Shown: one piece after another, positions 1 through 64,000 of the stretch
Layout: every line of letters begins with the position of its first letter
How positions within the stretch are numbered: position 1 is the stretch's first letter
Source of the DNA: Bacteroidota bacterium
GTDB taxonomy: Bacteria; Bacteroidota; Bacteroidia; UKL13-3
Length of the DNA: 64,000 bases
NCBI GenBank assembly: GCA_027487835.1
Contig: JAIYCU010000033.1
Location: 1-64,000 of the forward strand
Direction: 5' to 3'
The notes under the pieces: model-generated
What the model was told of the DNA's origin: nothing
Database searches by the model: none
The model's input: the letters and a program-made list of their open reading frames with translations, nothing else
Made by a program: the position numbers and the translations under genes

Positions 1-90
1 AGCAGAGCTTACTTCGCCGAATTGGAGAAAGAGGCTACGTAAATCATCCTCAGTTGTGCTCCAGTTTAAATTTCCAATATAGATGTTCAT
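1..90 (-). CDS. RRM-domain RNA-binding protein, N-terminal fragment (cut by window edge)
   Basis: Translating the minus strand from an ATG at position 90 gives 30 codons that run off the left edge. The start reads MNIYIGNLNW, which matches the RNP-2 strand (I/V-Y-I/V-G-N-L) of an RNA recognition motif. It is followed by an acidic helix ending in LFLQFGEV, the usual RRM alpha-1 to beta-2 transition. Small single-RRM proteins of this kind are common in Bacteroidota and bind single-stranded RNA in the cytoplasm; many are cold-inducible. Only the first third of the domain is visible, so its full length and any glycine-rich tail are unknown. Confidence 0.8.
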   Translation of the reverse strand, partial: MNIYIGNLNWSTTEDDLRSLFLQFGEVSSA

Positions 91-182
91 TGATAAAATA
101 TAAGAAGCATCAAAGATAAACCTAGAACTTACTTTTCCAAATTTATTTCCAGAATTTTTCCAAAAAAGTGCCTGATAATGAT

Positions 183-3143
183 TTATTTGAGCGTGGTATA
201 GGTCATTTTTCGCCGTGTAGCCTCATAAATTAGGTCGTGTATTCTGGTTCTTATGTTCATATTAGCCAATTTATTATTGTCTGCACTTGGTTGAATTCTG
301 TTTGATAAGAAAATATAAACAAGCTGTGTTTTTGGATCTGCCCATGCATAGGTGCCTGTGAAACCAGAATGTCCAAAAGCTAGTGGAGAGGCATTTTTGC
401 TAGTAGGGGTTGATTTTAAGGGATTAGTTTCTGGCTTATCAAATCCGAGTCCTCGACGGCTATTCTTATGCTGCTTTTTGGTGAAAAGCTCAATTGTTGA
501 AGCCTTTAAGAAACGTGTGTTTCCATAAATACCATTATTTAATAGCATTTGCATAATTACAGCAACATCATTTGCATTAGAAAAAAGTCCAGCATGTCCA
601 CTAATCCCTCCCATCATTGCGGCTCCTGGATCATGGACAAATCCTACAAGGTTTTGTTTTCTAAAAATAGTATCATTTTCTGTAGGTGCAATTTGGTTTA
701 GAGATACATTTTTAAGCATTGGATTAAAGCACATAGTTCCTAGATTCAAAGGCTTATAAAAACTTTCTACCATAAAGCTCTCAAAGCTCTGATTACTTAT
801 GTTTTCAACTAGTTTTCTAAGTAATATGAAACCGAGATCTGAATATAGGTATTCCCCAGGGTTTTTCATTTCTGAGATGGAGATTGTATTAAAAATCTCT
901 TGTTCGTATTCTTTGGATATATATAAACTATCAGCCACTTGGGTATTGTAATGTATACTTTTGTATTTGCTGAAGACTGAAGAATCTTTATAGTTTTGAA
1001 GTAGTGCCTTTTTATAGAATGGAATAAATGCTGCAAACCCTGCTTGGTGCATTAATACGTCCTTTATGCTAATATGTTCCTTATTTGACCCTTTTAAGAA
1101 GGGAAGATATAAACCTAAATGGTCATTTAGACCGATTGCTTTATCATCATATAGCTTCATTATGGCGAGGGTGGTCGCAAGAATTTTAGTAAGTGAAGCA
1201 AGATCGTATAAGTGATGGTTTTCTACTTTTACGGAAGCACTATCATAGGTAAACTTACCAAAAGACTTACTATAAATTACCTTTCCTTCTGAGGCTACTA
1301 AAACTTGACAGCCCGGAAATGCTTTAACTTTTAAACCCTCTGTAACTATGGTGTCAATAAAACTTAAGGGTAGATGGTCGTAACCAGCTTCCTCTGGCAT
1401 TACATATTCTAATTTGTGAGTTAAGAAAGTTTCAATACCACTCCCTAATGGGAAGTTTGGATTTACTGAAACTGGCATTTTGCCCTTGCCTATTATTGTT
1501 CCTGCTAGAATTTGTGCAGATTGCTGATTATAAATGGGAAGATCTTCATATGCCACAATTACGTTTCTTGCATTTTGAAAATGCTGTAAAATATAGGGGT
1601 TACCGAGATTTACTAGGATGCATTTTCTATCGTTAATTAATCGATTTACAAATGCAATTTGCTGTTGGGTCAAACCAAGTTTTTTACTTACAAAACGGCT
1701 GGTACCGTGCAGGCTGATAATTACTAAATTATACCTTTGAAGAATTGAAAAAACAGAGTCAAAATTTTGAATAGACTCGTTTTTATCTATGGAAAAGTAA
1801 TCGGCTTTAATATAATTATTAAGCATTTTTTGAAAATCACTTTTCTTATTATAGCCAACTGCGATGCTAGCTATTTTATAATTTTGAGGATATTCTAGAG
1901 GAATTAAGTTATCTTGATTTTTAGCCACCACAATTCCCTTTTGAACAATTTTTTTTATCAGTAGATCTGTAGAACAGCAATTTAAATCATCATTCAAGTT
2001 TTCAAGTGAAATTGGTTTGAACCTATTTAAACCACTCCAATATTTAACCAATAATATTTTTTTACACGCACGGTCAATATCTATTTGGGAAATTTGCCCT
2101 GTTTTTAGGTATTCCTTTATCCAAAAAATACTGTTTGGAACATCTTCCACAAATAATAATAAATCATTGCCAGCAGCAAGGGCTTTTGCTGTTACCTCGC
2201 CACTCGAAGCATAGTTTGCAACTCCTTTCATATTTAAGCCATCTGAAACAACCAAGCCATCAAACCCTAATTCCTCTTTAAGCAAATCTTTAATAGCAAG
2301 TGATGAAATTGAAGTGGCTGTGTTTGCATTTGAATCAATAGCCGGCACAAAAAGATGTCCTACCATTATTGATCCTACTTTATTTTGAATCATCATCCTA
2401 AAAGGGTATAACTCTAAAGAGTCTAGGCGTTTTTTATTTCCAGTGATGATTGGCAATGCATGATGTGAATCTGATTCGGTATCTCCATGTCCTGGAAAGT
2501 GTTTAGCGCAAGCTAGAATATGATTTTCTTGTAATCCTTTTGCAAATGCAACGCCATGTTTTGCAACTATGTCTTTGCTTTCGCCAAAGCTTCTATCATT
2601 GATAACTGGATTTGACGGGTTATTATTGATATCAACATCTGGGGCAAAATTTAATTGAATACCCATTCTTTGGCAGTGTTTGGCTATTTCTGCCCCCATT
2701 AACTTAGTTAACTCAGGATCATTTGCCGCTCCAAGTATCATTTGCCTTGGAAAAACAGGGGTGCTGTCTAGTCGCATGTTAAGTCCCCACTCTCCATCAA
2801 TGCTTATAAGTAAAGGTATTTTGGCCGCTGATTGAAAACGATTAGTTAATACAACTTGTTTGTGTGGCGTACCTTTCATAAACATGAGTCCACCAACCTT
2901 ATGCTCTAAAATAATAGATTCAATATCATTTAGGTAGTTGCTGTCTCTTTGACTCCAAACCGCTACTGTAATAAGTTGAGCAATCTTCTCATCGTTTGAA
3001 AGTGTATTATAAACGGAATCTACCCAACTATTTGGCTTAGACCAATTAATTACATGGCTCTGCCCAAATAGATATTGAGAACAAATTAAAAAACTGAAGC
3101 AAAATAAAACGACACCCCTTAACATGTTACAAAAGAAAATCAT
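183..3143 (-). CDS. GH3 beta-N-acetylhexosaminidase (NagZ-like) fused to a serine beta-lactamase-like domain
   Basis: This 986-residue exported protein carries two enzyme domains. The N-terminal part (about residues 35-390) is glycoside hydrolase family 3 of the NagZ type. It has the KHFPGHGDT loop with its His/Asp pair near residue 213, and a VVSDGLNM segment near residue 300 that carries the nucleophilic Asp. A linking GH3 C-terminal-like segment follows. From about residue 600 there is a penicillin-binding/beta-lactamase-type serine hydrolase with SLTK (SxxK) near 648, YSD (the YxN position) and HSG near 925. Such fusions are known in Bacteroidota and probably act on peptidoglycan fragments in the periplasm. 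A second ATG six codons downstream (3125) gives a cleaner signal peptide (MLRGVVLFCFSFLICSQYLFG) and may be the true start. Substrate is inferred from family only. Confidence 0.9.
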   Translation of the reverse strand: MIFFCNMLRGVVLFCFSFLICSQYLFGQSHVINWSKPNSWVDSVYNTLSNDEKIAQLITVAVWSQRDSNYLNDIESIILEHKVGGLMFMKGTPHKQVVLTNRFQSAAKIPLLISIDGEWGLNMRLDSTPVFPRQMILGAANDPELTKLMGAEIAKHCQRMGIQLNFAPDVDINNNPSNPVINDRSFGESKDIVAKHGVAFAKGLQENHILACAKHFPGHGDTESDSHHALPIITGNKKRLDSLELYPFRMMIQNKVGSIMVGHLFVPAIDSNANTATSISSLAIKDLLKEELGFDGLVVSDGLNMKGVANYASSGEVTAKALAAGNDLLLFVEDVPNSIFWIKEYLKTGQISQIDIDRACKKILLVKYWSGLNRFKPISLENLNDDLNCCSTDLLIKKIVQKGIVVAKNQDNLIPLEYPQNYKIASIAVGYNKKSDFQKMLNNYIKADYFSIDKNESIQNFDSVFSILQRYNLVIISLHGTSRFVSKKLGLTQQQIAFVNRLINDRKCILVNLGNPYILQHFQNARNVIVAYEDLPIYNQQSAQILAGTIIGKGKMPVSVNPNFPLGSGIETFLTHKLEYVMPEEAGYDHLPLSFIDTIVTEGLKVKAFPGCQVLVASEGKVIYSKSFGKFTYDSASVKVENHHLYDLASLTKILATTLAIMKLYDDKAIGLNDHLGLYLPFLKGSNKEHISIKDVLMHQAGFAAFIPFYKKALLQNYKDSSVFSKYKSIHYNTQVADSLYISKEYEQEIFNTISISEMKNPGEYLYSDLGFILLRKLVENISNQSFESFMVESFYKPLNLGTMCFNPMLKNVSLNQIAPTENDTIFRKQNLVGFVHDPGAAMMGGISGHAGLFSNANDVAVIMQMLLNNGIYGNTRFLKASTIELFTKKQHKNSRRGLGFDKPETNPLKSTPTSKNASPLAFGHSGFTGTYAWADPKTQLVYIFLSNRIQPSADNNKLANMNIRTRIHDLIYEATRRKMTYTTLK
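2014..2023 (+). repeat. Iterated decamer copy GGTTTGAACC (RFKP frame)
   Basis: Exact copy inside the GH3 fusion gene; on the coding strand it reads GGTTCAAACC and encodes the Phe-Lys-Pro of NRFKPIS. This is the only exact copy in this frame. Confidence 0.85.
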
Positions 3144-3248
3144 TCAACGCATAATTCAGGAAAAAGTAGTGACAACTTATAAACCGGAAATAGGTTGAAA
3201 GTTCTCCACAGGAATAATAGTGTGTAAAAAAATGGATTGATTTGCAGT

Positions 3249-5054
3249 ATGAGTGATGCAATACGTTTGTTACCGGATCATGTGGCTAGCCAAATTGCAG
3301 CTGGGGAGGTTATTCAACGTCCTGCCTCCGTCGTTAAAGAGCTTTTAGACAATGCCATTGATGCAGAAAGCGCAAGAATTGAAATTTTTATAAAGGATGC
3401 TGGAAAATCTTTAATTCAGGTAATTGACAATGGTAAAGGCATGTCTTTTACGGATGCAAGAATCTGTTGGGAAAGACATGCAACCTCAAAAATTAGCTTA
3501 ACAGAGGATTTGTTTAAAATAAGTACGATGGGATTTAGGGGCGAAGCCCTTGCAAGTATTGCCTCTATCGCTCAGGTGGAAATGAAAACCAAGAGAGATA
3601 TTGATGAATTAGGTTCAATCATATTAATTGAAGGTTCTCAAGTTAAAAAGCATGAACCTGCTGCCCTAAATAGGGGAACACAAGTTTTAGTTAAGAATTT
3701 ATTTTATAACATTCCTGCACGAAGAAACTTTTTAAAATCAAATCCAGTAGAGTGGAAGCATATTTTAGAAGAATTTACTCGAACTGCACTTGCAAATCCA
3801 AGCGTAGCATTAAAGTTGGTTCATAATGATGATGTTCAGTTTGACCTCCCTTCTCATAACATTTTTGAGCGAGTGAAGTCTATATTTTCAGATAGAAAGG
3901 ATGTAGATTATATTTGGTTTGAAGAACAAACAAGCATTATAAAAATCGAAGGTTTTATTGGCAGGCCTGAAATTGCAAAACGCATAAGAGGTGAGCAATT
4001 TTTCTATGTTAATAAGCGGTTTTTTAAAGATAATTATTTAAATCATGCTGTAAACAATGCGTTTGAAGGAATGCTTGCCAAGGAACAGTTTCCATTGTAT
4101 GTTATTTACATTTCGATTGATCCAGCCCAGATTGATATAAATATACACCCAACAAAAACCGAGATAAAATTTGAGGATGAAAAAAATATTTATCAAATTC
4201 TTCGAGCAGTAGTTAGAAAGGCCTTAGCTTCTCACATTCAAATGCCCGAAGAAAAAGGCTTTGACGATAATCAATTTATGAACTTGCAGTTAAATCCGCC
4301 AAGTTATAAGGATGTACAACCCTTTCAAACGGTAGGTAATTCTAAGGTTGATTTTAACGGATGGGATGGATTTAAAGATCAATACCAAGCCCAAAGAAAT
4401 CGCAATAATCAGAGCTGGGAGTTGATGTTTAAAGGCTCTGCGGTTACTCCTCAAGAAACCCCACAAACGAATTTGCCTCTTAATGATGATATCATTGATA
4501 CTAGGGTGTTTTTTCAACTTAATAATCAGTTTATTGTTACACCCATTAAAAGCGGAATGATGATTATTAATCAGCAAACTGCCCATGAACGAATATTATT
4601 CGAAAAGTACCTAGAAGCGCTAGAAAGGAATCCCATAGTTAGTCAGCAATTGCTTTTCCCAAAAGTAATTACAGTAAATGCCACTGATGAAGCTATATTA
4701 CTTGAAATTTTACCAGAAATGGCTGCATTAGGGTTTACAATTAATGCATTTGGTAAAAGTACTTTTGTGATTAATGGCTTGCCTGCAGAGTTACATTTAG
4801 AAAATGAAACAGTGCTGTTATCAGAAATTATTGAGACCTACCGTAACACGCTTACACCAGATGGAAGCAAGAATAAACATGTGGCTAGAACATTAGCAAA
4901 ACGGGCGGCAATAAAATCAGGAGTAAGGTTAAAAGCTGAAGAAATGAATCGTTTGGTGGACGAACTTTTTGCCTGCAGAGAACCGCAGTTTGCTCCAGAT
5001 GGGAAGCCTTGTGTGAGCAAATTAACTTTAGAGGATTTATCTAAAATGTTCTAA
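3249..5054 (+). CDS. mutL: DNA mismatch repair protein MutL
   Basis: MutL couples mismatch recognition by MutS to strand incision and excision. The N-terminal GHKL ATPase is intact: LLDNAIDA (about residue 37), DNGKGM (about 60) and GFRGEALAS (about 95), followed by the transducer domain with the KRFFKD and HPTKTEIKF segments. The reading frame extends upstream to a TTG at 3237, but the ATG at 3249 gives the standard MSDAIRLLPDHVASQIAAGEV-type start. The C-terminal domain is unusual: where endonuclease-type MutL has DQHA(x)2E, this protein has NQQTAHE (about residue 440), and the late CPHGRP motif is APDGKP (about 582). The metal-binding Asp, His and Cys are therefore replaced, so it is probably not a nicking endonuclease. 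Confidence 0.96.
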   Translation: MSDAIRLLPDHVASQIAAGEVIQRPASVVKELLDNAIDAESARIEIFIKDAGKSLIQVIDNGKGMSFTDARICWERHATSKISLTEDLFKISTMGFRGEALASIASIAQVEMKTKRDIDELGSIILIEGSQVKKHEPAALNRGTQVLVKNLFYNIPARRNFLKSNPVEWKHILEEFTRTALANPSVALKLVHNDDVQFDLPSHNIFERVKSIFSDRKDVDYIWFEEQTSIIKIEGFIGRPEIAKRIRGEQFFYVNKRFFKDNYLNHAVNNAFEGMLAKEQFPLYVIYISIDPAQIDINIHPTKTEIKFEDEKNIYQILRAVVRKALASHIQMPEEKGFDDNQFMNLQLNPPSYKDVQPFQTVGNSKVDFNGWDGFKDQYQAQRNRNNQSWELMFKGSAVTPQETPQTNLPLNDDIIDTRVFFQLNNQFIVTPIKSGMMIINQQTAHERILFEKYLEALERNPIVSQQLLFPKVITVNATDEAILLEILPEMAALGFTINAFGKSTFVINGLPAELHLENETVLLSEIIETYRNTLTPDGSKNKHVARTLAKRAAIKSGVRLKAEEMNRLVDELFACREPQFAPDGKPCVSKLTLEDLSKMF

Positions 5055-5091
5055 ATGCGCTAAATCGTAAAAATAGCTAACTTGCGCACAA

Positions 5092-5916
5092 ATGTTTCAA
5101 CAAGTTAGACCCTCAGCCTTCCCGCCAGTCGTAAAAAATTTGCTAATCATAAATGGCTTGTGCTTTTTAGCGAATATAGTTTTAGCTGATCGTGGGATTA
5201 TTGATTTAAATGCCAAGTTAGGACTTTATTATCCAGAATCTGCGTACTTTAAGCCATATCAGCTTATTTCACATGTTTTTATGCATGGAAGCATGTTCCA
5301 TTTACTATCAAATATGTTTAGTTTATGGATGTTCGGAAGTCAGCTCGAAAACTATTGGGGACCAAAGCGATTTTTCATATTTTATTTTGTAACAGCATTG
5401 GGAGCGGCTGCATTACACTTAGGTGTAAATGCTTACGAAATTCAGCAAACAAAAGAAATTGTTTCGCAATTTTTGGCAAATCCAGATTATGATGGCTTTT
5501 GGTCTTTAATTAATAAAGATGTGATATTATCAAATGACGACAGAATCGTTGAATTTATGTCGGCATGGAAACAAAACCCCAATAATCCTGAGTTTATTGC
5601 AGGCGCAAAAGAAATTGCAGATTTCATGGTGTTGAGAAAAATGAATGTACCTGTGGTTGGTGCAAGTGGAGCTGTTTTTGGGCTTTTATTGGGGTATGGA
5701 ATGTTATTTCCAAATACAATGTTAATGTTACTATTTTTCCCATTTCCGATTAAAGCAAAGTATTTTGTAATGATTTTTGGCGCTTTTGAATTATATCAAG
5801 GTTTTACAAATGACCCTTCAGATAATGTTGCTCATTTTGCCCATTTAGGAGGCATGTTGTTTGGATTTATTCTCTTGAAAATTTGGAATAAAACAGACAG
5901 AAGGCATTTTTATTAA
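5092..5916 (+). CDS. Rhomboid family intramembrane serine protease
   Basis: The protein has 274 residues with about six membrane helices. It shows the rhomboid hallmarks HVFMHGSMFHLLSNMF (helix 2 with the HxxxN pair), GASGAVFG near residue 189 (catalytic Ser in the GxSG motif) and HFAHLGGMLFG near 248 (catalytic His). Rhomboids cleave transmembrane segments of membrane proteins. Between the first helices and the GASG helix lies an extra soluble stretch of about 60 residues rich in charged amino acids, an insertion not needed for the fold. It starts 37 bp after mutL on the same strand. A second, different rhomboid lies at 30226. Substrates unknown. Confidence 0.92.
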   Translation: MFQQVRPSAFPPVVKNLLIINGLCFLANIVLADRGIIDLNAKLGLYYPESAYFKPYQLISHVFMHGSMFHLLSNMFSLWMFGSQLENYWGPKRFFIFYFVTALGAAALHLGVNAYEIQQTKEIVSQFLANPDYDGFWSLINKDVILSNDDRIVEFMSAWKQNPNNPEFIAGAKEIADFMVLRKMNVPVVGASGAVFGLLLGYGMLFPNTMLMLLFFPFPIKAKYFVMIFGAFELYQGFTNDPSDNVAHFAHLGGMLFGFILLKIWNKTDRRHFY

Positions 5917-5973
5917 TGGTTTGATAGCTTTTTCATTTCATGCGAATTATTAAATAGGTTTATTAATTATACA

Positions 5974-7425
5974 ATGAATGCAATACTTTTACTAGGCTTT
6001 ATCCTTGCCTATTTTTTGGTTTTACTGGCTGTGGCTTATTTCACAAGTAAAGGTTCAACAAACCATACTTTTTTTATAGGAAATAAAAGCAGCCACTGGG
6101 CTTTAGTAGCATTTGGAATGATTGGTACCTCATTATCGGGCGTAACCTTTATCTCTGTCCCTGGAACAGTGGGAGCAAGTAATTTCAGTTATTTTCAAGT
6201 GGTTATAGGTTATTTTTTAGGTTACTTTGTAGTGGCTTACGTTCTTCTTCCTTTATATTACAAGCTAAATTTAACTTCTATATACGATTATTTGCTGCAA
6301 AGATTTGGGGTATTATCATATAAAACAGGAGCCTTATTTTTTATAGTTTCTAGAACTCTTGGTGCTACCCTGCGTTTATATTTAGTTATTAATGTACTTC
6401 AGGTTTTTATCTTAAACGCACTAGGAATTAGTTTTCATCTAACAGCCATACTTATTTTGTTAATGATTCTATTATACACACTTAAGGGAGGTGTAAAAAC
6501 AATAGTTTGGACAGATACCTTACAAACCTTCTTTATGTTATTAGCCTTAGTGGTATGCGTTTTTTATATCGTGAATAGTTTAGGTTTTAGCCTAGGTTCA
6601 GCGCTTAAACAACTTAACGATAGTGGGCATACAGCAATAATTAACGGAGATTTTTGGGATAAAAAATACTTTTTAAAACAAATAATTGGCGGTGCGTTTA
6701 TCACAATAGCAATGACAGGTTTAGACCAAGAAATGATGCAAAAAAATATCAGTGTAAAAACTTTAGGTGGCGCTCAGAAAAACATGGTTTTATTTAGTAG
6801 TGTAATGGTATTTGTTAATTTCCTTTTTCTAATGCTAGGTGGAGTCTTATTTTTATTCGCCCAATCAAATGGTTTGAACCTACAAGGCGATGATTTATTT
6901 CCAAGCATTGCCATGTACCAAATGCCTCCTTTTATTTCAATTATTTTTATAATTGGTTTGATTTCTGCGCTTTTTCCAAGTGCTGATGGCGCGATAACTG
7001 CTCTAACCTCCTCCTTTTGCATTGATATAATTGGAATGCAACGAAATACAAAAATGAATGAAGTTAGAAAATCAAATTTAAGAATGTTGATCCACTTGGG
7101 GTTTGCAGTCTTGTTTTTAATAATGGTTTATTACTTTAAATACTTAAACAATAAGTCTATAATTACCATTTTACTTGATATTGCAGGATATACATATGGC
7201 CCTTTATTGGGTTTATTTGCTTTTGGAATTCTAACTAAGCACCAAATAAAAGATAATTTAGGACCGGTGGTTTGTTTGCTTTCACCAATTATTTGCTATT
7301 TGTACCAAAGTCAAGTTCAGGTTTATTTTGGATGGCGATATCAAGTAGGCATTGAAATGTTATTGGTAAATGGTTTGCTTACATTTTTAGGTCTTTGGTT
7401 AATTAGGAAAAAAGCACTAGTTTAA
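5974..7425 (+). CDS. Sodium:solute symporter (SSS family)
   Basis: This 483-residue protein has about 13 predicted membrane helices. The N-terminal half has the SSS pattern: FFIGNKSSHW after helix 1, then GMIGTSLSGVTFISVPG in the discontinuous helix that lines the sodium and substrate sites. Later come LKGGVKTIVWTDTLQ, typical of the family, and ISALFPSADGAITALTSSF. SSS proteins use the sodium gradient to import sugars, amino acids, carboxylates or similar solutes; the substrate cannot be told from sequence. The stop codon overlaps the next ATG by one base (TAATG), so the downstream AlbA-type gene is probably translationally coupled. Confidence 0.93.
   Translation: MNAILLLGFILAYFLVLLAVAYFTSKGSTNHTFFIGNKSSHWALVAFGMIGTSLSGVTFISVPGTVGASNFSYFQVVIGYFLGYFVVAYVLLPLYYKLNLTSIYDYLLQRFGVLSYKTGALFFIVSRTLGATLRLYLVINVLQVFILNALGISFHLTAILILLMILLYTLKGGVKTIVWTDTLQTFFMLLALVVCVFYIVNSLGFSLGSALKQLNDSGHTAIINGDFWDKKYFLKQIIGGAFITIAMTGLDQEMMQKNISVKTLGGAQKNMVLFSSVMVFVNFLFLMLGGVLFLFAQSNGLNLQGDDLFPSIAMYQMPPFISIIFIIGLISALFPSADGAITALTSSFCIDIIGMQRNTKMNEVRKSNLRMLIHLGFAVLFLIMVYYFKYLNNKSIITILLDIAGYTYGPLLGLFAFGILTKHQIKDNLGPVVCLLSPIICYLYQSQVQVYFGWRYQVGIEMLLVNGLLTFLGLWLIRKKALV
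6871..6880 (+). repeat. Iterated decamer copy GGTTTGAACC (GLN frame)
   Basis: Exact copy inside the symporter gene, encoding Gly-Leu-Asn of NGLNLQGD in a loop between membrane helices. Confidence 0.85.
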
Positions 7426-8054
7426 TGGCACCACACCTACTTTTATTAAGAATTGCTAATGGCGAGAATGAGGTGCTGGATTTTAAAAAAACCATTTCTT
7501 CTGCTTCAAAAATTGCAAAAACACTTAGTGCATTCGCTAATCATAGGGGTGGCACTTTGTTAGTTGGGGTAAACGATAATAAAACCATAAGTGGGGTTAG
7601 AAGTGAAGAAGAAAAATATATGTTGGAACTAGCTGCTGGATTTTATTTGAAGCCACCTATCACGCTTGAAATTAGAGAGTGGGATTTTGGAGGAAAAACT
7701 GTTTTAGAAGCAATTGTTCCAGAAGGAAATCTTAAGCCATACTATGCCAAGGATGAAGAAGGTAAATGGTGGGTTCACATTAGGGTTAACGACCAATCAT
7801 TACTGGCAAGTAAAGTTGTAGTGGAGGTGTTAAAAAGGAATTCAGGGAATCAGATTAACATAATCAAGTATTCTGAAAATGAGCAAGCGGTGCTTAAAAG
7901 ATTAGATTTAAATGGTCGATTAACCCTTAAAGAAATTTGTAAAATGTTAAATATATCTAGGTGGAGGGCTCAAAAGATGTTAGTGAGTTTGGTAAGTGCC
8001 GGGGTTGTTAGGTCTCATACTACCGAGAAGGAAGAGTTTTTTACCTTAAGCTGA
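7425..8054 (+). CDS. AlbA_2/Schlafen-type (divergent AAA_4) protein with C-terminal winged helix
   Basis: The protein has 209 residues. The N-terminal half matches the AlbA_2 (former AAA_4, Schlafen-like) domain: GENEVLDFKKTISSASKIAKTLSAFAN followed by GGTLLVGVNDN. It continues with a beta-rich segment ending in WWVHIRVNDQS. The last 60 residues read as a winged helix (LNGRLTLKEICKMLNISRWRAQKMLVSLVSAGVV). Proteins of this arrangement are usually annotated as ATP-binding or putative transcriptional regulators; the biochemical role is not established. It overlaps the symporter stop by one base, which suggests a joint function such as regulating or modulating uptake. That link is inference from position only. 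Confidence 0.8.
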   Translation: MAPHLLLLRIANGENEVLDFKKTISSASKIAKTLSAFANHRGGTLLVGVNDNKTISGVRSEEEKYMLELAAGFYLKPPITLEIREWDFGGKTVLEAIVPEGNLKPYYAKDEEGKWWVHIRVNDQSLLASKVVVEVLKRNSGNQINIIKYSENEQAVLKRLDLNGRLTLKEICKMLNISRWRAQKMLVSLVSAGVVRSHTTEKEEFFTLS

Positions 8055-8097
8055 TAATAAAGGATAATTTTAGAAACTAAGGCCCGAAATTTGTAAA

Positions 8098-8649
8098 ATG
8101 AATTATATGAAAAATTGTATTTCCCTTATAGTGTTTCTTTTTGTTGTTTTATTCAGTACAAAAATTAATGCACAAACGCACAATCATAACAAAGGTTCTG
8201 CAACACAAACACCCAATAGTGGCTATCAGCCAAACGGAAAAAATGTAGAAATTGCCTCACGTTATATATATTATTTAGACAATGGTTTCGAGCAAATAGA
8301 TTTGTTAAAGGTGCCAAGTATCAACAAGCAATTTTTTAATTTAGGAAATCCTAAATTGGTTATTTATGATAAGAATGATAAGAGTAAAAAGAACCTTTTA
8401 GTATCATTTACTTTAATGGTTGAACCTAATATTCCAGACTTTCATGGTAAGGCATACCAAAATTATAATCAATTTTTTACAAACGATTGTAGGCAAGCTG
8501 TTACAGTTTGTCCGAAAGGGAGTAAGATAACTTTTGTAGAAGTTAGATTATCTACCACCCTTCCTCAAGCGGTGCAGCAAGCGCCAGGTTCAAAGCATGT
8601 TTTACCACAAGGAATGCTGCCAGTTGCATTTTATTTGTTGATAGAATAA
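8098..8649 (+). CDS. Secreted protein of unknown function
   Basis: I do not recognise a family. The 183-residue product begins with a lysine followed by a long hydrophobic stretch (MKNCISLIVFLFVVLFSTKINA, using the ATG at 8107) and a likely signal peptidase I site before QTHNHNKG. A Ser/Thr/Asn-rich linker and a globular region of about 140 residues follow. The globular region holds two cysteines in NDCRQAVTVC, which could form a disulfide. No lipobox and no T9SS C-terminal sorting domain are evident. The first ATG at 8098 only adds MNY. It lies 45 bp from purQ on the same strand without obvious functional connection. Confidence 0.7.
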   Translation: MNYMKNCISLIVFLFVVLFSTKINAQTHNHNKGSATQTPNSGYQPNGKNVEIASRYIYYLDNGFEQIDLLKVPSINKQFFNLGNPKLVIYDKNDKSKKNLLVSFTLMVEPNIPDFHGKAYQNYNQFFTNDCRQAVTVCPKGSKITFVEVRLSTTLPQAVQQAPGSKHVLPQGMLPVAFYLLIE

Positions 8650-8669
8650 ATAATTTAAAAGCCAGCCCT

Positions 8670-8677
8670 TACTTTTG
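8670..8677 (+). promoter_or_regulatory. -7-like element TACTTTTG upstream of purQ
   Basis: It matches the Bacteroidota TAnnTTTG -7 consensus 17 bp before the purQ ATG. No TTG lies at the expected upstream spacing, so the assignment is tentative. Confidence 0.35.
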
Positions 8678-8694
8678 TAATAAATCTATTGTTT

Positions 8695-9390
8695 ATGAAA
8701 GTTGGTGTAATCGTATTTCCAGGTTCAAATTGTGATGAGGACGCTGTTGCTGCATTTAGAGATCAATTTGGCTGTGAAACAGTTAAGTTGTGGCATAAAG
8801 ACAACGATTTACAAGCTTGTGATTTAATTTTTTTACCTGGTGGGTTTAGTTATGGCGATTACTTAAGAAGTGGTGCCATTGCTAGATTTTCGCCAATTAT
8901 GCAAAATGTTATTGATTTTGCCGCCAAAGGCGGGTTGGTTTGGGGCGTTTGTAATGGATTTCAAATTTTATGTGAAAGCCAATTGCTTCCAGGCGCCTTG
9001 TTACATAATGACCATCAGAAGTTTAATTGTAAAAATGTTTTTATAAAAGCAAATACTACTGAATCCCTCATTACTTCAAATTTAACGGTAAATACAGCAC
9101 TTCAAATTCCAATAGCCCATGGTGAAGGTAGATACTATTGCGATGAAGCTAATTTACTTAAGCTAAAATCAAACAATCAAATTTTGTTCACTTATTGTGA
9201 TGCCAATGGAAATGAAACAGATGGGTCTAACCCCAATGGTTCTTTGCAAAATATTGCTGGTATTTGCAATGAAAAAAGAAATGTGTTTGGCATGATGCCA
9301 CATCCAGAACGTGCAGTTGACACAGAACTTTATAATACAGATGGAAGAGGCTTATTTCAATCGCTTTTAGCCTCATTTGAATTGGTTTAA
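8695..9390 (+). CDS. purQ: Phosphoribosylformylglycinamidine synthase subunit PurQ
   Basis: This is the glutaminase subunit of FGAM synthetase in de novo purine synthesis; it releases ammonia from glutamine for the PurL subunit. It is a class I glutamine amidotransferase with GSNCDEDA at the N-terminus, FLPGGFSYGDYLRSGAIA, the nucleophile elbow GVCNGFQ (Cys about residue 85) and the catalytic His/Glu in MMPHPERA near the C-terminus. At 231 residues it has normal PurQ length. The frame opens at a TTG at 8689, but the ATG at 8695 gives the conserved MKVGVIVFPGSNCD start. PurL and PurS are not in the window. Confidence 0.96.
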   Translation: MKVGVIVFPGSNCDEDAVAAFRDQFGCETVKLWHKDNDLQACDLIFLPGGFSYGDYLRSGAIARFSPIMQNVIDFAAKGGLVWGVCNGFQILCESQLLPGALLHNDHQKFNCKNVFIKANTTESLITSNLTVNTALQIPIAHGEGRYYCDEANLLKLKSNNQILFTYCDANGNETDGSNPNGSLQNIAGICNEKRNVFGMMPHPERAVDTELYNTDGRGLFQSLLASFELV

Positions 9391-9401
9391 ACTTTATCCA
9401 A

Positions 9402-10832
9402 ATGAAAATAATTAGGCGAAATTTTCGGTTTTTTGCCTTTTGTATTTTATCCAACTTGCTCTTAATCATCTTTTTGGGTGTTGAGGGTCCCCTCGTCCAG
9501 ATTGATACTGCAAATTATTATTCGGCCGCCTATAACTTATTAAAAGGAAATGGGTTTTTGATTTTTGATGGTGAATACCTTCAAAATGCTCCACCACTAT
9601 TAAGTTTTATAGCCTTACCTTGTTATGCATTTGGTATCCATGAAACAAGTTATTTTTGGATAGTTCAGTTGATTGCGTTTAATGCAACCATTTATTTTTC
9701 AGCTCAAATATTAAGCTTACTAAAAGTTTCTACCCCACTGTTAGGACTTTTATTTGTAATTTGTTTTGGATTTTCTTGGTTGCATATTTGGTCATTTGCT
9801 TTAAGTGAAGCCGTTTTTTTACCTTGTTTGCTAGCATGGATTTATTTTCTGCTTCATTCAGATAGACGGAGTTTATATTATGCAATCCTAGCCTTTTGCC
9901 TGCTTGCATTAACTAGGTATTTAGTGTGGATGTTATTACCTGGTCTAATTGTTCCCGTTTTGCTAATAAAAGGCTTTTGGCGTAGAGTAGTTTTTTCGAT
10001 ACTACCCGGTATTTTGGTTAGTGCAGTTTGGTGGTTTTATAATTTTCAAGTCTATGGAAAGTCACTTGGCAGTCATCAATTAGCTAGTAAGTTCTCATTT
10101 GCAGCTTTTACAGAAAACTTGGGTCGGTGGTTGAGTGAAATTCAAAATGGACGATTTTCCCTTAATGTCGCATTTCTCGTTTATATTGCATTAGTTTTGT
10201 TTATAGGCTCTTTTCTATTGGTATATAGAGCCAAGCTTAAACCCATGCATCTTGTCTATCATTATCTATTGTTGGGCATGGTAGTGATGCTGCCATTTTT
10301 GCTTCTTATGCAACATGGATTATCCTTGACCCAACTTCCTAGGTATTTTAGTGTTTTATGGACACCAATGGCAATTTCATTACTTTTATGCCTTGATTCT
10401 TTTAAATTTTCTTTATTTTCTAAGAATATGCTCTTGTTTTTTGCCTTATTACTACAATTGACTGTATTTTACAATCAAGGGATTAAACATAGAACAAATT
10501 CAAAAAATCAAACTTTGTCGCAGTTAGATTTTTCTCAATTGCAGCAGGGTTTAATTTGTAATTTGGGCCAAGATAAGTTAAGTAATTTTCCCGATTTGGT
10601 TTGGTGGCATACAAAATGGCAGTGTAAGTATTCGCCTTATGCAGATGAAGACCTTATATCCGTTCATTATAGGCTTGGTTCAAACCGAAACCAAACGCTC
10701 ATTTGGTTTGAATCTAAAACTCGTATGAGTTTGATGCGTAGTGATTTAGATTGGATTTGTGATAAAAACAAAAAGCCCTGCTTTGAAGGGCAGGGCTTTA
10801 AGATAATTGAATTCGATTCTATAGCTTATTGA
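9402..10832 (+). CDS. Multi-pass membrane glycosyltransferase-like protein (PMT/GT39-type)
   Basis: The 476-residue protein has about ten hydrophobic helices. Near the N-terminus, IDTANYYSAAYNLLKGNGF resembles the first periplasmic loop of polyprenyl-phosphate-dependent mannosyl/arabinosyltransferases, where an Asp is catalytic (ArnT/PMT fold). The rest is poorly conserved, so only the fold-level call is safe. Such enzymes transfer sugars from lipid carriers to proteins, lipid A or cell-surface polymers at the outer face of the inner membrane. The last seven bases overlap the convergent isocitrate dehydrogenase gene, and the last 60 bases contain that gene's terminator hairpin. Confidence 0.72.
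   Translation: MKIIRRNFRFFAFCILSNLLLIIFLGVEGPLVQIDTANYYSAAYNLLKGNGFLIFDGEYLQNAPPLLSFIALPCYAFGIHETSYFWIVQLIAFNATIYFSAQILSLLKVSTPLLGLLFVICFGFSWLHIWSFALSEAVFLPCLLAWIYFLLHSDRRSLYYAILAFCLLALTRYLVWMLLPGLIVPVLLIKGFWRRVVFSILPGILVSAVWWFYNFQVYGKSLGSHQLASKFSFAAFTENLGRWLSEIQNGRFSLNVAFLVYIALVLFIGSFLLVYRAKLKPMHLVYHYLLLGMVVMLPFLLLMQHGLSLTQLPRYFSVLWTPMAISLLLCLDSFKFSLFSKNMLLFFALLLQLTVFYNQGIKHRTNSKNQTLSQLDFSQLQQGLICNLGQDKLSNFPDLVWWHTKWQCKYSPYADEDLISVHYRLGSNRNQTLIWFESKTRMSLMRSDLDWICDKNKKPCFEGQGFKIIEFDSIAY
10677..10692 (+). repeat. Iterated motif, full 16-mer GGTTCAAACCGAAACC (GSN frame)
   Basis: Exact decamer extended by GAAACC, inside the glycosyltransferase gene and encoding Gly-Ser-Asn-Arg-Asn. It is one of four exact 16-mer copies in the window. 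Confidence 0.87.
10772..10799 (-). terminator. Intrinsic terminator of isocitrate dehydrogenase, inside the convergent gene
   Basis: A perfect 10-bp stem (AAAGCCCTGC / GCAGGGCTTT) encloses an 8-nt loop. Read on the minus strand it is followed by TTTTTGTTTTTA, the expected U-tract; read on the plus strand no U-tract follows. It begins 27 bases past the icd stop and lies wholly within the coding sequence of the plus-strand glycosyltransferase. Confidence 0.8.
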
Positions 10833-12286
10833 CCTTGTGCTAAGGAATAGGCTGGCTTTCCATCGAAGCTTCTCAAAAGTTCTACAGAAGACACAAAAAA
10901 ATCGCTTCCAGCAGAAGCAGCAAGCAACATCATTTCGTTTAGACTAGAAACATTGTCTTTAACTTCAAATCTGGCCCTATATTGGTCAACACACTCTGTA
11001 AAAACAGATCCGGTAGGCCAAACTTGGGTTCCTCGATTTGAAATCATGATTAATTTGGCTCCATCTCTTTCGTGTTTTTGAAGCAATGGAGCAATTTCTG
11101 CCGCCGTTTTTTGTGATTCAAAAAATAAGTCGACCCCAATTACAGCTTCTGGTTTACGATTTTCAGTAAACATCATTTTTTGTGTAGCTGGTAAACTTGG
11201 GATTTTATAGCTGCTAGCTATTGCAGCTGCTTTTCTAGCTGCTCCTGATGATGGTATTCTTCCTAGGTTGTTGATAATCTTATCGGAGAATTCAGTTGTA
11301 TTTAATGAAGGCTTGCTCTTATCGCCAAAATCTCCTGTGTGATTTCCTTCCTCAAGCGTAACTAAAAGTGCATTTTCGATAGCACTTGCTTGGTCCATTA
11401 AACCTAAGAAGCGCAGCATCATAAAGCCACTTAAAAGAAGAGCGGTTGGGTTGGCGATATTTTTACCCATAATATCTGGTGCAGTGCCGTGAACAGCTTC
11501 AAAAATGGAAATGTTATCTCCAATATTTGCAGAAGGGGCAAACCCTAAGCCACCTACTAGTCCTGCGCAAAGATCGCTCATAATATCTCCTTGTAAATTT
11601 GTAAGTACCACCACTTCAAAAGTTTGTGGTTTGCTTACTAATTTCATGGCTAAATCATCAACAATGATATCATTGCTTTCAATTTCTGGATATTCTTTAG
11701 CTACTTCATAAAATGTTTCAAGGAAAAGCCCATCTGTAAGCTTCATGATATTGGCTTTATGGGCGCAGGTTACTTTTTTAAACCCTTCTTTTTTAGCCAT
11801 TTCAAAGGCAAATCTATGCACTTGAAGGCTTCCTGGGCGAGTAATAAACCTTCTGCAAAGCGCAACGTCTTGGGTGAGCATGTGCTCGATTCCACCATAG
11901 GTGCCTTCGATATTTTCTCTAACTATGGTTAAATCAATTGGGATGGCTGCTTTAGAGAAAACAGTTTCTACACCTGTTAAAGATTTAAAATGTCGTCTAT
12001 TTGCATAAGAACTCCATGTTTTTCTGGCCGTAACATTAATGCTTTTTACGCCTTTTCCTTTTGGTGTTTCCATAGGTCCTTTGAAAAGGATTCCTAAAGA
12101 TTCTACAGTTTCTTTGGCTTCGGGCGTCATACCTGTACTAAAGCCTTTATCATAAAAGCTTTTTCCCATGTCAACAAATGAATACTCAAGCGGCACTTGG
12201 GCAGCTTCAAAAATACGGAGAACTGCATCCATTATTTCTGGACCAATTCCGTCACCTTTTGCAACAGCAATTTTAATTTTATCCAT
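10826..12286 (-). CDS. icd: Isocitrate dehydrogenase, Thermus-type long form
   Basis: It oxidatively decarboxylates isocitrate to 2-oxoglutarate in the TCA cycle. The product has about 486 residues: a beta-decarboxylating dehydrogenase core (about 1-335) plus a C-terminal extension of about 140 residues, as in the long bacterial enzymes typified by Thermus. Visible motifs are GDGIGPEIM, NVTARKTW, the substrate-binding DLTIVRENIEGTYGG, the catalytic Lys in CAHKANIMK, LQGDIMSDL with the metal-binding Asp, and the cofactor loop FEAVHGTAPDIMGKNIANP. The frame opens nine bases earlier at 12295, but the ATG at 12286 (MDKIKIAVAKGDGIGPE) is preferred. Cofactor choice (NAD or NADP) is not decided here. 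The 3' end overlaps the convergent gene by seven bases. Confidence 0.93.
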   Translation of the reverse strand: MDKIKIAVAKGDGIGPEIMDAVLRIFEAAQVPLEYSFVDMGKSFYDKGFSTGMTPEAKETVESLGILFKGPMETPKGKGVKSINVTARKTWSSYANRRHFKSLTGVETVFSKAAIPIDLTIVRENIEGTYGGIEHMLTQDVALCRRFITRPGSLQVHRFAFEMAKKEGFKKVTCAHKANIMKLTDGLFLETFYEVAKEYPEIESNDIIVDDLAMKLVSKPQTFEVVVLTNLQGDIMSDLCAGLVGGLGFAPSANIGDNISIFEAVHGTAPDIMGKNIANPTALLLSGFMMLRFLGLMDQASAIENALLVTLEEGNHTGDFGDKSKPSLNTTEFSDKIINNLGRIPSSGAARKAAAIASSYKIPSLPATQKMMFTENRKPEAVIGVDLFFESQKTAAEIAPLLQKHERDGAKLIMISNRGTQVWPTGSVFTECVDQYRARFEVKDNVSSLNEMMLLAASAGSDFFVSSVELLRSFDGKPAYSLAQGQ

Positions 12287-12308
12287 GACTAGCATTTTTT
12301 TACGGCGG

Positions 12309-12316
12309 CAAAAGTA
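12309..12316 (-). promoter_or_regulatory. -7-like element TACTTTTG upstream of icd
   Basis: TAnnTTTG match on the minus strand, 22 bp from the preferred icd start and back-to-back with the element for the divergent aminotransferase. Confidence 0.4.
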
Positions 12317-12323
12317 AGTTTTT

Positions 12324-12331
12324 TACCTTTG
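12324..12331 (+). promoter_or_regulatory. -7-like element TACCTTTG upstream of the aminotransferase gene
   Basis: TAnnTTTG match 11 bp before the ATG, implying a leader of only a few bases. It is separated by seven bases from the divergent icd element. No clear TTG -33 box. Confidence 0.4.
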
Positions 12332-12342
12332 TTTGCACTATT

Positions 12343-13545
12343 ATGAAGCTTAACAATCGACAGTTATTTTTGTTGCACCAAGCACAAACTACAGAATTTC
12401 CTTTGATGTTGGAGATTGCGAGTGGACAAGGAAATTACTTGATAGATGTTGCGGGAAAAAAGTATTTAGATTTAATTTCAGGCATAAGTGTAAGTCATTT
12501 GGGTCATGGAAATGAGGCGGTTAAGCAGGCGGTTATTGCACAAATGGAAGCACATATGCATGTAATGGTGTATGGCGAATTTATTCAAAACGCACAAACA
12601 AAATTGGCAGTAAAACTTACTTCACTCTTACCATCAACTTTGGATGCTGTTTACCTATTAAATTCTGGTGCAGAAGCCACCGATGTTGCGCTAAAACTTG
12701 CTAAAAGAGTTACTGGTAAATTTGAAATACTCGCTTGTAAACAAGCTTATCATGGCAGCACGCATGCAGCTTTAAGCTTAAACAGTGAAGAAGAATACCA
12801 GCAAGCCTACAGGCCTTTGTTGCCTGGTGTTGGTTTCATTGAGTTTAATAATTTAGAGAGTCTGTCACTTATAACACATAAAACAGCTTGTGTTATTGTA
12901 GAGGTGATAAGAGGAGAAGGTGGCTATATACCAGCTAATAAAGAGTTTTTGATTCAACTAAGAGAGAAATGTGATCAATATTGTTGTTTATTAATTTTTG
13001 ATGAAATTCAAAGTGGCATGGGCAAAACAGGAAGGATGTTTGCCTTTGAACATTATTCTGTTGTGCCCGATATACTTTTATTAGGTAAGGCCTTAGGTGC
13101 TGGAATGCCAATAGGGGCAGTAGTTAGTTCTAAGGCGATGATGTCAAGTTTTGCACACCATCCTATTCTAGGTCATATTACTACATTTGGTGGGCACCCA
13201 GTGATCTGTGCGGCTGCATTGGCTGGGATTGAAGAGTTAGAACGATTAGATCTAATTAAAGAAGTAGCTGCCAAAGAATTACTTTTTAGAAATCGCTTGC
13301 AACACAAAGCGATTCACAAAATTGATGGGCTGGGATTAATGTTAGCCATACAGTTAGACACCTTTGAGAACACAATTAAGGTAATACAATTTGCAATATC
13401 GGCAGGCCTAATAAGTGATTGGTTTTTGTTTGCTACTAATAAAATTCGGATTTCACCACCATTAACCATAAGCAACCAAGAGATTGAAGAGGCTTGTGCA
13501 ATATTGTTAGCCTCTATAGAAAAGGTTTATGGGGTTTCGGTTTGA
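12343..13545 (+). CDS. Class III PLP-dependent aminotransferase (acetylornithine/ornithine type)
   Basis: This 400-residue enzyme is of fold type I. It shows ISGISVSHLGHGN near the N-terminus, LLNSGAEATDVALKLAK (PLP phosphate binding), VIVEVIRGEGGYIP, LLIFDEIQSGMGKTG with the Asp that pairs with the PLP ring nitrogen, and the Schiff-base Lys in LLLGKALGAGMPIGAVV. The family includes ArgD, ornithine and 4-aminobutyrate aminotransferases; with no arginine genes nearby the substrate cannot be fixed. Its final codons GVSV and TGA stop lie within a copy of the iterated 16-mer, and its 3' end overlaps the convergent gene by 19 bases. Confidence 0.9.
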   Translation: MKLNNRQLFLLHQAQTTEFPLMLEIASGQGNYLIDVAGKKYLDLISGISVSHLGHGNEAVKQAVIAQMEAHMHVMVYGEFIQNAQTKLAVKLTSLLPSTLDAVYLLNSGAEATDVALKLAKRVTGKFEILACKQAYHGSTHAALSLNSEEEYQQAYRPLLPGVGFIEFNNLESLSLITHKTACVIVEVIRGEGGYIPANKEFLIQLREKCDQYCCLLIFDEIQSGMGKTGRMFAFEHYSVVPDILLLGKALGAGMPIGAVVSSKAMMSSFAHHPILGHITTFGGHPVICAAALAGIEELERLDLIKEVAAKELLFRNRLQHKAIHKIDGLGLMLAIQLDTFENTIKVIQFAISAGLISDWFLFATNKIRISPPLTISNQEIEEACAILLASIEKVYGVSV

Positions 13546-13973
13546 ACCAAATCCAATAATCCGTTTTCTTCGAAATAGGTGACAATCATTTTTCTGAGCC
13601 TATTTTCTTGAGAAAGTAAATCTGTATAGGGTGGTTTTTTGAGCATTCTGTAATGCGGCCAGCCATCTGCATCCGTATGTTCATAAGCATAATAACCATC
13701 ATAGCTTAACAATTTACAAGTTGCTATGTGCATAAGGTCCATTTTTTCATGTTTGGCAAATTCTCTCATTTGGCCAAGCTCTCTTACGCCAATTAAGAAT
13801 AAAATACCGTTCATATCGGGCTTTTTGCCAAACTGCTTTTTTAAATCAAATACAATTCTATACCATTTGGCTTTGCTAGCATCATCCAATATAAAGGGAA
13901 AGTTTTCTGTTTCTGTGTTCATTTGATTACACAAAGGTAACAAAGCTTTTTGCATCTGGTTTGAATTCATCAC
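13527..13973 (-). CDS. Conserved small protein of unknown function
   Basis: I do not recognise this 148-residue protein. It appears soluble and cytoplasmic, with no signal peptide or membrane helix. It is mixed alpha/beta with an aromatic-rich segment (YDGYYAYEHTDADGWPHY) and a helical C-terminus ending in NGLLDLVQTETP. The terminal VQTETP is encoded by the iterated 16-mer, so repeat acquisition may have set the C-terminus. It overlaps the convergent aminotransferase gene by 19 bases. The start could be at 13973 or at the second Met one codon in. Confidence 0.7.
   Translation of the reverse strand: MMNSNQMQKALLPLCNQMNTETENFPFILDDASKAKWYRIVFDLKKQFGKKPDMNGILFLIGVRELGQMREFAKHEKMDLMHIATCKLLSYDGYYAYEHTDADGWPHYRMLKKPPYTDLLSQENRLRKMIVTYFEENGLLDLVQTETP
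13533..13548 (-). repeat. Iterated 16-mer spanning the stop region of two convergent genes
   Basis: On the minus strand it reads GGTTCAAACCGAAACC. On the plus strand it contains the TGA stop of the aminotransferase gene; on the minus strand it encodes the VQTET near the end of the small unknown protein. Confidence 0.87.
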
Positions 13974-13987
13974 TCAAAACTTTTCTT

Positions 13988-13995
13988 TACATTTG
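13988..13995 (+). promoter_or_regulatory. -7-like element TACATTTG upstream of the PhoD-like gene
   Basis: TAnnTTTG match six bases before the ATG at 14002. A TTG at 13961-13963 is the nearest -33 candidate, with 24 bases between, slightly long. Confidence 0.4.
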
Positions 13996-14001
13996 AAAGG
14001 A

Positions 14002-15372
14002 ATGAAAAAACTAATTACCCTTTTGCTTGCCTGCGTAAGTTTGGGAGCCTCTGCTCAATTGGCAAAGGAGCCTAGCATTCTTGCAGGACCCATGAATGGA
14101 TATTCGGAGCATACAGAAGCACTGGTTTGGGTTCAAACCAAATGTGCAAAAACAATAGCCATTGAATACCAACTTAAGGGAACCAAGGGGCCAGGCTTGG
14201 TTCAAACCGAAACCAATTTGGGTAAAGATTTATGTAGGCCTTTGGTTACCAAATTTATTTTGACTGGCTTGGAAATGGGCAAGACCTACGATTACAGCAT
14301 TTTTTTAGATGGAAAGCGAATAGCACTGCCCTATTCCACAGAAATTTCTACTAAGGTTTTATGGGAGTGGAGGACTTCACCACCCAATTTTACTTTTATG
14401 TTAGGCTCATGTCTTTACATTAACGATTCTGTTTACGACAGACCCGGAAGGCCATACGGGCAGCAAACGGGCATATTGAAAAGCATGACAGAAACCCCTG
14501 CCGATTTTATGCTTTGGCTAGGGGATAATGTTTATTTGAGAGAAGCAGATTATAGCAGTAAGAGTGGTATTGAATACCGATACAGGCATACACGCAGCTT
14601 GCCAGAATTGCAGCCATTATTAGCAAAACGGAATAATTATGCTATTTGGGATGATCATGATTTTGGAGACAATGATGCAAATAAGCACTTTGAATTTAAG
14701 GATGTTACTTATTCATTGTTCAAAGAATACTGGGGAAATAAAACTTATGGAGAAAATGGGGCAGGGGTTTATGGTAATTTTAGGTTTAGTGATGCAGAGT
14801 TTTTTTTATGTGATGATAGATATTTTAGGGATGAGTCTGATATAGACGAGCGCTACTATGCCAAAACTCAATTAGGAAATACTCAATTGTCATGGCTTAA
14901 AAACAAATTGAAACACAGTAAAGCTAGCTTTAAATTTATTGCCATAGGTGGCCAGTTTATTAACGAAAACACAGATAAAGAGTCGTATAATTTTTATAAA
15001 AAGGAGCGTGAAGAGCTCATAAAATTCATTGTTGATCAAAAAATTTCAGGGGTTATTTTTCTAACTGGAGATCGGCATCATACTGAGTTATTGAAAAACG
15101 ACAAGGAGGTTCAAACATTAGGATATCCTCTGTATGATTTAACCTCCAGCTCAATCACTGCAGGCGCATCAAATGCAGCGTCGACACCAGAAAAGGATAA
15201 TCCGCAAAGATTGCCAGGAACTTTAGTGGTAGAAAACAATTATTGTACAATTAATATCAGTGGCCCTAAAAGGGGTGATCGTACCTTATTAATTACCTGT
15301 TATGACGTTAAAGGTATTGTAAAATGGGGCTATAGCATAAAAGAATCAGAGCTAAAAGCATTAAAACCATAA
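14002..15372 (+). CDS. PhoD-like alkaline phosphatase/phosphodiesterase, exported
   Basis: The product has 456 residues with a signal peptide (MKKLITLLLACVSLGASAQ); the ATG at 14002 is preferred over an upstream in-frame TTG at 13993. An N-terminal fibronectin-like PhoD_N region is followed by the calcineurin-like catalytic domain with GSCLYIND, WLGDNVYLRE (about 171), IWDDHDFGDND (about 216) and LTGDRHHTEL (about 355). These are the metal ligands of PhoD enzymes, which hydrolyse phosphomonoesters or diesters in the periplasm using Ca/Fe. The gene holds two exact copies of the iterated decamer, 69 bp (23 codons) apart. It is followed after two bases by an HTH-like gene, suggesting a pair. Confidence 0.9.
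   Translation: MKKLITLLLACVSLGASAQLAKEPSILAGPMNGYSEHTEALVWVQTKCAKTIAIEYQLKGTKGPGLVQTETNLGKDLCRPLVTKFILTGLEMGKTYDYSIFLDGKRIALPYSTEISTKVLWEWRTSPPNFTFMLGSCLYINDSVYDRPGRPYGQQTGILKSMTETPADFMLWLGDNVYLREADYSSKSGIEYRYRHTRSLPELQPLLAKRNNYAIWDDHDFGDNDANKHFEFKDVTYSLFKEYWGNKTYGENGAGVYGNFRFSDAEFFLCDDRYFRDESDIDERYYAKTQLGNTQLSWLKNKLKHSKASFKFIAIGGQFINENTDKESYNFYKKEREELIKFIVDQKISGVIFLTGDRHHTELLKNDKEVQTLGYPLYDLTSSSITAGASNAASTPEKDNPQRLPGTLVVENNYCTINISGPKRGDRTLLITCYDVKGIVKWGYSIKESELKALKP
14130..14139 (+). repeat. Iterated decamer copy GGTTCAAACC (VQT frame)
   Basis: Exact copy in the PhoD-like gene, encoding Val-Gln-Thr of WVQTKC. Confidence 0.85.
14199..14214 (+). repeat. Iterated 16-mer GGTTCAAACCGAAACC (VQT frame)
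   Basis: Exact 16-mer in the PhoD-like gene, encoding Val-Gln-Thr-Glu-Thr of LVQTETNLG; it lies 69 bp after another decamer copy in the same frame. Confidence 0.87.
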
Positions 15373-15374
15373 CT

Positions 15375-16379
15375 ATGGAAAGAAAGACATTTATCATTCA
15401 AGAACAATTTCTATCAAGGGTAAAGAGTGCTGTTCCGAGCAATGTTTCATTTGTGGATGAATTGGCGGATTTGCTGAAAATTAGCACGGATAGCTCCTAC
15501 AGGCGAATTAGGTGTGAAACGCTGTTTAACATTGAGGAGATTACCCTGATTTGTAAACATTTTAAGGTATCATTCGACCCAGACATTCAGCATATGAGTA
15601 ATAAGGTAACTTTTGATTACCTAAAACTAGACGATAAAAAGGAAAACTTTAAATTATGGCTATATTTTCTTTCTAGTGATATAAAAAAAATTGGTGGGTC
15701 GGTTAACAATCAAATTCTTTTTGGTGCGGATGATATTCCAGTATGGCATCACTTTTTTCATCGCGATTTAATTGCTTTCAAGTTGTTTTATTGGTTAAAA
15801 TCTATCTTAAACTCTCCTGATTTTGTGGACCATAATTATGATCCTAACCTGATAGACGAGGAAATGATATCGACCGCATATGAAATGCTACAAAACTATA
15901 ACCAAATACATTCAGTTGAGATATGGACCGAAGACACCATTAACAGCAACCTAAAGCAAATAGAGTATTTTTTTGAAAGTGGGTTTTTTAATTCAAAGCA
16001 AGATGCCTTGCATTTATGTGATTTATATCTTGAAGAATTAAATTTAGTACAGAAAAAGGCTTCAAAAAGCAGCAAATTAATAGAGGTGGGGGAAAGTGGC
16101 AAAGAAAATTTTAAGCTTTATAAAAGTGAAGTAATGATTGGTAATAATAGCATTCTTGCCAATATTGGTTCAACCAAAATTGCCTACGTGAGCAATAATA
16201 CATTTAATATGATGAGCACAACCAGTGCTGATTTTGTGCATGAAAATGAACTTTGGCTAAATAATCTTCTTAAAAAGAGTACACTGATAAGTGGTGTTGC
16301 CGAAAAACAACGCAATCAATTTTTTAGGGTATTAAGAGACAAGGTTGAAACGCTAAGACAAAAAATCATTATTAATTAG
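15375..16379 (+). CDS. Putative helix-turn-helix regulatory protein
   Basis: The 334-residue protein is soluble and cytoplasmic. Residues about 20-70 (FVDELADLLKISTDSSYRRI and following) look like a helix-turn-helix of the BetR/XRE-like kind seen in Bacteroidota: a helix, a turn after LLKIS, then a recognition helix with RRIR. The remaining 260 residues are mostly helical, with no enzyme motif I recognise, and might form a ligand or partner domain. It starts two bases after the PhoD-like gene, so the two are probably cotranscribed. Its 3' end overlaps the convergent flavin oxidoreductase gene by 27 bases. The regulatory role is inferred. Confidence 0.65.
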   Translation: MERKTFIIQEQFLSRVKSAVPSNVSFVDELADLLKISTDSSYRRIRCETLFNIEEITLICKHFKVSFDPDIQHMSNKVTFDYLKLDDKKENFKLWLYFLSSDIKKIGGSVNNQILFGADDIPVWHHFFHRDLIAFKLFYWLKSILNSPDFVDHNYDPNLIDEEMISTAYEMLQNYNQIHSVEIWTEDTINSNLKQIEYFFESGFFNSKQDALHLCDLYLEELNLVQKKASKSSKLIEVGESGKENFKLYKSEVMIGNNSILANIGSTKIAYVSNNTFNMMSTTSADFVHENELWLNNLLKKSTLISGVAEKQRNQFFRVLRDKVETLRQKIIIN

Positions 16380-17309
16380 TGATTTTCTGGCCATTTGATA
16401 GGTTTCAACAAGGTTTGTAATAATCTCTTTCGCGGATTCAGTTTTTGTTATCTGTGAACTAATTGCGCCCATTTCTAATTCACCTTCCATTAAATCACCT
16501 TCAAATACCCCTTTCTTGGAGCGCCCTTTTCCCATAAAACTTTTAAGTTCATCGCTGTGTGTGCCTTTAGAAATTAGGTCTTCTAATTTTTCATATAAAT
16601 TGTTTTTGAACATTCTTACAGGTGTAAGTTGTTTTAAGGTTAACTGCGTGTCTCCTTCTTTAGCAGAGATAATAGTTTGTTTGTATTTAATATGTGCCGA
16701 GGATTCTGTTGATGCGGCAAAGCGCGTACCTACTTGGATGGCACTTGCCCCTAGGGCCTCTGCAGCTAGCCAACTTCGTCCGTCATATATTCCACCTGCT
16801 GCAATTATGGGTAAATTTGTTGCTGCCGCAATTTGAGGAATTAAACAGAAGCTAGTAGTTTCTTCTTTCCCATTGTGTCCACCTGCTTCAAATCCTTCTG
16901 CAACCAAGGCGTCCACTCCTGCTTCTTCTGCTTTGCGGGCAAATTTTGTATTTGCAATTACGTGAGCTACTATGCAACGATTTTCTTTCAACTTCTTTGT
17001 AAATAGCGAAGGGTTGCCTGCCGAGGTAAATACTACCGGAACCCGGTGTTTAAGTATCATTTCAATGTGTGCTTCGGCATTTGGGTAAAGCAAAGGAACA
17101 TTCACTCCAAATGGGTTTTGTGTAGCTGCTTTACATTTTATAATATGTTCTTCTAGCAATTCTGGTGACATACTCCCAGAACCTATAAGACCTAATCCGC
17201 CAGCATTGCTAACGGCTGAGGCTAATTTCCAACCACTGCACCAAACCATTCCCCCTTGAATAATAGGAAATTGAATATTAAATAAGGTAGAGATTGGGTT
17301 ATGTGCCAT
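16353..17309 (-). CDS. NAD(P)H-dependent flavin oxidoreductase (nitronate monooxygenase/FabK-like)
   Basis: The product is a 318-residue FMN-binding TIM barrel. Motifs are FPIIQGGMVWCSG at the N-terminus, GFEAGGHNG in the middle with the His of this family, and LPIIAAGGIYDGRSWLAAEALGASAIQVGTRF, the phosphate-binding region. Members include nitronate monooxygenases (formerly 2-nitropropane dioxygenase) and the enoyl-ACP reductase FabK; sequence reading alone does not separate them. It follows the nucleotidyltransferase gene with a two-base gap, so the two form a transcription unit, though no shared pathway is obvious. The last 27 bases overlap the convergent HTH gene. Confidence 0.88.
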   Translation of the reverse strand: MAHNPISTLFNIQFPIIQGGMVWCSGWKLASAVSNAGGLGLIGSGSMSPELLEEHIIKCKAATQNPFGVNVPLLYPNAEAHIEMILKHRVPVVFTSAGNPSLFTKKLKENRCIVAHVIANTKFARKAEEAGVDALVAEGFEAGGHNGKEETTSFCLIPQIAAATNLPIIAAGGIYDGRSWLAAEALGASAIQVGTRFAASTESSAHIKYKQTIISAKEGDTQLTLKQLTPVRMFKNNLYEKLEDLISKGTHSDELKSFMGKGRSKKGVFEGDLMEGELEMGAISSQITKTESAKEIITNLVETYQMARKSLINNDFLS

Positions 17310-17311
17310 TG

Positions 17312-18304
17312 TTAGCCAAAGTTAATCTCTGTACTATCGCCAATATTTAAACTTTGACTCATGCCTTTAAGCAATGCATCATTCCCAATTAACGAACGAT
17401 GTAATATAGCAAATTCTATTTGTGCAAAGGGTCCAATTATGGATTCTTTAATGGTGGCATAATTGAGAATAGCATTTTCGCCAACGCTAACATTAGGACC
17501 AATAATGCTGTTGCTTATTTTACACCCCTCTCCAATAAAAACTGGAGGAATAATGATTGTATTTTCAAAATCGTATTTGTTGTTGGTCTGATTTAATTTC
17601 TTCAGCAAAAGAGAATTTGTTTCTAATAGCACTTCCTTTTTACCGCAGTCAAACCAATTATCAACTATAAAGTGATTAAAATCTAGTCCTTGTTTAATCA
17701 TTTCCATGATTGCATCTGTAAGGGTAAACTCGCCATAGGTCTTAAATTTTTTGGCAAGGTTTGTGTCCAAAGCTTCCAATAATTGGTGACTATCTTTAAT
17801 CTTAAATACACCCACTAGTGCGTAATTGCTTTTCGGGATGGCAGGCTTTTCGATTACCCTCGAAATTTTACCTGATTTATCAAGTTCGGCTACTCCAAAT
17901 AGTCTTGGGTCCTCCACTTTTTTAAGACCAATCCAATTACCTTCAGTTTTAACAATAGTTTTAAGGTCGGCATCAATAATTGTATCACCAAAAACAATCA
18001 GTAACTCTTCTTCAGGTAAAACTAAATTTTTCGCCAACCAAATTGCATGCCCAACCCCTTTACCGGAAGTTTGAATAACAAACTGAGCATTTATATTTGG
18101 ATAATTTTGTTGGATATATTGTTCTATCTTATCGCCTAAGTAACCTATGATAAAGACAAAATCATTAATACCAGCATCCATCAAATATTCGGTTATATGA
18201 GCTAAAATTGGTTTACCGGCAATTGGAATGAGGGCTTTTGGTTGTGTGTGGGTATGTGGTCTTAGGCGAGTTCCAATGCCTGCAACCGGAATAATGGCTT
18301 TCAT
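17312..18304 (-). CDS. Sugar-1-phosphate nucleotidyltransferase with left-handed beta-helix tail
   Basis: The 330-residue enzyme starts MKAIIPVAGIGTRLRPHT with the NTP-transferase signature GxGTRLRP, followed by PKALIPIAGKPIL and the metal-binding FGDTIID. The C-terminal 90 residues (IIPPVFIGEGCKISNSIIGPN, shown in part) are hexapeptide repeats of a left-handed beta helix, as in RmlA-related and archaeal-type bifunctional enzymes. It activates a sugar phosphate to an NDP-sugar for cell-surface polymers; glucose-1-phosphate with dTTP or UTP is most likely by family, but this is not shown. It is first in a two-gene unit with the flavin oxidoreductase. Confidence 0.88.
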   Translation of the reverse strand: MKAIIPVAGIGTRLRPHTHTQPKALIPIAGKPILAHITEYLMDAGINDFVFIIGYLGDKIEQYIQQNYPNINAQFVIQTSGKGVGHAIWLAKNLVLPEEELLIVFGDTIIDADLKTIVKTEGNWIGLKKVEDPRLFGVAELDKSGKISRVIEKPAIPKSNYALVGVFKIKDSHQLLEALDTNLAKKFKTYGEFTLTDAIMEMIKQGLDFNHFIVDNWFDCGKKEVLLETNSLLLKKLNQTNNKYDFENTIIIPPVFIGEGCKISNSIIGPNVSVGENAILNYATIKESIIGPFAQIEFAILHRSLIGNDALLKGMSQSLNIGDSTEINFG

Positions 18305-18413
18305 TTTTAGGTAACTAGTGATTTAATTATTTGCTATTCTGTAAACAAAAATAAACTTTTTCATTAGTATGACTCAAAATACTATTTTGCAAGCCTACAA
18401 AACGTTTCAATTT

Positions 18414-19685
18414 ATGAACAGAGATAAGGTAATTTTTGACCTCATTATAGAGGAGCAAAACCGCCAAGAACACGGCATCGAGTTGATTGCATCAGAGAAT
18501 TTTGTGAGTTTACAAGTTATGGAGGCCATGGGCTCTGTTCTTACAAATAAATACGCAGAAGGTTTACCAGGGAAGCGTTATTATGGTGGATGTGAAGTTG
18601 TAGATAAAGTTGAAAATATTGCTATAGATAGATTAAAGCAGCTTTTTGGGGCTTGTTGGGCTAATGTGCAGCCGCATAGTGGTGCGCAAGCAAATGCAGC
18701 AGTTATGCTTGCATGCCTTAATCCGGGTGATAAAATTTTAGGTTTTGATTTATCTCATGGTGGTCACCTAACACATGGCTCTCCAGTAAATTTTTCAGGT
18801 AAATTATATAAACCTTCATTTTATGGTGTAGAAAGAGAAACTGGTCTAATTAACTGGGATAAAGTGGCAGAAATTGCAAAAGTGGAACAACCAAAAATGA
18901 TTATTTGTGGTGCATCCGCTTATAGCAGAGATTGGGATTATGCGCGATTAAGAAAAATAGCAGATGAGGTTGGTGCATTGTTATTGGCAGACATTTCGCA
19001 TCCTGCTGGTTTAATTGCGGGCAAATTGCTTAACGACCCATTGCCGCATTGCCATATTGTTACCTCAACCACACATAAAACTTTGCGTGGTCCTCGTGGT
19101 GGAATTATAATGATGGGAAATGATTTTGAGAATCCTTGGGGTTTAACCACGCCAAAAGGTGAAGTTAAAATGATGAGTGCAATTTTGGATGGTGCCGTAT
19201 TTCCAGGAACTCAAGGTGGCCCATTGGAGCATGTAATTGCTTCTAAAGCTATTGCCTTTGGCGAAGCACTTTCTCCGGAATATCAAACCTATATTAAACA
19301 AGTAAGAAGCAATGCACAAGCAATGGCAGCTGCATTTATGAGCCTTGGCTACCAAATTATTAGTGGTGGAACTGATAACCATTTAATGCTTATTGATTTA
19401 AGAAATAAAGGAATCAGTGGAAAGGCAGCGGAGAATGTGTTAATCAAAGCGGACATAACTATTAATAAAAACATGGTTCCTTTTGATGATAAGTCGCCAT
19501 TTGTTACCTCTGGAATTAGAATTGGAACTCCTGCAATTACCTCACGCGGATTAAAGGAAGAGCACATGGGCATTATTGTTGGTTTTATAGACCAGGTATT
19601 AATGAATGTAGATAACGAGGCTATTATTGAGAATGTAAGAAAAGAGGTGAATGCAATGATGCATAACTTTCCGCTTTACCGTTAA
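18414..19685 (+). CDS. glyA: Serine hydroxymethyltransferase
   Basis: GlyA interconverts serine and glycine with transfer of a one-carbon unit to tetrahydrofolate; it uses PLP and is cytoplasmic. The 423-residue product shows [19 protein letters not shown], the tyrosine-rich [32 protein letters not shown], and the PLP lysine in [16 protein letters not shown]. The open frame begins at 18369, but SHMT proteins start close to the MxRDxxIFDLI segment, so the ATG at 18414 ([11 protein letters not shown]) is preferred. The extra upstream codons are AT-rich and contain promoter-like sequence. The stop overlaps the stop of the convergent pullulanase gene by four bases. Confidence 0.96.
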
Positions 19686-22435
19686 TTTCTAATCCATATT
19701 TGAATACTTAGTGGAGCCAACTTTAGGTTTTGGGCTCCACCATTGTTTTGTTCATAATATTTTGCAAAACCTGCATCCAAGGCTATCGCATTTTCATTTC
19801 CAACCATTTTCCAAATACCAGTTGGGAGTTTAACCGAAAATTCTTGGTCGTTTTTACCTGTGTTAAGTAAAACCAAAACATTTTCTTCAATTAAGTAGCC
19901 TAAGGCAGCCTCATCTTTCGGTTCAAAAAATGTTATTTTAGGGCTATTGGTTGCTTGGTAGCTAGTTAAAGGAAGTAAATGTCTTTTTCTTAATTCCATG
20001 AGTGCACTCCAATACTTAATCATATTGTCATAATTGGCGTTGGTATAAGGAATGGCTTTAGAAAACTCGCTTATCTTTTTATTGTATTGAGCCAAACCTA
20101 CATTTTCCCAAATGAATTGATTGGCGCTTCGCATATTATAGGTGTCTCGCTTGCCATGAAAATAAATCTTTCCGCTCGGTATTTCTTTTTCAACCTCTTT
20201 AAGGGGTGCCATTCCTTTACTGCGCATCATTTCTGAGCCACCATGTAAAACTAAGGGACCTGGAGTAGTAAAAAGTAATACGGCAGCAATCTTATAATTA
20301 ACCTCATCTACCCCAAAACGGCCATCAAAGTTGTAAGTAGCAAACTGATCTGCTAATGCATAATTATCATGAATATCTAGATAGTTAATGGCACTATTAA
20401 TATTTTTTTGAGCGGGAAAACTACAAGTTAATGCCCTTATCACATCACTGCGTAAGGAGCTATTCCCTCCCGCCCAGCCTCTATCTTTTTCTTTGGTGTT
20501 CAGTTCAAAAACAGGGCCTTTGTAGGTGTTCCTTGAATCATCATTAAAGTAACAAATTGGAGAATCGTCTTTATACCAATGCCAATCTGGGTTTTTATTA
20601 TAGGCAGGGTCGTTGCTATCTATCCAAGGTTCTCCATAAATAATGATGTCATTTGGCAACGCCTCTTTTAATTTTAGCAATGTTTGTTTATCTGTTTGTC
20701 CAGCCAAATCTATTCTAAAACCATCCACCCCAAATTCTTCGATAAAGTGTTTGCATTGGTCTATCATCCAACGTTGTACCATATATCTGTTTTCACTTTT
20801 GGTTTCGTTGCCATATTCGCCGATGTGCTCAAGGTTTTTGGTTCGGTAATAATATTGCTTGTCAAACGCATTAAAGTGAAACAAGTATTCTCTGCCGTCC
20901 ATGTTTTCAGCAGTATGGTTAAACACAAAATCAACTATTACGGCAATTCCTTTTTTGTGAAAGGCCTCCACTAAATCTTTAAATTGTTCTCTTTCCTGAC
21001 CAGCTTCTGTTCCTTTTTTTCTGTATCGCGTTTCAATGGCAAAACTATGTGATGTTCTATATCCCCAATCATAATTTTCTGTTGCAATTCCTTGCTCAAT
21101 CATATACGGGTCGTTTTTAAAGGCCGATTCCCACTCATCTTTGGGCCAATGAAGCATTTCTTGCACGGGCATTAAATGCACAGTGTTTATTCCCAAGTTT
21201 ATCAAATAATCAAAACCAATTGACTTTCCTTTTTTGTTTATTAGTTTGGGTACTGCCATTCCTGCAATGGTTCCTTTTAAATCGCTCGAAATGGGCAATA
21301 AATCTGTAAAGTCCTGCACGTGTACTTCATATGCCATTACAGTTTCAAGTGCTGGTCGGCCTTTTGCTAGGGGTGCTGGTGCTGTTGTTTTATAGGCAAC
21401 TCGGCATTTGCCAAAGCTATCATCACTCACACGCGCATACGGATCACTTACGTGTACGGGGTGGGTTTCAAAAAAGAAATTTCCAGGGTCTGAAAACCCA
21501 TGAACAGTATAATCATACCAAAACCCAGCTAAGTCGCTTCGAATAATTGTTTCCCAAACGCCTTGCTCATCTATAATTAATGAATAAACAGTATCGGCGG
21601 TGGTTTGGCTTGCTGTTTTATAAAGGTATAATTTAACAGCTGTAGCCCTTGGCGCAAAAACCCTAAAACTGGTTTCTGTTTTAAAAGAATTTACATTGGC
21701 GCCTAATTCTTTATCACTTTTTAGTTCTTTGAACCACCCGTCAAAACTCACCAATTCTTTTAGGTTCAAACCATTATGACTTAAGTAATAAACACGTCTC
21801 TTGTCAAAGTTTTTGGTGATTTTTAAAATAAGAAAAGCCTTGCCAATTACTTCGCCATTTAAATTTTTTTGATTGGGTGAGGGAGTAAAACTACTGAAAA
21901 CCTTGTCTATAAAAACGGGTGAATTTTTTGCGTTAACTAAGGAAAGGTTATTTAAAAAAGTTTTATTTGCCTCAGCTTCAGTAATTCCAGTAATATTCGC
22001 TTCAATGGTGGTATCATTTAAAATGGTTGCTTGAAGTGAAAGTGGTTCAAAACCTTTTAGAAATACAAGGTTACCTCCTTCTATATTTTCTGCATTTTTT
22101 GGTGGGTCGAGCCATTTGCCGTCGGAGGTTCTAAATTTAAAAGGTTGTGCAGGTTTCACCAGTTTAAAGTCTTTATTATTTAGCCATACAATCCAAATAC
22201 CGTTGCCTGCAGATTGAAGGTGCCACTTTGCCTCCTTTAAATCTTGACTCCAGCCTCTAAATGCCCCTGTAACTAAAAAGAAATCAGCCTTTATTCCATA
22301 GATTTTTTCATCTAAAATAAACGCAAGGCTATCTCCTTTTTGAAAGTATCCTTTTTTATAATCTGTTTCGGTTTGACCCGAAGTAACCTTAAAAAAAAGA
22401 CTACAGCAAAATAATATAAGTAAGCGATTTCTCAT
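19682..22435 (-). CDS. pulA: Type I pullulanase (GH13 alpha-amylase superfamily), exported
   Basis: It hydrolyses alpha-1,6 links in pullulan, glycogen or starch. The frame opens at 22522, but the ATG at 22435 begins a proper signal peptide ([20 protein letters not shown]), giving 917 residues. An N-terminal carbohydrate-binding/beta-sandwich part precedes a CBM48-like domain ([17 protein letters not shown]), then the GH13 barrel. Barrel motifs are [19 protein letters not shown] with the nucleophile Asp, IIYGEPW with the acid/base Glu, and YLDIHDN with the third Asp; ENYDWGYRT is the pullulanase YNWGY-type motif. It is a singleton on this strand, divergent from a receiver-like gene. An SusC/SusD pair is not nearby. 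Confidence 0.92.
19711..19740 (+). terminator. Possible glyA terminator hairpin within the convergent gene
   Basis: An 8-bp stem GTGGAGCC / GGCTCCAC with a 14-nt loop starts 26 bases after the glyA stop and lies in the 3' coding end of the pullulanase gene. The following plus-strand sequence is only moderately T-rich, so this is weak. Confidence 0.35.
21763..21772 (+). repeat. Iterated decamer copy GGTTCAAACC (GLN frame on minus strand)
   Basis: Exact copy in the pullulanase gene; the coding strand reads GGTTTGAACC and encodes Gly-Leu-Asn of HNGLNLKEL. Confidence 0.85.
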
Positions 22436-22548
22436 GTAGCGAAATACGGAAATTTGCTGAAAAGTTTTTTGAATACTTTTTTGGCATTTTGTTTGGCCTA
22501 TAACAATAGTCTGTAAAAACAAATTTGCAGCAAATATTTCATAAGTAT

Positions 22549-23007
22549 ATGATTGTTAGCAGTTCAGAAAGTAAGGTTAACCCTACACCCACCCTTCAAA
22601 ATGGTGTTTTAAGTCCATTTTGGGAAATTAAGATTGTATTAGTAGAAACGAATGGCTCTGTTATTAGAATGGTTGAGAAAATATTAGAAAATACGAAAGT
22701 GCTTCATTTTCTAAGAAGAATAGATAATCCGCACGACTTGCACTTTGAACTAGTTTACAATAAACCAGATTTGATTTTAACAGGAAGAACCATGGAGAAT
22801 TTTTCTGGTATGGATGTTTTAAACCTAACTAAACTTCATGCAGCTAGTCTACCTGTTATTGTGCTAGCGCCAGATTATAATGAAGAAGCTAATTTAGAAT
22901 TAATAGACAATGGGGCGTATGATATTATTTTTCATCAAGAATTAAAAAGGCTACCAAACGAGGTAGCCTTTATGAGTGAGGAATTTAGAATTCGAAGAAC
23001 CGCCTAA
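22549..23007 (+). CDS. Degenerate response-regulator receiver protein (pseudo-receiver)
   Basis: The 152-residue protein is a stand-alone CheY-like fold preceded by about 25 extra residues. Beta-1 reads KIVLVETN, beta-3 PDLILTGRTMENFSGMD, beta-4 PVIVLAP and beta-5 GAYDIIFHQEL, so the order of the receiver domain is clear. Every phosphotransfer residue is changed: the acidic pair is ET, the acceptor Asp position after DLIL-T is Gly, the Thr/Ser of beta-4 is Ala and the Lys of beta-5 is His. It probably works by protein contacts, not phosphorylation. The frame opens with a TTG at 22525; the ATG at 22549 is preferred. Its 3' end carries the terminator of the convergent gene and overlaps that gene by four bases. 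Confidence 0.75.
   Translation: MIVSSSESKVNPTPTLQNGVLSPFWEIKIVLVETNGSVIRMVEKILENTKVLHFLRRIDNPHDLHFELVYNKPDLILTGRTMENFSGMDVLNLTKLHAASLPVIVLAPDYNEEANLELIDNGAYDIIFHQELKRLPNEVAFMSEEFRIRRTA
22946..22971 (-). terminator. Intrinsic terminator of the ECF operon, inside the convergent gene
   Basis: A perfect 10-bp stem AAAGGCTACC / GGTAGCCTTT with a 6-nt loop. On the minus strand it is followed by TTTTTAATTCTTG; on the plus strand no U-tract follows. It lies in the coding tail of the pseudo-receiver gene, 32 bases beyond the stop of the periplasmic protein gene it would terminate. Confidence 0.78.
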
Positions 23008-23450
23008 GGTCGGCCTTGTTTTTCTTTTAGCATTCTTAGTAATTCCTTTTTGAATTCTTGTTCAGCAACAAAAAGCTTAACTACTTTTTGCGAGCTTAGT
23101 ACCTTCTTAAATTCAGCAGTATATTTTCTAGTTATTTCTACTTCATTTGTTCTAAAGGCAAGCATATCGTTAATGGCCTTATCGGCTTCTGAACTGGTGA
23201 GTTGCTCTAGGTTTAACAAGTCTTCAGTCATTTCGCCTTTAAAATCTTTCCTGAGCTTTTCTATTTCTGCTTGGTATTTATTATAGACAGGCCAAAACTT
23301 CTGAGCTTCTTCAGGGCTTAAATTTAATTTTTTGGTAATGTAAGCCACTTTTAGCGCTTCTATTTTTTCTTTGCGAGCGCCCGGTCCCTGCGCAAATGCA
23401 GGTAAAAGTTGAGTGCTGACGCAAAATAAAAGGATGATTATTTTTTTCAT
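23004..23450 (-). CDS. Periplasmic Spy/LTXXQ-like protein of the ECF sigma operon
   Basis: The 148-residue protein has a signal peptide (MKKIIILLFCVSTQLLPAFA), then a fully helical, highly charged domain with KLNLSPEEAQKFWPVYNKYQAE, a pattern common in Bacteroidota and similar to the Spy/CpxP family of periplasmic helical proteins. Proteins of this type sit third in ECF sigma operons and may act as chaperones or envelope-stress sensors; this is inferred from position. Ten bases separate it from the upstream membrane protein gene, and its stop overlaps the convergent pseudo-receiver gene. Confidence 0.75.
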   Translation of the reverse strand: MKKIIILLFCVSTQLLPAFAQGPGARKEKIEALKVAYITKKLNLSPEEAQKFWPVYNKYQAEIEKLRKDFKGEMTEDLLNLEQLTSSEADKAINDMLAFRTNEVEITRKYTAEFKKVLSSQKVVKLFVAEQEFKKELLRMLKEKQGRP

Positions 23451-23460
23451 TTCTTTAGTA

Positions 23461-23877
23461 TTATAATTCGGTAAGTATTAATTCAGTTTCTGTTTCTCTC
23501 AATATCTCATCTTCTAGCTCAGTATTTTTTTGTTCGGTTTGATCCAAATCAATGCACCAGCCTGCGTCGCAAAGTAAATCGACTGTTAATTCCTCTGTTT
23601 GAAGATGACTAATAATTTCTTCTTCGTCGGGTTCTTCGGAGGATTTAAATTTTGGGTCAAACATAAAAAACCCAGCGATTAAAAGTATAGAAGCTGCAAT
23701 GGAAGTGAGGTTTGCAGGATTAATCCAGCTAAGTTTTATTGTTTTTACAGATTGATCATTTACTTTTTCTGCAAGAGAAGCATTTAGGGTTTCAAAGTAA
23801 TTTTCAGGCACTTTAAAACCGCCTTTTTTTGGCAGATTGTTTAAAAAATTTTCTGTATCTATTATTTCGTTTTCCAT
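23461..23877 (-). CDS. Small single-span membrane protein, candidate anti-sigma factor
   Basis: The 138-residue product has a short cytoplasmic N-terminus (PKKGGFKVPENYFETL, a pattern often seen in Bacteroidota proteins following ECF sigma genes). One membrane helix lies near residues 52-70 (NLTSIAASILLIAGFFMF), and an acidic tail holds two Cys (LLCDAGWCIDLDQ). No zinc anti-sigma motif (HxxxCxxC) is visible. Its place directly after an ECF sigma gene and before a periplasmic protein makes it a likely membrane-bound regulator of that sigma factor. The function is inferred from position. Confidence 0.65.
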   Translation of the reverse strand: MENEIIDTENFLNNLPKKGGFKVPENYFETLNASLAEKVNDQSVKTIKLSWINPANLTSIAASILLIAGFFMFDPKFKSSEEPDEEEIISHLQTEELTVDLLCDAGWCIDLDQTEQKNTELEDEILRETETELILTEL

Positions 23878-23905
23878 TTTTACTTCTATTAGATAATGCT
23901 TTATT

Positions 23906-24466
23906 CTATTGGTTTAATGCTTGTTTTACAAATAGTTCAATCTTTTTAACAGCATGGTGGTATGATGCTTTAAGTGCACCAATACTAGTTCCTAATATAG
24001 CTTCCATTTCTTCATATTTAAGGCTCTCATAGTACTTCATGTTAAATACCAATCGCTGTTTTTCTGGTAAGGTTAATATGGCTTGTTGCAATATTCTTTC
24101 TGTTTTGTTACCATCAAAATAGCTACTTGATTCGAGTTGATTTGACAATTGTTCCTGCATTTCTTCCATGCTAATGTTCAGGTTACTTCTTTTTTTTTGC
24201 AAAAACCCTAAAGCCTCATTTGTGGCAATTCTAAAAAGCCAGGTATAAAATTGACTGTCTTCCCTAAAGGTGGGTAGTTTTTCCCAAACTTTGATAAAGG
24301 TGTTTTGAACTACATCATTTGCATCATCATGGTCAATTACAATACGCCTAACTTGCCAATAGACTTTTCTATTATACTTTTCTAATAACAGACGAAATGC
24401 CTCTTGTTGGGTGGCTTTTTCTTTAAACTTTTCTAGCAGAAGCTTATCTGTTATTATTATTTCCAT
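23906..24466 (-). CDS. ECF-type RNA polymerase sigma factor (sigma-70 family)
   Basis: The 186-residue protein has the two ECF regions. Region 2 has VRRIVIDHDDANDVVQNTFIKVWEKL, with FYTWLFRIATNEALGFLQKK after it. Region 4 has LPEKQRLVFNMKYYESLKYEEMEAILG (shown in part), then SIGALKASYHHAVKKIE as the recognition helix. It directs RNA polymerase to a small regulon, commonly envelope stress in Bacteroidota. It is first in a three-gene minus-strand operon with a membrane protein and a Spy-like periplasmic protein, an arrangement suggesting signal relay across the inner membrane. Confidence 0.9.
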   Translation of the reverse strand: MEIIITDKLLLEKFKEKATQQEAFRLLLEKYNRKVYWQVRRIVIDHDDANDVVQNTFIKVWEKLPTFREDSQFYTWLFRIATNEALGFLQKKRSNLNISMEEMQEQLSNQLESSSYFDGNKTERILQQAILTLPEKQRLVFNMKYYESLKYEEMEAILGTSIGALKASYHHAVKKIELFVKQALNQ

Positions 24467-24570
24467 TTTTACTAGCTATGGTAAGATAACATTATTCTAT
24501 AAAGGTTTAAACTGGTATATGATTTTTATCAAAACTTTGGTTGTTTTTATTTAGACTCCTGTGAGGCTGT

Positions 24571-24578
24571 TATCTTTG
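24571..24578 (+). promoter_or_regulatory. -7-like element TATCTTTG upstream of the CoA-transferase gene
   Basis: TAnnTTTG match four bases before the ATG, which would make the message leaderless or nearly so. The nearest TTG (24541) is 27 bases upstream, longer than usual. Confidence 0.4.
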
Positions 24579-24582
24579 AAAC

Positions 24583-25863
24583 ATGCAAAAACACACAAAA
24601 TTTGTAAGTGCCGAAGAAGCTGTTAAACACATATTATCTGGGCAAAGAGTATTTATACATGGTAGCGCAGCCACACCAACTGTTTTGTTACAAGCACTAT
24701 TAAATAGGAAACAAGAATTAAAAAAAGTAGAGTTTGTAAGTGTAAGCACCATTGGGTTTGATTTAAATGATGAATCGCTTGCGGATCATTTTTTTATAAA
24801 CTCTTTGTTTGTCTCAGATTCTGTTAGGAAAGCAGTAAATTCTAATAGAGGAGATTATGTGCCTGTATTTTTAAGTGAAATTCCAGGCTTGTTTAGAAAG
24901 CAAATTCTACCCTTAGATGTGGCATTATTGCATGTTTCAGTTCCTGATAAGCACGGTTATGTAAGCTTAGGAACTTCTGTAGATGTGGCGAGGGCAGCGT
25001 CGCAAACCGCCAAAGTTTTGATTGCACAAATTAACCCTAATATGCCCCGAACCCATGGAGATGCATTTATTCATATCTCTCAAATTGATTATGCGGTATA
25101 TGTAAATGAGTTTTTACCAATTGTGAGTTATTCAGAATCTAGGGATGAGGTTTGTGAGCAAATTGGTAAGAATGTGGCTGCTCTTGTAGAAGACGAAGCC
25201 ACACTTCAATTAGGTATAGGCAATATTCCAGATAATGTTTTAAGAAACTTAGGGTCGCACAGAAACTTAGGCTTGCATACAGAAATGTTCTCTGATGGTG
25301 CAATAGATTTAATTGAAAAAGGTGTTATTAACAATAGTAAGAAGAAGAAGGTAAATGGCTATTGTGTAAGCGGCTTTTTGGTAGGAACTAAGCGTTTATA
25401 TGATTTTGTAGATGATAATCCAATTGTAAAGTGCATGGATATAAGTTATGTTAATGATCCACATGTGGTTAGACAAAATCCTAAAGTAACAGCTATCAAC
25501 AGTGCCATAGAAATTGACTTAACGGGACAAGTATGCGCAGATTCAATAGGAATGTTTCAATATTCTGGTATTGGTGGTCAAATGGATTTTATAAGAGGCG
25601 CCTCATTATCTGAAGGAGGGAAACCAATTATTGCTTTGCCCTCTCGAACAGGAAAAGGCATTTCTAGAATTACCCCTACTTTAAAAACGGGTGCTGGGGT
25701 AGTTACCACAAGAGGTCATATTCATTGGGTAGTTACAGAATATGGGGCTGTTAACTTATATGGTAAAAATATGGAGCAACGTGCTGAATTACTAACCAGC
25801 ATTGCGCATCCAGATGATAGGGAGTACTTGGCCAAGGCTACATGGGAGCGTTTTAACAAATAG
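24583..25863 (+). CDS. Acetyl-CoA hydrolase/CoA-transferase family protein
   Basis: The 426-residue enzyme is of the acetyl-CoA hydrolase/4-hydroxybutyrate CoA-transferase family. Features are the N-terminal GQRVFIHGSAATPTVLLQAL, the central LQLGIGNIPDNVLRNLGSH, then LGLHTEMFSDGAIDL where the Glu forms the acyl-glutamyl-CoA intermediate, and the C-terminal TRGHIHWVVTEYGAVNL. It moves CoA between acetate and another carboxylate or hydrolyses acetyl-CoA; the partner acid is not evident. It is a single gene, convergent with the amidohydrolase pair with only four bases between stops. Confidence 0.9.
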   Translation: MQKHTKFVSAEEAVKHILSGQRVFIHGSAATPTVLLQALLNRKQELKKVEFVSVSTIGFDLNDESLADHFFINSLFVSDSVRKAVNSNRGDYVPVFLSEIPGLFRKQILPLDVALLHVSVPDKHGYVSLGTSVDVARAASQTAKVLIAQINPNMPRTHGDAFIHISQIDYAVYVNEFLPIVSYSESRDEVCEQIGKNVAALVEDEATLQLGIGNIPDNVLRNLGSHRNLGLHTEMFSDGAIDLIEKGVINNSKKKKVNGYCVSGFLVGTKRLYDFVDDNPIVKCMDISYVNDPHVVRQNPKVTAINSAIEIDLTGQVCADSIGMFQYSGIGGQMDFIRGASLSEGGKPIIALPSRTGKGISRITPTLKTGAGVVTTRGHIHWVVTEYGAVNLYGKNMEQRAELLTSIAHPDDREYLAKATWERFNK

Positions 25864-25867
25864 GGTT

Positions 25868-27124
25868 TTAAAAACCATATTTACCTTTATATTTTTTTGC
25901 AAGCTTAACTTGTTCATTTTCTAAGTTGATGGCTTCTCCGCAGATATAAGCAGACGAAATTACGTTTGTTCGCATATCTAGGATATCACCTTCGCAAATT
26001 ACAAGAGAGGCATCTTTTCCTTTTTCTAAGCTGCCAATTTTTGCATCAACTCCTAATACTTCTGCTGCATTTAAGGTAATGCATTGCAGTGCTTGTTCTT
26101 TGGTTAATCCATATGCTGCAGCAGTGCCAGCAATAAATGGTAAATTTCTAGCTTCCCAGCTACCTTCTTTGGATAGTATAACCTTAATACCAGCTGCCAT
26201 TAATTGAGCAGGCGTTTTAAAAGGTTGGTCTACATCGTCGGCTTTTTTGTAGGGTAACGCATGCAAAGTACTCAAAATAACAGGCACTTTATTTTCTTTT
26301 AAAAAGTCAATAATTAGGTAGGATTCTGTTGCGCCAACTAATGCAATTTTCACTGCGGGAAATTTTGATTTAAAAAAATTAACTGCATTCAAAATTCCCT
26401 TTGCCTCCTCTGCGTGTATATATAAGGTTTGTTGCCCATTAAGAATGTTTTTCATGGCGTGCATGCGTGCATTAAATTCAGGTTGTATGGCTTGTTCATA
26501 TTGTTGGGCTGCCACAAAAAACGCTTCAATTTTTGAAATGGTTTCTTCTGTACGTTTAAGTTGTTTTTCTGCATCCTCGCTTGAATAAGGTGATAAATGA
26601 AGGCTAGGCCAATTAATATGAACACCCTCATCTATGGCAATTGCCGCATCTTCCCAATTCCAAGCTTGGGTTTTCATTAAGCTACTACTACCAGAAATAA
26701 TGCCGCCCATTGGCACTGCCTGGGCATATAAAATTCCATTAAAGGTGGCAGTTGGCAAAATTTTGGAGTCGGTGTTATAGGCAATAAGCGACCGAACATT
26801 TGGGTTAAACATGCCCGTTTCCGAATAATCTCTAGTGGCCCTAACTGCATCAATTTCATTTAAACCTAAAATGGTATTCATAGCAATTAATCCAGGATAG
26901 ATGTGTTTTCCTTTGGCATCAACAACCTGTGCATTTTTATAAAGCGTTTTGAGTGTATTACCCACAAAAGTAATTTTCCCATTCTCCATAACAAGCACGC
27001 CATTTTCAATCACTTCTCCGTTGCCAATATGTAAGGTGCCATTTTGTATAATGGTGGTCTGGGTTTGACCCAAGCCGCTAAATTTTATAGCTATAAGTAC
27101 TATAATTAATATTAATTTTTTCAT
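25868..27124 (-). CDS. Exported amidohydrolase family protein, metal site partly lost
   Basis: It is a secreted amidohydrolase-fold protein of about 418 residues. The frame opens at 27169, but the ATG at 27124 starts the signal peptide MKKLILIIVLIAIKFSGLG; the extra codons would overlap the upstream gene. The fold is clear from NGTLHIGNGEVIENGVLVM, KHIYPGLIAMNTILGL and the C-terminal GSLEKGKDASLVICEGD. The HxH metal motif expected after YPGLI is AMN, so at least part of the binuclear site is missing. It follows a larger amidohydrolase by ten bases, and the two probably act together, as is common for Bacteroidota imidazolonepropionase-like pairs. Catalysis is doubtful for this member. Confidence 0.82.
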   Translation of the reverse strand: MKKLILIIVLIAIKFSGLGQTQTTIIQNGTLHIGNGEVIENGVLVMENGKITFVGNTLKTLYKNAQVVDAKGKHIYPGLIAMNTILGLNEIDAVRATRDYSETGMFNPNVRSLIAYNTDSKILPTATFNGILYAQAVPMGGIISGSSSLMKTQAWNWEDAAIAIDEGVHINWPSLHLSPYSSEDAEKQLKRTEETISKIEAFFVAAQQYEQAIQPEFNARMHAMKNILNGQQTLYIHAEEAKGILNAVNFFKSKFPAVKIALVGATESYLIIDFLKENKVPVILSTLHALPYKKADDVDQPFKTPAQLMAAGIKVILSKEGSWEARNLPFIAGTAAAYGLTKEQALQCITLNAAEVLGVDAKIGSLEKGKDASLVICEGDILDMRTNVISSAYICGEAINLENEQVKLAKKYKGKYGF

Positions 27125-27134
27125 AACTATATTT

Positions 27135-30119
27135 TTAATATTCTTCAACTGTATCGCAATGGTAATCAATGTCTGGAGCGCTCACATGCTTTGTGGTTTT
27201 TTCGCCTTTTTGCTTAGCTAGAATCATTTTTTGAATAATTCGTTCTCGCTCTAATTTTATGGCACTTCTAAGCGCATAGTCTTTTTCTATACTGTAATAA
27301 CAAATACCATCAATTAAGGTCATTTCTGCTTTAGCATATACACTTAATGGGTTATCTGACCACAAAACTAAATCTGCTTGCTTTCCAATTTTAATGCTGC
27401 CTGTGAACTTATCGATGTGTAGCATTATTGCAGGATTTAAAGTTACCATTTTCCAAGCGTCTTCCTCACTAATATTACCATATTTTACCATTTTTGCAGC
27501 TTCTTGATTAAGTCTTCTACCCATTTCTGCATCATCGCTATTAACCGCTGTAACTATGCCCATTTGGTTTAGTATTGCAGCGTTTTGGGGTATTGCATCA
27601 ATTACTTCATACTTATAAGCCCACCAGTCTGCAAATGTACTTGCATTGGCGCCATGCGCTTTCATTTTATCTGCTACTTTGTATCCTTCTAAAATATGCG
27701 TAAAAGTATTTACTTTAAATCCAATACTATCTCCAACCTTCATCAGCATATTTATTTCACTTTGTACATAGCTATGGCAACTAATAAATCGTTTTTTATT
27801 TAATATTTCTACCAAGGTCTCTAGCTCTAAATCTCTCCGCGTCAGGCTTGGGTTTTCTTTGATTTTCTTTTCATACTCTTTGGCTCTTAAAAAGGCATCA
27901 TAATAAACCTGTTCAACACCCATTCTAGTTTGCGGATACCTTGAAGTTTCATTGCCCCAATTACTTTGTTTTACATTTTCCCCAAGTGCAAATTTTATAA
28001 ATCCAACAGCCTCTTTAAACTTCATATCTTCTGCTCCTAAGCCCCACCGAAGTTTTATGATGCTGCTTTGCCCGCCAATTGGATTACATGAGCCATGTAA
28101 TTGTTGGCAGGCTATCACACCCCCACTTAATTGTCTATAAATGTTTATATCTTCAGGGTTTATCACATCACCAATTCTAACCTCTGCGGTGATGTTTTGT
28201 GTGCATTCATTAACGCCTTTATAAATTCCAATATGTGAGTGCTCGTCAATGATACCGTTAGTAAGGTGTTTGCCCTTGCAATCTACTACAATGGCATTTT
28301 CTAGTTTTAAATCTTTACCTATTGCTATAATCTTTCCATTACTAACAAGTACATCCATATCTTTTAGGATACCTTCTTTTTCATTTGTCCAAAGGGTGGC
28401 ACCTTTAAATAAATAAGAGTTTTGGGTTGGCTGTTGGTTTGAACCAAACTCCGAAAATGGATATAATACTTTGCCAATTACCACAGACGAATCCTCATTT
28501 TTATTAAGTTTTGATGATGGAGTGTCTGTGATTAATTTGCCTTTAAAACTTTTGGTTACTCCATCACTGTTCCAAGCTATGCCATTAAATGCGGTTACTT
28601 GCTGTGAGGCATTAGTATTACTCACCCAAAACTCTAGTCTTATTAGTTTATCGCTATTTTTATGGGTAGCTATATTTGCGCTTAAACTATTTGATTTATA
28701 AGTGAGGTTAACTTTTACGGTGTCTTTGGTCCAAAGGTAGGATTCAAGTGTATTGTTATTTTTAATGGCAAGTTTTACTAGCCCAAGTTCTGGAAGGTCA
28801 AGTTCATAAACACCTTCCATATTTTGATTATTCCAAGCTTTCACGGCATTTTTGTTACCGTTGGTATAGTGGTCAAGAATTTCGGCATTGGGTTCAAACA
28901 AGTCATTGCTACTAATAAAAAAATTGGCCATCATACCTTTTTGAAGCGTACCTACCTTGTTTGCAATGTTTAGCATTTTTGCAGGTGAGAGGGTTAAAGA
29001 AGTGAGTGCAGCTTCTTTGCTTAGCCCGTATTTGACAGCTTTTCTTAAATTGTTTAAAAAATCATCTGCATTTGTGGTGCCGCTTGCAGTAATGGCAAAT
29101 GGAATACCTTTGGCGTTTAAAATGGCAGGATTTGCAGGTGCCATTTCCCAATGTTTTAAATCTGCTAAATTTATTCTTTCGGCATCAAATGGGTCTTGAA
29201 CATCAAATGGTTTAGGGAAGTTTATAGGGATTATAAACTGGCACCCGGTTGACTTAATTTCATCAATTCTTTGGTAGTCGTCGCCTTTGGTTTTAAGAAT
29301 ATAGCTTAGGCCAAATTCTTTACCAATTTTGGCGGCGCGAAGCGCCGCATATTTATTTTCAGTTTCAAAAACGATAGGTAAAGCCTTGTGTTTTTGGAAA
29401 TTTTCAAAACTTAGATTCACCTCTTCTTTTTTCAAAGTGTAATAATTAGCATCATAATAAGTTTGCCTTATTAAAGCAACTACACCCATGGCAGATCCAG
29501 GATAGTCTTGTCTGCTACTCCCTTTATCAAAACTTAGGCCAGTGGCAGCTTCTGAGTTTAGGATTAATTGATGCGCTGGACCTTTACCAGTTAAAACCAA
29601 TACACCACTACCTCTAAAAATCCCATCCGGTAATATACTTAGGGTCAAACCAAAACCAGAAGCCAAATATTGCTCACTTTTTTTCTCCTCAAATTCAAAA
29701 ATTTCTACTGATTTTCTGTCAAGGTGTATTGCATCATTCCAAGCATATGCACCTGGTTTATTGTTTTCATATTGCTGATATGATCTTAATTTAGCTTCCT
29801 TTTCTTGGTTCAAACCATAGCTACTGAAAACATCTATAAACGAAGGATAAATAAAACGCCCGTTAAGGTTTATAATTTTAGCCCCTTTTGGAATGACAGC
29901 GTCATTGCTTTGAATTGCCTCTATTTTCCCATCTTTTACAATAAGGGTTGCATCCTTAAAAAGTTGATTAGGTGTAGCTTGAATATTGGCATGGACAAAT
30001 GCAATAAGCTGAACGCGTTTGTCTGGCGGCCCGTTAAGTGGAAAGCCATTCTGCGCTTGCATATTGTTAAAGGACAATAATAGTAAGCTAATTAATGTTA
30101 TCTTAAACAAGTACTTCAT
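27135..30119 (-). CDS. Exported tandem-domain amidohydrolase (imidazolonepropionase-like)
   Basis: The 994-residue protein has a signal peptide (MKYLFKITLISLLLLSFNNM) and two amidohydrolase domains in a row. The first (about 35-430) has the composite-domain strands and FIYPSFIDVFSSYG, in which the HxH metal motif is absent. The second (about 570-960) has TNGIIDEHSHIG with HxH, SCHSYVQSE, FTHILEGY and NSDDAEMGRRLNQ, so all expected metal ligands are there. It ends with the usual IGKQADLVLWSDNPL. The N-terminal copy is probably structural or substrate-binding. It leads a two-gene operon with another degenerate amidohydrolase. Likely substrates are cyclic amides or dipeptides in the periplasm, but this is not determinable here. 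Confidence 0.88.
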   Translation of the reverse strand: MKYLFKITLISLLLLSFNNMQAQNGFPLNGPPDKRVQLIAFVHANIQATPNQLFKDATLIVKDGKIEAIQSNDAVIPKGAKIINLNGRFIYPSFIDVFSSYGLNQEKEAKLRSYQQYENNKPGAYAWNDAIHLDRKSVEIFEFEEKKSEQYLASGFGLTLSILPDGIFRGSGVLVLTGKGPAHQLILNSEAATGLSFDKGSSRQDYPGSAMGVVALIRQTYYDANYYTLKKEEVNLSFENFQKHKALPIVFETENKYAALRAAKIGKEFGLSYILKTKGDDYQRIDEIKSTGCQFIIPINFPKPFDVQDPFDAERINLADLKHWEMAPANPAILNAKGIPFAITASGTTNADDFLNNLRKAVKYGLSKEAALTSLTLSPAKMLNIANKVGTLQKGMMANFFISSNDLFEPNAEILDHYTNGNKNAVKAWNNQNMEGVYELDLPELGLVKLAIKNNNTLESYLWTKDTVKVNLTYKSNSLSANIATHKNSDKLIRLEFWVSNTNASQQVTAFNGIAWNSDGVTKSFKGKLITDTPSSKLNKNEDSSVVIGKVLYPFSEFGSNQQPTQNSYLFKGATLWTNEKEGILKDMDVLVSNGKIIAIGKDLKLENAIVVDCKGKHLTNGIIDEHSHIGIYKGVNECTQNITAEVRIGDVINPEDINIYRQLSGGVIACQQLHGSCNPIGGQSSIIKLRWGLGAEDMKFKEAVGFIKFALGENVKQSNWGNETSRYPQTRMGVEQVYYDAFLRAKEYEKKIKENPSLTRRDLELETLVEILNKKRFISCHSYVQSEINMLMKVGDSIGFKVNTFTHILEGYKVADKMKAHGANASTFADWWAYKYEVIDAIPQNAAILNQMGIVTAVNSDDAEMGRRLNQEAAKMVKYGNISEEDAWKMVTLNPAIMLHIDKFTGSIKIGKQADLVLWSDNPLSVYAKAEMTLIDGICYYSIEKDYALRSAIKLERERIIQKMILAKQKGEKTTKHVSAPDIDYHCDTVEEY
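28436..28445 (+). repeat. Iterated decamer copy GGTTTGAACC (GSN frame on minus strand)
   Basis: Exact copy in the tandem amidohydrolase gene, encoding Gly-Ser-Asn of FGSNQQPTQ, in the linker between the two domains. Confidence 0.85.
29807..29816 (+). repeat. Iterated decamer copy GGTTCAAACC (GLN frame on minus strand)
   Basis: Second exact copy in the tandem amidohydrolase gene, encoding Gly-Leu-Asn of YGLNQEKEA. Confidence 0.85.
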
Positions 30120-30209
30120 TTTGTGATGATTTGTGGCAATTTATAAATTATTCCATTTTTTGTTGGAAAGAAATTATACGAATGGTTTTTTAACTTTGAC
30201 TAACTTGGC

Positions 30210-30217
30210 TAAGTTTG
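30210..30217 (+). promoter_or_regulatory. -7-like element TAAGTTTG upstream of the second rhomboid gene
   Basis: TAnnTTTG match eight bases before the ATG; a second match, TAACTTTG, lies at 30191-30198. No TTG at ideal spacing for either. Confidence 0.35.
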
Positions 30218-30225
30218 GAGGATAG

Positions 30226-31098
30226 ATGAGCATAGTAGAAGAAATTAAATTTAGATTTTATAATGGCAATGCAATTATTAGGATTATACTGATAAATGTG
30301 TTGGTTTTTGTGACAATGGCTATTTTTCAGCTGTTTACCTTTTTATTCCAAGTTTCTTTTGGTGCTAATTTAGTAAATTGGTTTTCATTACCTGCGTCTT
30401 TTTCGCGACTTCTTTTTCAACCTTGGAGCATAATAACCTATATGTTTTTGCATTCAGGTTTGTTTCATTTAATTTTTAATATGCTTTGGTTGTATTGGAT
30501 TGGCCAATTATTCCAGCAATATTTGGGTAATACAAAAACTTATCAGGCTTATTTTTTGGGTGGTATTTTTGGTGGATTAGTTTATATGATTGCTTACAAT
30601 GTTTTTCCCGCCTTCTCAAATAGAGTAATGTTTGAACTTGCTCTTGGCGCATCGGCTGGTGTTTTATCAATTGTATTTGCAACTGCAACGCTATTGCCTA
30701 ATTACAGCATTAGCTTACTGTTTATTGGTTCAATAAAACTTAAATATATTGCCTTAATAACAGTTGTAATTGATTTAATTAGTATTCCTCAAGGCAATGC
30801 CGGCGGCCACATTGCTCACTTAGGTGGCGCAGCTTTTGGGTATTTATTTATAAAGCTTATTTATAATAAAACGCAAGTTCCTAATACTTTAGATAAGATA
30901 TTTGAGTTTTTTTTAAATGGATTAAAGCGGGAGCCTAAGTTGAGGATTCATCATAAATCTAATTCCCGTGTAACAGGTTCGGAAGGCGGCAAACCTAGTC
31001 AGGCCGAAGTAGATGCCATATTAGACAAGATAATAAAAGGTGGATATGAGAGTTTATCTAAAAAGGAAAAAGAAATATTATTTAAAGCTGGCAAATAA
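30226..31098 (+). CDS. Rhomboid family intramembrane serine protease with cytoplasmic tail
   Basis: The 290-residue protein has six membrane helices and the rhomboid motifs MFLHSGLFHLIFNMLWLYW, the catalytic Ser in LGASAGVLS (GxSx form with Ala in place of the usual Gly) and the catalytic His in GGHIAHLGGAAFG. After the last helix come about 80 hydrophilic residues ending with a conserved-looking EVDAILDKIIKGGYESLSKK segment, typical of Bacteroidota rhomboids. It differs from the rhomboid at 5092. The following EEP-type gene starts immediately after its stop codon, so the two are coupled. Confidence 0.9.
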   Translation: MSIVEEIKFRFYNGNAIIRIILINVLVFVTMAIFQLFTFLFQVSFGANLVNWFSLPASFSRLLFQPWSIITYMFLHSGLFHLIFNMLWLYWIGQLFQQYLGNTKTYQAYFLGGIFGGLVYMIAYNVFPAFSNRVMFELALGASAGVLSIVFATATLLPNYSISLLFIGSIKLKYIALITVVIDLISIPQGNAGGHIAHLGGAAFGYLFIKLIYNKTQVPNTLDKIFEFFLNGLKREPKLRIHHKSNSRVTGSEGGKPSQAEVDAILDKIIKGGYESLSKKEKEILFKAGK

Positions 31099-32187
31099 TT
31101 GAAATGGTATCATAAAATATTACTTGCGATAAATTTGCTTATAGGCATTGGTATGTTAGGTGCTTATTTGGCAACTATTTTTTCTCCAAGAATGTATTGG
31201 TTTCTTGCTTTTTTGGGCCTAGGATTTCCCTTACTTTTATTTTTAAATCTAGCTTTTTTTATTACTTGGATTTTACTTAAGAGATATTGGTTAGCGCTAG
31301 TTTCTTTTTCTTTTTATCTTCCTATTCTTCCTCAATTGCCATCCTATATACAATTGTTTCCAAAAGAAATAGTTGAAGAAAAAGGTACCTATTTAAATGT
31401 AGTTGATTTCAATACCCACTATATGGGCGCTTATGATTTTATTGGCAAGGATAGCAATTATTTTTTTACATTATTAGATACCCTAAAGCCTGATGTAATT
31501 TGCTTACAAGAGTTTACTAACTTGGGAGGATTTCAGCAAAAGCCTTTGTTTAAACGTTTTTCTATGGAGTATCAAAGTTATGCCAATTATAATGCGGATA
31601 TTTTGAGTAAAACTTATCCAACGGGTTATGGTGTATGTATTTTTAGTAAATACCCAATTGTAAATAAGGGGTTTTTAGAAAGAGTTACCCAATCAAGTAA
31701 CCTTTCTCTTTTTGCTGATATAGTTGTTGGACAAGACACCATAAGAATAATTAATACGCATTTAAAATCGATAGTTTTTGATAGAAAAGATTACTGGGCA
31801 GTTGAGCAAATGGCAAGTGGCGAGGATTTATTGGAAACCTCTGACCTTAGAAGAATAATTGCAAAACTAAAATTTGCCTTTAAGGAAAGAGCAAAGCAAG
31901 CTGAATACCTAAAAAGTAAAATGGATGAAAGTCCTTATAAACTTATTGTTTGTGGTGATTTTAATGATTCTCCTATGAGTTATTCCTATCGCAGTATACA
32001 AAAGGGTTTAAAGGATGCTTTTGTTGAGTCGGGTTATGGGATGAGTAGAACTTATACTGGTAAAATGCCTTCTTTCAGAATAGACTATATTCTGCATGAT
32101 AAGAATTGGAATAGTTATAACTATAAAACAAATCGACTAAACTTTAGTGATCATAAAATGATTAGCTGCACCATTAAAATACGCTAA
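31099..32187 (+). CDS. Membrane-anchored endonuclease/exonuclease/phosphatase (EEP) family protein
   Basis: The 362-residue protein has two to three N-terminal membrane helices (about 1-80) and then an EEP domain. Domain motifs are VVDFNTHYMGAYD, VICLQEFTN with the metal-binding Glu, INTHLKS, VCGDFNDSPMS with catalytic Asp/Asn, FRIDYILHD and the final SDHKMISC with the Asp/His pair. EEP enzymes cleave phosphodiester bonds in nucleic acids or lipids; an externally facing membrane-anchored form could act on lipid headgroups or extracellular DNA. The start is a TTG directly after the rhomboid stop; the next in-frame ATG (31153) would cut the first membrane helix, so TTG is preferred. Confidence 0.88.
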   Translation: MKWYHKILLAINLLIGIGMLGAYLATIFSPRMYWFLAFLGLGFPLLLFLNLAFFITWILLKRYWLALVSFSFYLPILPQLPSYIQLFPKEIVEEKGTYLNVVDFNTHYMGAYDFIGKDSNYFFTLLDTLKPDVICLQEFTNLGGFQQKPLFKRFSMEYQSYANYNADILSKTYPTGYGVCIFSKYPIVNKGFLERVTQSSNLSLFADIVVGQDTIRIINTHLKSIVFDRKDYWAVEQMASGEDLLETSDLRRIIAKLKFAFKERAKQAEYLKSKMDESPYKLIVCGDFNDSPMSYSYRSIQKGLKDAFVESGYGMSRTYTGKMPSFRIDYILHDKNWNSYNYKTNRLNFSDHKMISCTIKIR

Positions 32188-32188
32188 T

Positions 32189-35056
32189 TTATTTTGGAGG
32201 AGTAGGTGGAGGTTTTGTGCCGCCAGCACCTTGGCCTGAATCTAAGTTATTTTGGGTAGCAGCGTTGTAGTTAAATCTTCTAATATTATACGTAAGTGTT
32301 AGCATAAAATACCGTTGTAAAACATTGCTTCTATTATCTTCTACGTATGTTTCTGTAATAGTTCTATTGATGCTGGCATTTTGATTTAACATATCAAAAA
32401 CACTCAATTTAAGCTCAGCCATTTTTTTATAGAATCTGTACCCTAAACCAGCGTTCCAAAGAAAGAAGTCTTGATTAAATGAACTTCCTATGCCTTTAAA
32501 ATTAGTATAAGCAATGTCTGTAGAAACTACCCAACTGCTGTTAGGCATTAAGTTTGCTTTTAAGGTAGAAGTATTGATAAAGTAATTGCTATTTTGTGCA
32601 ATAATCAGTGTGTTTTCTACAAGGTTTATGTTTGCACTATGACCTATAGTGAAATCTACTTTTTCACTGATATTACTGCCTATTACAAAACCTGAATTAA
32701 TATTAAATGTGTTGGCTGAGTTTTTGAGCCCATTTACTAAACCAGGTATCATTGAATAGTTTAAACCTAAATTAAAATTTATATTACTTTTTAACTTTTT
32801 TACAGGGATGCCGTAAGTAATGAAACTTCGGGAGTTTAAATATCCTCCTAAATTGGTTGGCATTGTTAATTGGGCGCCTCTTGGCACCAAGATGCCATTA
32901 ATAACCAGTGCATCCGCTGTGGCAGTATAGTTAGAATTGGCAATGTAGTCATTGGTAAATTGAGCCATAGCAAAGGCAAAAAACGATTGGGCACTTTGCC
33001 AGTTATTTGAACCATATCTAATTATAAGGTTATGTGAAAATTCTTGTCTTAAATTCGCATTTCCTGCACTTAATAGTAAAGGATTGCTGTTATCTACCAC
33101 ATTTTGTAATTGAGTTACTGAAGGGGTATTTGTATTGGTTCTGTATATGAATCGTAATGATTTTGCTTGGCTAATCTTGTATTGAAAAGTGGCATTTGGC
33201 AATATATTGCTAAAGTCTTTTCTGAAGTTGTCATTGATTGGGAAACTTTGGAGACTCTTGAGGGTAAGAAATTGCTGCGTTAGGCCAACCGTCAAAGAAT
33301 ATTTTTCTTTGTTTAAATTTAAGCTAGCATTTACTTTTTGAGTATTTACAGTGTTATCAAATGAATTACTTAATACACTATCCACTAGAATATACTCATT
33401 GGCTATACTATCAAATCTATTGGTTAGGCGATTACTGTAATTCTGATTAAGCGAAGGATTATAACTCAATTGTAATTGCAAGTTCTTTGCAATCATTTCT
33501 GTATAGGTGAGATTAGCATTGTATGCATTCCCGTTTGTAGAAGTTTCTGCAAATTGCCTGAAACCCCTGGCTTGCAAGGAGTTGTTGGTGTCTAGGAAAA
33601 TATTTTGTGAGTTTTGAAATACCTCGCTATTGCGTCTGCTAATGTCTGAACCCAAATTAAAGCTAACTGTTCTTCCTGTTTTTAAAAATTTATGACGATA
33701 AAGCAGGTTTGCACCTGCTGAATAGCCCTTATTAGTTGTGTTTGATAAGGTTTGAGTTTGATTCAAAAATTCATCTTGCAAGAAATTGCTAGCGTATTGG
33801 TTACTGAAAATACTGGCGTTTTGGAAGTTTAATTTCGGTGTGAAAACGACTGAATTCAAACTATCAAAATTATGTTCCAATCTTAAATTGAATCGGTGAT
33901 TAAAATTACTATTCTCGCTGCTAGTAGAATCCTTGTAAAGTTGTTTTATTTCTGGATTTACAATAAAGTTTCTATTTATTACTTTTTGAGTGAGTGTATT
34001 ACTTGCATTGAAAAAGTAACTTCCTTGCACACTTGTTTTAGCACCCCATTTATCGGTGTAATTTAAACCTATAGAATGTGTGCTTGCAATCCCTGGTTGT
34101 TGACCTACCAGAAACTCTCCTGCACCGCCCATGGGTGGGCCTCCTCTGCTATTGCCGCGGTTTGCCATCATCATTCCCATTCTACCAGCATTACCCCCAA
34201 ATAAATCTTGCATCGAGAAATTTTGTTGATTTATATTATTAGAAAGGCCAAGAATTGTAAATCTTCTATTGCCTTTAAATTGGTTCAAACTTAAACCTGA
34301 TTGGTATCTATTATCTGTGCCATAACCTGCATACACTTTTCCAAAGGCTCCTTGATTTTTCCCATTTTTTGTGGTAATGTTCATCGTCTTATCGGTATTT
34401 CCATCCCTAAATCCTGTGAACTGGGATTGATCATTCATGCGATCAAAAATTTGAACTTTATCTACAATTTCTGCGGGTAAATTGCGCAATGCCATTTGTG
34501 CATCATCCCCAAAGAACTCCTTCCCATCTACCAATACTTTTTTTAATTCTTCTCCTTGGGCTTTAACCTGTCCATTTTCTACAGTAATTCCAGGCATTTT
34601 TTTTACTAAATCTTCGGCAGTTGCGTCTCTGTTTACCTTGTATGCATCGGCATTAATACTCGTTGTATCACCTTTTTGTTCTACCCTTATTTGGTTGGTT
34701 TGAACCGTTACTTCATTTAGTTTTTTTGTATCAGGCTCCAATAAAATTTTACCTATTATTTTGTCTGTTTCACCCAAAATGATGAGTTGCCTTTTTGAAA
34801 GATAACCTATATAACTAAATTGAATGGTGTAGGTATCGGGTTTAATACTTTCAATTTTAAATCTTCCTAAAGCATCTGAAGCTGTACCGCCTATTATTTT
34901 ATTTCCTTGCAACAATGCAATACTTACACCTTGAATGGGTTGTAAGGTGTTTTTATCTGAGACGCTGCCTCGTAATGAGGAGTTGGAGTTCTGAGCGTAT
35001 ACCCAAAATCCTAAGAAATTGAGTAATAAAAGGGAAATTGAATATTTAAATTTCAA
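32189..35056 (-). CDS. Outer-membrane beta-barrel protein, TonB-receptor-like, with CarboxypepD_reg-like domain
   Basis: The 955-residue protein has a signal peptide (MKFKYSISLLLLNFLGFWVYA), then a carboxypeptidase-regulatory-like beta sandwich (GSVSDKNTLQPIQGVSIALL), then a plug-like region with KMPGITVENGQVKAQGEELK and LVDGKEFFGDDAQMALRNLP. A long barrel follows. This is the Bacteroidota outer-membrane beta-barrel family often annotated as TonB-dependent receptor; the ligand is unknown. The C-terminus has an unusual tail, GGTKPPPTPPK, beyond the last strand YNIRRFNYN, with repeated prolines. It is convergent with the EEP gene with one base between stops. Confidence 0.87.
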   Translation of the reverse strand: MKFKYSISLLLLNFLGFWVYAQNSNSSLRGSVSDKNTLQPIQGVSIALLQGNKIIGGTASDALGRFKIESIKPDTYTIQFSYIGYLSKRQLIILGETDKIIGKILLEPDTKKLNEVTVQTNQIRVEQKGDTTSINADAYKVNRDATAEDLVKKMPGITVENGQVKAQGEELKKVLVDGKEFFGDDAQMALRNLPAEIVDKVQIFDRMNDQSQFTGFRDGNTDKTMNITTKNGKNQGAFGKVYAGYGTDNRYQSGLSLNQFKGNRRFTILGLSNNINQQNFSMQDLFGGNAGRMGMMMANRGNSRGGPPMGGAGEFLVGQQPGIASTHSIGLNYTDKWGAKTSVQGSYFFNASNTLTQKVINRNFIVNPEIKQLYKDSTSSENSNFNHRFNLRLEHNFDSLNSVVFTPKLNFQNASIFSNQYASNFLQDEFLNQTQTLSNTTNKGYSAGANLLYRHKFLKTGRTVSFNLGSDISRRNSEVFQNSQNIFLDTNNSLQARGFRQFAETSTNGNAYNANLTYTEMIAKNLQLQLSYNPSLNQNYSNRLTNRFDSIANEYILVDSVLSNSFDNTVNTQKVNASLNLNKEKYSLTVGLTQQFLTLKSLQSFPINDNFRKDFSNILPNATFQYKISQAKSLRFIYRTNTNTPSVTQLQNVVDNSNPLLLSAGNANLRQEFSHNLIIRYGSNNWQSAQSFFAFAMAQFTNDYIANSNYTATADALVINGILVPRGAQLTMPTNLGGYLNSRSFITYGIPVKKLKSNINFNLGLNYSMIPGLVNGLKNSANTFNINSGFVIGSNISEKVDFTIGHSANINLVENTLIIAQNSNYFINTSTLKANLMPNSSWVVSTDIAYTNFKGIGSSFNQDFFLWNAGLGYRFYKKMAELKLSVFDMLNQNASINRTITETYVEDNRSNVLQRYFMLTLTYNIRRFNYNAATQNNLDSGQGAGGTKPPPTPPK
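34697..34706 (+). repeat. Iterated decamer copy GGTTTGAACC (VQT frame on minus strand)
   Basis: Exact copy in the outer-membrane barrel gene, encoding Val-Gln-Thr of VTVQTNQIRV near the plug region. Confidence 0.85.
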
Positions 35057-35182
35057 AGCGTTAAAGTTTTGGCGCTCAAAGATGCGTATAGTTAAGACAA
35101 GAAAAATATAAAATAGTTTAATTGGTAAAAATTTGAGGTGAAATTTGGTTTTAGTTTTTCTTTACTATTGCTTTGCGACTGT

Positions 35183-35265
35183 CTTTAGGGGTGCCTTTGG
35201 ATTTTTCAACGGCTGAGAACAAACCCTCTGAACCTGATCAGGATAATGCCTGCGAAAGGGAAAAG
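35183..35265 (+). promoter_or_regulatory. TPP (thiamin pyrophosphate) riboswitch
   Basis: The aptamer is recognised from the THI-box segments in order: GGGGTGCC (35188-35195), GGCTGAGA (35211-35218), then ACCCTCTGAACCTGATC and GGATAATGCCTGCGAAAGGG up to 35260. A closing CTTT/AAAG stem ends one base before the ATG at 35267. It binds TPP and represses thiamin uptake or synthesis genes when TPP is plentiful. With the P1 stem touching the start codon, control is probably at translation initiation. It governs the downstream TonB-dependent receptor. Confidence 0.95.
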
Positions 35266-35266
35266 T

Positions 35267-37474
35267 ATGAAAAAAATAGTATATATATCAGCAACATTGC
35301 TGCTGCCGGCGTTTGCTTTTGGGCAGCAAGATTCTTCCTCTAAACAAGTTGGTTTACAGGAATTAATTATCAGAGAAATTAATCCATCTTTGAAAAGGCC
35401 TCTTACTTTTAGTAGTCTTGAAAAGAAAGACCTTAAGCAACTTTATTTTGGCGCCGATGTACCTTCCGTATTGCAGCAACTTCCGTCTATAAATGCATAC
35501 AGCGATAATGGCACTGGCATTGGTTACAGTTTTTTCAGAATGCGGGGTATTGACCAAACACGAATTAATACAACTGTTAATGGTGTTCCCTTAAATGATC
35601 CAGAGAATCAGGGCGTTTTTTTTGCCAATTTTGCTGATTTGCTAAGTGGGGTTGAAGAGATACAAGTTCAAAGAGGACTAGGCACTTCTACAAATGGCTC
35701 TTCTGCATTTGGCGGTTCCGTGCAAATATCTTTGTCAGCCTTAGAACAAAAACGTTCTGCCGAAATTCAAATGGGGATTGGGTCCTTTGGTTCAAACCGA
35801 GTTACGGCTAGTATTCAAAGTGGGTTAGTAAATAAAAAATGGCTTTCTCAGTTAAGAATAGGAAGGATTCAAACCAATGGATTTAGAAACAATGCATCAG
35901 CAGAGGTAATCTCTTACCAAGCATCTGTTTTGCGATTATTGAAAAATGGTACGATTAGGTTTAATGCATTTGGCGGCGCTACACAAAATCAACTTTCTTA
36001 TTTGGGAATAGATAAACAAACCTTTAATGTAAATCCTAAAACTAATCCCTTTGTGAATGGTGAATCGGATGCCTTTCGTCAGCTTATAAATCAATTACAA
36101 TACACCAGAAGACTCGGTTTGAACCAAACATTAAATGCAAGTTTGTATTTTGTGCGTGGGGTTGCGCCTAAATTTCAGTTTTTGTTTCCTGCTAGTTGGG
36201 GCTATACGTTTGATTGGTTTAATATGTCCCCCTTGATTTCTGGAAATGATACCAATTTTATTGCAGGAGATATGATGACTTCATATCGATTGGATCAAAA
36301 ATTTTATGGGGCATTTGTAACATATACCTATCTTCATAAGCGGTTTGAAATCAATAGCGGTTTGCATGCAAATTATTTTATTGCCGACCATTTTATGGAA
36401 GTGTTAAATGGAACTAATATCCCAAATAATTACTCATTGCCGCATGAAGTATACAGAAACACAGGGATTAAAAGAGATTTAAGTGCCTTCTTAAAAGGTA
36501 ATTTTAATGCTACGGATAAGTTGAGTTTGTTTGCAGATGTTCAAATTAGAATGACAAGTTTTACTTATTCAGAAAAGGAAATGGCAATACGTCCAAGTTT
36601 TGGAAAGGTTGAAGATATGCAATGGGTGTTTTTCAATCCTAGAGTTGGAATTAATTATCAACTTAAGCAAGGGCAAACCCTCTATGGATTTACTGGAATT
36701 GGGTACAGAGAGCCTACACGCTTTGATTATTTGCAAGATGATTTTGCCCCAGGTGATATAAAGCAAAGCGCCATAAAGCCAGAGCAATTATGGAATACAG
36801 AGCTTGGCTATAGATTGAATGGTGGGAACTGCAAATTAACAGTTAACCTTTTTATGATGGAGTTTCAAAATCAAATTGTGGGTACTGGCGCCCTTAATAA
36901 TTTTGGTTATCCAGTTACAGGAAATATTGGGAGAAGCTGGAGAAGAGGGATAGAAACAGCTTTGGTGCTTCCCATTGATAAAATGTTCTCTGTTTTTGCA
37001 AACACAAGTTTTAGTCTAAATGGGGCAAAAGAATTCTCACAAACTTTTTCTTCAGAAGATTTTTCTACATCACTTCAAAAGACATTTAAAAACACACCAC
37101 TAGCTTTAAGTCCAAATCAGTTGCACCTTTTAGGTATTCAGTTTAATTCTTTTGATGAAACAGTGCATGCTACAATTAATGGTAGGTATGTAGGTAAACA
37201 GTTTTTAGACAATACAGGTAACGATTTGCTTAGCATTCCAGCTTTTTACACAATTGACGCGAGGTTTGCATATCAATTTAGTATTAAAAGTTTAAAGGAC
37301 TCAGAATGGCAAGTAAAGCTTCAGGCCAACAACTTGCTCAATGCAAATTATGCACCCTTTGGAAGTTTAGGAGGGTTTAATACAATAAATGCAGAAGGGC
37401 AAAGAGGTCAGTTTGCTTTATTTATGCCTGCAGCTGGCAGAAATTTCTTTTTAACTTTATCGGCTAAATTTTAA
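35267..37474 (+). CDS. TonB-dependent outer-membrane receptor, TPP-riboswitch controlled (probable thiamin uptake)
   Basis: The 735-residue receptor has a signal peptide (MKKIVYISATLLLPAFAFG), a plug domain (VPSVLQQLPSINAYSDNGTG, FRMRGIDQTRINTTVNGVPL, IQVQRGLGTSTNGSSAFGG) and a 22-strand-type barrel ending in aromatic residues (GRNFFLTLSAKF). The open frame starts at 35246, inside the TPP aptamer; the ATG at 35267 starts the signal peptide and is clearly correct. The riboswitch points to import of thiamin or a precursor across the outer membrane. No inner-membrane thiamin transporter (PnuT) or thiamin pyrophosphokinase gene is next to it in this window. It contains two exact iterated decamer copies. 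Confidence 0.94.
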   Translation: MKKIVYISATLLLPAFAFGQQDSSSKQVGLQELIIREINPSLKRPLTFSSLEKKDLKQLYFGADVPSVLQQLPSINAYSDNGTGIGYSFFRMRGIDQTRINTTVNGVPLNDPENQGVFFANFADLLSGVEEIQVQRGLGTSTNGSSAFGGSVQISLSALEQKRSAEIQMGIGSFGSNRVTASIQSGLVNKKWLSQLRIGRIQTNGFRNNASAEVISYQASVLRLLKNGTIRFNAFGGATQNQLSYLGIDKQTFNVNPKTNPFVNGESDAFRQLINQLQYTRRLGLNQTLNASLYFVRGVAPKFQFLFPASWGYTFDWFNMSPLISGNDTNFIAGDMMTSYRLDQKFYGAFVTYTYLHKRFEINSGLHANYFIADHFMEVLNGTNIPNNYSLPHEVYRNTGIKRDLSAFLKGNFNATDKLSLFADVQIRMTSFTYSEKEMAIRPSFGKVEDMQWVFFNPRVGINYQLKQGQTLYGFTGIGYREPTRFDYLQDDFAPGDIKQSAIKPEQLWNTELGYRLNGGNCKLTVNLFMMEFQNQIVGTGALNNFGYPVTGNIGRSWRRGIETALVLPIDKMFSVFANTSFSLNGAKEFSQTFSSEDFSTSLQKTFKNTPLALSPNQLHLLGIQFNSFDETVHATINGRYVGKQFLDNTGNDLLSIPAFYTIDARFAYQFSIKSLKDSEWQVKLQANNLLNANYAPFGSLGGFNTINAEGQRGQFALFMPAAGRNFFLTLSAKF
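35789..35798 (+). repeat. Iterated decamer copy GGTTCAAACC (GSN frame)
   Basis: Exact copy in the thiamin receptor gene, encoding Gly-Ser-Asn of FGSNRVTA. A one-mismatch copy follows at 35866. Confidence 0.85.
36116..36125 (+). repeat. Iterated decamer copy GGTTTGAACC (GLN frame)
   Basis: Second exact copy in the thiamin receptor gene, encoding Gly-Leu-Asn of LGLNQTLN. Confidence 0.85.
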
Positions 37475-37481
37475 TTTCAAA

Positions 37482-37510
37482 AGGTGTCGGGGATTTAATC
37501 TTCGACACCT
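37482..37510. terminator. Shared hairpin between convergent receptor and TPR-like genes
   Basis: An 8-bp stem AGGTGTCG / CGACACCT with a 13-nt partly paired loop starts seven bases after the receptor stop and covers the stop codon of the minus-strand gene. U-tracts are short on both sides, so termination efficiency is uncertain. Confidence 0.5.
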
Positions 37511-38093
37511 ATTTGGTTACAAACACCAATAGATGATTCATTGGATTACTTGCCACATCAATTTCTTTAATAATATTTTCAGCTTGATATCTCTGGGCTG
37601 CATTTACCTCAACCAGTTTTTTAAGGGTCTCGGTTGCTTCTATTTGTCTGCCACTTTTAAGATACGCCAAGGCGAGGTACCATTTACTTAATTGGATTAC
37701 TTCAAATTTATTTCCAGCGTCAATAGCTTCTTGAAACTTTGATACAGCTAAATGATTAAAATCTGTTTGTAGCAAACAAATTCCCGTATACAAATTATAA
37801 AGGCTTTGTTCATTTTCATTTGGTTCAAATCGCTGAAACGCTTCTAAAGCCAAGGCATACTCCCCTTTATCATAAAGCTTCATTGCTTGCATATGCATAC
37901 TTACTGTATCTGAATAGCTTGGATCGGTGGTCCAATAATTCATACAGGGTTTCATGTTATTTTCAAAAATAACTTGTAAGCTGTCATTTGGAGCAATGTT
38001 CTTCTCGCTTACTACCCAAGTAATTATAAATGCAAATAATATTAAACTGATAGCAGAAAATGTTCGTATTATTCGGTTCATAAGGCATTGCAA
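37509..38093 (-). CDS. Membrane-anchored protein with TPR-like repeats
   Basis: The 194-residue protein has one N-terminal membrane helix (IRTFSAISLILFAFIITWVV) and a helical C-terminal domain that reads as two to three tetratricopeptide-like repeats (YDKGEYALALEAFQRFEPNE, LAYLKSGRQIEATETLKKLV). It lies in the periplasm or faces the cytoplasm as a protein-interaction module. I cannot name a partner. Internal Met codons (38081) offer an alternative start that gives MNRIIRTFSAIS. It stands alone between convergent and divergent neighbours. Confidence 0.72.
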   Translation of the reverse strand: MQCLMNRIIRTFSAISLILFAFIITWVVSEKNIAPNDSLQVIFENNMKPCMNYWTTDPSYSDTVSMHMQAMKLYDKGEYALALEAFQRFEPNENEQSLYNLYTGICLLQTDFNHLAVSKFQEAIDAGNKFEVIQLSKWYLALAYLKSGRQIEATETLKKLVEVNAAQRYQAENIIKEIDVASNPMNHLLVFVTK

Positions 38094-38241
38094 ATTAGAT
38101 ACATTGATAACTCAATTCACAAAAATTATTTTAGTGTCCAATTCTTTGTACCTAAGCGTGCTTTTACTCTTTAAATGGCATTAAAGTGTAAGGAATCTTT
38201 CCACAAATTGCATATTCTTTTCTATAATCCGATAAGTGGCT

Positions 38242-38249
38242 TACTTTTG
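38242..38249 (+). promoter_or_regulatory. -7-like element TACTTTTG upstream of carB
   Basis: TAnnTTTG match 38 bp before the carB ATG in the 194-bp gap after the TPR-like gene. No TTG at ideal spacing; the rest of the gap shows no other feature I can support. Confidence 0.4.
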
Positions 38250-38287
38250 CATAATTTATAGGTATATCTAAACACAAATATTCTTTT

Positions 38288-41107
38288 ATGCCCAAAGACT
38301 TAAGTATTAAATCGGTTCTAATAATTGGCAGCGGTCCAATTGTAATTGGTCAGGCTTGTGAGTTTGATTACAGTGGTTCCCAAGCCGCTAGATCTTTAAA
38401 AGAGGAGGGAATAAAAGTAATTTTAATTAACAGTAATCCGGCTACCATTATGACTGACCCGGTTACAGCTGACCATGTTTATTTATTGCCATTAAACGCA
38501 GCTTCTATAGAGCAAATTCTTACCGAGCACCAAATTGATGCTGTGCTTCCAACAATGGGAGGGCAAACAGCCTTAAATTTAGCTATAGAATGTGATGAAA
38601 TGGGATTGTGGGAAAAGTTTAAGGTAAGAATGATTGGGGTAGATATTGCTGCTATTGACACCACAGAAAATAGGGAAAAATTTCGTCAGAAGATGATTGA
38701 TATTGGCGTTCCTGTTGCTGATTCTAAAGTAGCAAATTCTTTTTTGGAAGGAAAAGAAATTGCGCAGAAAATTGGTTTTCCACTTGTGATTAGACCTTCT
38801 TATACTTTGGGTGGCACAGGCGGTGGATTTGTTTGGGTTAAAGAAGAGCTAGATGCCGCGCTTCAAAGAGGTTTATCAGCTTCTCCTACGCATGAAGTTC
38901 TTGTTGAAAAGGCTGTTTTTGGTTGGAAGGAATACGAATTAGAACTTTTGCGTGATAAGAATGACAGTGTTGCAATTATTTGTACCATTGAGAATTTTGA
39001 CCCAATGGGAATTCACACGGGTGATTCTATAACAGTGGCACCTGCAATGACTTTAAGTGATACGGTTTTTCAAAGAATGCGTTCCATGGCTATACATATG
39101 ATGCGTTCCATTGGAAACTTTGCAGGAGGTTGTAATGTTCAGTTTGCCGTCAATCCAGAGGATGAAAGCATTATTTCTGTAGAGATTAACCCACGTGTAT
39201 CAAGATCTTCGGCATTGGCTTCAAAAGCAACAGGTTACCCTATTGCTAAAATTGCAGCCAAACTTGCAATCGGTTATCATTTAGATGAATTAAAGAATCC
39301 TGTTACCAAAACTACCTCCGCTTATTTTGAGCCTGCCATCGATTATGTTATTGTTAAAATTCCAAGATGGAACTTTGATAAGTTTAAAGGTTCAAACAAA
39401 ACCCTAGGCCTACAAATGAAATCTGTGGGAGAGGTTATGGGTATAGGAAGAACCTTTATTGAAGCACTTCAAAAAGCCACTCAAAGTTTAGAAATAAAAA
39501 GAAATGGCCTGGGCGCTGATGGTTTTCAACAACGGAAACTTGAAGACATCGTAGAAAAGTTAAAAAACCCAAGCTGGGATAGGATTTTTGCAGTAAAAGA
39601 TGCGCTTAGTCTAGGAATGCCCATATCCTCCCTTGAAAAATTAACGAGAATTGATCGCTGGTTTCTTACTCAAATAAATGATATGGTACGTTTAGAAAAC
39701 GATACCAAACGATTTAATCTCGTGAATTTGCCTAAAGAAATTTTAATTGAACTAAAGCAGAAAGGTTATAGTGATATTCAAATTGCCTACCTATTAGGAG
39801 GTGATACTACAGAAGATGAAGTATGGGATTTGAGAAAAAAATTGGACATTCATCGTATTTATAAAATGGTGGATACTTGTGCTGCCGAATTTCCTTCTCC
39901 AACTAATTATTTCTACTCCACCTTTGATGGTGAAAACGAAAGCAAAGTTTCTGATAAGAAAAAAGTAGTTGTACTTGGTTCTGGCCCCAATAGAATTGGC
40001 CAAGGAATTGAGTTTGACTATAGTTGTGTGCATGGTCTTCTTGCCGCCAAAGAGGTTGGTTTTGAAGCCATCATGCTCAATTGTAATCCAGAAACTGTTA
40101 GCACAGATTTTGATATGGCCGACAAGCTATATTTTGAGCCAGTATTTTGGGAAACACTTCGTGAAATTATTGAATTGGAAAAGCCTGTTGGGGTGATTGT
40201 CCAACTAGGCGGTCAAACTGCCCTAAAGCTTGCCAGAAAATTGCACCAATTAGGTATAAAAATAATTGGAACTAGTTTTCCAGATATGGACATCTCTGAG
40301 GATAGAGGAAGCTTTTCTGACCTACTAAAAGAACTAGATATTCCATACCCAGATTATGGTGTAGCAGAAGATGCAGAAGAAGCTATTGTTGTGGCAAATA
40401 CAGTTGGCTATCCAGTTTTGGTTAGGCCAAGTTATGTTTTAGGTGGACAAGGAATGAAAATCGTTATAAACGACGAAGACTTGGAGCAAGCTGTTATAGA
40501 CCTGTTAGGCGATTTACCTGGAAATAGGTGTTTAATTGACCATTTTCTTGACAGGGCCGAAGAAGCTGAAATAGATTTGATTTGTGACGGGGAAGATGTA
40601 CACATTATAGGAATGATGGAGCATATTGAACCTGCAGGTATACATTCTGGCGATAGTTCTGCCGTGCTTCCTCCGTTTAGCTTGAGTGAATTGGTTCAAA
40701 GCAAAATGGAAGAATATGCTATTAAATTGGCCAAAAACATGAATATCAGAGGGCTATTAAATATTCAGTTTGCCATTAAAAATGAAAAGGTATATGTAAT
40801 AGAAGCCAATCCACGTGCAAGCAGAACGGTGCCATTTATAGCTAAAGCTTATCAAATTCCTTACATTAACATTGCAACTAAAGTAATGTTAGGAACGCAT
40901 AAGCTAAAAGATTTTACCTTCGAAAGAAAATTAACTGGTTATGCGATTAAAGAACCTGTATTTAGTTTTGATAAGTTCCCAAATGTAAATAAAGAACTTG
41001 GCCCTGAAATGAAGTCAACTGGAGAAGCAATTAGATTTATAAAGGATTTACAAGACCCGCACTTTAGACTTTTATACAAAGAAAAGAGCATGTATTTGAG
41101 TAAGTAA
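38288..41107 (+). CDS. carB: Carbamoyl-phosphate synthase large subunit, without C-terminal allosteric domain
   Basis: CarB makes carbamoyl phosphate from bicarbonate, ammonia and two ATP for pyrimidine and arginine synthesis. The two homologous halves are visible: GSGPIVIGQACEFDYSGSQA with the ATP-grasp RPSYTLGGTGGG, and GSGPNRIGQGIEFDYSCVHG with RPSYVLGGQGMK. NPRVSRSSALASKATGYPIAK and NPRASRTVPFIAKAYQIPYI mark the magnesium sites. At 939 residues it is about 130 shorter than the enterobacterial protein and stops right after the second ATP-grasp domain, so the C-terminal regulatory (MGS-like) domain for UMP/ornithine is missing; similar short forms exist in Bacteroidota. The small subunit CarA is not in the window. 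Confidence 0.96.
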   Translation: MPKDLSIKSVLIIGSGPIVIGQACEFDYSGSQAARSLKEEGIKVILINSNPATIMTDPVTADHVYLLPLNAASIEQILTEHQIDAVLPTMGGQTALNLAIECDEMGLWEKFKVRMIGVDIAAIDTTENREKFRQKMIDIGVPVADSKVANSFLEGKEIAQKIGFPLVIRPSYTLGGTGGGFVWVKEELDAALQRGLSASPTHEVLVEKAVFGWKEYELELLRDKNDSVAIICTIENFDPMGIHTGDSITVAPAMTLSDTVFQRMRSMAIHMMRSIGNFAGGCNVQFAVNPEDESIISVEINPRVSRSSALASKATGYPIAKIAAKLAIGYHLDELKNPVTKTTSAYFEPAIDYVIVKIPRWNFDKFKGSNKTLGLQMKSVGEVMGIGRTFIEALQKATQSLEIKRNGLGADGFQQRKLEDIVEKLKNPSWDRIFAVKDALSLGMPISSLEKLTRIDRWFLTQINDMVRLENDTKRFNLVNLPKEILIELKQKGYSDIQIAYLLGGDTTEDEVWDLRKKLDIHRIYKMVDTCAAEFPSPTNYFYSTFDGENESKVSDKKKVVVLGSGPNRIGQGIEFDYSCVHGLLAAKEVGFEAIMLNCNPETVSTDFDMADKLYFEPVFWETLREIIELEKPVGVIVQLGGQTALKLARKLHQLGIKIIGTSFPDMDISEDRGSFSDLLKELDIPYPDYGVAEDAEEAIVVANTVGYPVLVRPSYVLGGQGMKIVINDEDLEQAVIDLLGDLPGNRCLIDHFLDRAEEAEIDLICDGEDVHIIGMMEHIEPAGIHSGDSSAVLPPFSLSELVQSKMEEYAIKLAKNMNIRGLLNIQFAIKNEKVYVIEANPRASRTVPFIAKAYQIPYINIATKVMLGTHKLKDFTFERKLTGYAIKEPVFSFDKFPNVNKELGPEMKSTGEAIRFIKDLQDPHFRLLYKEKSMYLSK

Positions 41108-41114
41108 GGGTTTC

Positions 41115-41124
41115 GGTTCGAACC
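41115..41124 (+). repeat. Perfect palindrome variant GGTTCGAACC between convergent carB and gtrA
   Basis: This is the iterated decamer with a CG centre, 7 bases after the carB stop. With flanks it matches the 16-mer at 15 of 16 positions (minus strand). It could form a small hairpin in the 37-bp convergent gap. Confidence 0.7.
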
Positions 41125-41144
41125 AAACGTTTGCTTACCAAATA

Positions 41145-41663
41145 TTAATCAAACAAATGTTCCGGTTCTGGCACTTTAAATACAAGTTTATTGGTGCCAA
41201 AAAAGTTTAAAAAGATATTTATGAAAATGGCTAGAACATTGGAAACCAATGGGCCATTTTCATTAAGCCAATTGCTTATTTTGTTTTCTAGGATTCCATT
41301 CGCCATAACTGCAAACCACACGTTTGGGTGCAAAAAATGATCAAACATGAAGTTTATCATTAGGTAAATAATGAAAGTTACTGCGTATACTAGAATATAT
41401 TTAAGCAGGTATTTTTCATCTTCTTCTGTTTGGTCGATATAGGTCCAAAACTTATTAAGGGTAAAGCCAACAAAAAAGCCCATAACATATCCAATGGCTT
41501 TAGACAATAAATTTAGGGAAGGATATTGATTAACAATTAGCCAAAAAACTCCTAAACTAACGCTAGCGCTTGTTGCGCCAACAATTCCAAATTTGATAAA
41601 TTTCTTAGCAGTTGGATATTGTCTAATCCAATTCCTGAACTTATTGATTGCGGTTAGTACCAT
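41145..41663 (-). CDS. GtrA family membrane protein
   Basis: The 172-residue protein has four membrane helices in the GtrA pattern: KFIKFGIVGATSASVSLGVFW for helix 1, IGYVMGFFVGFTLNKFWTY for helix 2, then two further helices, the last with NVLAIFINIFLNFFGTNKLVF. GtrA proteins are proposed flippases for polyprenyl-phosphate sugars or helpers of cell-surface glycosylation. The loop between helices 3 and 4 is longer than usual. It lies downstream of radC on the same strand with a 20-bp gap. No glycosyltransferase is adjacent. Confidence 0.85.
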   Translation of the reverse strand: MVLTAINKFRNWIRQYPTAKKFIKFGIVGATSASVSLGVFWLIVNQYPSLNLLSKAIGYVMGFFVGFTLNKFWTYIDQTEEDEKYLLKYILVYAVTFIIYLMINFMFDHFLHPNVWFAVMANGILENKISNWLNENGPLVSNVLAIFINIFLNFFGTNKLVFKVPEPEHLFD

Positions 41664-41683
41664 AAAGAGTCAAAAATAACATT

Positions 41684-42382
41684 TTACATTAATCCATCAT
41701 CTGCAAAACTAAAATAAGATTTGTTACCTATGATAATATGGTCTTGAACCAGTATGTCAAGTAATTTCCCTCCATCTTTTAGTTTTCTTGTGATTTCAAT
41801 GTCTTGTTGGCTTGGTGTTAAGTTTCCAGATGGGTGATTATGGCATAAAATAATACCTGAAGCAAGTTCTGAAAGTGCAATAGAAAATATTATTTTTGGG
41901 TCAACCACCGTTCCTGCAATTCCACCCTCACTTATTTTTCTTTTGGCAATAATGCCATTTCCCCTGTTTAAAAGTAAAAGCCAAAATTCTTCATGGTCAT
42001 TATCTTCAAGCAAATGTTCAAATTGCAAAAAGGCCTCATTGCTAGACCTTATTCGTATTATTTTTTTTGCTTCTTCTTCTCTTTGTCTTTTGCCAAGTTC
42101 AAAAGCAGCTGTTAAGGTAATAGCCTTTGCAGCGCCAATTCCTTTTACTTTACTCAGTTCTTTCCAGCTCATTTTTTGAATATTTTTTAATTCATTTTGA
42201 GCCGAGCCAAGTGTTTGCCGAGCTAGCGCTAATGCAGAGGCATTTTTATTGCCACTGTTAATTAGGATGGCGAGTAATTCGGCATTTGAAAGAAACCTTG
42301 GGCCATATAGCATTAGCTTTTCCCTTGGTTTTTCATCCTCTGCTAAGTACCTGATTGGGATGTTTGAACTTGAAGTTTCCAT
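41684..42382 (-). CDS. radC: RadC family JAB/MPN-domain protein
   Basis: The 232-residue protein has an N-terminal helix-hairpin-helix region (SKVKGIGAAKAITLTAAFEL) and a C-terminal JAMM domain with HNHPSGNLTPSQQD near residue 180, matching the zinc-binding HxHxxxxxxxD motif, plus the upstream Glu. Despite the name, a direct role in DNA repair is not established. A two-box promoter lies immediately upstream with its -7 element only four bases from the ATG, so the mRNA may be leaderless. Confidence 0.93.
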   Translation of the reverse strand: METSSSNIPIRYLAEDEKPREKLMLYGPRFLSNAELLAILINSGNKNASALALARQTLGSAQNELKNIQKMSWKELSKVKGIGAAKAITLTAAFELGKRQREEEAKKIIRIRSSNEAFLQFEHLLEDNDHEEFWLLLLNRGNGIIAKRKISEGGIAGTVVDPKIIFSIALSELASGIILCHNHPSGNLTPSQQDIEITRKLKDGGKLLDILVQDHIIIGNKSYFSFADDGLM

Positions 42383-42386
42383 CCTC

Positions 42387-42417
42387 CAAAGCTATTAATA
42401 CCAGTAACTTTGGACAA
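42387..42417 (-). promoter_or_regulatory. Promoter of radC (TTG-N20-TAGCTTTG)
   Basis: On the minus strand, TTG at 42417-42415 and TAGCTTTG at 42394-42387 are separated by 20 bases, fitting the Bacteroidota -33/-7 pattern. The -7 box ends four bases before the start codon. Confidence 0.55.
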
Positions 42418-42456
42418 GTTTAAAGGAGCTATAAAATCCTATTAATAGGATAAAAA

Positions 42457-42480
42457 AAAAGACCTCCATGGAGGTCTTTT
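42457..42480 (-). terminator. rpsT terminator (24-bp perfect palindrome)
   Basis: AAAAGACCTC, loop CATG, GAGGTCTTTT, 19 bases past the rpsT stop. On the minus strand it runs into a tract of nine T residues (TTTTTTTTTA counting the stem end). It is the strongest intrinsic terminator in the window. Confidence 0.88.
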
Positions 42481-42498
42481 CATGAAAAAATATTTTAA

Positions 42499-42801
42499 TT
42501 ATTTAGCCGCTTTTTTGCGGGTAACTTTTTTTTCTACTACGGGTGTAGTTCCAATTTTATTAACAACTTTAGCTAATTTAGATTTTTGATTAGCCGCTTT
42601 ATTTTTGTGAATAATGCTACGCTTAGCTAATTTATCTAACATAGCGCTAACTTCTTTTAATAAAGTTTCTGCTTCACTTTTAACGGTGCTGCTACGTAAT
42701 CTTTTAGCAAGAGTACGAGTAGTTTTAGCTTGATAGCGGTTGCGTAAACGCTTAGTAGCGCTATTTCTGATTCTTGTTTTTGCTGATTTATGATTAGCCA
42801 T
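42499..42801 (-). CDS. rpsT: 30S ribosomal protein S20
   Basis: S20 binds 16S rRNA in the body of the small subunit. The 100-residue product is strongly basic, begins MANHKSAKTRIRNSATKRLR, and has the S20 helical bundle (LLKEVSAMLDKLAKRSIIHK, NKAANQKSKLAK). The C-terminal extension TTPVVEKKVTRKKAAK is lysine-rich and longer than the enterobacterial protein. It is a single-gene unit with its own promoter and a strong terminator. A small GC-rich hairpin at the start of the 50-base leader might serve autoregulation, which is known for S20 in other bacteria. Confidence 0.97.
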   Translation of the reverse strand: MANHKSAKTRIRNSATKRLRNRYQAKTTRTLAKRLRSSTVKSEAETLLKEVSAMLDKLAKRSIIHKNKAANQKSKLAKVVNKIGTTPVVEKKVTRKKAAK

Positions 42802-42834
42802 GCCTTAATACTTTTCTTTTTTAAACTTCTTTTA

Positions 42835-42851
42835 CCCTCTAAAAGGGAGGG
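42835..42851 (-). promoter_or_regulatory. Hairpin at the 5' end of the rpsT leader
   Basis: On the minus strand CCCTC and GAGGG pair across a 7-nt loop just after the predicted transcription start. It is the only GC-rich element in the leader; an autoregulatory or stability role is speculative. Confidence 0.4.
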
Positions 42852-42880
42852 CAAATATAGCCATACTATACAAATTTCAA
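42852..42880 (-). promoter_or_regulatory. rpsT promoter (TTG-N18-TATATTTG)
   Basis: On the minus strand a TTG at 42880-42878 and TATATTTG at 42859-42852 are 18 bases apart, a good fit to the Bacteroidota consensus. The start codon is about 50 bases downstream. Confidence 0.6.
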
Positions 42881-42901
42881 AAATTCAATTAAAAATTATC
42901 C

Positions 42902-43228
42902 TCAAACTGAGAAACTTTCACCGCAACTACATGTTCTTGAGGCATTTGGATTGTTGAAAGCAAATCCCTTTCCGTTTAATCCATCTGTAAAATCTAGCTC
43001 AGTTCCAAAAAGATAAAGCACACTGCGTTTGTCTGTTACCACTTTTACCCCTTCAAATTCAAAAGCTTCATCCCCAGGTTTGATGGCGTTATCGAAATCT
43101 AATTTGTAGGATAGGCCTGAGCAACCGCCACTTTCTACTCCTACTCTTAAAAAGTAGTTGCTGTCAAACGACTGCTCATCCATGAGTTGAGATATTCTAT
43201 TTTTTGCTTTTTCGCTTACCGTTATCAT
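42902..43228 (-). CDS. A-type iron-sulfur cluster carrier (IscA/SufA/ErpA family)
   Basis: The 108-residue protein has the three conserved cysteines of the family: one in ESGGCSGLSY (about residue 36) and two in RTCSCGESFSV near the C-terminus (CxC). These proteins carry [2Fe-2S]/[4Fe-4S] clusters from the assembly scaffold to target enzymes. Length and motif spacing are normal. No other SUF genes are nearby, so it may be the stand-alone ErpA-like carrier. It is divergent from a 3-hydroxyacyl-CoA dehydrogenase gene and shares its promoter region. Confidence 0.94.
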   Translation of the reverse strand: MITVSEKAKNRISQLMDEQSFDSNYFLRVGVESGGCSGLSYKLDFDNAIKPGDEAFEFEGVKVVTDKRSVLYLFGTELDFTDGLNGKGFAFNNPNASRTCSCGESFSV

Positions 43229-43245
43229 ATTGCTGAGAATTAGTA

Positions 43246-43278
43246 CAAAATTATATTTATTTTGTATAGCAATAGCAA
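43246..43278 (-). promoter_or_regulatory. Promoter of the A-type Fe-S carrier gene (TTG-N22-TAATTTTG)
   Basis: On the minus strand TTG at 43278-43276 and TAATTTTG at 43253-43246, 22 bases apart; the start codon is 17 bases downstream of the -7 box. Confidence 0.45.
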
Positions 43279-43296
43279 TGCCTTTTTTGTTTTATG

Positions 43297-43304
43297 TAAT
43301 TTTG
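43297..43304 (+). promoter_or_regulatory. -7-like element TAATTTTG upstream of 3-hydroxyacyl-CoA dehydrogenase
   Basis: TAnnTTTG match eight bases before the ATG at 43313, facing away from the Fe-S carrier promoter. It supports the ATG over the upstream TTG at 43262, which would lie ahead of the promoter. Confidence 0.42.
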
Positions 43305-43312
43305 TCAGGATA

Positions 43313-44170
43313 ATGAAAACAATTCAAACGATAGCCATAGCCGGAGCGGGCACTATGGGTTCAGGAATTGCACAAGTTTGTGCTATGAATGGCTACAAAG
43401 TTATTCTATATGATATTCACCAGGCAACTATTGAAAAGGCCAAACTTTACATTGATAGCTCTTTAAGCTTTTTAGTTTCTAAAGGGAAATTATCTCTGGA
43501 TGATTGCGAAACCATCAAAGGTAAGATTCATTTTACTGCAGAAATTAATGAGATGAAGGGCGATTTAATTATTGAAGCGATTCTAGAAAAACTGGAAATC
43601 AAGCACAACTTTTTTCGCACTGTGGCAGAAATAAATTCAATTGATACCATTTTGGCATCCAATACAAGCTCTATTCCTATAACTCAAATTGCCGCGGCGA
43701 TTCCAAATCCAGAGAGATTTCTAGGAATTCATTTCTTTAATCCTGCAACTATTATGAAGTTAGTTGAGATTATTTCTGGTGCCCATACTAACCCTGCAAT
43801 TGCATTGCATTGTAAATCGTTTATTGAAAGTTTAGGTAAAACATGCGTTTTGGCAAATGATGCGCCCGGTTTTATTGTTAATAGGGTTGCAAGACATTAT
43901 TATGTTGAGGCTTTAAAAGTTTTGGAAGAAAATGTTGCTTCTTTTGAAGATATTGACCTGCTAATGGAAAGTTCTGGTTTTAAAATGGGCCCTTTTCGGT
44001 TAATGGATTTAATTGGAGTTGATACTAATTTTTCTGTCACCTCAAGCATTTTTAAACTTTTTCATGAAGATGGAAAATTTAGGCCTAGCAGAATACAACA
44101 ACAAAAAGTGGATGCTGGATTACATGGAAAAAAATCAGGTAAAGGATTTTACGACTATGCCTCAAAATGA
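43313..44170 (+). CDS. 3-hydroxyacyl-CoA dehydrogenase (3-hydroxybutyryl-CoA dehydrogenase type)
   Basis: This 285-residue NAD-dependent enzyme oxidises 3-hydroxyacyl-CoA to 3-oxoacyl-CoA. The Rossmann start is IAIAGAGTMGSGIAQVCAMNG, followed by LASNTSSIPITQIA, then the catalytic His in FLGIHFFNPATIMKLVEII and DAPGFIVNRVARHYYVEAL. It ends in GLHGKKSGKGFYDYASK, the usual family C-terminus. The frame extends to an upstream TTG at 43262, but the ATG at 43313 (MKTIQTIAIAGAG) fits the family and the promoter. The GNAT gene starts at the stop codon, so the two are coupled with the M28 peptidase gene behind. Confidence 0.93.
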   Translation: MKTIQTIAIAGAGTMGSGIAQVCAMNGYKVILYDIHQATIEKAKLYIDSSLSFLVSKGKLSLDDCETIKGKIHFTAEINEMKGDLIIEAILEKLEIKHNFFRTVAEINSIDTILASNTSSIPITQIAAAIPNPERFLGIHFFNPATIMKLVEIISGAHTNPAIALHCKSFIESLGKTCVLANDAPGFIVNRVARHYYVEALKVLEENVASFEDIDLLMESSGFKMGPFRLMDLIGVDTNFSVTSSIFKLFHEDGKFRPSRIQQQKVDAGLHGKKSGKGFYDYASK

Positions 44171-44171
44171 T

Positions 44172-44669
44172 ATGCAGATTAGGCTTGCAGAATTAAAGGA
44201 TATTGTTTCAATTACAGAAATTTATAATGAAGCAGTAGCAAATGGTGTTGCCACCTTTGATACAGAAGAAAAATCAATTGAAAACCGCCAAGATTGGTTA
44301 TTGAATAGGGCAACATATAACCCTGTTCTAGTGAGCACTATTGAAGAGGTAGTTGTGGCATGGGCCTCTTTAAATTCTTGGAGTGAAAGAGCAGCTTATA
44401 ATGGTACCGCCGAGGTTTCAATCTATGTTCATAAAGATCATAGAGGAAAAGGGGTAGGCGGGTATTTATTCAAAGAACTTATGCGAGAAGCTGAAAAAGT
44501 TGGTTTACACTATTTATTGTCTAGGATAACAGAAGGTAATCAAACAAGTATTGACCTTCATTTACAAAATGGTTTTTCGGTGATAGGCGTTATGCACGAG
44601 GTGGGTTTTAAATTTGGGAAATACCTTGATGTTACCTTGATGGAGAAAATAATACAAAATCAAAAATGA
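44172..44669 (+). CDS. GNAT family N-acetyltransferase (phosphinothricin acetyltransferase-like)
   Basis: The 165-residue protein starts MQIRLAELKDIVSITEIYNE, the usual start of the PAT-like GNAT group. It has AEVSIYVHKDHRGKGVGGYLF, the acetyl-CoA pyrophosphate loop (R/Q-x-x-G-x-G), and LHLQNGFSVIGVMHEVGFKF near the end. It transfers acetyl from acetyl-CoA to a small amine, possibly methionine analogues or phosphinothricin-like compounds by family. The open frame extends upstream within the preceding gene; the ATG at 44172, one base after the stop, is preferred, with 44157 as alternative. Its stop overlaps the next ATG (ATGA). Confidence 0.88.
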   Translation: MQIRLAELKDIVSITEIYNEAVANGVATFDTEEKSIENRQDWLLNRATYNPVLVSTIEEVVVAWASLNSWSERAAYNGTAEVSIYVHKDHRGKGVGGYLFKELMREAEKVGLHYLLSRITEGNQTSIDLHLQNGFSVIGVMHEVGFKFGKYLDVTLMEKIIQNQK

Positions 44670-45664
44670 AAATAAAAAAGTTTCTTTTTCTTTCAATTCC
44701 CGTTTTACTATTGGGATGTGAGAATAATACACAAAAGAAGCCAACAGCAAATGAAACCTCGGTTCAAACCGAAACTACGCCAACACCTAAACTTTTAGGC
44801 CCTGTATTTAATGCAGATTCAGCCTACAGGTTTATTGAGGCTCAGTTGGCTTTTGGACCCCGTGTTTGCAACAGTGAAGCGCACACCAAATGTGGCGATT
44901 ATTTAGTTAAAGAATTTAAGAAGTACACGGATAAAGTTCTCGAGCAAAAGGCAAGTGCTAAAAATTGGGATGGTAAAACAATCCAATTGAGAAATATTAT
45001 TGCCAGTATTAATCCTGAGTTGAGTAATCGCATTTTAATTGCAGCCCATTGGGACAGCAGACCTTATGCAGATAATGACCCTAATCCTGCAAACCACACT
45101 CAGGCAATTTTAGCAGCTGATGATGGTGCAAGTGGGGTAGCAGTAATGCTTGAATTAGCAAGAATTTTAAAGAAACAAAAGCCAAATGTAGGTGTAGATT
45201 TCATTTGTTTTGATGCCGAGGATTTAGGTAAATCAGAGCATGGAAGTGAGTCATATTGTTTGGGCTCTCAATATTGGAGTAGGGTTAAACATGTCCCTGG
45301 ATATAAAGCTGATTATGGTATTTTGTTGGATATGGTAGGTGCGCATAATGCTAAGTTTGTTTTTGAGGGTTACAGTTTTGAATTTGCAGAACCCACACTT
45401 CGTAAGGTTTGGGATAAAGCAACTTTACTGGGTTACACAAATTATTTTTATTACATGCAGGGTGGCTATATAACAGACGACCATTTTTTTGTCAATAAAA
45501 TTGCTGATATTCCAATGATAGACATAATTCATTATAGCGAAGGTACTTCAAGCAAATTTCCGGCACATTGGCATACTGTAAATGACAATATCAATGTGAT
45601 TAGCAAAAATACTTTAAGCGCAGTTGGACAAACTTTATCTGAGGTTATTTACGCTGAGAAATAA
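44666..45664 (+). CDS. M28 family zinc peptidase / glutaminyl cyclase-like lipoprotein
   Basis: The 332-residue lipoprotein has LSIPVLLLGC as lipobox. The M28 fold has all metal ligands: IAAHWDSRPYAD (His), AADDGASG (bridging Asp), CFDAEDLGK (Glu pair), LLDMVGA (Asp) and AHWHTVNDN (His). The Trp-containing HWHTVNDN and the general length resemble bacterial glutaminyl-peptide cyclotransferases, so N-terminal pyroglutamate formation is an alternative to aminopeptidase activity. It is anchored in the inner or outer membrane facing the periplasm. It overlaps the GNAT stop by four bases, and its 3' end overlaps the convergent permease gene by 20 bases. Confidence 0.88.
   Translation: MKIKKFLFLSIPVLLLGCENNTQKKPTANETSVQTETTPTPKLLGPVFNADSAYRFIEAQLAFGPRVCNSEAHTKCGDYLVKEFKKYTDKVLEQKASAKNWDGKTIQLRNIIASINPELSNRILIAAHWDSRPYADNDPNPANHTQAILAADDGASGVAVMLELARILKKQKPNVGVDFICFDAEDLGKSEHGSESYCLGSQYWSRVKHVPGYKADYGILLDMVGAHNAKFVFEGYSFEFAEPTLRKVWDKATLLGYTNYFYYMQGGYITDDHFFVNKIADIPMIDIIHYSEGTSSKFPAHWHTVNDNINVISKNTLSAVGQTLSEVIYAEK
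44761..44770 (+). repeat. Iterated decamer copy GGTTCAAACC (VQT frame)
   Basis: Exact copy extended to 15 of 16 bases of the 16-mer, in the linker after the lipobox of the M28 lipoprotein, encoding Val-Gln-Thr-Glu-Thr. Confidence 0.86.
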
Positions 45665-46877
45665 AATGTGCCGCCTTTAAAGCAGGTATTATTGAGGTAA
45701 GAATTCCCATTGCTAAAAGTGTAAAAAAAACGATCATAATGTCTTCCCATTTTAAAATTACTGGGTAGCCTGCAGCGCCAATGGCATCGCTGTTTTGTAA
45801 GGTAACCCAATTGTATTTTTGTTGACCCAAGCAAATGAATGAGCCAAGTAAAAGTCCAATTAAGCCACCTGAAAGGGAAATTAATATACTCTGAAATCCA
45901 AAGGTAAAGGCAGCTTGGTTAGGTCTTAAACCAAGGCTAGCATAAACAAATAGGTCGTTCTTTTTTTCAATCACCATCATGTATAAAGAACCGATTGTAT
46001 TAAAAGCAGCAATAAGAAGGATAAATACTAAAATGACATAGCTAATTGTCTTTTCACTTTGCATTACTTTAAAAAAGCTCTCTCTTAATTCAAATCGGGT
46101 GGTTACTTTGTAGGTTTGACCCAAAACTTTTGCTATATTTTGTTTTTCAATGGTGGCTGAATATCCCTGAGCGAGTTTAATTTCTAAGGCACTTGCATGT
46201 GCGCTGTCTTCTAATAGGGTTTGAGTAAATTTTAATGGAACAATAACATATTTATTATCTACTTCTTCTTGTACTCCAAAAATCGCAAGTGGAAAAATTA
46301 TCCCATGAGCAAAGGCACTCTCAGGATTTAACATATCAATTTTACCCTTTTTGGGCAGATATATTCCAAGATAATTAAACGGGTCGTCTGGGTCTATTCC
46401 CAATTGATAAGTTAAACCTTGTCCTACCCAGGCATAAGATGTATCTCCTTCTTTAAGAATCAAAAGTCCTTTAAGTAAATTGCTGTCTAATGGGTTAATT
46501 GATTGGTACCTGTCATCCACTGCTCTAATAGTTCCAATAGTTTGTTTTCCGTTATATCTTAGGAGTGCATTTTCTTCCCATATCCAAGCGGTACCATTAA
46601 TGGAAGGAATATCTTTTAGCAGATTACTTGGAAAGGAATCCATATTTATCACCTTTCCATAAGCGGGCGTAATCCTTAAATCTGCATCAAAATTGCTGTA
46701 CATTTTTACAAATAGCCCTTCAAAGCCATTAAAAACAGACAATACAATCAATAGCGCCGCTGCGCCTACCGCATAGCCAAGTATTGAGATAAATGAAATA
46801 ATAGAAATTGCATTAAAGCCTCCCTTTTTTCTTTTCGAAAAAAAATACCTTATGGCAATGTAAAGTGATAAGCGCAA
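45645..46877 (-). CDS. ABC transporter permease, LolC/LolE (FtsX-like) family
   Basis: The 410-residue permease has one N-terminal membrane helix (IISFISILGYAVGAAALLIVLSVFNGFE, shown across the helix in part), a large periplasmic domain (about 50-265), then three C-terminal helices of the FtsX type. The segment FFSKRKKGGFNAISIISFIS is typical of LolC/E, which extract lipoproteins from the inner membrane with the ATPase LolD. No ATPase gene is adjacent, which is usual for this permease in Bacteroidota. It lies downstream of the methyltransferase and rbfA genes on the same strand. Confidence 0.87.
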   Translation of the reverse strand: MRLSLYIAIRYFFSKRKKGGFNAISIISFISILGYAVGAAALLIVLSVFNGFEGLFVKMYSNFDADLRITPAYGKVINMDSFPSNLLKDIPSINGTAWIWEENALLRYNGKQTIGTIRAVDDRYQSINPLDSNLLKGLLILKEGDTSYAWVGQGLTYQLGIDPDDPFNYLGIYLPKKGKIDMLNPESAFAHGIIFPLAIFGVQEEVDNKYVIVPLKFTQTLLEDSAHASALEIKLAQGYSATIEKQNIAKVLGQTYKVTTRFELRESFFKVMQSEKTISYVILVFILLIAAFNTIGSLYMMVIEKKNDLFVYASLGLRPNQAAFTFGFQSILISLSGGLIGLLLGSFICLGQQKYNWVTLQNSDAIGAAGYPVILKWEDIMIVFFTLLAMGILTSIIPALKAAHFISQRK

Positions 46878-46890
46878 AGCGAATTATTAA

Positions 46891-47697
46891 TTAATCCTTC
46901 CAAGCTTTTACTATTAATCCTGTTCCTGTAGGATGCTTAGTATAGGTATCCAACCAATTTAATAAGTAAGAAAATGGATAGGTTACAAGGTACCAAATTG
47001 GCAATATTAAAAAGAAAATCTTGCTGGTATTTAGCATTAACATTGGAAGTTTCATGCTCAATTTCCAGGCAATTTTTCCAGGTGTTCCATAGCTGTATAA
47101 AATTTCCATTTTATTAAAACCAGCTTGCTTTAACTTATCAGCCATTTCTGCAACAGGATAACCATCTCTTACATGTTCACCAATAAAACTTTCGCCAGTA
47201 TCTTCATGTACATCACTTCCGCCTTGGTCGCTAGGAGTTGAAATTAATAACAAGGCACCAGGCTTCATCGCACTATTGAAGTTTTTGAAAACTGTAACAT
47301 CTTCTAAAATGTGTTCCATCACATCAACACACATTACCAAATCATACTTATTGTCAGCAATGTGTTGGGTAAGGTCCCCAAAAGAAAATTTTGCATTTGC
47401 TAGTCCAACTTTTCCAAAAAATTGATTGCAATCTGCAATTTGTTCTTCTTTTACATCTACTGCATCGATTGAAAAATTTTGATTTTTCTTGGCCACATAA
47501 AAACTATATTGTCCAAAGCCAGAGCCTGCATCTAAAATTTTTGCAGCGGTTTTATTTTTCATCCATGCCTTTAGTTCCCTGTGAACATGCCAAGTTCTTA
47601 GCAATAACAAGTCTAATAATTGGTAAAAAATTTTTCTTAAAAATGGGCTACTGTTAAAAACAACCCCCAAGTCTTTCTTTATTGGATCGTAGTTCAT
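46891..47697 (-). CDS. Class I SAM-dependent methyltransferase with C-terminal membrane-associated segment
   Basis: The 268-residue protein has motif I AKILDAGSGFGQYSFYVAKK (about residue 53), then FSIDAVDVKEEQIADC, LVMCVDVMEHILEDV and LLISTPSDQGGSDVHED, the Methyltransf_11/25 pattern. Near the C-terminus a hydrophobic stretch (FFLILPIWYLVTYPFSYLL) suggests membrane attachment and a lipid or polymer substrate. The substrate is not identified. It overlaps the rbfA stop by four bases, so it is coupled to ribosome-factor expression, probably only by position. Confidence 0.87.
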   Translation of the reverse strand: MNYDPIKKDLGVVFNSSPFLRKIFYQLLDLLLLRTWHVHRELKAWMKNKTAAKILDAGSGFGQYSFYVAKKNQNFSIDAVDVKEEQIADCNQFFGKVGLANAKFSFGDLTQHIADNKYDLVMCVDVMEHILEDVTVFKNFNSAMKPGALLLISTPSDQGGSDVHEDTGESFIGEHVRDGYPVAEMADKLKQAGFNKMEILYSYGTPGKIAWKLSMKLPMLMLNTSKIFFLILPIWYLVTYPFSYLLNWLDTYTKHPTGTGLIVKAWKD

Positions 47698-48080
47698 GAT
47701 TCTTTTTCAGTTTGATTTTCTTTTCTTTTTCTTTCGTCTTCCTCGTTAACTTTTTTTAATACCTCTTCCATTTTAAATACATAGTCTAAGCTATCGTCTT
47801 CAATAAAGGTAAGTTCTGGCACAACGCGTGCTTGATTTCTGATTTTAGTAGCCAATGCTTTTCTTATTTCTCTACTCGAAAGTTGCAGGATGTTCATTAC
47901 TTCCTTACTTTGTCCCTTTAAAAATAAGCTTACAAATATCTTAGCATAGCCTAAGTCTGGAGACATTTCTACCTTGCTAATTGTTACAAAATGTTTCCCC
48001 ACCCACTCTGGATTTCTTTGGAATATTTCAGCAAGATGCTGTTGAATTAACCCCGCAAATTTTTCCTGTCTAACGCTCAT
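47694..48080 (-). CDS. rbfA: Ribosome-binding factor A
   Basis: RbfA helps mature the 5' end of 16S rRNA in 30S subunits, notably in the cold. The 128-residue product (from the ATG at 48080) starts MSVRQEKFAGLIQQHLAEIF, the usual start; the frame extends to 48131 but adds residues not typical of RbfA. KH-like core segments are VTISKVEMSPDLGYAKIFVS and LATKIRNQARVVPELTFIEDD, followed by an acidic/basic tail. It is first in a minus-strand unit with the methyltransferase and permease genes. The 218-bp gap up to 48298 contains no other feature I can support. Confidence 0.92.
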   Translation of the reverse strand: MSVRQEKFAGLIQQHLAEIFQRNPEWVGKHFVTISKVEMSPDLGYAKIFVSLFLKGQSKEVMNILQLSSREIRKALATKIRNQARVVPELTFIEDDSLDYVFKMEEVLKKVNEEDERKRKENQTEKES

Positions 48081-48298
48081 ATCTGCAAATATGCGCAAAA
48101 GCCGCTTGTTTTTAAAGTTTTCTTGCGCCAAGGTTTAAAAGTTAGTCTTGCAGATTAAAGCAATTTTTTCACTTTGGATAGGCTTCAATTCTTTAAAAAT
48201 ATTGGTTTTTTACTGAATTTAGCGCAACTAACAAGCGCCCAAATTATCTGTAATGGTTATTTTAATCTTTCTTAATTGCCCTTACCTTCGAAAATCAT

Positions 48299-49429
48299 AT
48301 GAAGACAAATATTTTTTATTTACTAGTCCTTTTGCTGTTTCCACTCCTTACTTGGGGTCAATTACCAAATGAAGCGCTTTACCGTGAATATAGATTGAAT
48401 TTAGCCGATTCAAACAAGCTAAAATTTGAGTTTCACAACACCAATTATTTTAGAAATACAGAATATTTTAATCAAACCGAGGAAGGCAGAACTCTCTTTG
48501 GAAATCACCTTCACCCACAATTAAGTTATCAGGAAGGCTCAACTGTTAAAGTTTTAGGTGGACTTTGGTTAAGGCAAGATTTTGGTGGCAAACAACCCTT
48601 TACACAAGTTATTCCTACGTTTACTGTGAAATTACAAAAGGAACTAAGTAAAGGAACTTTTAGTGCCCTTTTTGGCAGCCTAGAAGGTGGAATGAGTCAT
48701 CAATTACTCGAGCCAATCTATGATATCAATCGTGCTATTATTTCACCTATAGAGTATGGCTTGCAGGCAAAATATATTAATAAGTCCCATTGGTTTGATG
48801 GGTGGTTAAATTGGGAGAAATTTATTGAACCTGGTGATCCATTTAAAGAAAAGTTGAGCGGTGGGGTGAATTATAGATATACCAAAGGTAACACAAGTAA
48901 AATTACGGCATATAGTCAAACACTTATTTTCCATGAAGCCGGCCAGATTGATACTGATACCATAACCCCATTTCAAATTTTAATTAATCAAGCATTTGGT
49001 TTGCGTTTTGAGCATGGAGATAAAAATCATTGGCTATATTATGGAGAATTAAGTGGTTTACTTTTTAATGACGTCACATTTAGTGGGTTATTTCCATATA
49101 AAAACGGACAAGGAGTCTTGGCCCAATTAGGTGCAGCATTTAAGGGCAATCATTTTGCTCTCAATTATTGGAGTGGTTCAAACTATATTGCCCCTAGAGG
49201 AACGAGTATTTACCAAAGTGTTTCTACTGTTGATTCTGTCAATTACCAAAGTAAAAGACAATTAGTTTTTCTACGTTTAATTAATAATTTTCCTGTATTT
49301 AACACAAGTGTTCAAGCCTCTTTTAGGTTCGAACCCTTTATAGATTTAAACACAAGAAGAATAGATTATAGCGGCTCTGTATATTTAGTTTTTGCCGTAG
49401 ACAAAGTTTTTAAATCCAATTCTAAATAG
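48299..49429 (+). CDS. Outer-membrane beta-barrel-like protein of unknown function
   Basis: The 376-residue protein has a signal peptide (MKTNIFYLLVLLLFPLLTWG). It is rich in alternating aromatic/polar stretches (LKFEFHNTNYFRNTEYFNQT, QASFRFEPFIDLNTRRIDYS) and ends in VYLVFAVDKVFKSNSK. This pattern is typical of a monomeric barrel of about 14-18 strands. I do not recognise a family. It carries a GGTTCGAACC variant of the iterated motif. Its stop lies in a 16-bp AT-rich palindrome with the stop of the convergent desaturase gene. Confidence 0.68.
   Translation: MKTNIFYLLVLLLFPLLTWGQLPNEALYREYRLNLADSNKLKFEFHNTNYFRNTEYFNQTEEGRTLFGNHLHPQLSYQEGSTVKVLGGLWLRQDFGGKQPFTQVIPTFTVKLQKELSKGTFSALFGSLEGGMSHQLLEPIYDINRAIISPIEYGLQAKYINKSHWFDGWLNWEKFIEPGDPFKEKLSGGVNYRYTKGNTSKITAYSQTLIFHEAGQIDTDTITPFQILINQAFGLRFEHGDKNHWLYYGELSGLLFNDVTFSGLFPYKNGQGVLAQLGAAFKGNHFALNYWSGSNYIAPRGTSIYQSVSTVDSVNYQSKRQLVFLRLINNFPVFNTSVQASFRFEPFIDLNTRRIDYSGSVYLVFAVDKVFKSNSK
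49326..49335 (+). repeat. Palindromic motif variant GGTTCGAACC (RFEP frame)
   Basis: CG-centre variant within the barrel gene, encoding Phe-Glu-Pro of FRFEPFID. Confidence 0.65.
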
Positions 49430-49430
49430 A

Positions 49431-50906
49431 TTAATCTATTAGCTCAGAGACAATTTTTGCAGATTGCAAACATAAAGGGATGCCACCTCCTGGATGAACA
49501 CTTCCACCACAAAAATATAAGCCTTTGATTTTTTTGTGGAAATTGGCATGACGCAAAAAAGCAGCATATCTATTATTGCTTGCATTCCCATACAATGAAC
49601 CGCCTAAACTAGATGTTTTAGCCTCTATTTTTATGGGGTCAAGAATTTCTTCCGCAACAATATAATTTGAAATATCCTCGCCTAACATTCTGCTAAGTTT
49701 TTTAAGGATATTTTCCTTTGCTATTTCCTTCCAATTTTCCCAATCTTGGCCTGTATTATTAGGCGTATTGATCATTACAAACCAATTTTCACAGCCTTCA
49801 GGAGCATCATCTTTTTTATATTTACTGCTAATGTTTAGATAAATTGTAGGATCTGTATGCAAGGTGTTGTCCTCAAAAATTGCCTTAAATTCTGCCTTAT
49901 AATCTGCTGCAAAGAAAATATTATGTAAACCAAGTTGTGTAAATTCCTTTTTTATGCCCCAATAGAAAATGAGGGCAGAAGAACTTTTTTCTTGCTTAAG
50001 TAGATTTTCTGGAGCATCATGGTCTTTTAATAGTGTTTTGTAGGTTGGATAAATATCCATATTACTTATTACCTGTGTGGCAGGATAAAAATTGTTTTTA
50101 CTGAACACGCCTGTCACTGTATTTTTTTCGGTTTGAACCAAATCTACTTTCGCGTTAAAATGAAATAGGACGCCTAATTCTAATGCTGTTTGATAAAGTG
50201 TTTCTGTTATTTGATGCATCCCATTTTTAGGGAAGTAAGTACCTATGCCATGCTCTAAATGTGGTATCATGTTTAATAAAGCTGGCGCTTGATAAGGATT
50301 AGAGCCATTATAGGTTGCAAACCTATTAAAATATTGAACCAAGTGTGGATGTTTAAGAACCTTTTCATTTTCTGCATTCATAGGTTCAAACAGATTCAAT
50401 TTTGACAAATTAAAAATGCCTTTAATTGTTTCTTTTCTTAAGTAATTACCCAACTTATGTAAACTTTTTTCAAGAAAAAGAGGAGCTGTTATTTCGTATC
50501 TAAATTTTGCTTTCTCAAGATATTTGACAATCACTTTTGGGTCAACCCCTAACTTACTTTCAATTTCATTTGCAAACCTAAGTTTATCTTGATAAGCAAT
50601 TAAATTAGTTCCATCTTCATAAAAGTAATGACATCCCTTTTCTAATTGTATATATGGAAATGTTTCTTTTGGATTTTTACCAGCAAGCAGTAAAAGTTCT
50701 TCCACCAATTGAGGCATGGTAAAAAGGGAAGGGCCTGCATCAAACCTAAATCCTTCAAGTTCAAATGAGCTTAACTTGCCGCCTGGGTAACTATTAGCCT
50801 CAAATACATTTACAGAATAACCCTTTACTGCAAGGCGAATGGCGCTAGCTAAGCCTGCCACGCCAGCACCAACTATCACAATTTTTTTATCGTTTAATTT
50901 CTTCAT
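49431..50906 (-). CDS. Carotenoid desaturase, CrtD/CrtI family
   Basis: This 491-residue flavoprotein starts MKKLNDKKIVIVGAGVAGL (ATG at 50906; a longer frame to 50957 lies inside marR). It has the FAD dinucleotide fold GxGxxGL, then YPGGKLSSFELEGFRFDAGP and SLFTMPQLVEELL, the pattern of CrtD-type 3,4-desaturases and relatives. The C-terminal GLYFCGGSVHPGGGIPLCLQ signature (CrtI family) is present. It probably acts after the main phytoene desaturase, on lycopene or hydroxylated products; the exact step is inference. It overlaps the end of the marR gene by 20 bases, so the two are cotranscribed. It is distinct from the crtI gene at 54191. Confidence 0.88.
   Translation of the reverse strand: MKKLNDKKIVIVGAGVAGLASAIRLAVKGYSVNVFEANSYPGGKLSSFELEGFRFDAGPSLFTMPQLVEELLLLAGKNPKETFPYIQLEKGCHYFYEDGTNLIAYQDKLRFANEIESKLGVDPKVIVKYLEKAKFRYEITAPLFLEKSLHKLGNYLRKETIKGIFNLSKLNLFEPMNAENEKVLKHPHLVQYFNRFATYNGSNPYQAPALLNMIPHLEHGIGTYFPKNGMHQITETLYQTALELGVLFHFNAKVDLVQTEKNTVTGVFSKNNFYPATQVISNMDIYPTYKTLLKDHDAPENLLKQEKSSSALIFYWGIKKEFTQLGLHNIFFAADYKAEFKAIFEDNTLHTDPTIYLNISSKYKKDDAPEGCENWFVMINTPNNTGQDWENWKEIAKENILKKLSRMLGEDISNYIVAEEILDPIKIEAKTSSLGGSLYGNASNNRYAAFLRHANFHKKIKGLYFCGGSVHPGGGIPLCLQSAKIVSELID
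50130..50139 (+). repeat. Iterated decamer copy GGTTTGAACC (VQT frame on minus strand)
   Basis: Exact copy in the CrtD-like gene, encoding Val-Gln-Thr of DLVQTEKNTV in a loop; 14 of 16 bases fit the 16-mer. Confidence 0.85.
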
Positions 50907-51522
50907 GGAGCCAATCTTTTTGAGTGCCTTTAAGGTAAATTGGTTTATGAAAATCATCTAATTTATTTAGAATTTCAAACAAAACGTCTTTTTCAGTGGA
51001 AGTAAGATTACCGCTAACCAATCTGCTCACCTTTTCCATTGCGGGAAATAATTTATGAATAACCGCTAATCCTTTATCAGAAATTTTAATCAATTTGCTT
51101 CTGCCATCATTTGGATTTGTAATAGAGTTTAACAAACCATTTTGTTCCATTCTTTTAAGAATTTCCATTCCAGTAGTTTTCTCAGAAACAGCATGAGTAA
51201 TGAGCTCGGTTTTACTTAATTCATTATATTCCAACAAAATAATAAGAAAGATTAGCTCATCTAAATTTTGAGTTTCTTCCTTTTCAAGTACTGCTTTAAA
51301 ATATAGCCTTGCATATCTATTCAACGTGGTAACTAGTCTAGCAATTTCTCTGTCTTTAGTTTGAGGAGCATTGAAAATTTCACTTACACGATTATGATGT
51401 GTTTTGCTTAGTTTCTCACTGAGATAATGATTGAAAGATTCAATTGATAAATTTGAACCCATTAGCGCCTCGCAATTCTCAACCTCCTCAATAAGTATTT
51501 TCGCCAATTGAAACTTATCCAT
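50887..51522 (-). CDS. MarR family transcriptional regulator
   Basis: The 211-residue protein is of the winged-helix MarR type: LIFLIILLEYNELSKTELIT, then GMEILKRMEQNGLLNSITNP with the wing GRSKLIKISDKGLAVI. The N-terminal 70 residues are an extra helical segment, longer than in the minimal family of about 145 residues. MarR-type genes are a usual part of Bacteroidota carotenoid clusters and probably control the crt genes on both strands here. It is divergent from the TonB receptor gene; an inverted repeat lies 22 bp upstream of its start and may be its own operator. Confidence 0.88.
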   Translation of the reverse strand: MDKFQLAKILIEEVENCEALMGSNLSIESFNHYLSEKLSKTHHNRVSEIFNAPQTKDREIARLVTTLNRYARLYFKAVLEKEETQNLDELIFLIILLEYNELSKTELITHAVSEKTTGMEILKRMEQNGLLNSITNPNDGRSKLIKISDKGLAVIHKLFPAMEKVSRLVSGNLTSTEKDVLFEILNKLDDFHKPIYLKGTQKDWLHEEIKR

Positions 51523-51544
51523 TTTTATATAATATTATTTGATA

Positions 51545-51588
51545 AGTACAAATTCGTACTAATTGTTTTTTGTTCTATGAGTACTAAT
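51545..51588. promoter_or_regulatory. Candidate MarR operator
   Basis: A 16-bp inverted repeat AGTAC-N6-GTACT lies at 51545-51560. The octamer GTACTAAT occurs at 51556 and again at 51581. These sit 22-66 bp upstream of marR in the 210-bp divergent gap, where an autorepressing MarR protein would bind. No experimental or family-specific consensus is available to me. Confidence 0.5.
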
Positions 51589-51732
51589 ACGATAAAGCGC
51601 ACAAAATCAATAGTATAAATATTTTTATTTATGACAAAAAGCTGACATTGAACTATTTTTTGAAGAAAATATGACACAACTAAAACAAAATTGTACCAAA
51701 TTGCTTTATGATTAATTGAAAGACATTAATAA

Positions 51733-54186
51733 ATGAAACAATTCATCGATCAGCATGCCAAAATTGGTCTACTTTTAATTTTTGGTTTAATGTTTCAAAC
51801 TTTGGTAAACGGGCAAGGTTTGGGCACTATTACGGGTAAAGTAATTGATAAAAATACCCAAGAAAACCTAATAGGTGCAACAATCATTATACAAGGAACA
51901 ACTTTAGGAGCACAAACAGATGCAGAGGGAAAATTTATAGTTAAAGGGATTCCACCGAAATCATACAATATACTAATTCAATACGTGGGATATACGTCTA
52001 AAACTTTATTTAATGTGGTAGTAACCTCAGGCAATATCTTAACATTCAATTTAGAATTAGATCCTGCTTCAAAAAGCTTAGGAGAAGTTGTGGTTCAAAG
52101 CAGAACTTTTGGGAAAAAAACAGAAACACCTCTTTCTATTCAAAGTCTCACAGCCGAAGAAATTAAAAGTAATCCAGGTGGCAATTTTGATATTTCTAGA
52201 GTTATTCAAGCCTTGCCAGGTGTTGGTGGGAATACGGGTGGTGCGGCATTTAGAAATGACATTATTATTAGAGGTGGTGGCCCAAATGAGAATGTGTTTT
52301 ATTTAGATGGAATAGAAATCCCTGTTATCAATCACTTTGCCACTCAAGGAAGTTCGGGTGGCCCTCAGGGAATTTTGAACGTTAGTTTTATCCAAGACGT
52401 AACGCTAAGCTCTAGTTCTTTTGGCGCCCGTATTGATAACCCACTCTCTTCGGTTTTTAATTTTAAACAGAAAGACGGAAATGAAGAAAGATTGCAAGGG
52501 AATTTAAGACTTAGTGCTTCAGAAGCGGCTATCACCTTGGACGGACCTCTTACAAAAAATACAACCTTTTTGGCATCAGCTCGTAGGAGTTATCTACAAT
52601 TTTTGTTTATTTTTTTAGATTTACCTATTCGTCCAAGTTATTGGGATTTTCAATACAAAACAACAACCAAAATAAACGAAAAAACCACACTAACAACATT
52701 AGGTGTTGGCGCCATTGATGACTTTAAGTTTGCTATACCCGAAGAATCTACTCCTGAAAAAGAATACCAGCTAAGAGAAAGTCCAAATATTAACCAATGG
52801 AACTATACTTTAGGTGCTGTATTAAAGAGAAGAATTAGCAAAGGTTACATGAATATATCTGCAAGTAGAAATATGTTTAATAATGCACTAGATAGATGGG
52901 AAGATGGTAAAGAAAATGATGAGAATTTTAGAGCCGTAAAGATTAGATCACAGGAAATTGAAAATAAGTTTAGAATAGACATCAATAAATTTCAAGGCAA
53001 ATGGAAATATGCTTATGGAGGTATGTTACAATATGTAAAATATAACAATTCCACTTTTAGTAAAATCAACAATGGTGTTTTTGATTCTGCAGGCACTCAA
53101 ATAGCCCCTCCCTTAACCATCAGTTATAATTCTGCCATTGAGTTTTTTAAAGGGGGATTATTTGGTGAAGTTTCTAGAAGGGTATTAAATGACAGGTTAA
53201 ACCTAAATTTTGGCATTAGAACAGATGTAAATAACTTCACAAATGAAGGTTTAAATCCATTGCAAACTTTATCCCCACGCTTTTCAGCCTCCTATGCCTT
53301 AAATGATAAATGGAATTTAAATGCTACTGTTGGCAGGTATTTTAAAATCCCTATTTACCCTATTTTAGGTTTTAGAGATGGCGCAGGAACTTTGATTAAC
53401 AAAGACAATAAATATATCTCTACTAACCATTATGTAGGAGGCGTAGAATATCTTCCTACCAATAGCACCCGTATTACAGTAGAAGGTTTTTTTAAGCAAT
53501 ATGGTAATTATCCCGTTTCTATGCTAAATGGTATTTCATTGGCTAATCAAGGCGTGGATTTTGGTATTCTAGGCAATGAGCCAACTGTTTCTGTTGGTAA
53601 AGGTCAAGTATATGGCTTTGAATTTTTCTTTCAACAAAAATTAACTAAAAGCTTTTTTGCTACTTTCTCCTATACCTGGTTTGTAAGTAAGTTTAGTGGC
53701 AATGATGGAAAGCTTATTGCATCTGCATGGGATAGCAGACACTTAGTTTCAACTATTCTCGGTTATAAGTTTAAAAAAGGTTGGGAACTTGGTGCTAAAT
53801 ATCGCTTGGCTGGAGGCTCACCTTATACGCCCTTTAACTTGGAAGCTTCACGTGGAAGCTATCTTAGTACTGGAAGTGGAATATTAGACTTTAGCCAGTT
53901 AAACCAACTTAGATTAGGCGCATTTCAACAGGTGGATTTAAGAATAGATAAAAAGTTTAATTATAAAAAAGTTACATTAGATTTGTTTATAGACATTCAG
54001 AACCTTCTTTCAACGCCACAGCAAGCTTATCCTTCTTATGTTTTCGAAAGAAATGAAGACAACACTGGTTGGAAAACAACAGATGGCAAGGCAATTCAAC
54101 AAAATGGCAGCAACGCTATTCCAGTTATTTTGAACAACACAAACACAACTTTTCTACCCACATTTGGTTTTATACTTGAATTCTAA
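51733..54186 (+). CDS. TonB-dependent receptor with CarboxypepD_reg-like N-terminus
   Basis: The 817-residue receptor has a signal peptide, an N-terminal beta-sandwich (ITGKVIDKNTQENLIGATII), then a plug domain with VIQALPGVGGNTGGAAFRND, IIIRGGGPNENVFYLDGIEI and a barrel to the terminal FLPTFGFILEF. The ligand is unknown. It sits between marR/crtD on the other strand and crtI just downstream (4 bp from its stop to the crtI ATG), so it belongs to the carotenoid transcription unit. This is an unusual partner for pigment genes and may reflect a receptor for a precursor or a common regulator. Confidence 0.92.
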   Translation: MKQFIDQHAKIGLLLIFGLMFQTLVNGQGLGTITGKVIDKNTQENLIGATIIIQGTTLGAQTDAEGKFIVKGIPPKSYNILIQYVGYTSKTLFNVVVTSGNILTFNLELDPASKSLGEVVVQSRTFGKKTETPLSIQSLTAEEIKSNPGGNFDISRVIQALPGVGGNTGGAAFRNDIIIRGGGPNENVFYLDGIEIPVINHFATQGSSGGPQGILNVSFIQDVTLSSSSFGARIDNPLSSVFNFKQKDGNEERLQGNLRLSASEAAITLDGPLTKNTTFLASARRSYLQFLFIFLDLPIRPSYWDFQYKTTTKINEKTTLTTLGVGAIDDFKFAIPEESTPEKEYQLRESPNINQWNYTLGAVLKRRISKGYMNISASRNMFNNALDRWEDGKENDENFRAVKIRSQEIENKFRIDINKFQGKWKYAYGGMLQYVKYNNSTFSKINNGVFDSAGTQIAPPLTISYNSAIEFFKGGLFGEVSRRVLNDRLNLNFGIRTDVNNFTNEGLNPLQTLSPRFSASYALNDKWNLNATVGRYFKIPIYPILGFRDGAGTLINKDNKYISTNHYVGGVEYLPTNSTRITVEGFFKQYGNYPVSMLNGISLANQGVDFGILGNEPTVSVGKGQVYGFEFFFQQKLTKSFFATFSYTWFVSKFSGNDGKLIASAWDSRHLVSTILGYKFKKGWELGAKYRLAGGSPYTPFNLEASRGSYLSTGSGILDFSQLNQLRLGAFQQVDLRIDKKFNYKKVTLDLFIDIQNLLSTPQQAYPSYVFERNEDNTGWKTTDGKAIQQNGSNAIPVILNNTNTTFLPTFGFILEF

Positions 54187-54190
54187 TAAC

Positions 54191-55678
54191 ATGAATAGCA
54201 AAAAGGCAGTTGTAATTGGTGGAGGCGTGGCAGGTCTTTCTGCTGCTTCCTACTTAGCCAAAGGTGGATTTGAAGTAACGCTTTTAGAAAAAAATTCTAG
54301 TTTGGGCGGTAGGGCCAGACAATACCAAGCAGAAGGATTTACTTTTGATATGGGTCCAAGCTGGTATTGGATGCCGGATGTGTTTGAAAAATATTATAAT
54401 GACTTTGGTTTTACCACTTCTGATTTTTATGAATTAAAAAGGCTTGATCCAAGTTATCGCGTAATTAATAAGCAGGGTGAACCCATTGATATTCCTGCTG
54501 ATAAATTAGAATTAGAGGCCCTTTTTGAGAAAATAGAACCAGGTAGCGCCCTCAAGTTAAGGGCATTTTTAAAAGAAGCTGCATACAAATATGAAGTTGG
54601 CATTAATGACTTGGTGTATAAACCTAGCTTAAGTTTATTAGAATTTGCAGATATAAGATTGCTCAATGGATTACTCAAAATGGATGTGCTAAAAAACATG
54701 AGAAGCCATGTTAAGAAAACAGTTAAACATCCTTTTTTGCAGGAATTACTAGAGTTTCCAGTTTTATTTCTTGGCGCTTTACCTCAAAACACTCCAGCGC
54801 TTTATAGTTTGATGAACTATGCAGATATGGATTTAGGAACTTGGTATCCTATGGGTGGTATGTTTAAGATAATTGAGGCCTTTGAAAAAATTGCAAATAA
54901 GCAAGGCGTAAAAATTGGTTTGAACCAAGATGTCATTGGTTTTAATTATGAGGGTAAAAAAATCATAAGCGTTAAAACCACTACCCAAACTTATGAGGCA
55001 GATGTGGTTGTGGGCGCTGGCGATTATCATCACTTGGATCAAAACGTAATAGAAAAAAAATACCAATCCTATACTGCAGCTTACTGGGATAGCAGAAAAT
55101 TAGCGCCTTCTTGCTTACTTTATTATGTAGGTATCAATAAAAAAGTTAAAGGGCTTTTGCACCATAATCTATATTTTGATACCGATTTTAACCTTCATTC
55201 AAAAGAAATTTATACTACTCCAAAGTGGCCTGAAAAACCTCTGTTTTATGTCTCTGCCCCTTCTGTAACGGATAAGTCGGTTGCCCCAGAGGGAAAAGAA
55301 AATATATTTTTACTAATTCCAATTGCTCCAGGGTTAAAGGGAGACGATGAGAATGTTCGAAAAAAGTATTTTGATGAAATGATTGCACGTATAGAAAAAC
55401 AAACAGGTGAGAGTATTGCAAATGATATTTGTTATGTAAGAACGTATTCGGTTGCCGATTTTGTTAGCGATTATTACGCCTTTAAGGGCAATGCCTACGG
55501 ACTAGCCAACACTTTGGATCAAACCGCCATTTTAAAACCAAGTTTAAAATCAAAGAAGTTGAATAATTTATTTTTTGCCGGACAATTAACTGTACCCGGA
55601 CCTGGAGTGCCACCAAGTATAATAAGTGGAAAAGTAGCAGCAAATCAGATATTTAAGGAGATTAGTTTTATTAAATAG
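54191..55678 (+). CDS. crtI: Phytoene desaturase CrtI
   Basis: CrtI introduces double bonds into phytoene to give coloured products such as lycopene, using FAD at the membrane. The 495-residue product has the N-terminal AVVIGGGVAGLSAASYLAKG, LGGRARQYQAEGFTFDMGPS followed by WYWMPDVFEKYYN, typical of the Bacteroidota CrtI branch, and the C-terminal FFAGQLTVPGPGVPPSIISG signature. The frame extends to 54164, overlapping the receptor; the ATG at 54191 (MNSKKAVVIGGG) is preferred. It is followed by crtB after 87 bp. It holds one iterated decamer. Confidence 0.93.
   Translation: MNSKKAVVIGGGVAGLSAASYLAKGGFEVTLLEKNSSLGGRARQYQAEGFTFDMGPSWYWMPDVFEKYYNDFGFTTSDFYELKRLDPSYRVINKQGEPIDIPADKLELEALFEKIEPGSALKLRAFLKEAAYKYEVGINDLVYKPSLSLLEFADIRLLNGLLKMDVLKNMRSHVKKTVKHPFLQELLEFPVLFLGALPQNTPALYSLMNYADMDLGTWYPMGGMFKIIEAFEKIANKQGVKIGLNQDVIGFNYEGKKIISVKTTTQTYEADVVVGAGDYHHLDQNVIEKKYQSYTAAYWDSRKLAPSCLLYYVGINKKVKGLLHHNLYFDTDFNLHSKEIYTTPKWPEKPLFYVSAPSVTDKSVAPEGKENIFLLIPIAPGLKGDDENVRKKYFDEMIARIEKQTGESIANDICYVRTYSVADFVSDYYAFKGNAYGLANTLDQTAILKPSLKSKKLNNLFFAGQLTVPGPGVPPSIISGKVAANQIFKEISFIK
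54917..54926 (+). repeat. Iterated decamer copy GGTTTGAACC (GLN frame)
   Basis: Exact copy in crtI, encoding Gly-Leu-Asn of KIGLNQDVIG. Confidence 0.85.
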
Positions 55679-55765
55679 TTAAATTTGAGCCACTTTAAAA
55701 ACAATTCTGACCTATTAAGAATTATTATTAAACTATTTCCTCAAAAACCTACTATCAAATAGTAC

Positions 55766-56602
55766 ATGAAAGAATTATACGATAAAGTTTCAAGCAAAAG
55801 CAGCAAGTTAGTTACAAAAAGCTACAGCACTTCTTTCTCAATGGGAATAAGGTTTTTGGCCTCTAGGTTTAGAAATCCTATTTATGCCATTTATGGCTTT
55901 GTAAGATTGGCCGATGAGATTGTAGATACTTTTCATGGCTTTCCTAAACGTCAGATGTTAATAGAACTTAAGGAGGAAACCAATAAGGCCATAGAAAGAG
56001 GAATTAGTATTAATCCCATTCTTCACAGTTTTCAGGAGGTAGTTAGGGCTTACAATGTGGATCAATCTAGTATTGATACATTTCTAAAAAGCATGGAAAT
56101 GGACTTATATAACCAAAATTATGATCAGAAAGGGTATGAGGAATACATTCTTGGTTCTGCCGAAGTTGTTGGTTTAATGTGTTTACGTGTTTTTACAGAA
56201 GGTAATAACGATTTGTATCAAGAATTAAAACCTTATGCCATGAAGCTTGGCTCTGCCTTCCAAAAAATTAATTTTTTAAGAGACTTCAAAGCAGATAAAG
56301 ATGGTCTTGGTAGGTTGTATTTCCCGCAGTTAAAAACGCAAGATTTTAACGAAGAAACCAAAGCGCAAATTGAAGAAGATATTTTAGCCGACTTTGAATT
56401 GGGGTATGAAGGGATAAAAAAACTGCCAAAGGATGCTCGTTTTGGAGTTTATGTGGCCTATATTTACTATTCTCGCCTTCTTGCAAAAATCAGAGAAATT
56501 CCTGCCTCAAGAATTATGGAAGAACGAATTAGAATTAGTGATAAGCAAAAGTACGCTCTATTCTTTGGTTCATATCTTAGGCATAGTTTTAATTTGCTGT
56601 AA
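55766..56602 (+). CDS. crtB: Phytoene synthase CrtB
   Basis: CrtB condenses two geranylgeranyl diphosphates head to head to phytoene, the first carotenoid step. The 278-residue product has SYSTSFSMGIRFLASRFRNP and IYAIYGFVRLADEIVDTFHG with the first Asp-rich motif (DEIVD, about residue 50). LGSAFQKINFLRDFKADKDG with the second Asp motif lies near 170 and is followed by RLYFP. Length is typical for Bacteroidota. It is ordered crtI-crtB-unknown-idi on the plus strand; the next gene starts nine bases after the stop. No cyclase (CrtY), hydroxylase (CrtZ) or ketolase (CrtW) is in the window. Confidence 0.95.
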   Translation: MKELYDKVSSKSSKLVTKSYSTSFSMGIRFLASRFRNPIYAIYGFVRLADEIVDTFHGFPKRQMLIELKEETNKAIERGISINPILHSFQEVVRAYNVDQSSIDTFLKSMEMDLYNQNYDQKGYEEYILGSAEVVGLMCLRVFTEGNNDLYQELKPYAMKLGSAFQKINFLRDFKADKDGLGRLYFPQLKTQDFNEETKAQIEEDILADFELGYEGIKKLPKDARFGVYVAYIYYSRLLAKIREIPASRIMEERIRISDKQKYALFFGSYLRHSFNLL

Positions 56603-56611
56603 TAAGCATAA

Positions 56612-57091
56612 ATGAAAACCTTAATTATTCTTACCCTATTGAACCTACCTCAAACCCCTATGCTTTCTCTCAGGAGCCTATATCACAATGCTATTGAGAG
56701 TGAATCGAGTGCTATAAAATTAGATACTTATTTAAAAACACTATCCTCCAATGAACCTTTAACAATGGGTTATATTGGCGCAACAAAAATGTTATTGGCT
56801 AAATATGCAATATTGCCAAGCCAGAAATACAGCTATTTCACTGAGGGTCGCCAGAAAATTGATGCTGCCATTGCAGCAAGCCCAGGCAATTTAGAACTTA
56901 TATATCTTAGGTATAGCATTCAACTTAATTCACCTTCCTTTTTGGGTTATAATAAGAATATTAAAGAGGATAGAAGTGCCCTAATTAATGGTGCATCTAG
57001 TATTGATGATCATGAGTTAAAGGTAAAGATTATTAGTTTCTTGGTGTTTTCAGCCGGACTCTCAGCTGCAGAAAGGGACTTGCTTAAATGA
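56612..57091 (+). CDS. Unknown helical protein within the carotenoid operon
   Basis: I do not recognise the 159-residue product. It starts with a short hydrophobic segment (MKTLIILTLLNLPQTPMLSL), too short for a confident signal peptide. The rest is helical, with TPR-like features (GRQKIDAAIAASPGNLELIYLR), and ends DDHELKVKIISFLVFSAGLS with a few more residues. It lies nine bases after crtB and overlaps idi by four bases (ATGA), so it is translated with them. That position suggests a role in carotenoid or isoprenoid metabolism, such as a scaffold; the function is inferred only. Confidence 0.72.
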   Translation: MKTLIILTLLNLPQTPMLSLRSLYHNAIESESSAIKLDTYLKTLSSNEPLTMGYIGATKMLLAKYAILPSQKYSYFTEGRQKIDAAIAASPGNLELIYLRYSIQLNSPSFLGYNKNIKEDRSALINGASSIDDHELKVKIISFLVFSAGLSAAERDLLK

Positions 57092-57594
57092 GCATAGAAA
57101 TGGTGATTCTTGTGGATGAACAAGATAATGAAATTGGCTTAATGGAGAAACAAGAAGCCCATGAAAAGGCATTATTGCACAGGGCTTTTTCTGTTCTTAT
57201 TTTTAATAAACTGGGTCAAACTCTTCTACAACAACGGGCAAATACAAAATATCATTCTGCTGGGCTTTGGACAAACGCCTGTTGCTCTCATCCCCGTGCT
57301 GGCGAAACTACAATAAAGGCTGCTCATAGACGATTAATGGAAGAGCTAGGATTTGATTGCGAACTTGAACTTAAACACTCTTTTATTTATAACGCCCCTT
57401 TTGATAACGGCCTCACTGAACATGAATTTGATCATGTGTTTTTTGGAGATTTTAATGAGGCAATTAACTTTAATACAGAGGAAGTTTCAGCAGTTAAATG
57501 GGTAACAATCCCTTGGTTGTTAGCAGATATCAAAAATAATCCTGAGAATTATACTGTCTGGTTTAGAATGATTGTAGAGAAGATTCACTTATAA
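57088..57594 (+). CDS. idi: Isopentenyl-diphosphate delta-isomerase, type I
   Basis: Idi converts isopentenyl to dimethylallyl diphosphate, supplying the isoprenoid chain for carotenoids. The 168-residue product has the Nudix fold, the catalytic Cys in WTNACCSHPRAGE (about residue 65), the Nudix-like AAHRRLMEELGFDCEL and the metal/acid site in EHEFDHVFFGD. The N-terminus VILVDEQDNEIGLMEKQEAH is standard for type I enzymes. It overlaps the unknown gene by four bases and completes the cluster. Its position with crtB implies that precursor supply is regulated along with pigment synthesis. Confidence 0.95.
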   Translation: MSIEMVILVDEQDNEIGLMEKQEAHEKALLHRAFSVLIFNKLGQTLLQQRANTKYHSAGLWTNACCSHPRAGETTIKAAHRRLMEELGFDCELELKHSFIYNAPFDNGLTEHEFDHVFFGDFNEAINFNTEEVSAVKWVTIPWLLADIKNNPENYTVWFRMIVEKIHL

Positions 57595-57637
57595 GCGCTA
57601 GTTTTATATCTTCGTTTGTCTTAATGCAAATTTGTAG

Positions 57638-60124
57638 ATGAAAAAACTTCTCCTTGCCCTACTTCTGCCATTTAGTATAATGGCACAAAGCCCCTTCCAA
57701 TCCTACCACAAAGATCCAGTTCAATACAGAGAACATGTCTTAGATATTACAAAAATGAAGCTGGAGGTGTCGTTTCTTCCAGAGGTTAAACAGGTAAATG
57801 GAAAGGTAAGCCACTCTTTTGTGGTGTTAAGGAAAACAGTAGATTCTATTTTTTTTGATGGGCCAGGAATCATTATTCACCAAGCACTGTTAAATGGTAA
57901 AAAGCTCACTTTTAAAGCAAATAAATCAGGGATTTGGGTATTCCCATCTACGCCCTTAACTTGGAATCAAATTGCTGAAATCACCTTTGATTACACCGCA
58001 AAACCTCAAAAAGGAATTTATTTTATTGGCTGGAATCAACCCGATGTTTCGGATACTATTGCCTATCCTAAAAATTTAGAAGCCGACCCTTTTAGGGTGA
58101 GAAGACAAATCTGGACCCAAGGCCAAGGCATAGATAACAGGCATTGGATTCCAATGTATGATGACATGAATGATAAATTCATTACAGAAACCGTTATAAA
58201 GTTTGATAGTAAATATAAAGTGCTTTCTAATGGCTTATTAAAAGCTAAGACAAAAAATAAGGACGGCAGCATAACTTGGCATTATGCGATGTCTAAGCCG
58301 CATGCCGGTTATTTGCTAATGTTGGCAATTGGCAAGTACGAGGTAGAAACCGCTAAAAGTAAATCTGGTGTTCCGCTGCAATATTGGTATTATCCAGAGT
58401 TTAAGAATCGGGTTGAACCAACCTTTAGATACAGTCCGATGATGATAGATTTTATGGAAGAGCAAACAGGAATTCCTTATCCTTGGGAAACTTATAGCCA
58501 AGTAATGGTGCAAGATTTTATGTACGGTGCCATGGAAAATACTACAGCTACTATATTTGGTGATTTTTTCTTTGTAGATAACAGAGCATTCTTAGATAAA
58601 AATTATATTGGAGTTAACTGTCATGAGCTTACGCATCAATGGTTTGGCGACTTTGTTACTGCCAGAGATGGAAGAGACGCTTGGTTGCAAGAAAGCTTTG
58701 CAACCTTTTATCCAAAACAATTGAGCCGCGTTTTAGATGGGGAGCAAGAATGGGATTGGCAAAGAAGGCAACATCAGGTTTCTGCAGTAGAGGCAGGCAA
58801 AAAGGATAATTATTCCGTTAGACATTCGGCTGGAGGAACCGCACGTGTATACCCAAAAGGGGCAGCCGTATTAAGCATGTTGGTGTATTATTTAGGCGAG
58901 GAGCAATGGAAAAAAGTATTAAGCCATTATTTAAAGACGCATGCATACGCAAATGTAGAAACCATTGATTTGCAACAAGCCATTAAAGATGTTTTAGGTT
59001 TGAATCTAGACTGGTTTTTCGACCAATGGATTTACCGAGGCGGAGAGCCACATTTTAGAGTTCACTATGAGGATTTAACTTATAATGATGGCAGTAAATC
59101 TACAGAAATTGCCATTGAACAAATCCATGCGCATACAGAAACTGTGGGGGCCTTTAGAATGCCAATTACCTTAGAAGTTCATTATACAGATGGCTCAAAA
59201 AGCAGCGTAGTAGAAGAGATTTCTAAGGATTTTGAAGTGGTAAAAATTGATAATCCTGAAAAAAAGAAAATAGCCTTTGTTTTGTTTGATCCAAATTCAA
59301 ATGTATTAAAGCAGCTAAGTTTTAGAAAAGGTTTTGAAGAATTAACAGCACAAGCTGCAAATGCCACAAGCTATTTGGATAGATACGATGCAGTGCTTGG
59401 TCTTAGGACCTTTCCCATAGAGCAAAAAAGAGCGTTGTTGGTTCAAACCACCCAAAAGGAAAAACATTATGCAATTTTAAATGAGACAATTTCTCAACTT
59501 GCTTCAGATACATCGCCACAACTCATCCCAGTTTGGTTCAACTTATATAAAAACCAAAGTGCGCAAGTAAGAGCTCATCTCATTAAAGAAATTGGATTTA
59601 GAAATACTACACGTTCATTATTTGAATTGGCCTTAAAAGATAGTAGTTACGAGGTAGTAAAAAATGCAATGACTGTATGGATTGAAGCCGAATTCCTTTT
59701 GGATAATAATAACATGGGTTTGGTAATTAAAAATATCAATCAAAATTTAGTAGGTTCAATTTCCATGAATCATGCTCTTGAAATAAAAAGATTAGAATTG
59801 CTGCATTTACATGGATACGGAAGCTTGGAGGGTGATTTAGTACAACTTTTTGAGTATGCATCTCCAAAATATGAGTTTAGAACGCGGGTTAATGCTTTTC
59901 AAGCTATAATAGCCCTTAATTGTTTTAAGGATTATCCTTGGTTAGATATTTTTGAGCCTATGCTTTCTTTTAATAGCAGGCTTTCTGGGCCTGCTGTTGA
60001 GCTATGTAAACATCTTTGTTTAGATGAAAAAGTACGATTGCACCTTAAAAAAGAATTGGCTAATGCGCAATTGAGCCTGTCAGACAAGGAAATAATTAAG
60101 AATCTTATACCTTTGTTAAAATAG
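57638..60124 (+). CDS. Exported M1 family aminopeptidase
   Basis: The 828-residue product has a short signal peptide (MKKLLLALLLPFSIMA). The M1 domain has the GAMENTTAT exopeptidase motif (about residue 297), HELTHQWFGD (HExxH, about 328) and ESFATF with the third zinc ligand Glu (about 352). The C-terminal 280 residues are helical and less conserved. It removes N-terminal residues from peptides in the periplasm. It starts 43 bp after idi on the same strand, but a shared role with carotenoid genes is not apparent. A decamer copy lies at 59440. Confidence 0.93.
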   Translation: MKKLLLALLLPFSIMAQSPFQSYHKDPVQYREHVLDITKMKLEVSFLPEVKQVNGKVSHSFVVLRKTVDSIFFDGPGIIIHQALLNGKKLTFKANKSGIWVFPSTPLTWNQIAEITFDYTAKPQKGIYFIGWNQPDVSDTIAYPKNLEADPFRVRRQIWTQGQGIDNRHWIPMYDDMNDKFITETVIKFDSKYKVLSNGLLKAKTKNKDGSITWHYAMSKPHAGYLLMLAIGKYEVETAKSKSGVPLQYWYYPEFKNRVEPTFRYSPMMIDFMEEQTGIPYPWETYSQVMVQDFMYGAMENTTATIFGDFFFVDNRAFLDKNYIGVNCHELTHQWFGDFVTARDGRDAWLQESFATFYPKQLSRVLDGEQEWDWQRRQHQVSAVEAGKKDNYSVRHSAGGTARVYPKGAAVLSMLVYYLGEEQWKKVLSHYLKTHAYANVETIDLQQAIKDVLGLNLDWFFDQWIYRGGEPHFRVHYEDLTYNDGSKSTEIAIEQIHAHTETVGAFRMPITLEVHYTDGSKSSVVEEISKDFEVVKIDNPEKKKIAFVLFDPNSNVLKQLSFRKGFEELTAQAANATSYLDRYDAVLGLRTFPIEQKRALLVQTTQKEKHYAILNETISQLASDTSPQLIPVWFNLYKNQSAQVRAHLIKEIGFRNTTRSLFELALKDSSYEVVKNAMTVWIEAEFLLDNNNMGLVIKNINQNLVGSISMNHALEIKRLELLHLHGYGSLEGDLVQLFEYASPKYEFRTRVNAFQAIIALNCFKDYPWLDIFEPMLSFNSRLSGPAVELCKHLCLDEKVRLHLKKELANAQLSLSDKEIIKNLIPLLK
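59440..59449 (+). repeat. Iterated decamer copy GGTTCAAACC (VQT frame)
   Basis: Exact copy in the M1 aminopeptidase gene, encoding Val-Gln-Thr of LLVQTTQKE. Confidence 0.85.
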
Positions 60125-60137
60125 ACATTGAATACCT

Positions 60138-60812
60138 ATGAAAAAATTCCAATTACTATTGGCCTTTGCCATGGCTTTAAATTTTAGTTTAAACGCCCAA
60201 AACAAGAAATCTTACCTAACCTCGGATGGAGAATTAATTTTCTCCTTTGCCAATTATCAAATAGGCAGCGAAAAAATTAGCACCCCACCTCGTTTTACTT
60301 GTTTTTTTCATTATGGAAAATATAAGCATTTAGATATTGGAAAGAACTTTGGATTATATGCGGGTATGGCAATTCGCAATGTTGGTTTTTCTTCTAAAAT
60401 TTCTGATACCCTTGTAAAACGCAGAGTTTATACAATAGGCGTACCTGTGGCATTTAAAGTTGGAGATTTGGGCAATGATAAATACCTCTACGCTGGAGCA
60501 GAAGGTGAGTTTGCGTTTCATTTTAAAGAAAAAACCTTTATCAATGATAACAAAACGAAACAATCGGAATGGTTTAGCAAAAGGAATAATTTGTTTTTAC
60601 CAAGTGTTTTTGTGGGTGTAAATTTTAAAAGCGGATTGAACCTAAAGTTCAAATATTATTTAGAGAACCTATACAATCCAGACTATACAAAAGACGGAAA
60701 AAAATTGTATGAGAATATTACAAACTCACAAATGTTTTACTTTTCAATTTCTATGAATGTTAGAAAAGGCACTTATTATGGTAAAAGTAAAACGTATAAT
60801 AAAACCTCTTAA
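60138..60812 (+). CDS. Small outer-membrane beta-barrel-like protein, unknown function
   Basis: The 224-residue product has a signal peptide (MKKFQLLLAFAMALNFSLNA) and then alternating beta-strand patterns (FGLYAGMAIRNVGFSS, RVYTIGVPVAFKVGDLGN, LNLKFKYYLENLYNP), ending MFYFSISMNVRKGTYYGKS. This resembles the eight-stranded OmpA/porin-family barrels of Bacteroidota, but no specific family is clear. It lies 13 bases after the M1 peptidase gene and so may be in the same transcript. The 294-bp gap that follows holds the metK promoter and leader. Confidence 0.7.
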   Translation: MKKFQLLLAFAMALNFSLNAQNKKSYLTSDGELIFSFANYQIGSEKISTPPRFTCFFHYGKYKHLDIGKNFGLYAGMAIRNVGFSSKISDTLVKRRVYTIGVPVAFKVGDLGNDKYLYAGAEGEFAFHFKEKTFINDNKTKQSEWFSKRNNLFLPSVFVGVNFKSGLNLKFKYYLENLYNPDYTKDGKKLYENITNSQMFYFSISMNVRKGTYYGKSKTYNKTS

Positions 60813-60907
60813 TAGGAAATTGTAATTTTTCAAATCTCAAAAGACCATTTAAATACTAGGAACGCCTTCAATTATTTTAAGCTTTCTAATCAAATTTGTT
60901 TAAAATC

Positions 60908-60937
60908 TTTGTTTTTTCCTGATAAGATATACTTTTG
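60908..60937 (+). promoter_or_regulatory. metK promoter (TTTG-N18-TACTTTTG)
   Basis: TTTG at 60908-60911 and TACTTTTG at 60930-60937 are separated by 18 bases, the best fit to the Bacteroidota -33/-7 consensus in the window. Transcription would begin near 60941, giving a leader of about 165 nt before metK. Confidence 0.65.
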
Positions 60938-60941
60938 CATT

Positions 60942-61068
60942 GCATTAAGAATTCCACCTATGTGGAATGCCAACCGGGACGAACACTACGGTGGTGAAGC
61001 AATGCGGACTTTCTTGTCAATTTATGTTCAACTAGAATACAGGAGGGTTTTCGTGCTTCATTTAATGC
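60942..61068 (+). promoter_or_regulatory. Structured metK leader, candidate SAM-responsive switch
   Basis: Two hairpins are constant: ATTCCAC/GTGGAAT (60951-60957 with 60962-60968) and CC-A-ACCG/CGGTGG (60970-60976 with 60989-60994, one bulged A). Two outer closures compete. In form A, GCATT (60942-60946) pairs with AATGC (61001-61005). In form B, GCATTAA (60942-60948) pairs with TTAATGC (61062-61068) while TGAAGCA (60995-61001) pairs with TGCTTCA (61054-61060), making a four-way junction. Forms A and B exclude each other. The arm AACCG...CGGTG recalls P4 of the SAM-I/SAM-IV clan, but the rest does not fit the S-box consensus, so the class is not assigned. Confidence 0.6.
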
Positions 61069-61106
61069 CAAACTAGTAAACCAATTTTAAATTATAATAT
61101 AATAAT

Positions 61107-62360
61107 ATGTCTTATTTATTCACCTCAGAGTCTGTTAGTGAAGGACACCCAGACAAGGTTGCCGATCAAATTTCGGATGCGTTAATTGATAACTTTTTGG
61201 CTTTCGATCCAGATTCAAAAGTTGCTTGTGAAACGTTAGTTACAACAGGTCAGGTTGTATTAGCCGGAGAAGTAAAATCACGCGCTTATCTTGATGTACA
61301 AGAAATTGCACGTGGCGTAATTCGTAAGATTGGATACACAAAGAGCGAGTATATGTTTGAAGCAAATTCTTGTGGAATCTTATCGGCAATTCATGAGCAA
61401 AGCGCAGATATTAATCAAGGAGTAGACCGTAAAAAGAAGCAAGATCAGGGCGCTGGCGACCAAGGAATGATGTTTGGTTATGCTACCAATGAAACAGAAG
61501 ATTACATGCCTTTAGCCTTAGATTTGGCGCATAAGATTTTAATTGAACTAGCCGCATTAAGAAGAGAAAACAAAGCCATTAAGTACTTAAGACCTGATGC
61601 AAAATCACAAGTTACGCTAGAGTATGACGATAACAATAAGCCAGTAAGAATAGATTCAATTGTGGTTTCTACCCAACATGATGATTTTGATACTGAGCCT
61701 AAAATGTTGGCTAAAATTAAATCAGATATCGTAAAAGTTCTTATCCCTAGAGTAAAGGCTAAGTACAAGAAATTTGCGCACTTGTTTAATGATAAAATCA
61801 ATTATCATATTAACCCAACAGGTAAGTTTGTAATTGGTGGTCCACATGGTGATACTGGTCTAACTGGCCGTAAAATTATCGTGGATACCTATGGTGGTAA
61901 GGGTGCACATGGTGGAGGCGCTTTCTCTGGAAAAGATCCTTCAAAGGTTGACCGTTCAGCTGCTTATGCAACTAGACATATAGCTAAGAACTTGGTTGCT
62001 GCTGGCCTGTGTGAGGAAGTGTTAGTACAAGTTTCTTATGCAATTGGTGTAAAAGATCCAATGGGGATTTATGTAAATACCTACGGAACTGCCAAGGTTA
62101 AAATGACAGATGGGGAGATTGCTAAAATTGTAGAAAAATTATTTGACATGACGCCTTACGGAATCGAAACCCGTTTAAAATTGCGTAACCCTATCTATAG
62201 TGATACCGCTGCTTATGGTCACATGGGACGTAAAAACGAAATCAAAGAAGTTAGCTTCAAAGGTCCTGATGGTAAAATGAAGAAATTCAATGTTGAATTG
62301 TTTACCTGGGAAAAGCTGGATATGATAGACAAAGTTAAAAAGGCATTTAAGCTTAAATAA
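61107..62360 (+). CDS. metK: S-adenosylmethionine synthetase
   Basis: MetK makes S-adenosylmethionine from methionine and ATP. The 417-residue product starts [20 protein letters not shown], has [20 protein letters not shown] and [20 protein letters not shown], and the signature [20 protein letters not shown]. All are normal for the family. It is a single-gene unit: two-box promoter, structured leader of about 165 nt, gene, then an iterated 16-mer and an intrinsic terminator 29 bases after the stop. Control by a leader RNA is likely from structure and gene identity but is not shown. Confidence 0.97.
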
Positions 62361-62370
62361 ATCTTTATTT

Positions 62371-62386
62371 GGTTCAAACCGAAACC
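62371..62386 (+). repeat. Iterated 16-mer GGTTCAAACCGAAACC, intergenic
   Basis: It is the only exact decamer copy outside a gene, 10 bases after the metK stop and 3 bases before the terminator stem. Confidence 0.88.
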
Positions 62387-62389
62387 ATA

Positions 62390-62418
62390 AAAAGGCAACC
62401 CTATAGGTTGCCTTTTTT
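62390..62418 (+). terminator. metK intrinsic terminator
   Basis: An 11-bp perfect stem AAAAGGCAACC / GGTTGCCTTTT with loop CTATA, ending in six T residues. It is strong and can also work on the minus strand. Confidence 0.9.
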
Positions 62419-62439
62419 GTGGTTTAATTCTTAGCCAAC

Positions 62440-63072
62440 ATGAAAACTTACCTAATTGCAATTGCCCTCTTGGCCACTATGTTATTTGCTTGTGATGCCC
62501 CTGCATCCAAAAAGAAAGTTGCTGCAAAATCTAATGCTGTAGATAAAGGAAAAACCCCTTTTGCCTCAGCAGAAGCACATCAGTTTATGAATTGGTGGCT
62601 TATGCAAAACCCTATAACTGTGAATTTAAACGACCAGTTTAGAGCAAAGCTTTTCTATAAAAAGGATGTAATAGAGCTGTTCAAATTCCTTAAAAAAAAT
62701 GGCCAAAAGGCATCACTTTTTGAGGGAATTCAGGATACAATAAATGGTTTAAGTTATAAAAGGTTTGATCCAACAAAAATTGCATCTACCAATGTGAATT
62801 GGATAGACCAAGACCGTCTTAGATCTTGCCGCAAAATTAGTAAGGATGCCATGTGGGAATGTTTGCAACAAGATTATGGAATTACTGATTACTATTATGT
62901 GTCATTACCGCTTTTTTCTAGTGACAAAAATTGGGCAGTTGTGAGTATTAATTATATGGAAGTTTCAGGTAAAAAGAGCAAGGGTGCCAATAGACTGTTT
63001 AAAAAAACTGGCTTCAATCAGTGGGAGGAAGTTGCTATTTTAACCTTTTGGGGGAAATTTGAATCCGATTAA
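62440..63072 (+). CDS. Lipoprotein of unknown function
   Basis: The 210-residue product starts MKTYLIAIALLATMLFACDA, a lipobox (LFAC) with Asp at +2, followed by a basic linker (SKKKVAAKSNAVDKGK) and a globular domain of about 165 residues with a Cys pair (CRKISKDAMWEC). In enterobacteria Asp at +2 would retain it in the inner membrane; sorting in Bacteroidota is different. I do not recognise the domain. It is convergent with the 3HCDH-domain gene, overlapping by four bases. Confidence 0.78.
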   Translation: MKTYLIAIALLATMLFACDAPASKKKVAAKSNAVDKGKTPFASAEAHQFMNWWLMQNPITVNLNDQFRAKLFYKKDVIELFKFLKKNGQKASLFEGIQDTINGLSYKRFDPTKIASTNVNWIDQDRLRSCRKISKDAMWECLQQDYGITDYYYVSLPLFSSDKNWAVVSINYMEVSGKKSKGANRLFKKTGFNQWEEVAILTFWGKFESD

Positions 63073-63746
63073 AACGCTTCCCCTTTCAAATACTTCGTTT
63101 TTAGCAGTGGGCAAATTTTATATCTTGCCTCATGTGTGTCTTGGTAAATTGCTTCCAAGGTTTCGTAAACGTGTTTAATTCCAATTTTATTAGCCCATTC
63201 AAAGGGTCCAAACGGATAATTTGTTCCAAGTTTCATGCTGGTATCAATGTCCGATATACTAGCCGTGCCCTCTTGTAATGTATAGCAAGCCTCATTTATA
63301 ATCATAAAAATGATTCTTGGAGTAATCATACCAACTCTATCCTCAACCACTTTGTATTCCCACTTCAATTTTTCCATTACGGTTTGAACCGATGTTTCAT
63401 TTGATGCATAGCTGAAACTTAATTCTGCTAAACTCCTATTGATAAAAGTTGGCAATGAATTGATACCAACAAGAATGCACTCGATTGGTCTTCCGAACTC
63501 AAATATAGCTTGTGCTAATTGTTGTTTTACTGCACAAACAAAAACAACTGTATTTTTTAGTCCCGCATAATATTTTATTTGATCTTTTTTCTCATCGAAT
63601 TTTAAATCGAAAATTATATGGTAATCATGTAAATTGGCACTCAAAACATCTGAGTCATCAATTTCAGTTATTTCGCATGAAACACCTTCAAGCTTTTCTT
63701 TTAATTCTTTTATGCGGTTCTTTGAACCTCTCGCCAAAATTTTCAT
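63069..63746 (-). CDS. 3-hydroxyacyl-CoA dehydrogenase C-terminal domain protein with degenerate N-terminus
   Basis: The 225-residue product (ATG at 63746, MKILARGSKNRIKEL) has a C-terminal 3HCDH domain: VVEDRVGMITPRIIFMIINE, then EEACYTLQ-like text and IDTSMKLGTNYPFGPFEWAN, as in 3-hydroxybutyryl-CoA dehydrogenases. The N-terminal 100 residues occupy the place of the NAD-binding fold but lack GxGxxG, the NTSS loop and the catalytic HFFNP, so it is unlikely to be a working dehydrogenase. It is probably a related pseudoenzyme. A frame extension to 63788 is less likely. It is divergent from ridA; an iterated decamer is at 63381. Confidence 0.75.
   Translation of the reverse strand: MKILARGSKNRIKELKEKLEGVSCEITEIDDSDVLSANLHDYHIIFDLKFDEKKDQIKYYAGLKNTVVFVCAVKQQLAQAIFEFGRPIECILVGINSLPTFINRSLAELSFSYASNETSVQTVMEKLKWEYKVVEDRVGMITPRIIFMIINEACYTLQEGTASISDIDTSMKLGTNYPFGPFEWANKIGIKHVYETLEAIYQDTHEARYKICPLLKTKYLKGEAF
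63381..63390 (+). repeat. Iterated decamer copy GGTTTGAACC (VQT frame on minus strand)
   Basis: Exact copy in the 3HCDH-domain gene, encoding Val-Gln-Thr of TSVQTVMEK. Confidence 0.85.
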
Positions 63747-63768
63747 ATTCGCAGCAAATTCATTCAGA

Positions 63769-63776
63769 CAAAGATA
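63769..63776 (-). promoter_or_regulatory. -7-like element TATCTTTG upstream of the 3HCDH-domain gene
   Basis: TAnnTTTG match on the minus strand, 22 bp before the preferred ATG at 63746; it supports that start over 63788, which lies upstream of the element. Confidence 0.38.
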
Positions 63777-63790
63777 AAAACCCAACACGT

Positions 63791-64000
63791 ATGGAAAAGA
63801 AAATAATAACTTCTTCTAATGCCCCCGCTCCAATTGGCCCTTATAGCCATGCTGTTTTATTAAATGGTATATTATATACCAGTGGACAAGTTGCCAAAGA
63901 TGCGGCAACAGGAGAAATGATGCAAAGTGACATAATGGTTGAGACCCATAAAGTTATGCAAAATTTACAAGCTATTTTGTTGGCTGCTGATATGGATTTT
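63791..64000 (+). CDS. ridA: RidA family enamine/imine deaminase, N-terminal part (cut by window edge)
   Basis: The 70 visible codons start MEKKIITSSNAPAPIGPYSH, followed by LNGILYTSGQVAKDAATGEM and VETHKVMQNLQAILLAADMD. This is the YjgF/YER057c/UK114 family, which hydrolyses reactive 2-aminoacrylate and related enamines. The usual protein has about 125 residues, so a little over half is here; the catalytic Arg near residue 105 lies outside the window. It is divergent from the 3HCDH-domain gene. Confidence 0.94.
   Translation, partial: MEKKIITSSNAPAPIGPYSHAVLLNGILYTSGQVAKDAATGEMMQSDIMVETHKVMQNLQAILLAADMDF

Follow-up and report, generated by a model that had tools for sequence, protein, structure and literature searches.

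The SAM synthetase gene metK of the window (the whole stretch of 64,000 nucleotides analysed here) is preceded by a leader whose first bases can pair with either of two downstream segments. This raises the questions of whether the leader is a known SAM riboswitch, whether its two folds compete, and how such a competition would reach metK. An initial annotation, made from the letters of the DNA, described two mutually exclusive folds and could not place the leader in SAM-I, II, III, IV, V or VI. Here, the leader is assigned by sequence to the described SAM-I/IV class, and it is most probably a SAM-I/IV riboswitch that represses metK by feedback, with SAM as the predicted ligand.

Promoter and leader of metK

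The leader lies between two features:
60908..60937, + strand, Bacteroidota-type promoter, with TTTG at 60908-60911 and TACTTTTG (TAnnTTTG) at 60930-60937
61107..62360, + strand, metK (SAM synthetase), an open reading frame of 417 amino acids with its ATG at 61107

The two-box promoter already described upstream of metK is a shared feature, with both TTTG and TACTTTTG present in 18 of 18 aligned leaders (the spacing is slightly different in L018). TTTG at 60908 and TACTTTTG at 60930 match what we take to be the Bacteroidota promoter consensus. The promoter ends directly 5' of helix P1, and the leader RNA would be expected to start near 60942, at or just before P1. The strings on which the two folds had been drawn were all recovered, namely GCATTAA (60942-60948), AATGC (61001-61005) and TTAATGC (61062-61068), together with TGAAGCA (60995-61001) and TGCTTCA (61054-61060). 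A short upstream frame beginning with GTG at 61053 (7 codons, behind AGGAGG at 61041-61046) was judged to be a chance occurrence, because AGGAGG is missing from all 16 further rows of alignment A4, which was cut at hand-picked 3' ends.

Assignment to the SAM-I/IV class

The leader contains the following elements:
60937..61034, + strand, SAM-I/IV aptamer (RF01725), 51.3 bits against a gathering score of 41.1, E 1.2e-7
60942-60946, + strand, P1 5' strand
60952..60967, + strand, P2 hairpin, 60952-60957 pairing with 60962-60967 in six uninterrupted pairs
60969..60995, + strand, P3 hairpin, whose loop carries the PK-2 5' strand GAAC (60981-60984)
61001..61005, + strand, P1 3' strand AATGC, pairing with 60942-60946
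61007..61018, + strand, 3' hairpin outside P1
61026..61029, + strand, PK-2 3' strand GTTC, pairing with GAAC at 60981-60984

The RF01725 match was obtained in a permissive Rfam scan of a 451-base piece. It covers the whole model, exceeds the gathering score and is the best match kept for clan CL00012 at this site; the same place, rescanned permissively as L120, again gave 51.3 bits. Default Rfam scans returned no SAM riboswitch at metK in the whole window and no match in the 451-base piece around the leader. The sole entry of the default scan in the window was a TPP riboswitch (RF00059, 69.3 bits) at 35177-35278 on the + strand. A default scan of 20 loci gave at least one match in 18 (19 sites), and the two that were missed were L120, the window's own, and L149, which scores 53.9 bits in the permissive scan, over the RF01725 cut-off. 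When 15 class-wide loci were scanned permissively, RF01725 was above its cut-off at 17 sites, with 43.9-60.9 bits. We infer that the window site was lost in the default scan to speed filters. An RF01725 profile search of the window's own genome found none (0 of 1), which is read as a first-look loss because the site scores over the cut-off. Model R2 gave 95 bits in the window, its sole match there up to E 10, the window itself being among the rows that built R2.

The initial annotation had named a strong Rfam match to a known class as the result that would overturn its claim of novelty, and the claim therefore falls; RF01725 is SAM-I/IV, a class absent from the list it had considered. A placement outside SAM-I/IV, in SAM-I, SAM-IV or an unclassified SAM class, would agree with the empty default scan at the window site, but it is extremely unlikely given the clan result above, the continuous P2 and the presence of PK-2, and given that the default scan itself finds 18 of the 20 loci (17 relatives, with metK-type or other genes) as SAM-I/IV.

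SAM-I/IV has been described as a variant of SAM-I and SAM-IV without a P2 internal loop, found in several phyla and in marine samples (PMC2864571), and another study gives it an undivided P2, no PK-1 and a P4 (PMC6890682). The window leader has in common with the class (RF01725, 'SAM-I-IV-variant') a score above the cut-off, an uninterrupted P2, P3, the 3' hairpin and PK-2. Its P2 is a stack without internal loop, closed by a loop of four bases, and PK-2 joins the P3 loop to the 3' tail (GAAC/GUUC); the RF01725 model has no PK-1 helix. The 3' hairpin at 61007-61018 is presumably what SAM-I/IV wording calls P4, and it occupies the same place as P5 of SAM-IV. A difference lies in the PK-2 3' strand, where the Rfam consensus has AAGGAGUU, which in our own reading resembles a Shine-Dalgarno sequence, whereas the window has AUGUUC, which stops 77 nt short of the start and has a separate anti-P1 strand downstream of it.

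The related classes differ in other ways. SAM-I uses anti-P1 switching logic likewise and carries P4 inside the junction. In the window, the hairpin is 3' of P1 and P2 is continuous. According to PMC6890682, the ligand-binding core is common to both and SAM-I has a kink-turn in P2; this kink-turn is not seen in the window. SAM-IV likewise has P3, PK-2 and, on the 3' side of P1, a hairpin termed P5 (PMC6890682). It has P2a/P2b and PK-1, whereas P2 of the window is one continuous helix, and clan competition keeps SAM-I/IV. The fold of the SAM-II long-loop element (RF01726) differs from that of the window element. RF01726 had no match in the window's own genome, was absent among five permissive-scan matches and matches 1 of 62 genomes of the window's family; by eye, SAM-II-like leaders also occur upstream of metK in several other Bacteroidota. 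Among the matches listed in a search of literature titles, which covered part of the literature, none concerned SAM-I/IV platforms in Bacteroidota.

Distribution in the genus, order and class

A metK relative was found in 31 of the 31 genomes searched, and the aptamer is present in 17 of the 18 genus loci that have a leader (L001-L018, among them that of the window). Model R1, which was built from 17 leaders, matched 17 of 19 genus genomes at 19 sites. The 17 strong copies all stand before metK, and second, weaker copies in G002 (L128) and G003 (L129) both stand before small proteins. In the genus, only G005 and G017 lacked a match, the metK of G017 being cut off at a contig end. At L008 (G005:C127) the promoter is kept, the aptamer is gone and the first leader/aptamer bases run into the metK start; a second, partial metK in this genome (L165, G005:C4:46400-48293) is likewise without the aptamer.

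Matches were found in 24 of 64 genomes and 4 of 14 genera of the order (here one family), and in the class 26 of 395 genomes matched R1 while 33 of 395 genomes, from 20 of 196 genera, matched R2; the genus, order and class counts are all lower bounds, as stricter filters lose weak matches. The 57 model matches amount to 55 sites, two places having been seen twice (in L153 and L164). Seventeen of the sites are referred to below as genus metK leaders, and the other 38 include L128 and L129, the second copies in same-genus genomes.

Covariation of the aptamer and its ligand

Class membership, covariation of the aptamer, PK-2 and the class-wide competition described in the next section are supported computationally. 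The search for covariation in related leaders that had been suggested earlier gave a strong result over 53 distinct copies. The alignment of the 17 genus leaders has 94.5% of its cells paired (98.8% for P1, and 100% for P2, which has two-sided changes at 4 of 6 pairs), with a covariation score of 0.217 against 0.102 for shuffled alignments (0/500) and at most 0.067 for slid ones. Two-sided changes at 5 pairs are not unusual in this set, being reached by 72/500 shuffles; counted by cells, the 28 two-sided changes against 9.9 shuffled are unusual (0/500). Over the 53 distinct aptamers, 15 of 22 pairs have two-sided changes, including 3 of 3 in the 3' hairpin, and the score is 0.417 against 0.169 shuffled (0/500) and at most 0.073 slid, with alignments A2 and A3 (A3 being the 53-row test) fitted to the covariance model and thus biased towards its structure.

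The 3' hairpin and PK-2 were additions to the elements listed in the initial annotation. PK-2 is absent from the covariance model and was therefore tested by swapping partners. In 23 representatives the own partners gave -3.65 kcal/mol against -2.32 kcal/mol (sd 0.31), with 3/20000 permutations as good; the tail segments taken for L128 and L129 were too short in this test. The four GAAC/GUUC pairs hold in 17/17 leaders, and two further outer pairs fail in 11/17 and 12/17. The pairing changes to AGAU/AUCU in copies such as L137. The swap test found no PK-2 duplex below -1 kcal/mol in 6 of 55 sites (L135, L136, L140, L147, L150 and L154).

A change of ligand (e.g., to SAH) with the fold kept might be suspected from the genes behind the aptamers, since the first gene is something other than a recognisable metK at 25 of the 38 sites outside the genus metK leaders. 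The core bases are invariant in 57 aligned rows, in metK-linked and other-linked copies alike, and the copy in the window precedes metK. A changed ligand was accordingly rejected for want of any core difference between the two kinds of copy, and is very unlikely.

A predicted second fold that competes for P1

The second fold is formed by six strands:
60942..60949, + strand, strand a (GCATTAAG), the P1 5' strand plus the next three bases, used in the class a/a' swap test
60995..61001, + strand, strand c (TGAAGCA), from the minimum-energy fold, its last base being the first of the P1 3' strand
61006..61015, + strand, strand b (GGACTTTCTT), pairing with b' at 61041-61050
61041..61050, + strand, strand b' (AGGAGGGTTT), from the alternative fold
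61054..61060, + strand, strand c' (TGCTTCA), from the minimum-energy fold
61061..61068, + strand, strand a' (TTTAATGC), the anti-P1 strand, from the duplex and swap tests and the minimum-energy fold

The four-way junction proposed earlier as the second fold is the predicted minimum-energy fold of 60940-61115, at -42.8 kcal/mol (z -2.56; 3/200 shuffles as good). With P1 held closed, the energy is -30.1 kcal/mol, a value that contains neither PK-2 nor SAM terms. The long arm of the junction has an additional helix, b/b' (61006-61015 with 61041-61050), which the initial annotation had not listed. In the 17 leaders, 97.5% of cells are paired in b/b' (seven pairs counted), largely via G-U changes, and 92.6% in c/c', which was counted in a shifted four-pair form.

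Taken alone, a/a' of the window is marginal (shuffle p 0.064), and the window's P1 strand pairs as well with 8 of 21 dissimilar foreign downstream stretches. It is the comparative evidence over the class that makes a/a' convincing. Over the 55 sites, the mean self-pairing energy is -9.0 against -6.5 after swapping. For 32 class representatives, in which L115 was replaced by the window and 6 of 32 are genus metK leaders, the mean is -9.12 against -6.05 (sd 0.36; 0/20000), and for 26 representatives of the 38 sites outside the genus metK leaders it is -9.74 against -6.04 (0/20000). In these duplex and swap tests, a' was defined as the partner giving the best duplex; in several genus leaders (L114, L116, L119, L122 and L123) this differs from the aligned a'. 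Against shuffled downstream sequence, p 0.05 was reached by 23 of 36 other sites and 6 of 17 genus metK leaders, near-identical sites being included among these 53. At most sites, some 10 to 35 nt separate PK-2 from a', and the sequences involved are quite different (e.g., AUCAUCAAGAA pairing with UUCUUGAUGAU in L149, whereas L157 has UCGUAUUCCGAA with UUCGGAAUACGA).

The mutual exclusion of P1 partners that had been proposed is supported for the class (0/20000), whereas the 17 genus metK leaders alone give it no support (-7.11 against -7.00; 4515/20000), a test with little power because the P1 strand hardly varies among them. The alternative helices a, b and c have 91.6% of cells paired in the genus, against 31-57% when slid, and column shuffles fail to set them apart (91.6 against 91.0% paired, 77/500). 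Their changes are mostly to G-U, with two-sided changes at 2 of 19 pairs (31/500 shuffles). RNAalifold on the genus alignment kept P1 and b/b' and did not keep a/a', and a/a' was read by hand in the own minimum-energy fold of 12 of the 17 genus leaders. Overall, support for the switch is good at the level of the class, and in the window the case is built from class homology, the window's own predicted fold and marginal single-sequence evidence.

From the aptamer to metK expression

In the proposed mechanism, metK RNA would start at or just before P1, so that the aptamer is transcribed first. With SAM bound, the aptamer (P1, P2, P3, the 3' hairpin and PK-2) would be stable and the P1 5' strand held. 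Without SAM, the P1 5' strand would be captured by a', the stretch joining P3 to P1 by c', and the upstream half of the 3' hairpin by b'. The result would be the four-way junction first drawn in the initial annotation, in which metK would be expressed. We infer the binding of SAM, the direction (SAM being off) and the lowering of metK expression by the state of the aptamer.

Outside the genus metK leaders, the output step may be read from a' itself, whose 3' part pairs with the start codon or with the bases adjoining it upstream (L149 and L146b are clear cases). In 24 representatives of these sites, swapping a' and start partners gave -5.95 for the own pairs against -3.49 (sd 0.40; 0/20000). 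Start codons were chosen by rule, with hand choices in L111, L114, L116, L118, L119, L122, L123, L124, L149, L156, L157, L158, L161 and L163, and the start-codon tests exclude L142b and L145. The pairing predicts that without SAM a/a' forms and the start is open, and that with SAM P1 is closed, a' is released and the start covered, implying what would be translational OFF control with SAM at these sites. Such covering fits what PMC6847099 reports for Bacteroidetes, namely that they have no Shine-Dalgarno sequences and that mRNA structure tunes their initiation.

As at the other class sites, the a' strand of the window, once released by SAM binding, might pair with the metK start or with the bases immediately 5' of it; both the result for the 24 representatives and the mode of initiation described in PMC6847099 speak for this. 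The same test in the genus metK leaders gave -2.54 against -2.87 in 11 representatives (16207/20000), a' being mislocated in L114, L116 and L123; with the aligned a', it gave -4.42 against -4.34 in 8 representatives (8241/20000) and 16776/20000 for all 17, the test having little power among such similar leaders. In the window, the stretch from a' to the start has no fold (0.0 kcal/mol), the best a'-start duplex reaches -1.4, and the stretch behind the aptamer has a z of +1.7 at 15 C. A start-codon hairpin is thus unsupported for the genus metK leaders by fold energies and by the swap tests, and start covering in the window is unlikely. Because the genus test fails and the window stretch is unfolded, the claim made for the window is limited to the aptamer and the competition for P1.

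An intrinsic terminator between the aptamer and the metK start was rejected as well, since inspection of 61035-61106 by eye showed no hairpin that carries a U-tract. The missing U-tract hairpin would suit Rho-dependent termination or RNA decay. In such a model, the roughly 75 nt from aptamer to start would be unpaired with SAM, and the SAM-free junction would hide about half of them. The downstream strands conserved in the genus are those of the alternative fold, which also favours this output; we regard it as somewhat unlikely.

Genes behind SAM-I/IV leaders

The first gene behind the aptamer is metK at 29 of the 55 sites (the 17 genus leaders and 12 of the 38 others), a MoxR-like AAA ATPase at 3 and another gene at 22, with too little sequence at 1; among the 12 other metK-first sites, the frame at L150 has 131 aa and two run off the end of the locus. 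L168, L169, L174 and L175 have a row consisting of a MoxR-like AAA ATPase, a protein of 149-162 aa, a VWA/DUF2201-like protein and a divergent MetK, and in L175 a short metK frame precedes the AAA ATPase row. In L168, the sole locus scanned for families, AAA_5 was above its cut-off and DUF2201_N and VWA_CoxE were below theirs, and the MetK-like protein was above the Pfam cut-offs for 2 of 3 SAM-synthetase domains, with 138.8 bits against 309.4 for TIGR01034.

Small proteins behind L128, L129, L134, L137-L139, L152 and L159 partly share the pattern HxxLxTxLDL...FDE, that of L159 being the most divergent. A SAM-I/IV leader also lies some genes upstream of such a protein at L170:3922-4398. Pfam gave nothing over cut-off for the first five small proteins tried, four of them of this type, and no hit for a second set (150, 132, 116, 147 and 101 aa); the 136-aa protein of L166 is DUF3293 in Pfam. 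NCBIfam had no hit for six proteins (the second set and the 136-aa protein of L166). No solved relative of the small proteins was found in the PDB (best E 0.11), and against PHROG one of eight had one weak hit (E 0.006).

Some loci carry more than one aptamer. L142 has tandem SAM-I/IV aptamers (1501-1593 and 1655-1745, - strand), 61 nt apart, before a 379-aa metK. L166 and L167 each have two within a single gene row, separated by about 1 kb, the order being a 116 aa protein, a 132 aa protein, the second aptamer, a metK of the 379 aa type and a small protein (DUF3293 in L166). In L142, L143 and L146, ten-codon frames ending in Tyr-Gly-stop (MKFFKKIDYG, MKHYFNFHYG and MIHYYNFHYG) were seen by eye directly behind the start-covering hairpin, and these could be leader peptides.

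Implications for SAM control in Bacteroidia

The findings can be brought together, tentatively, as a three-strand SAM-I/IV platform of Bacteroidia in which a' would choose between the P1 5' strand, with the start open, and the bases at the start codon, with the start hidden. Such a platform would suit a phylum that has no Shine-Dalgarno sites, and it would steer metK, small-protein families without a known identity and the MoxR-VWA-MetK-like operon. On this proposal, the genus metK leaders would lack the start-hiding strand and use another output, and the second copies before small proteins in two same-genus genomes would keep it. For annotation, the window demonstrates that a default Rfam scan can silently drop a member ten bits above its cut-off. 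For the biology of the group, gene families that are unstudied appear to be under SAM control behind SAM-I/IV leaders, and SAM-I/IV in Bacteroidia offers a testable model of translational riboswitch control without a Shine-Dalgarno site.
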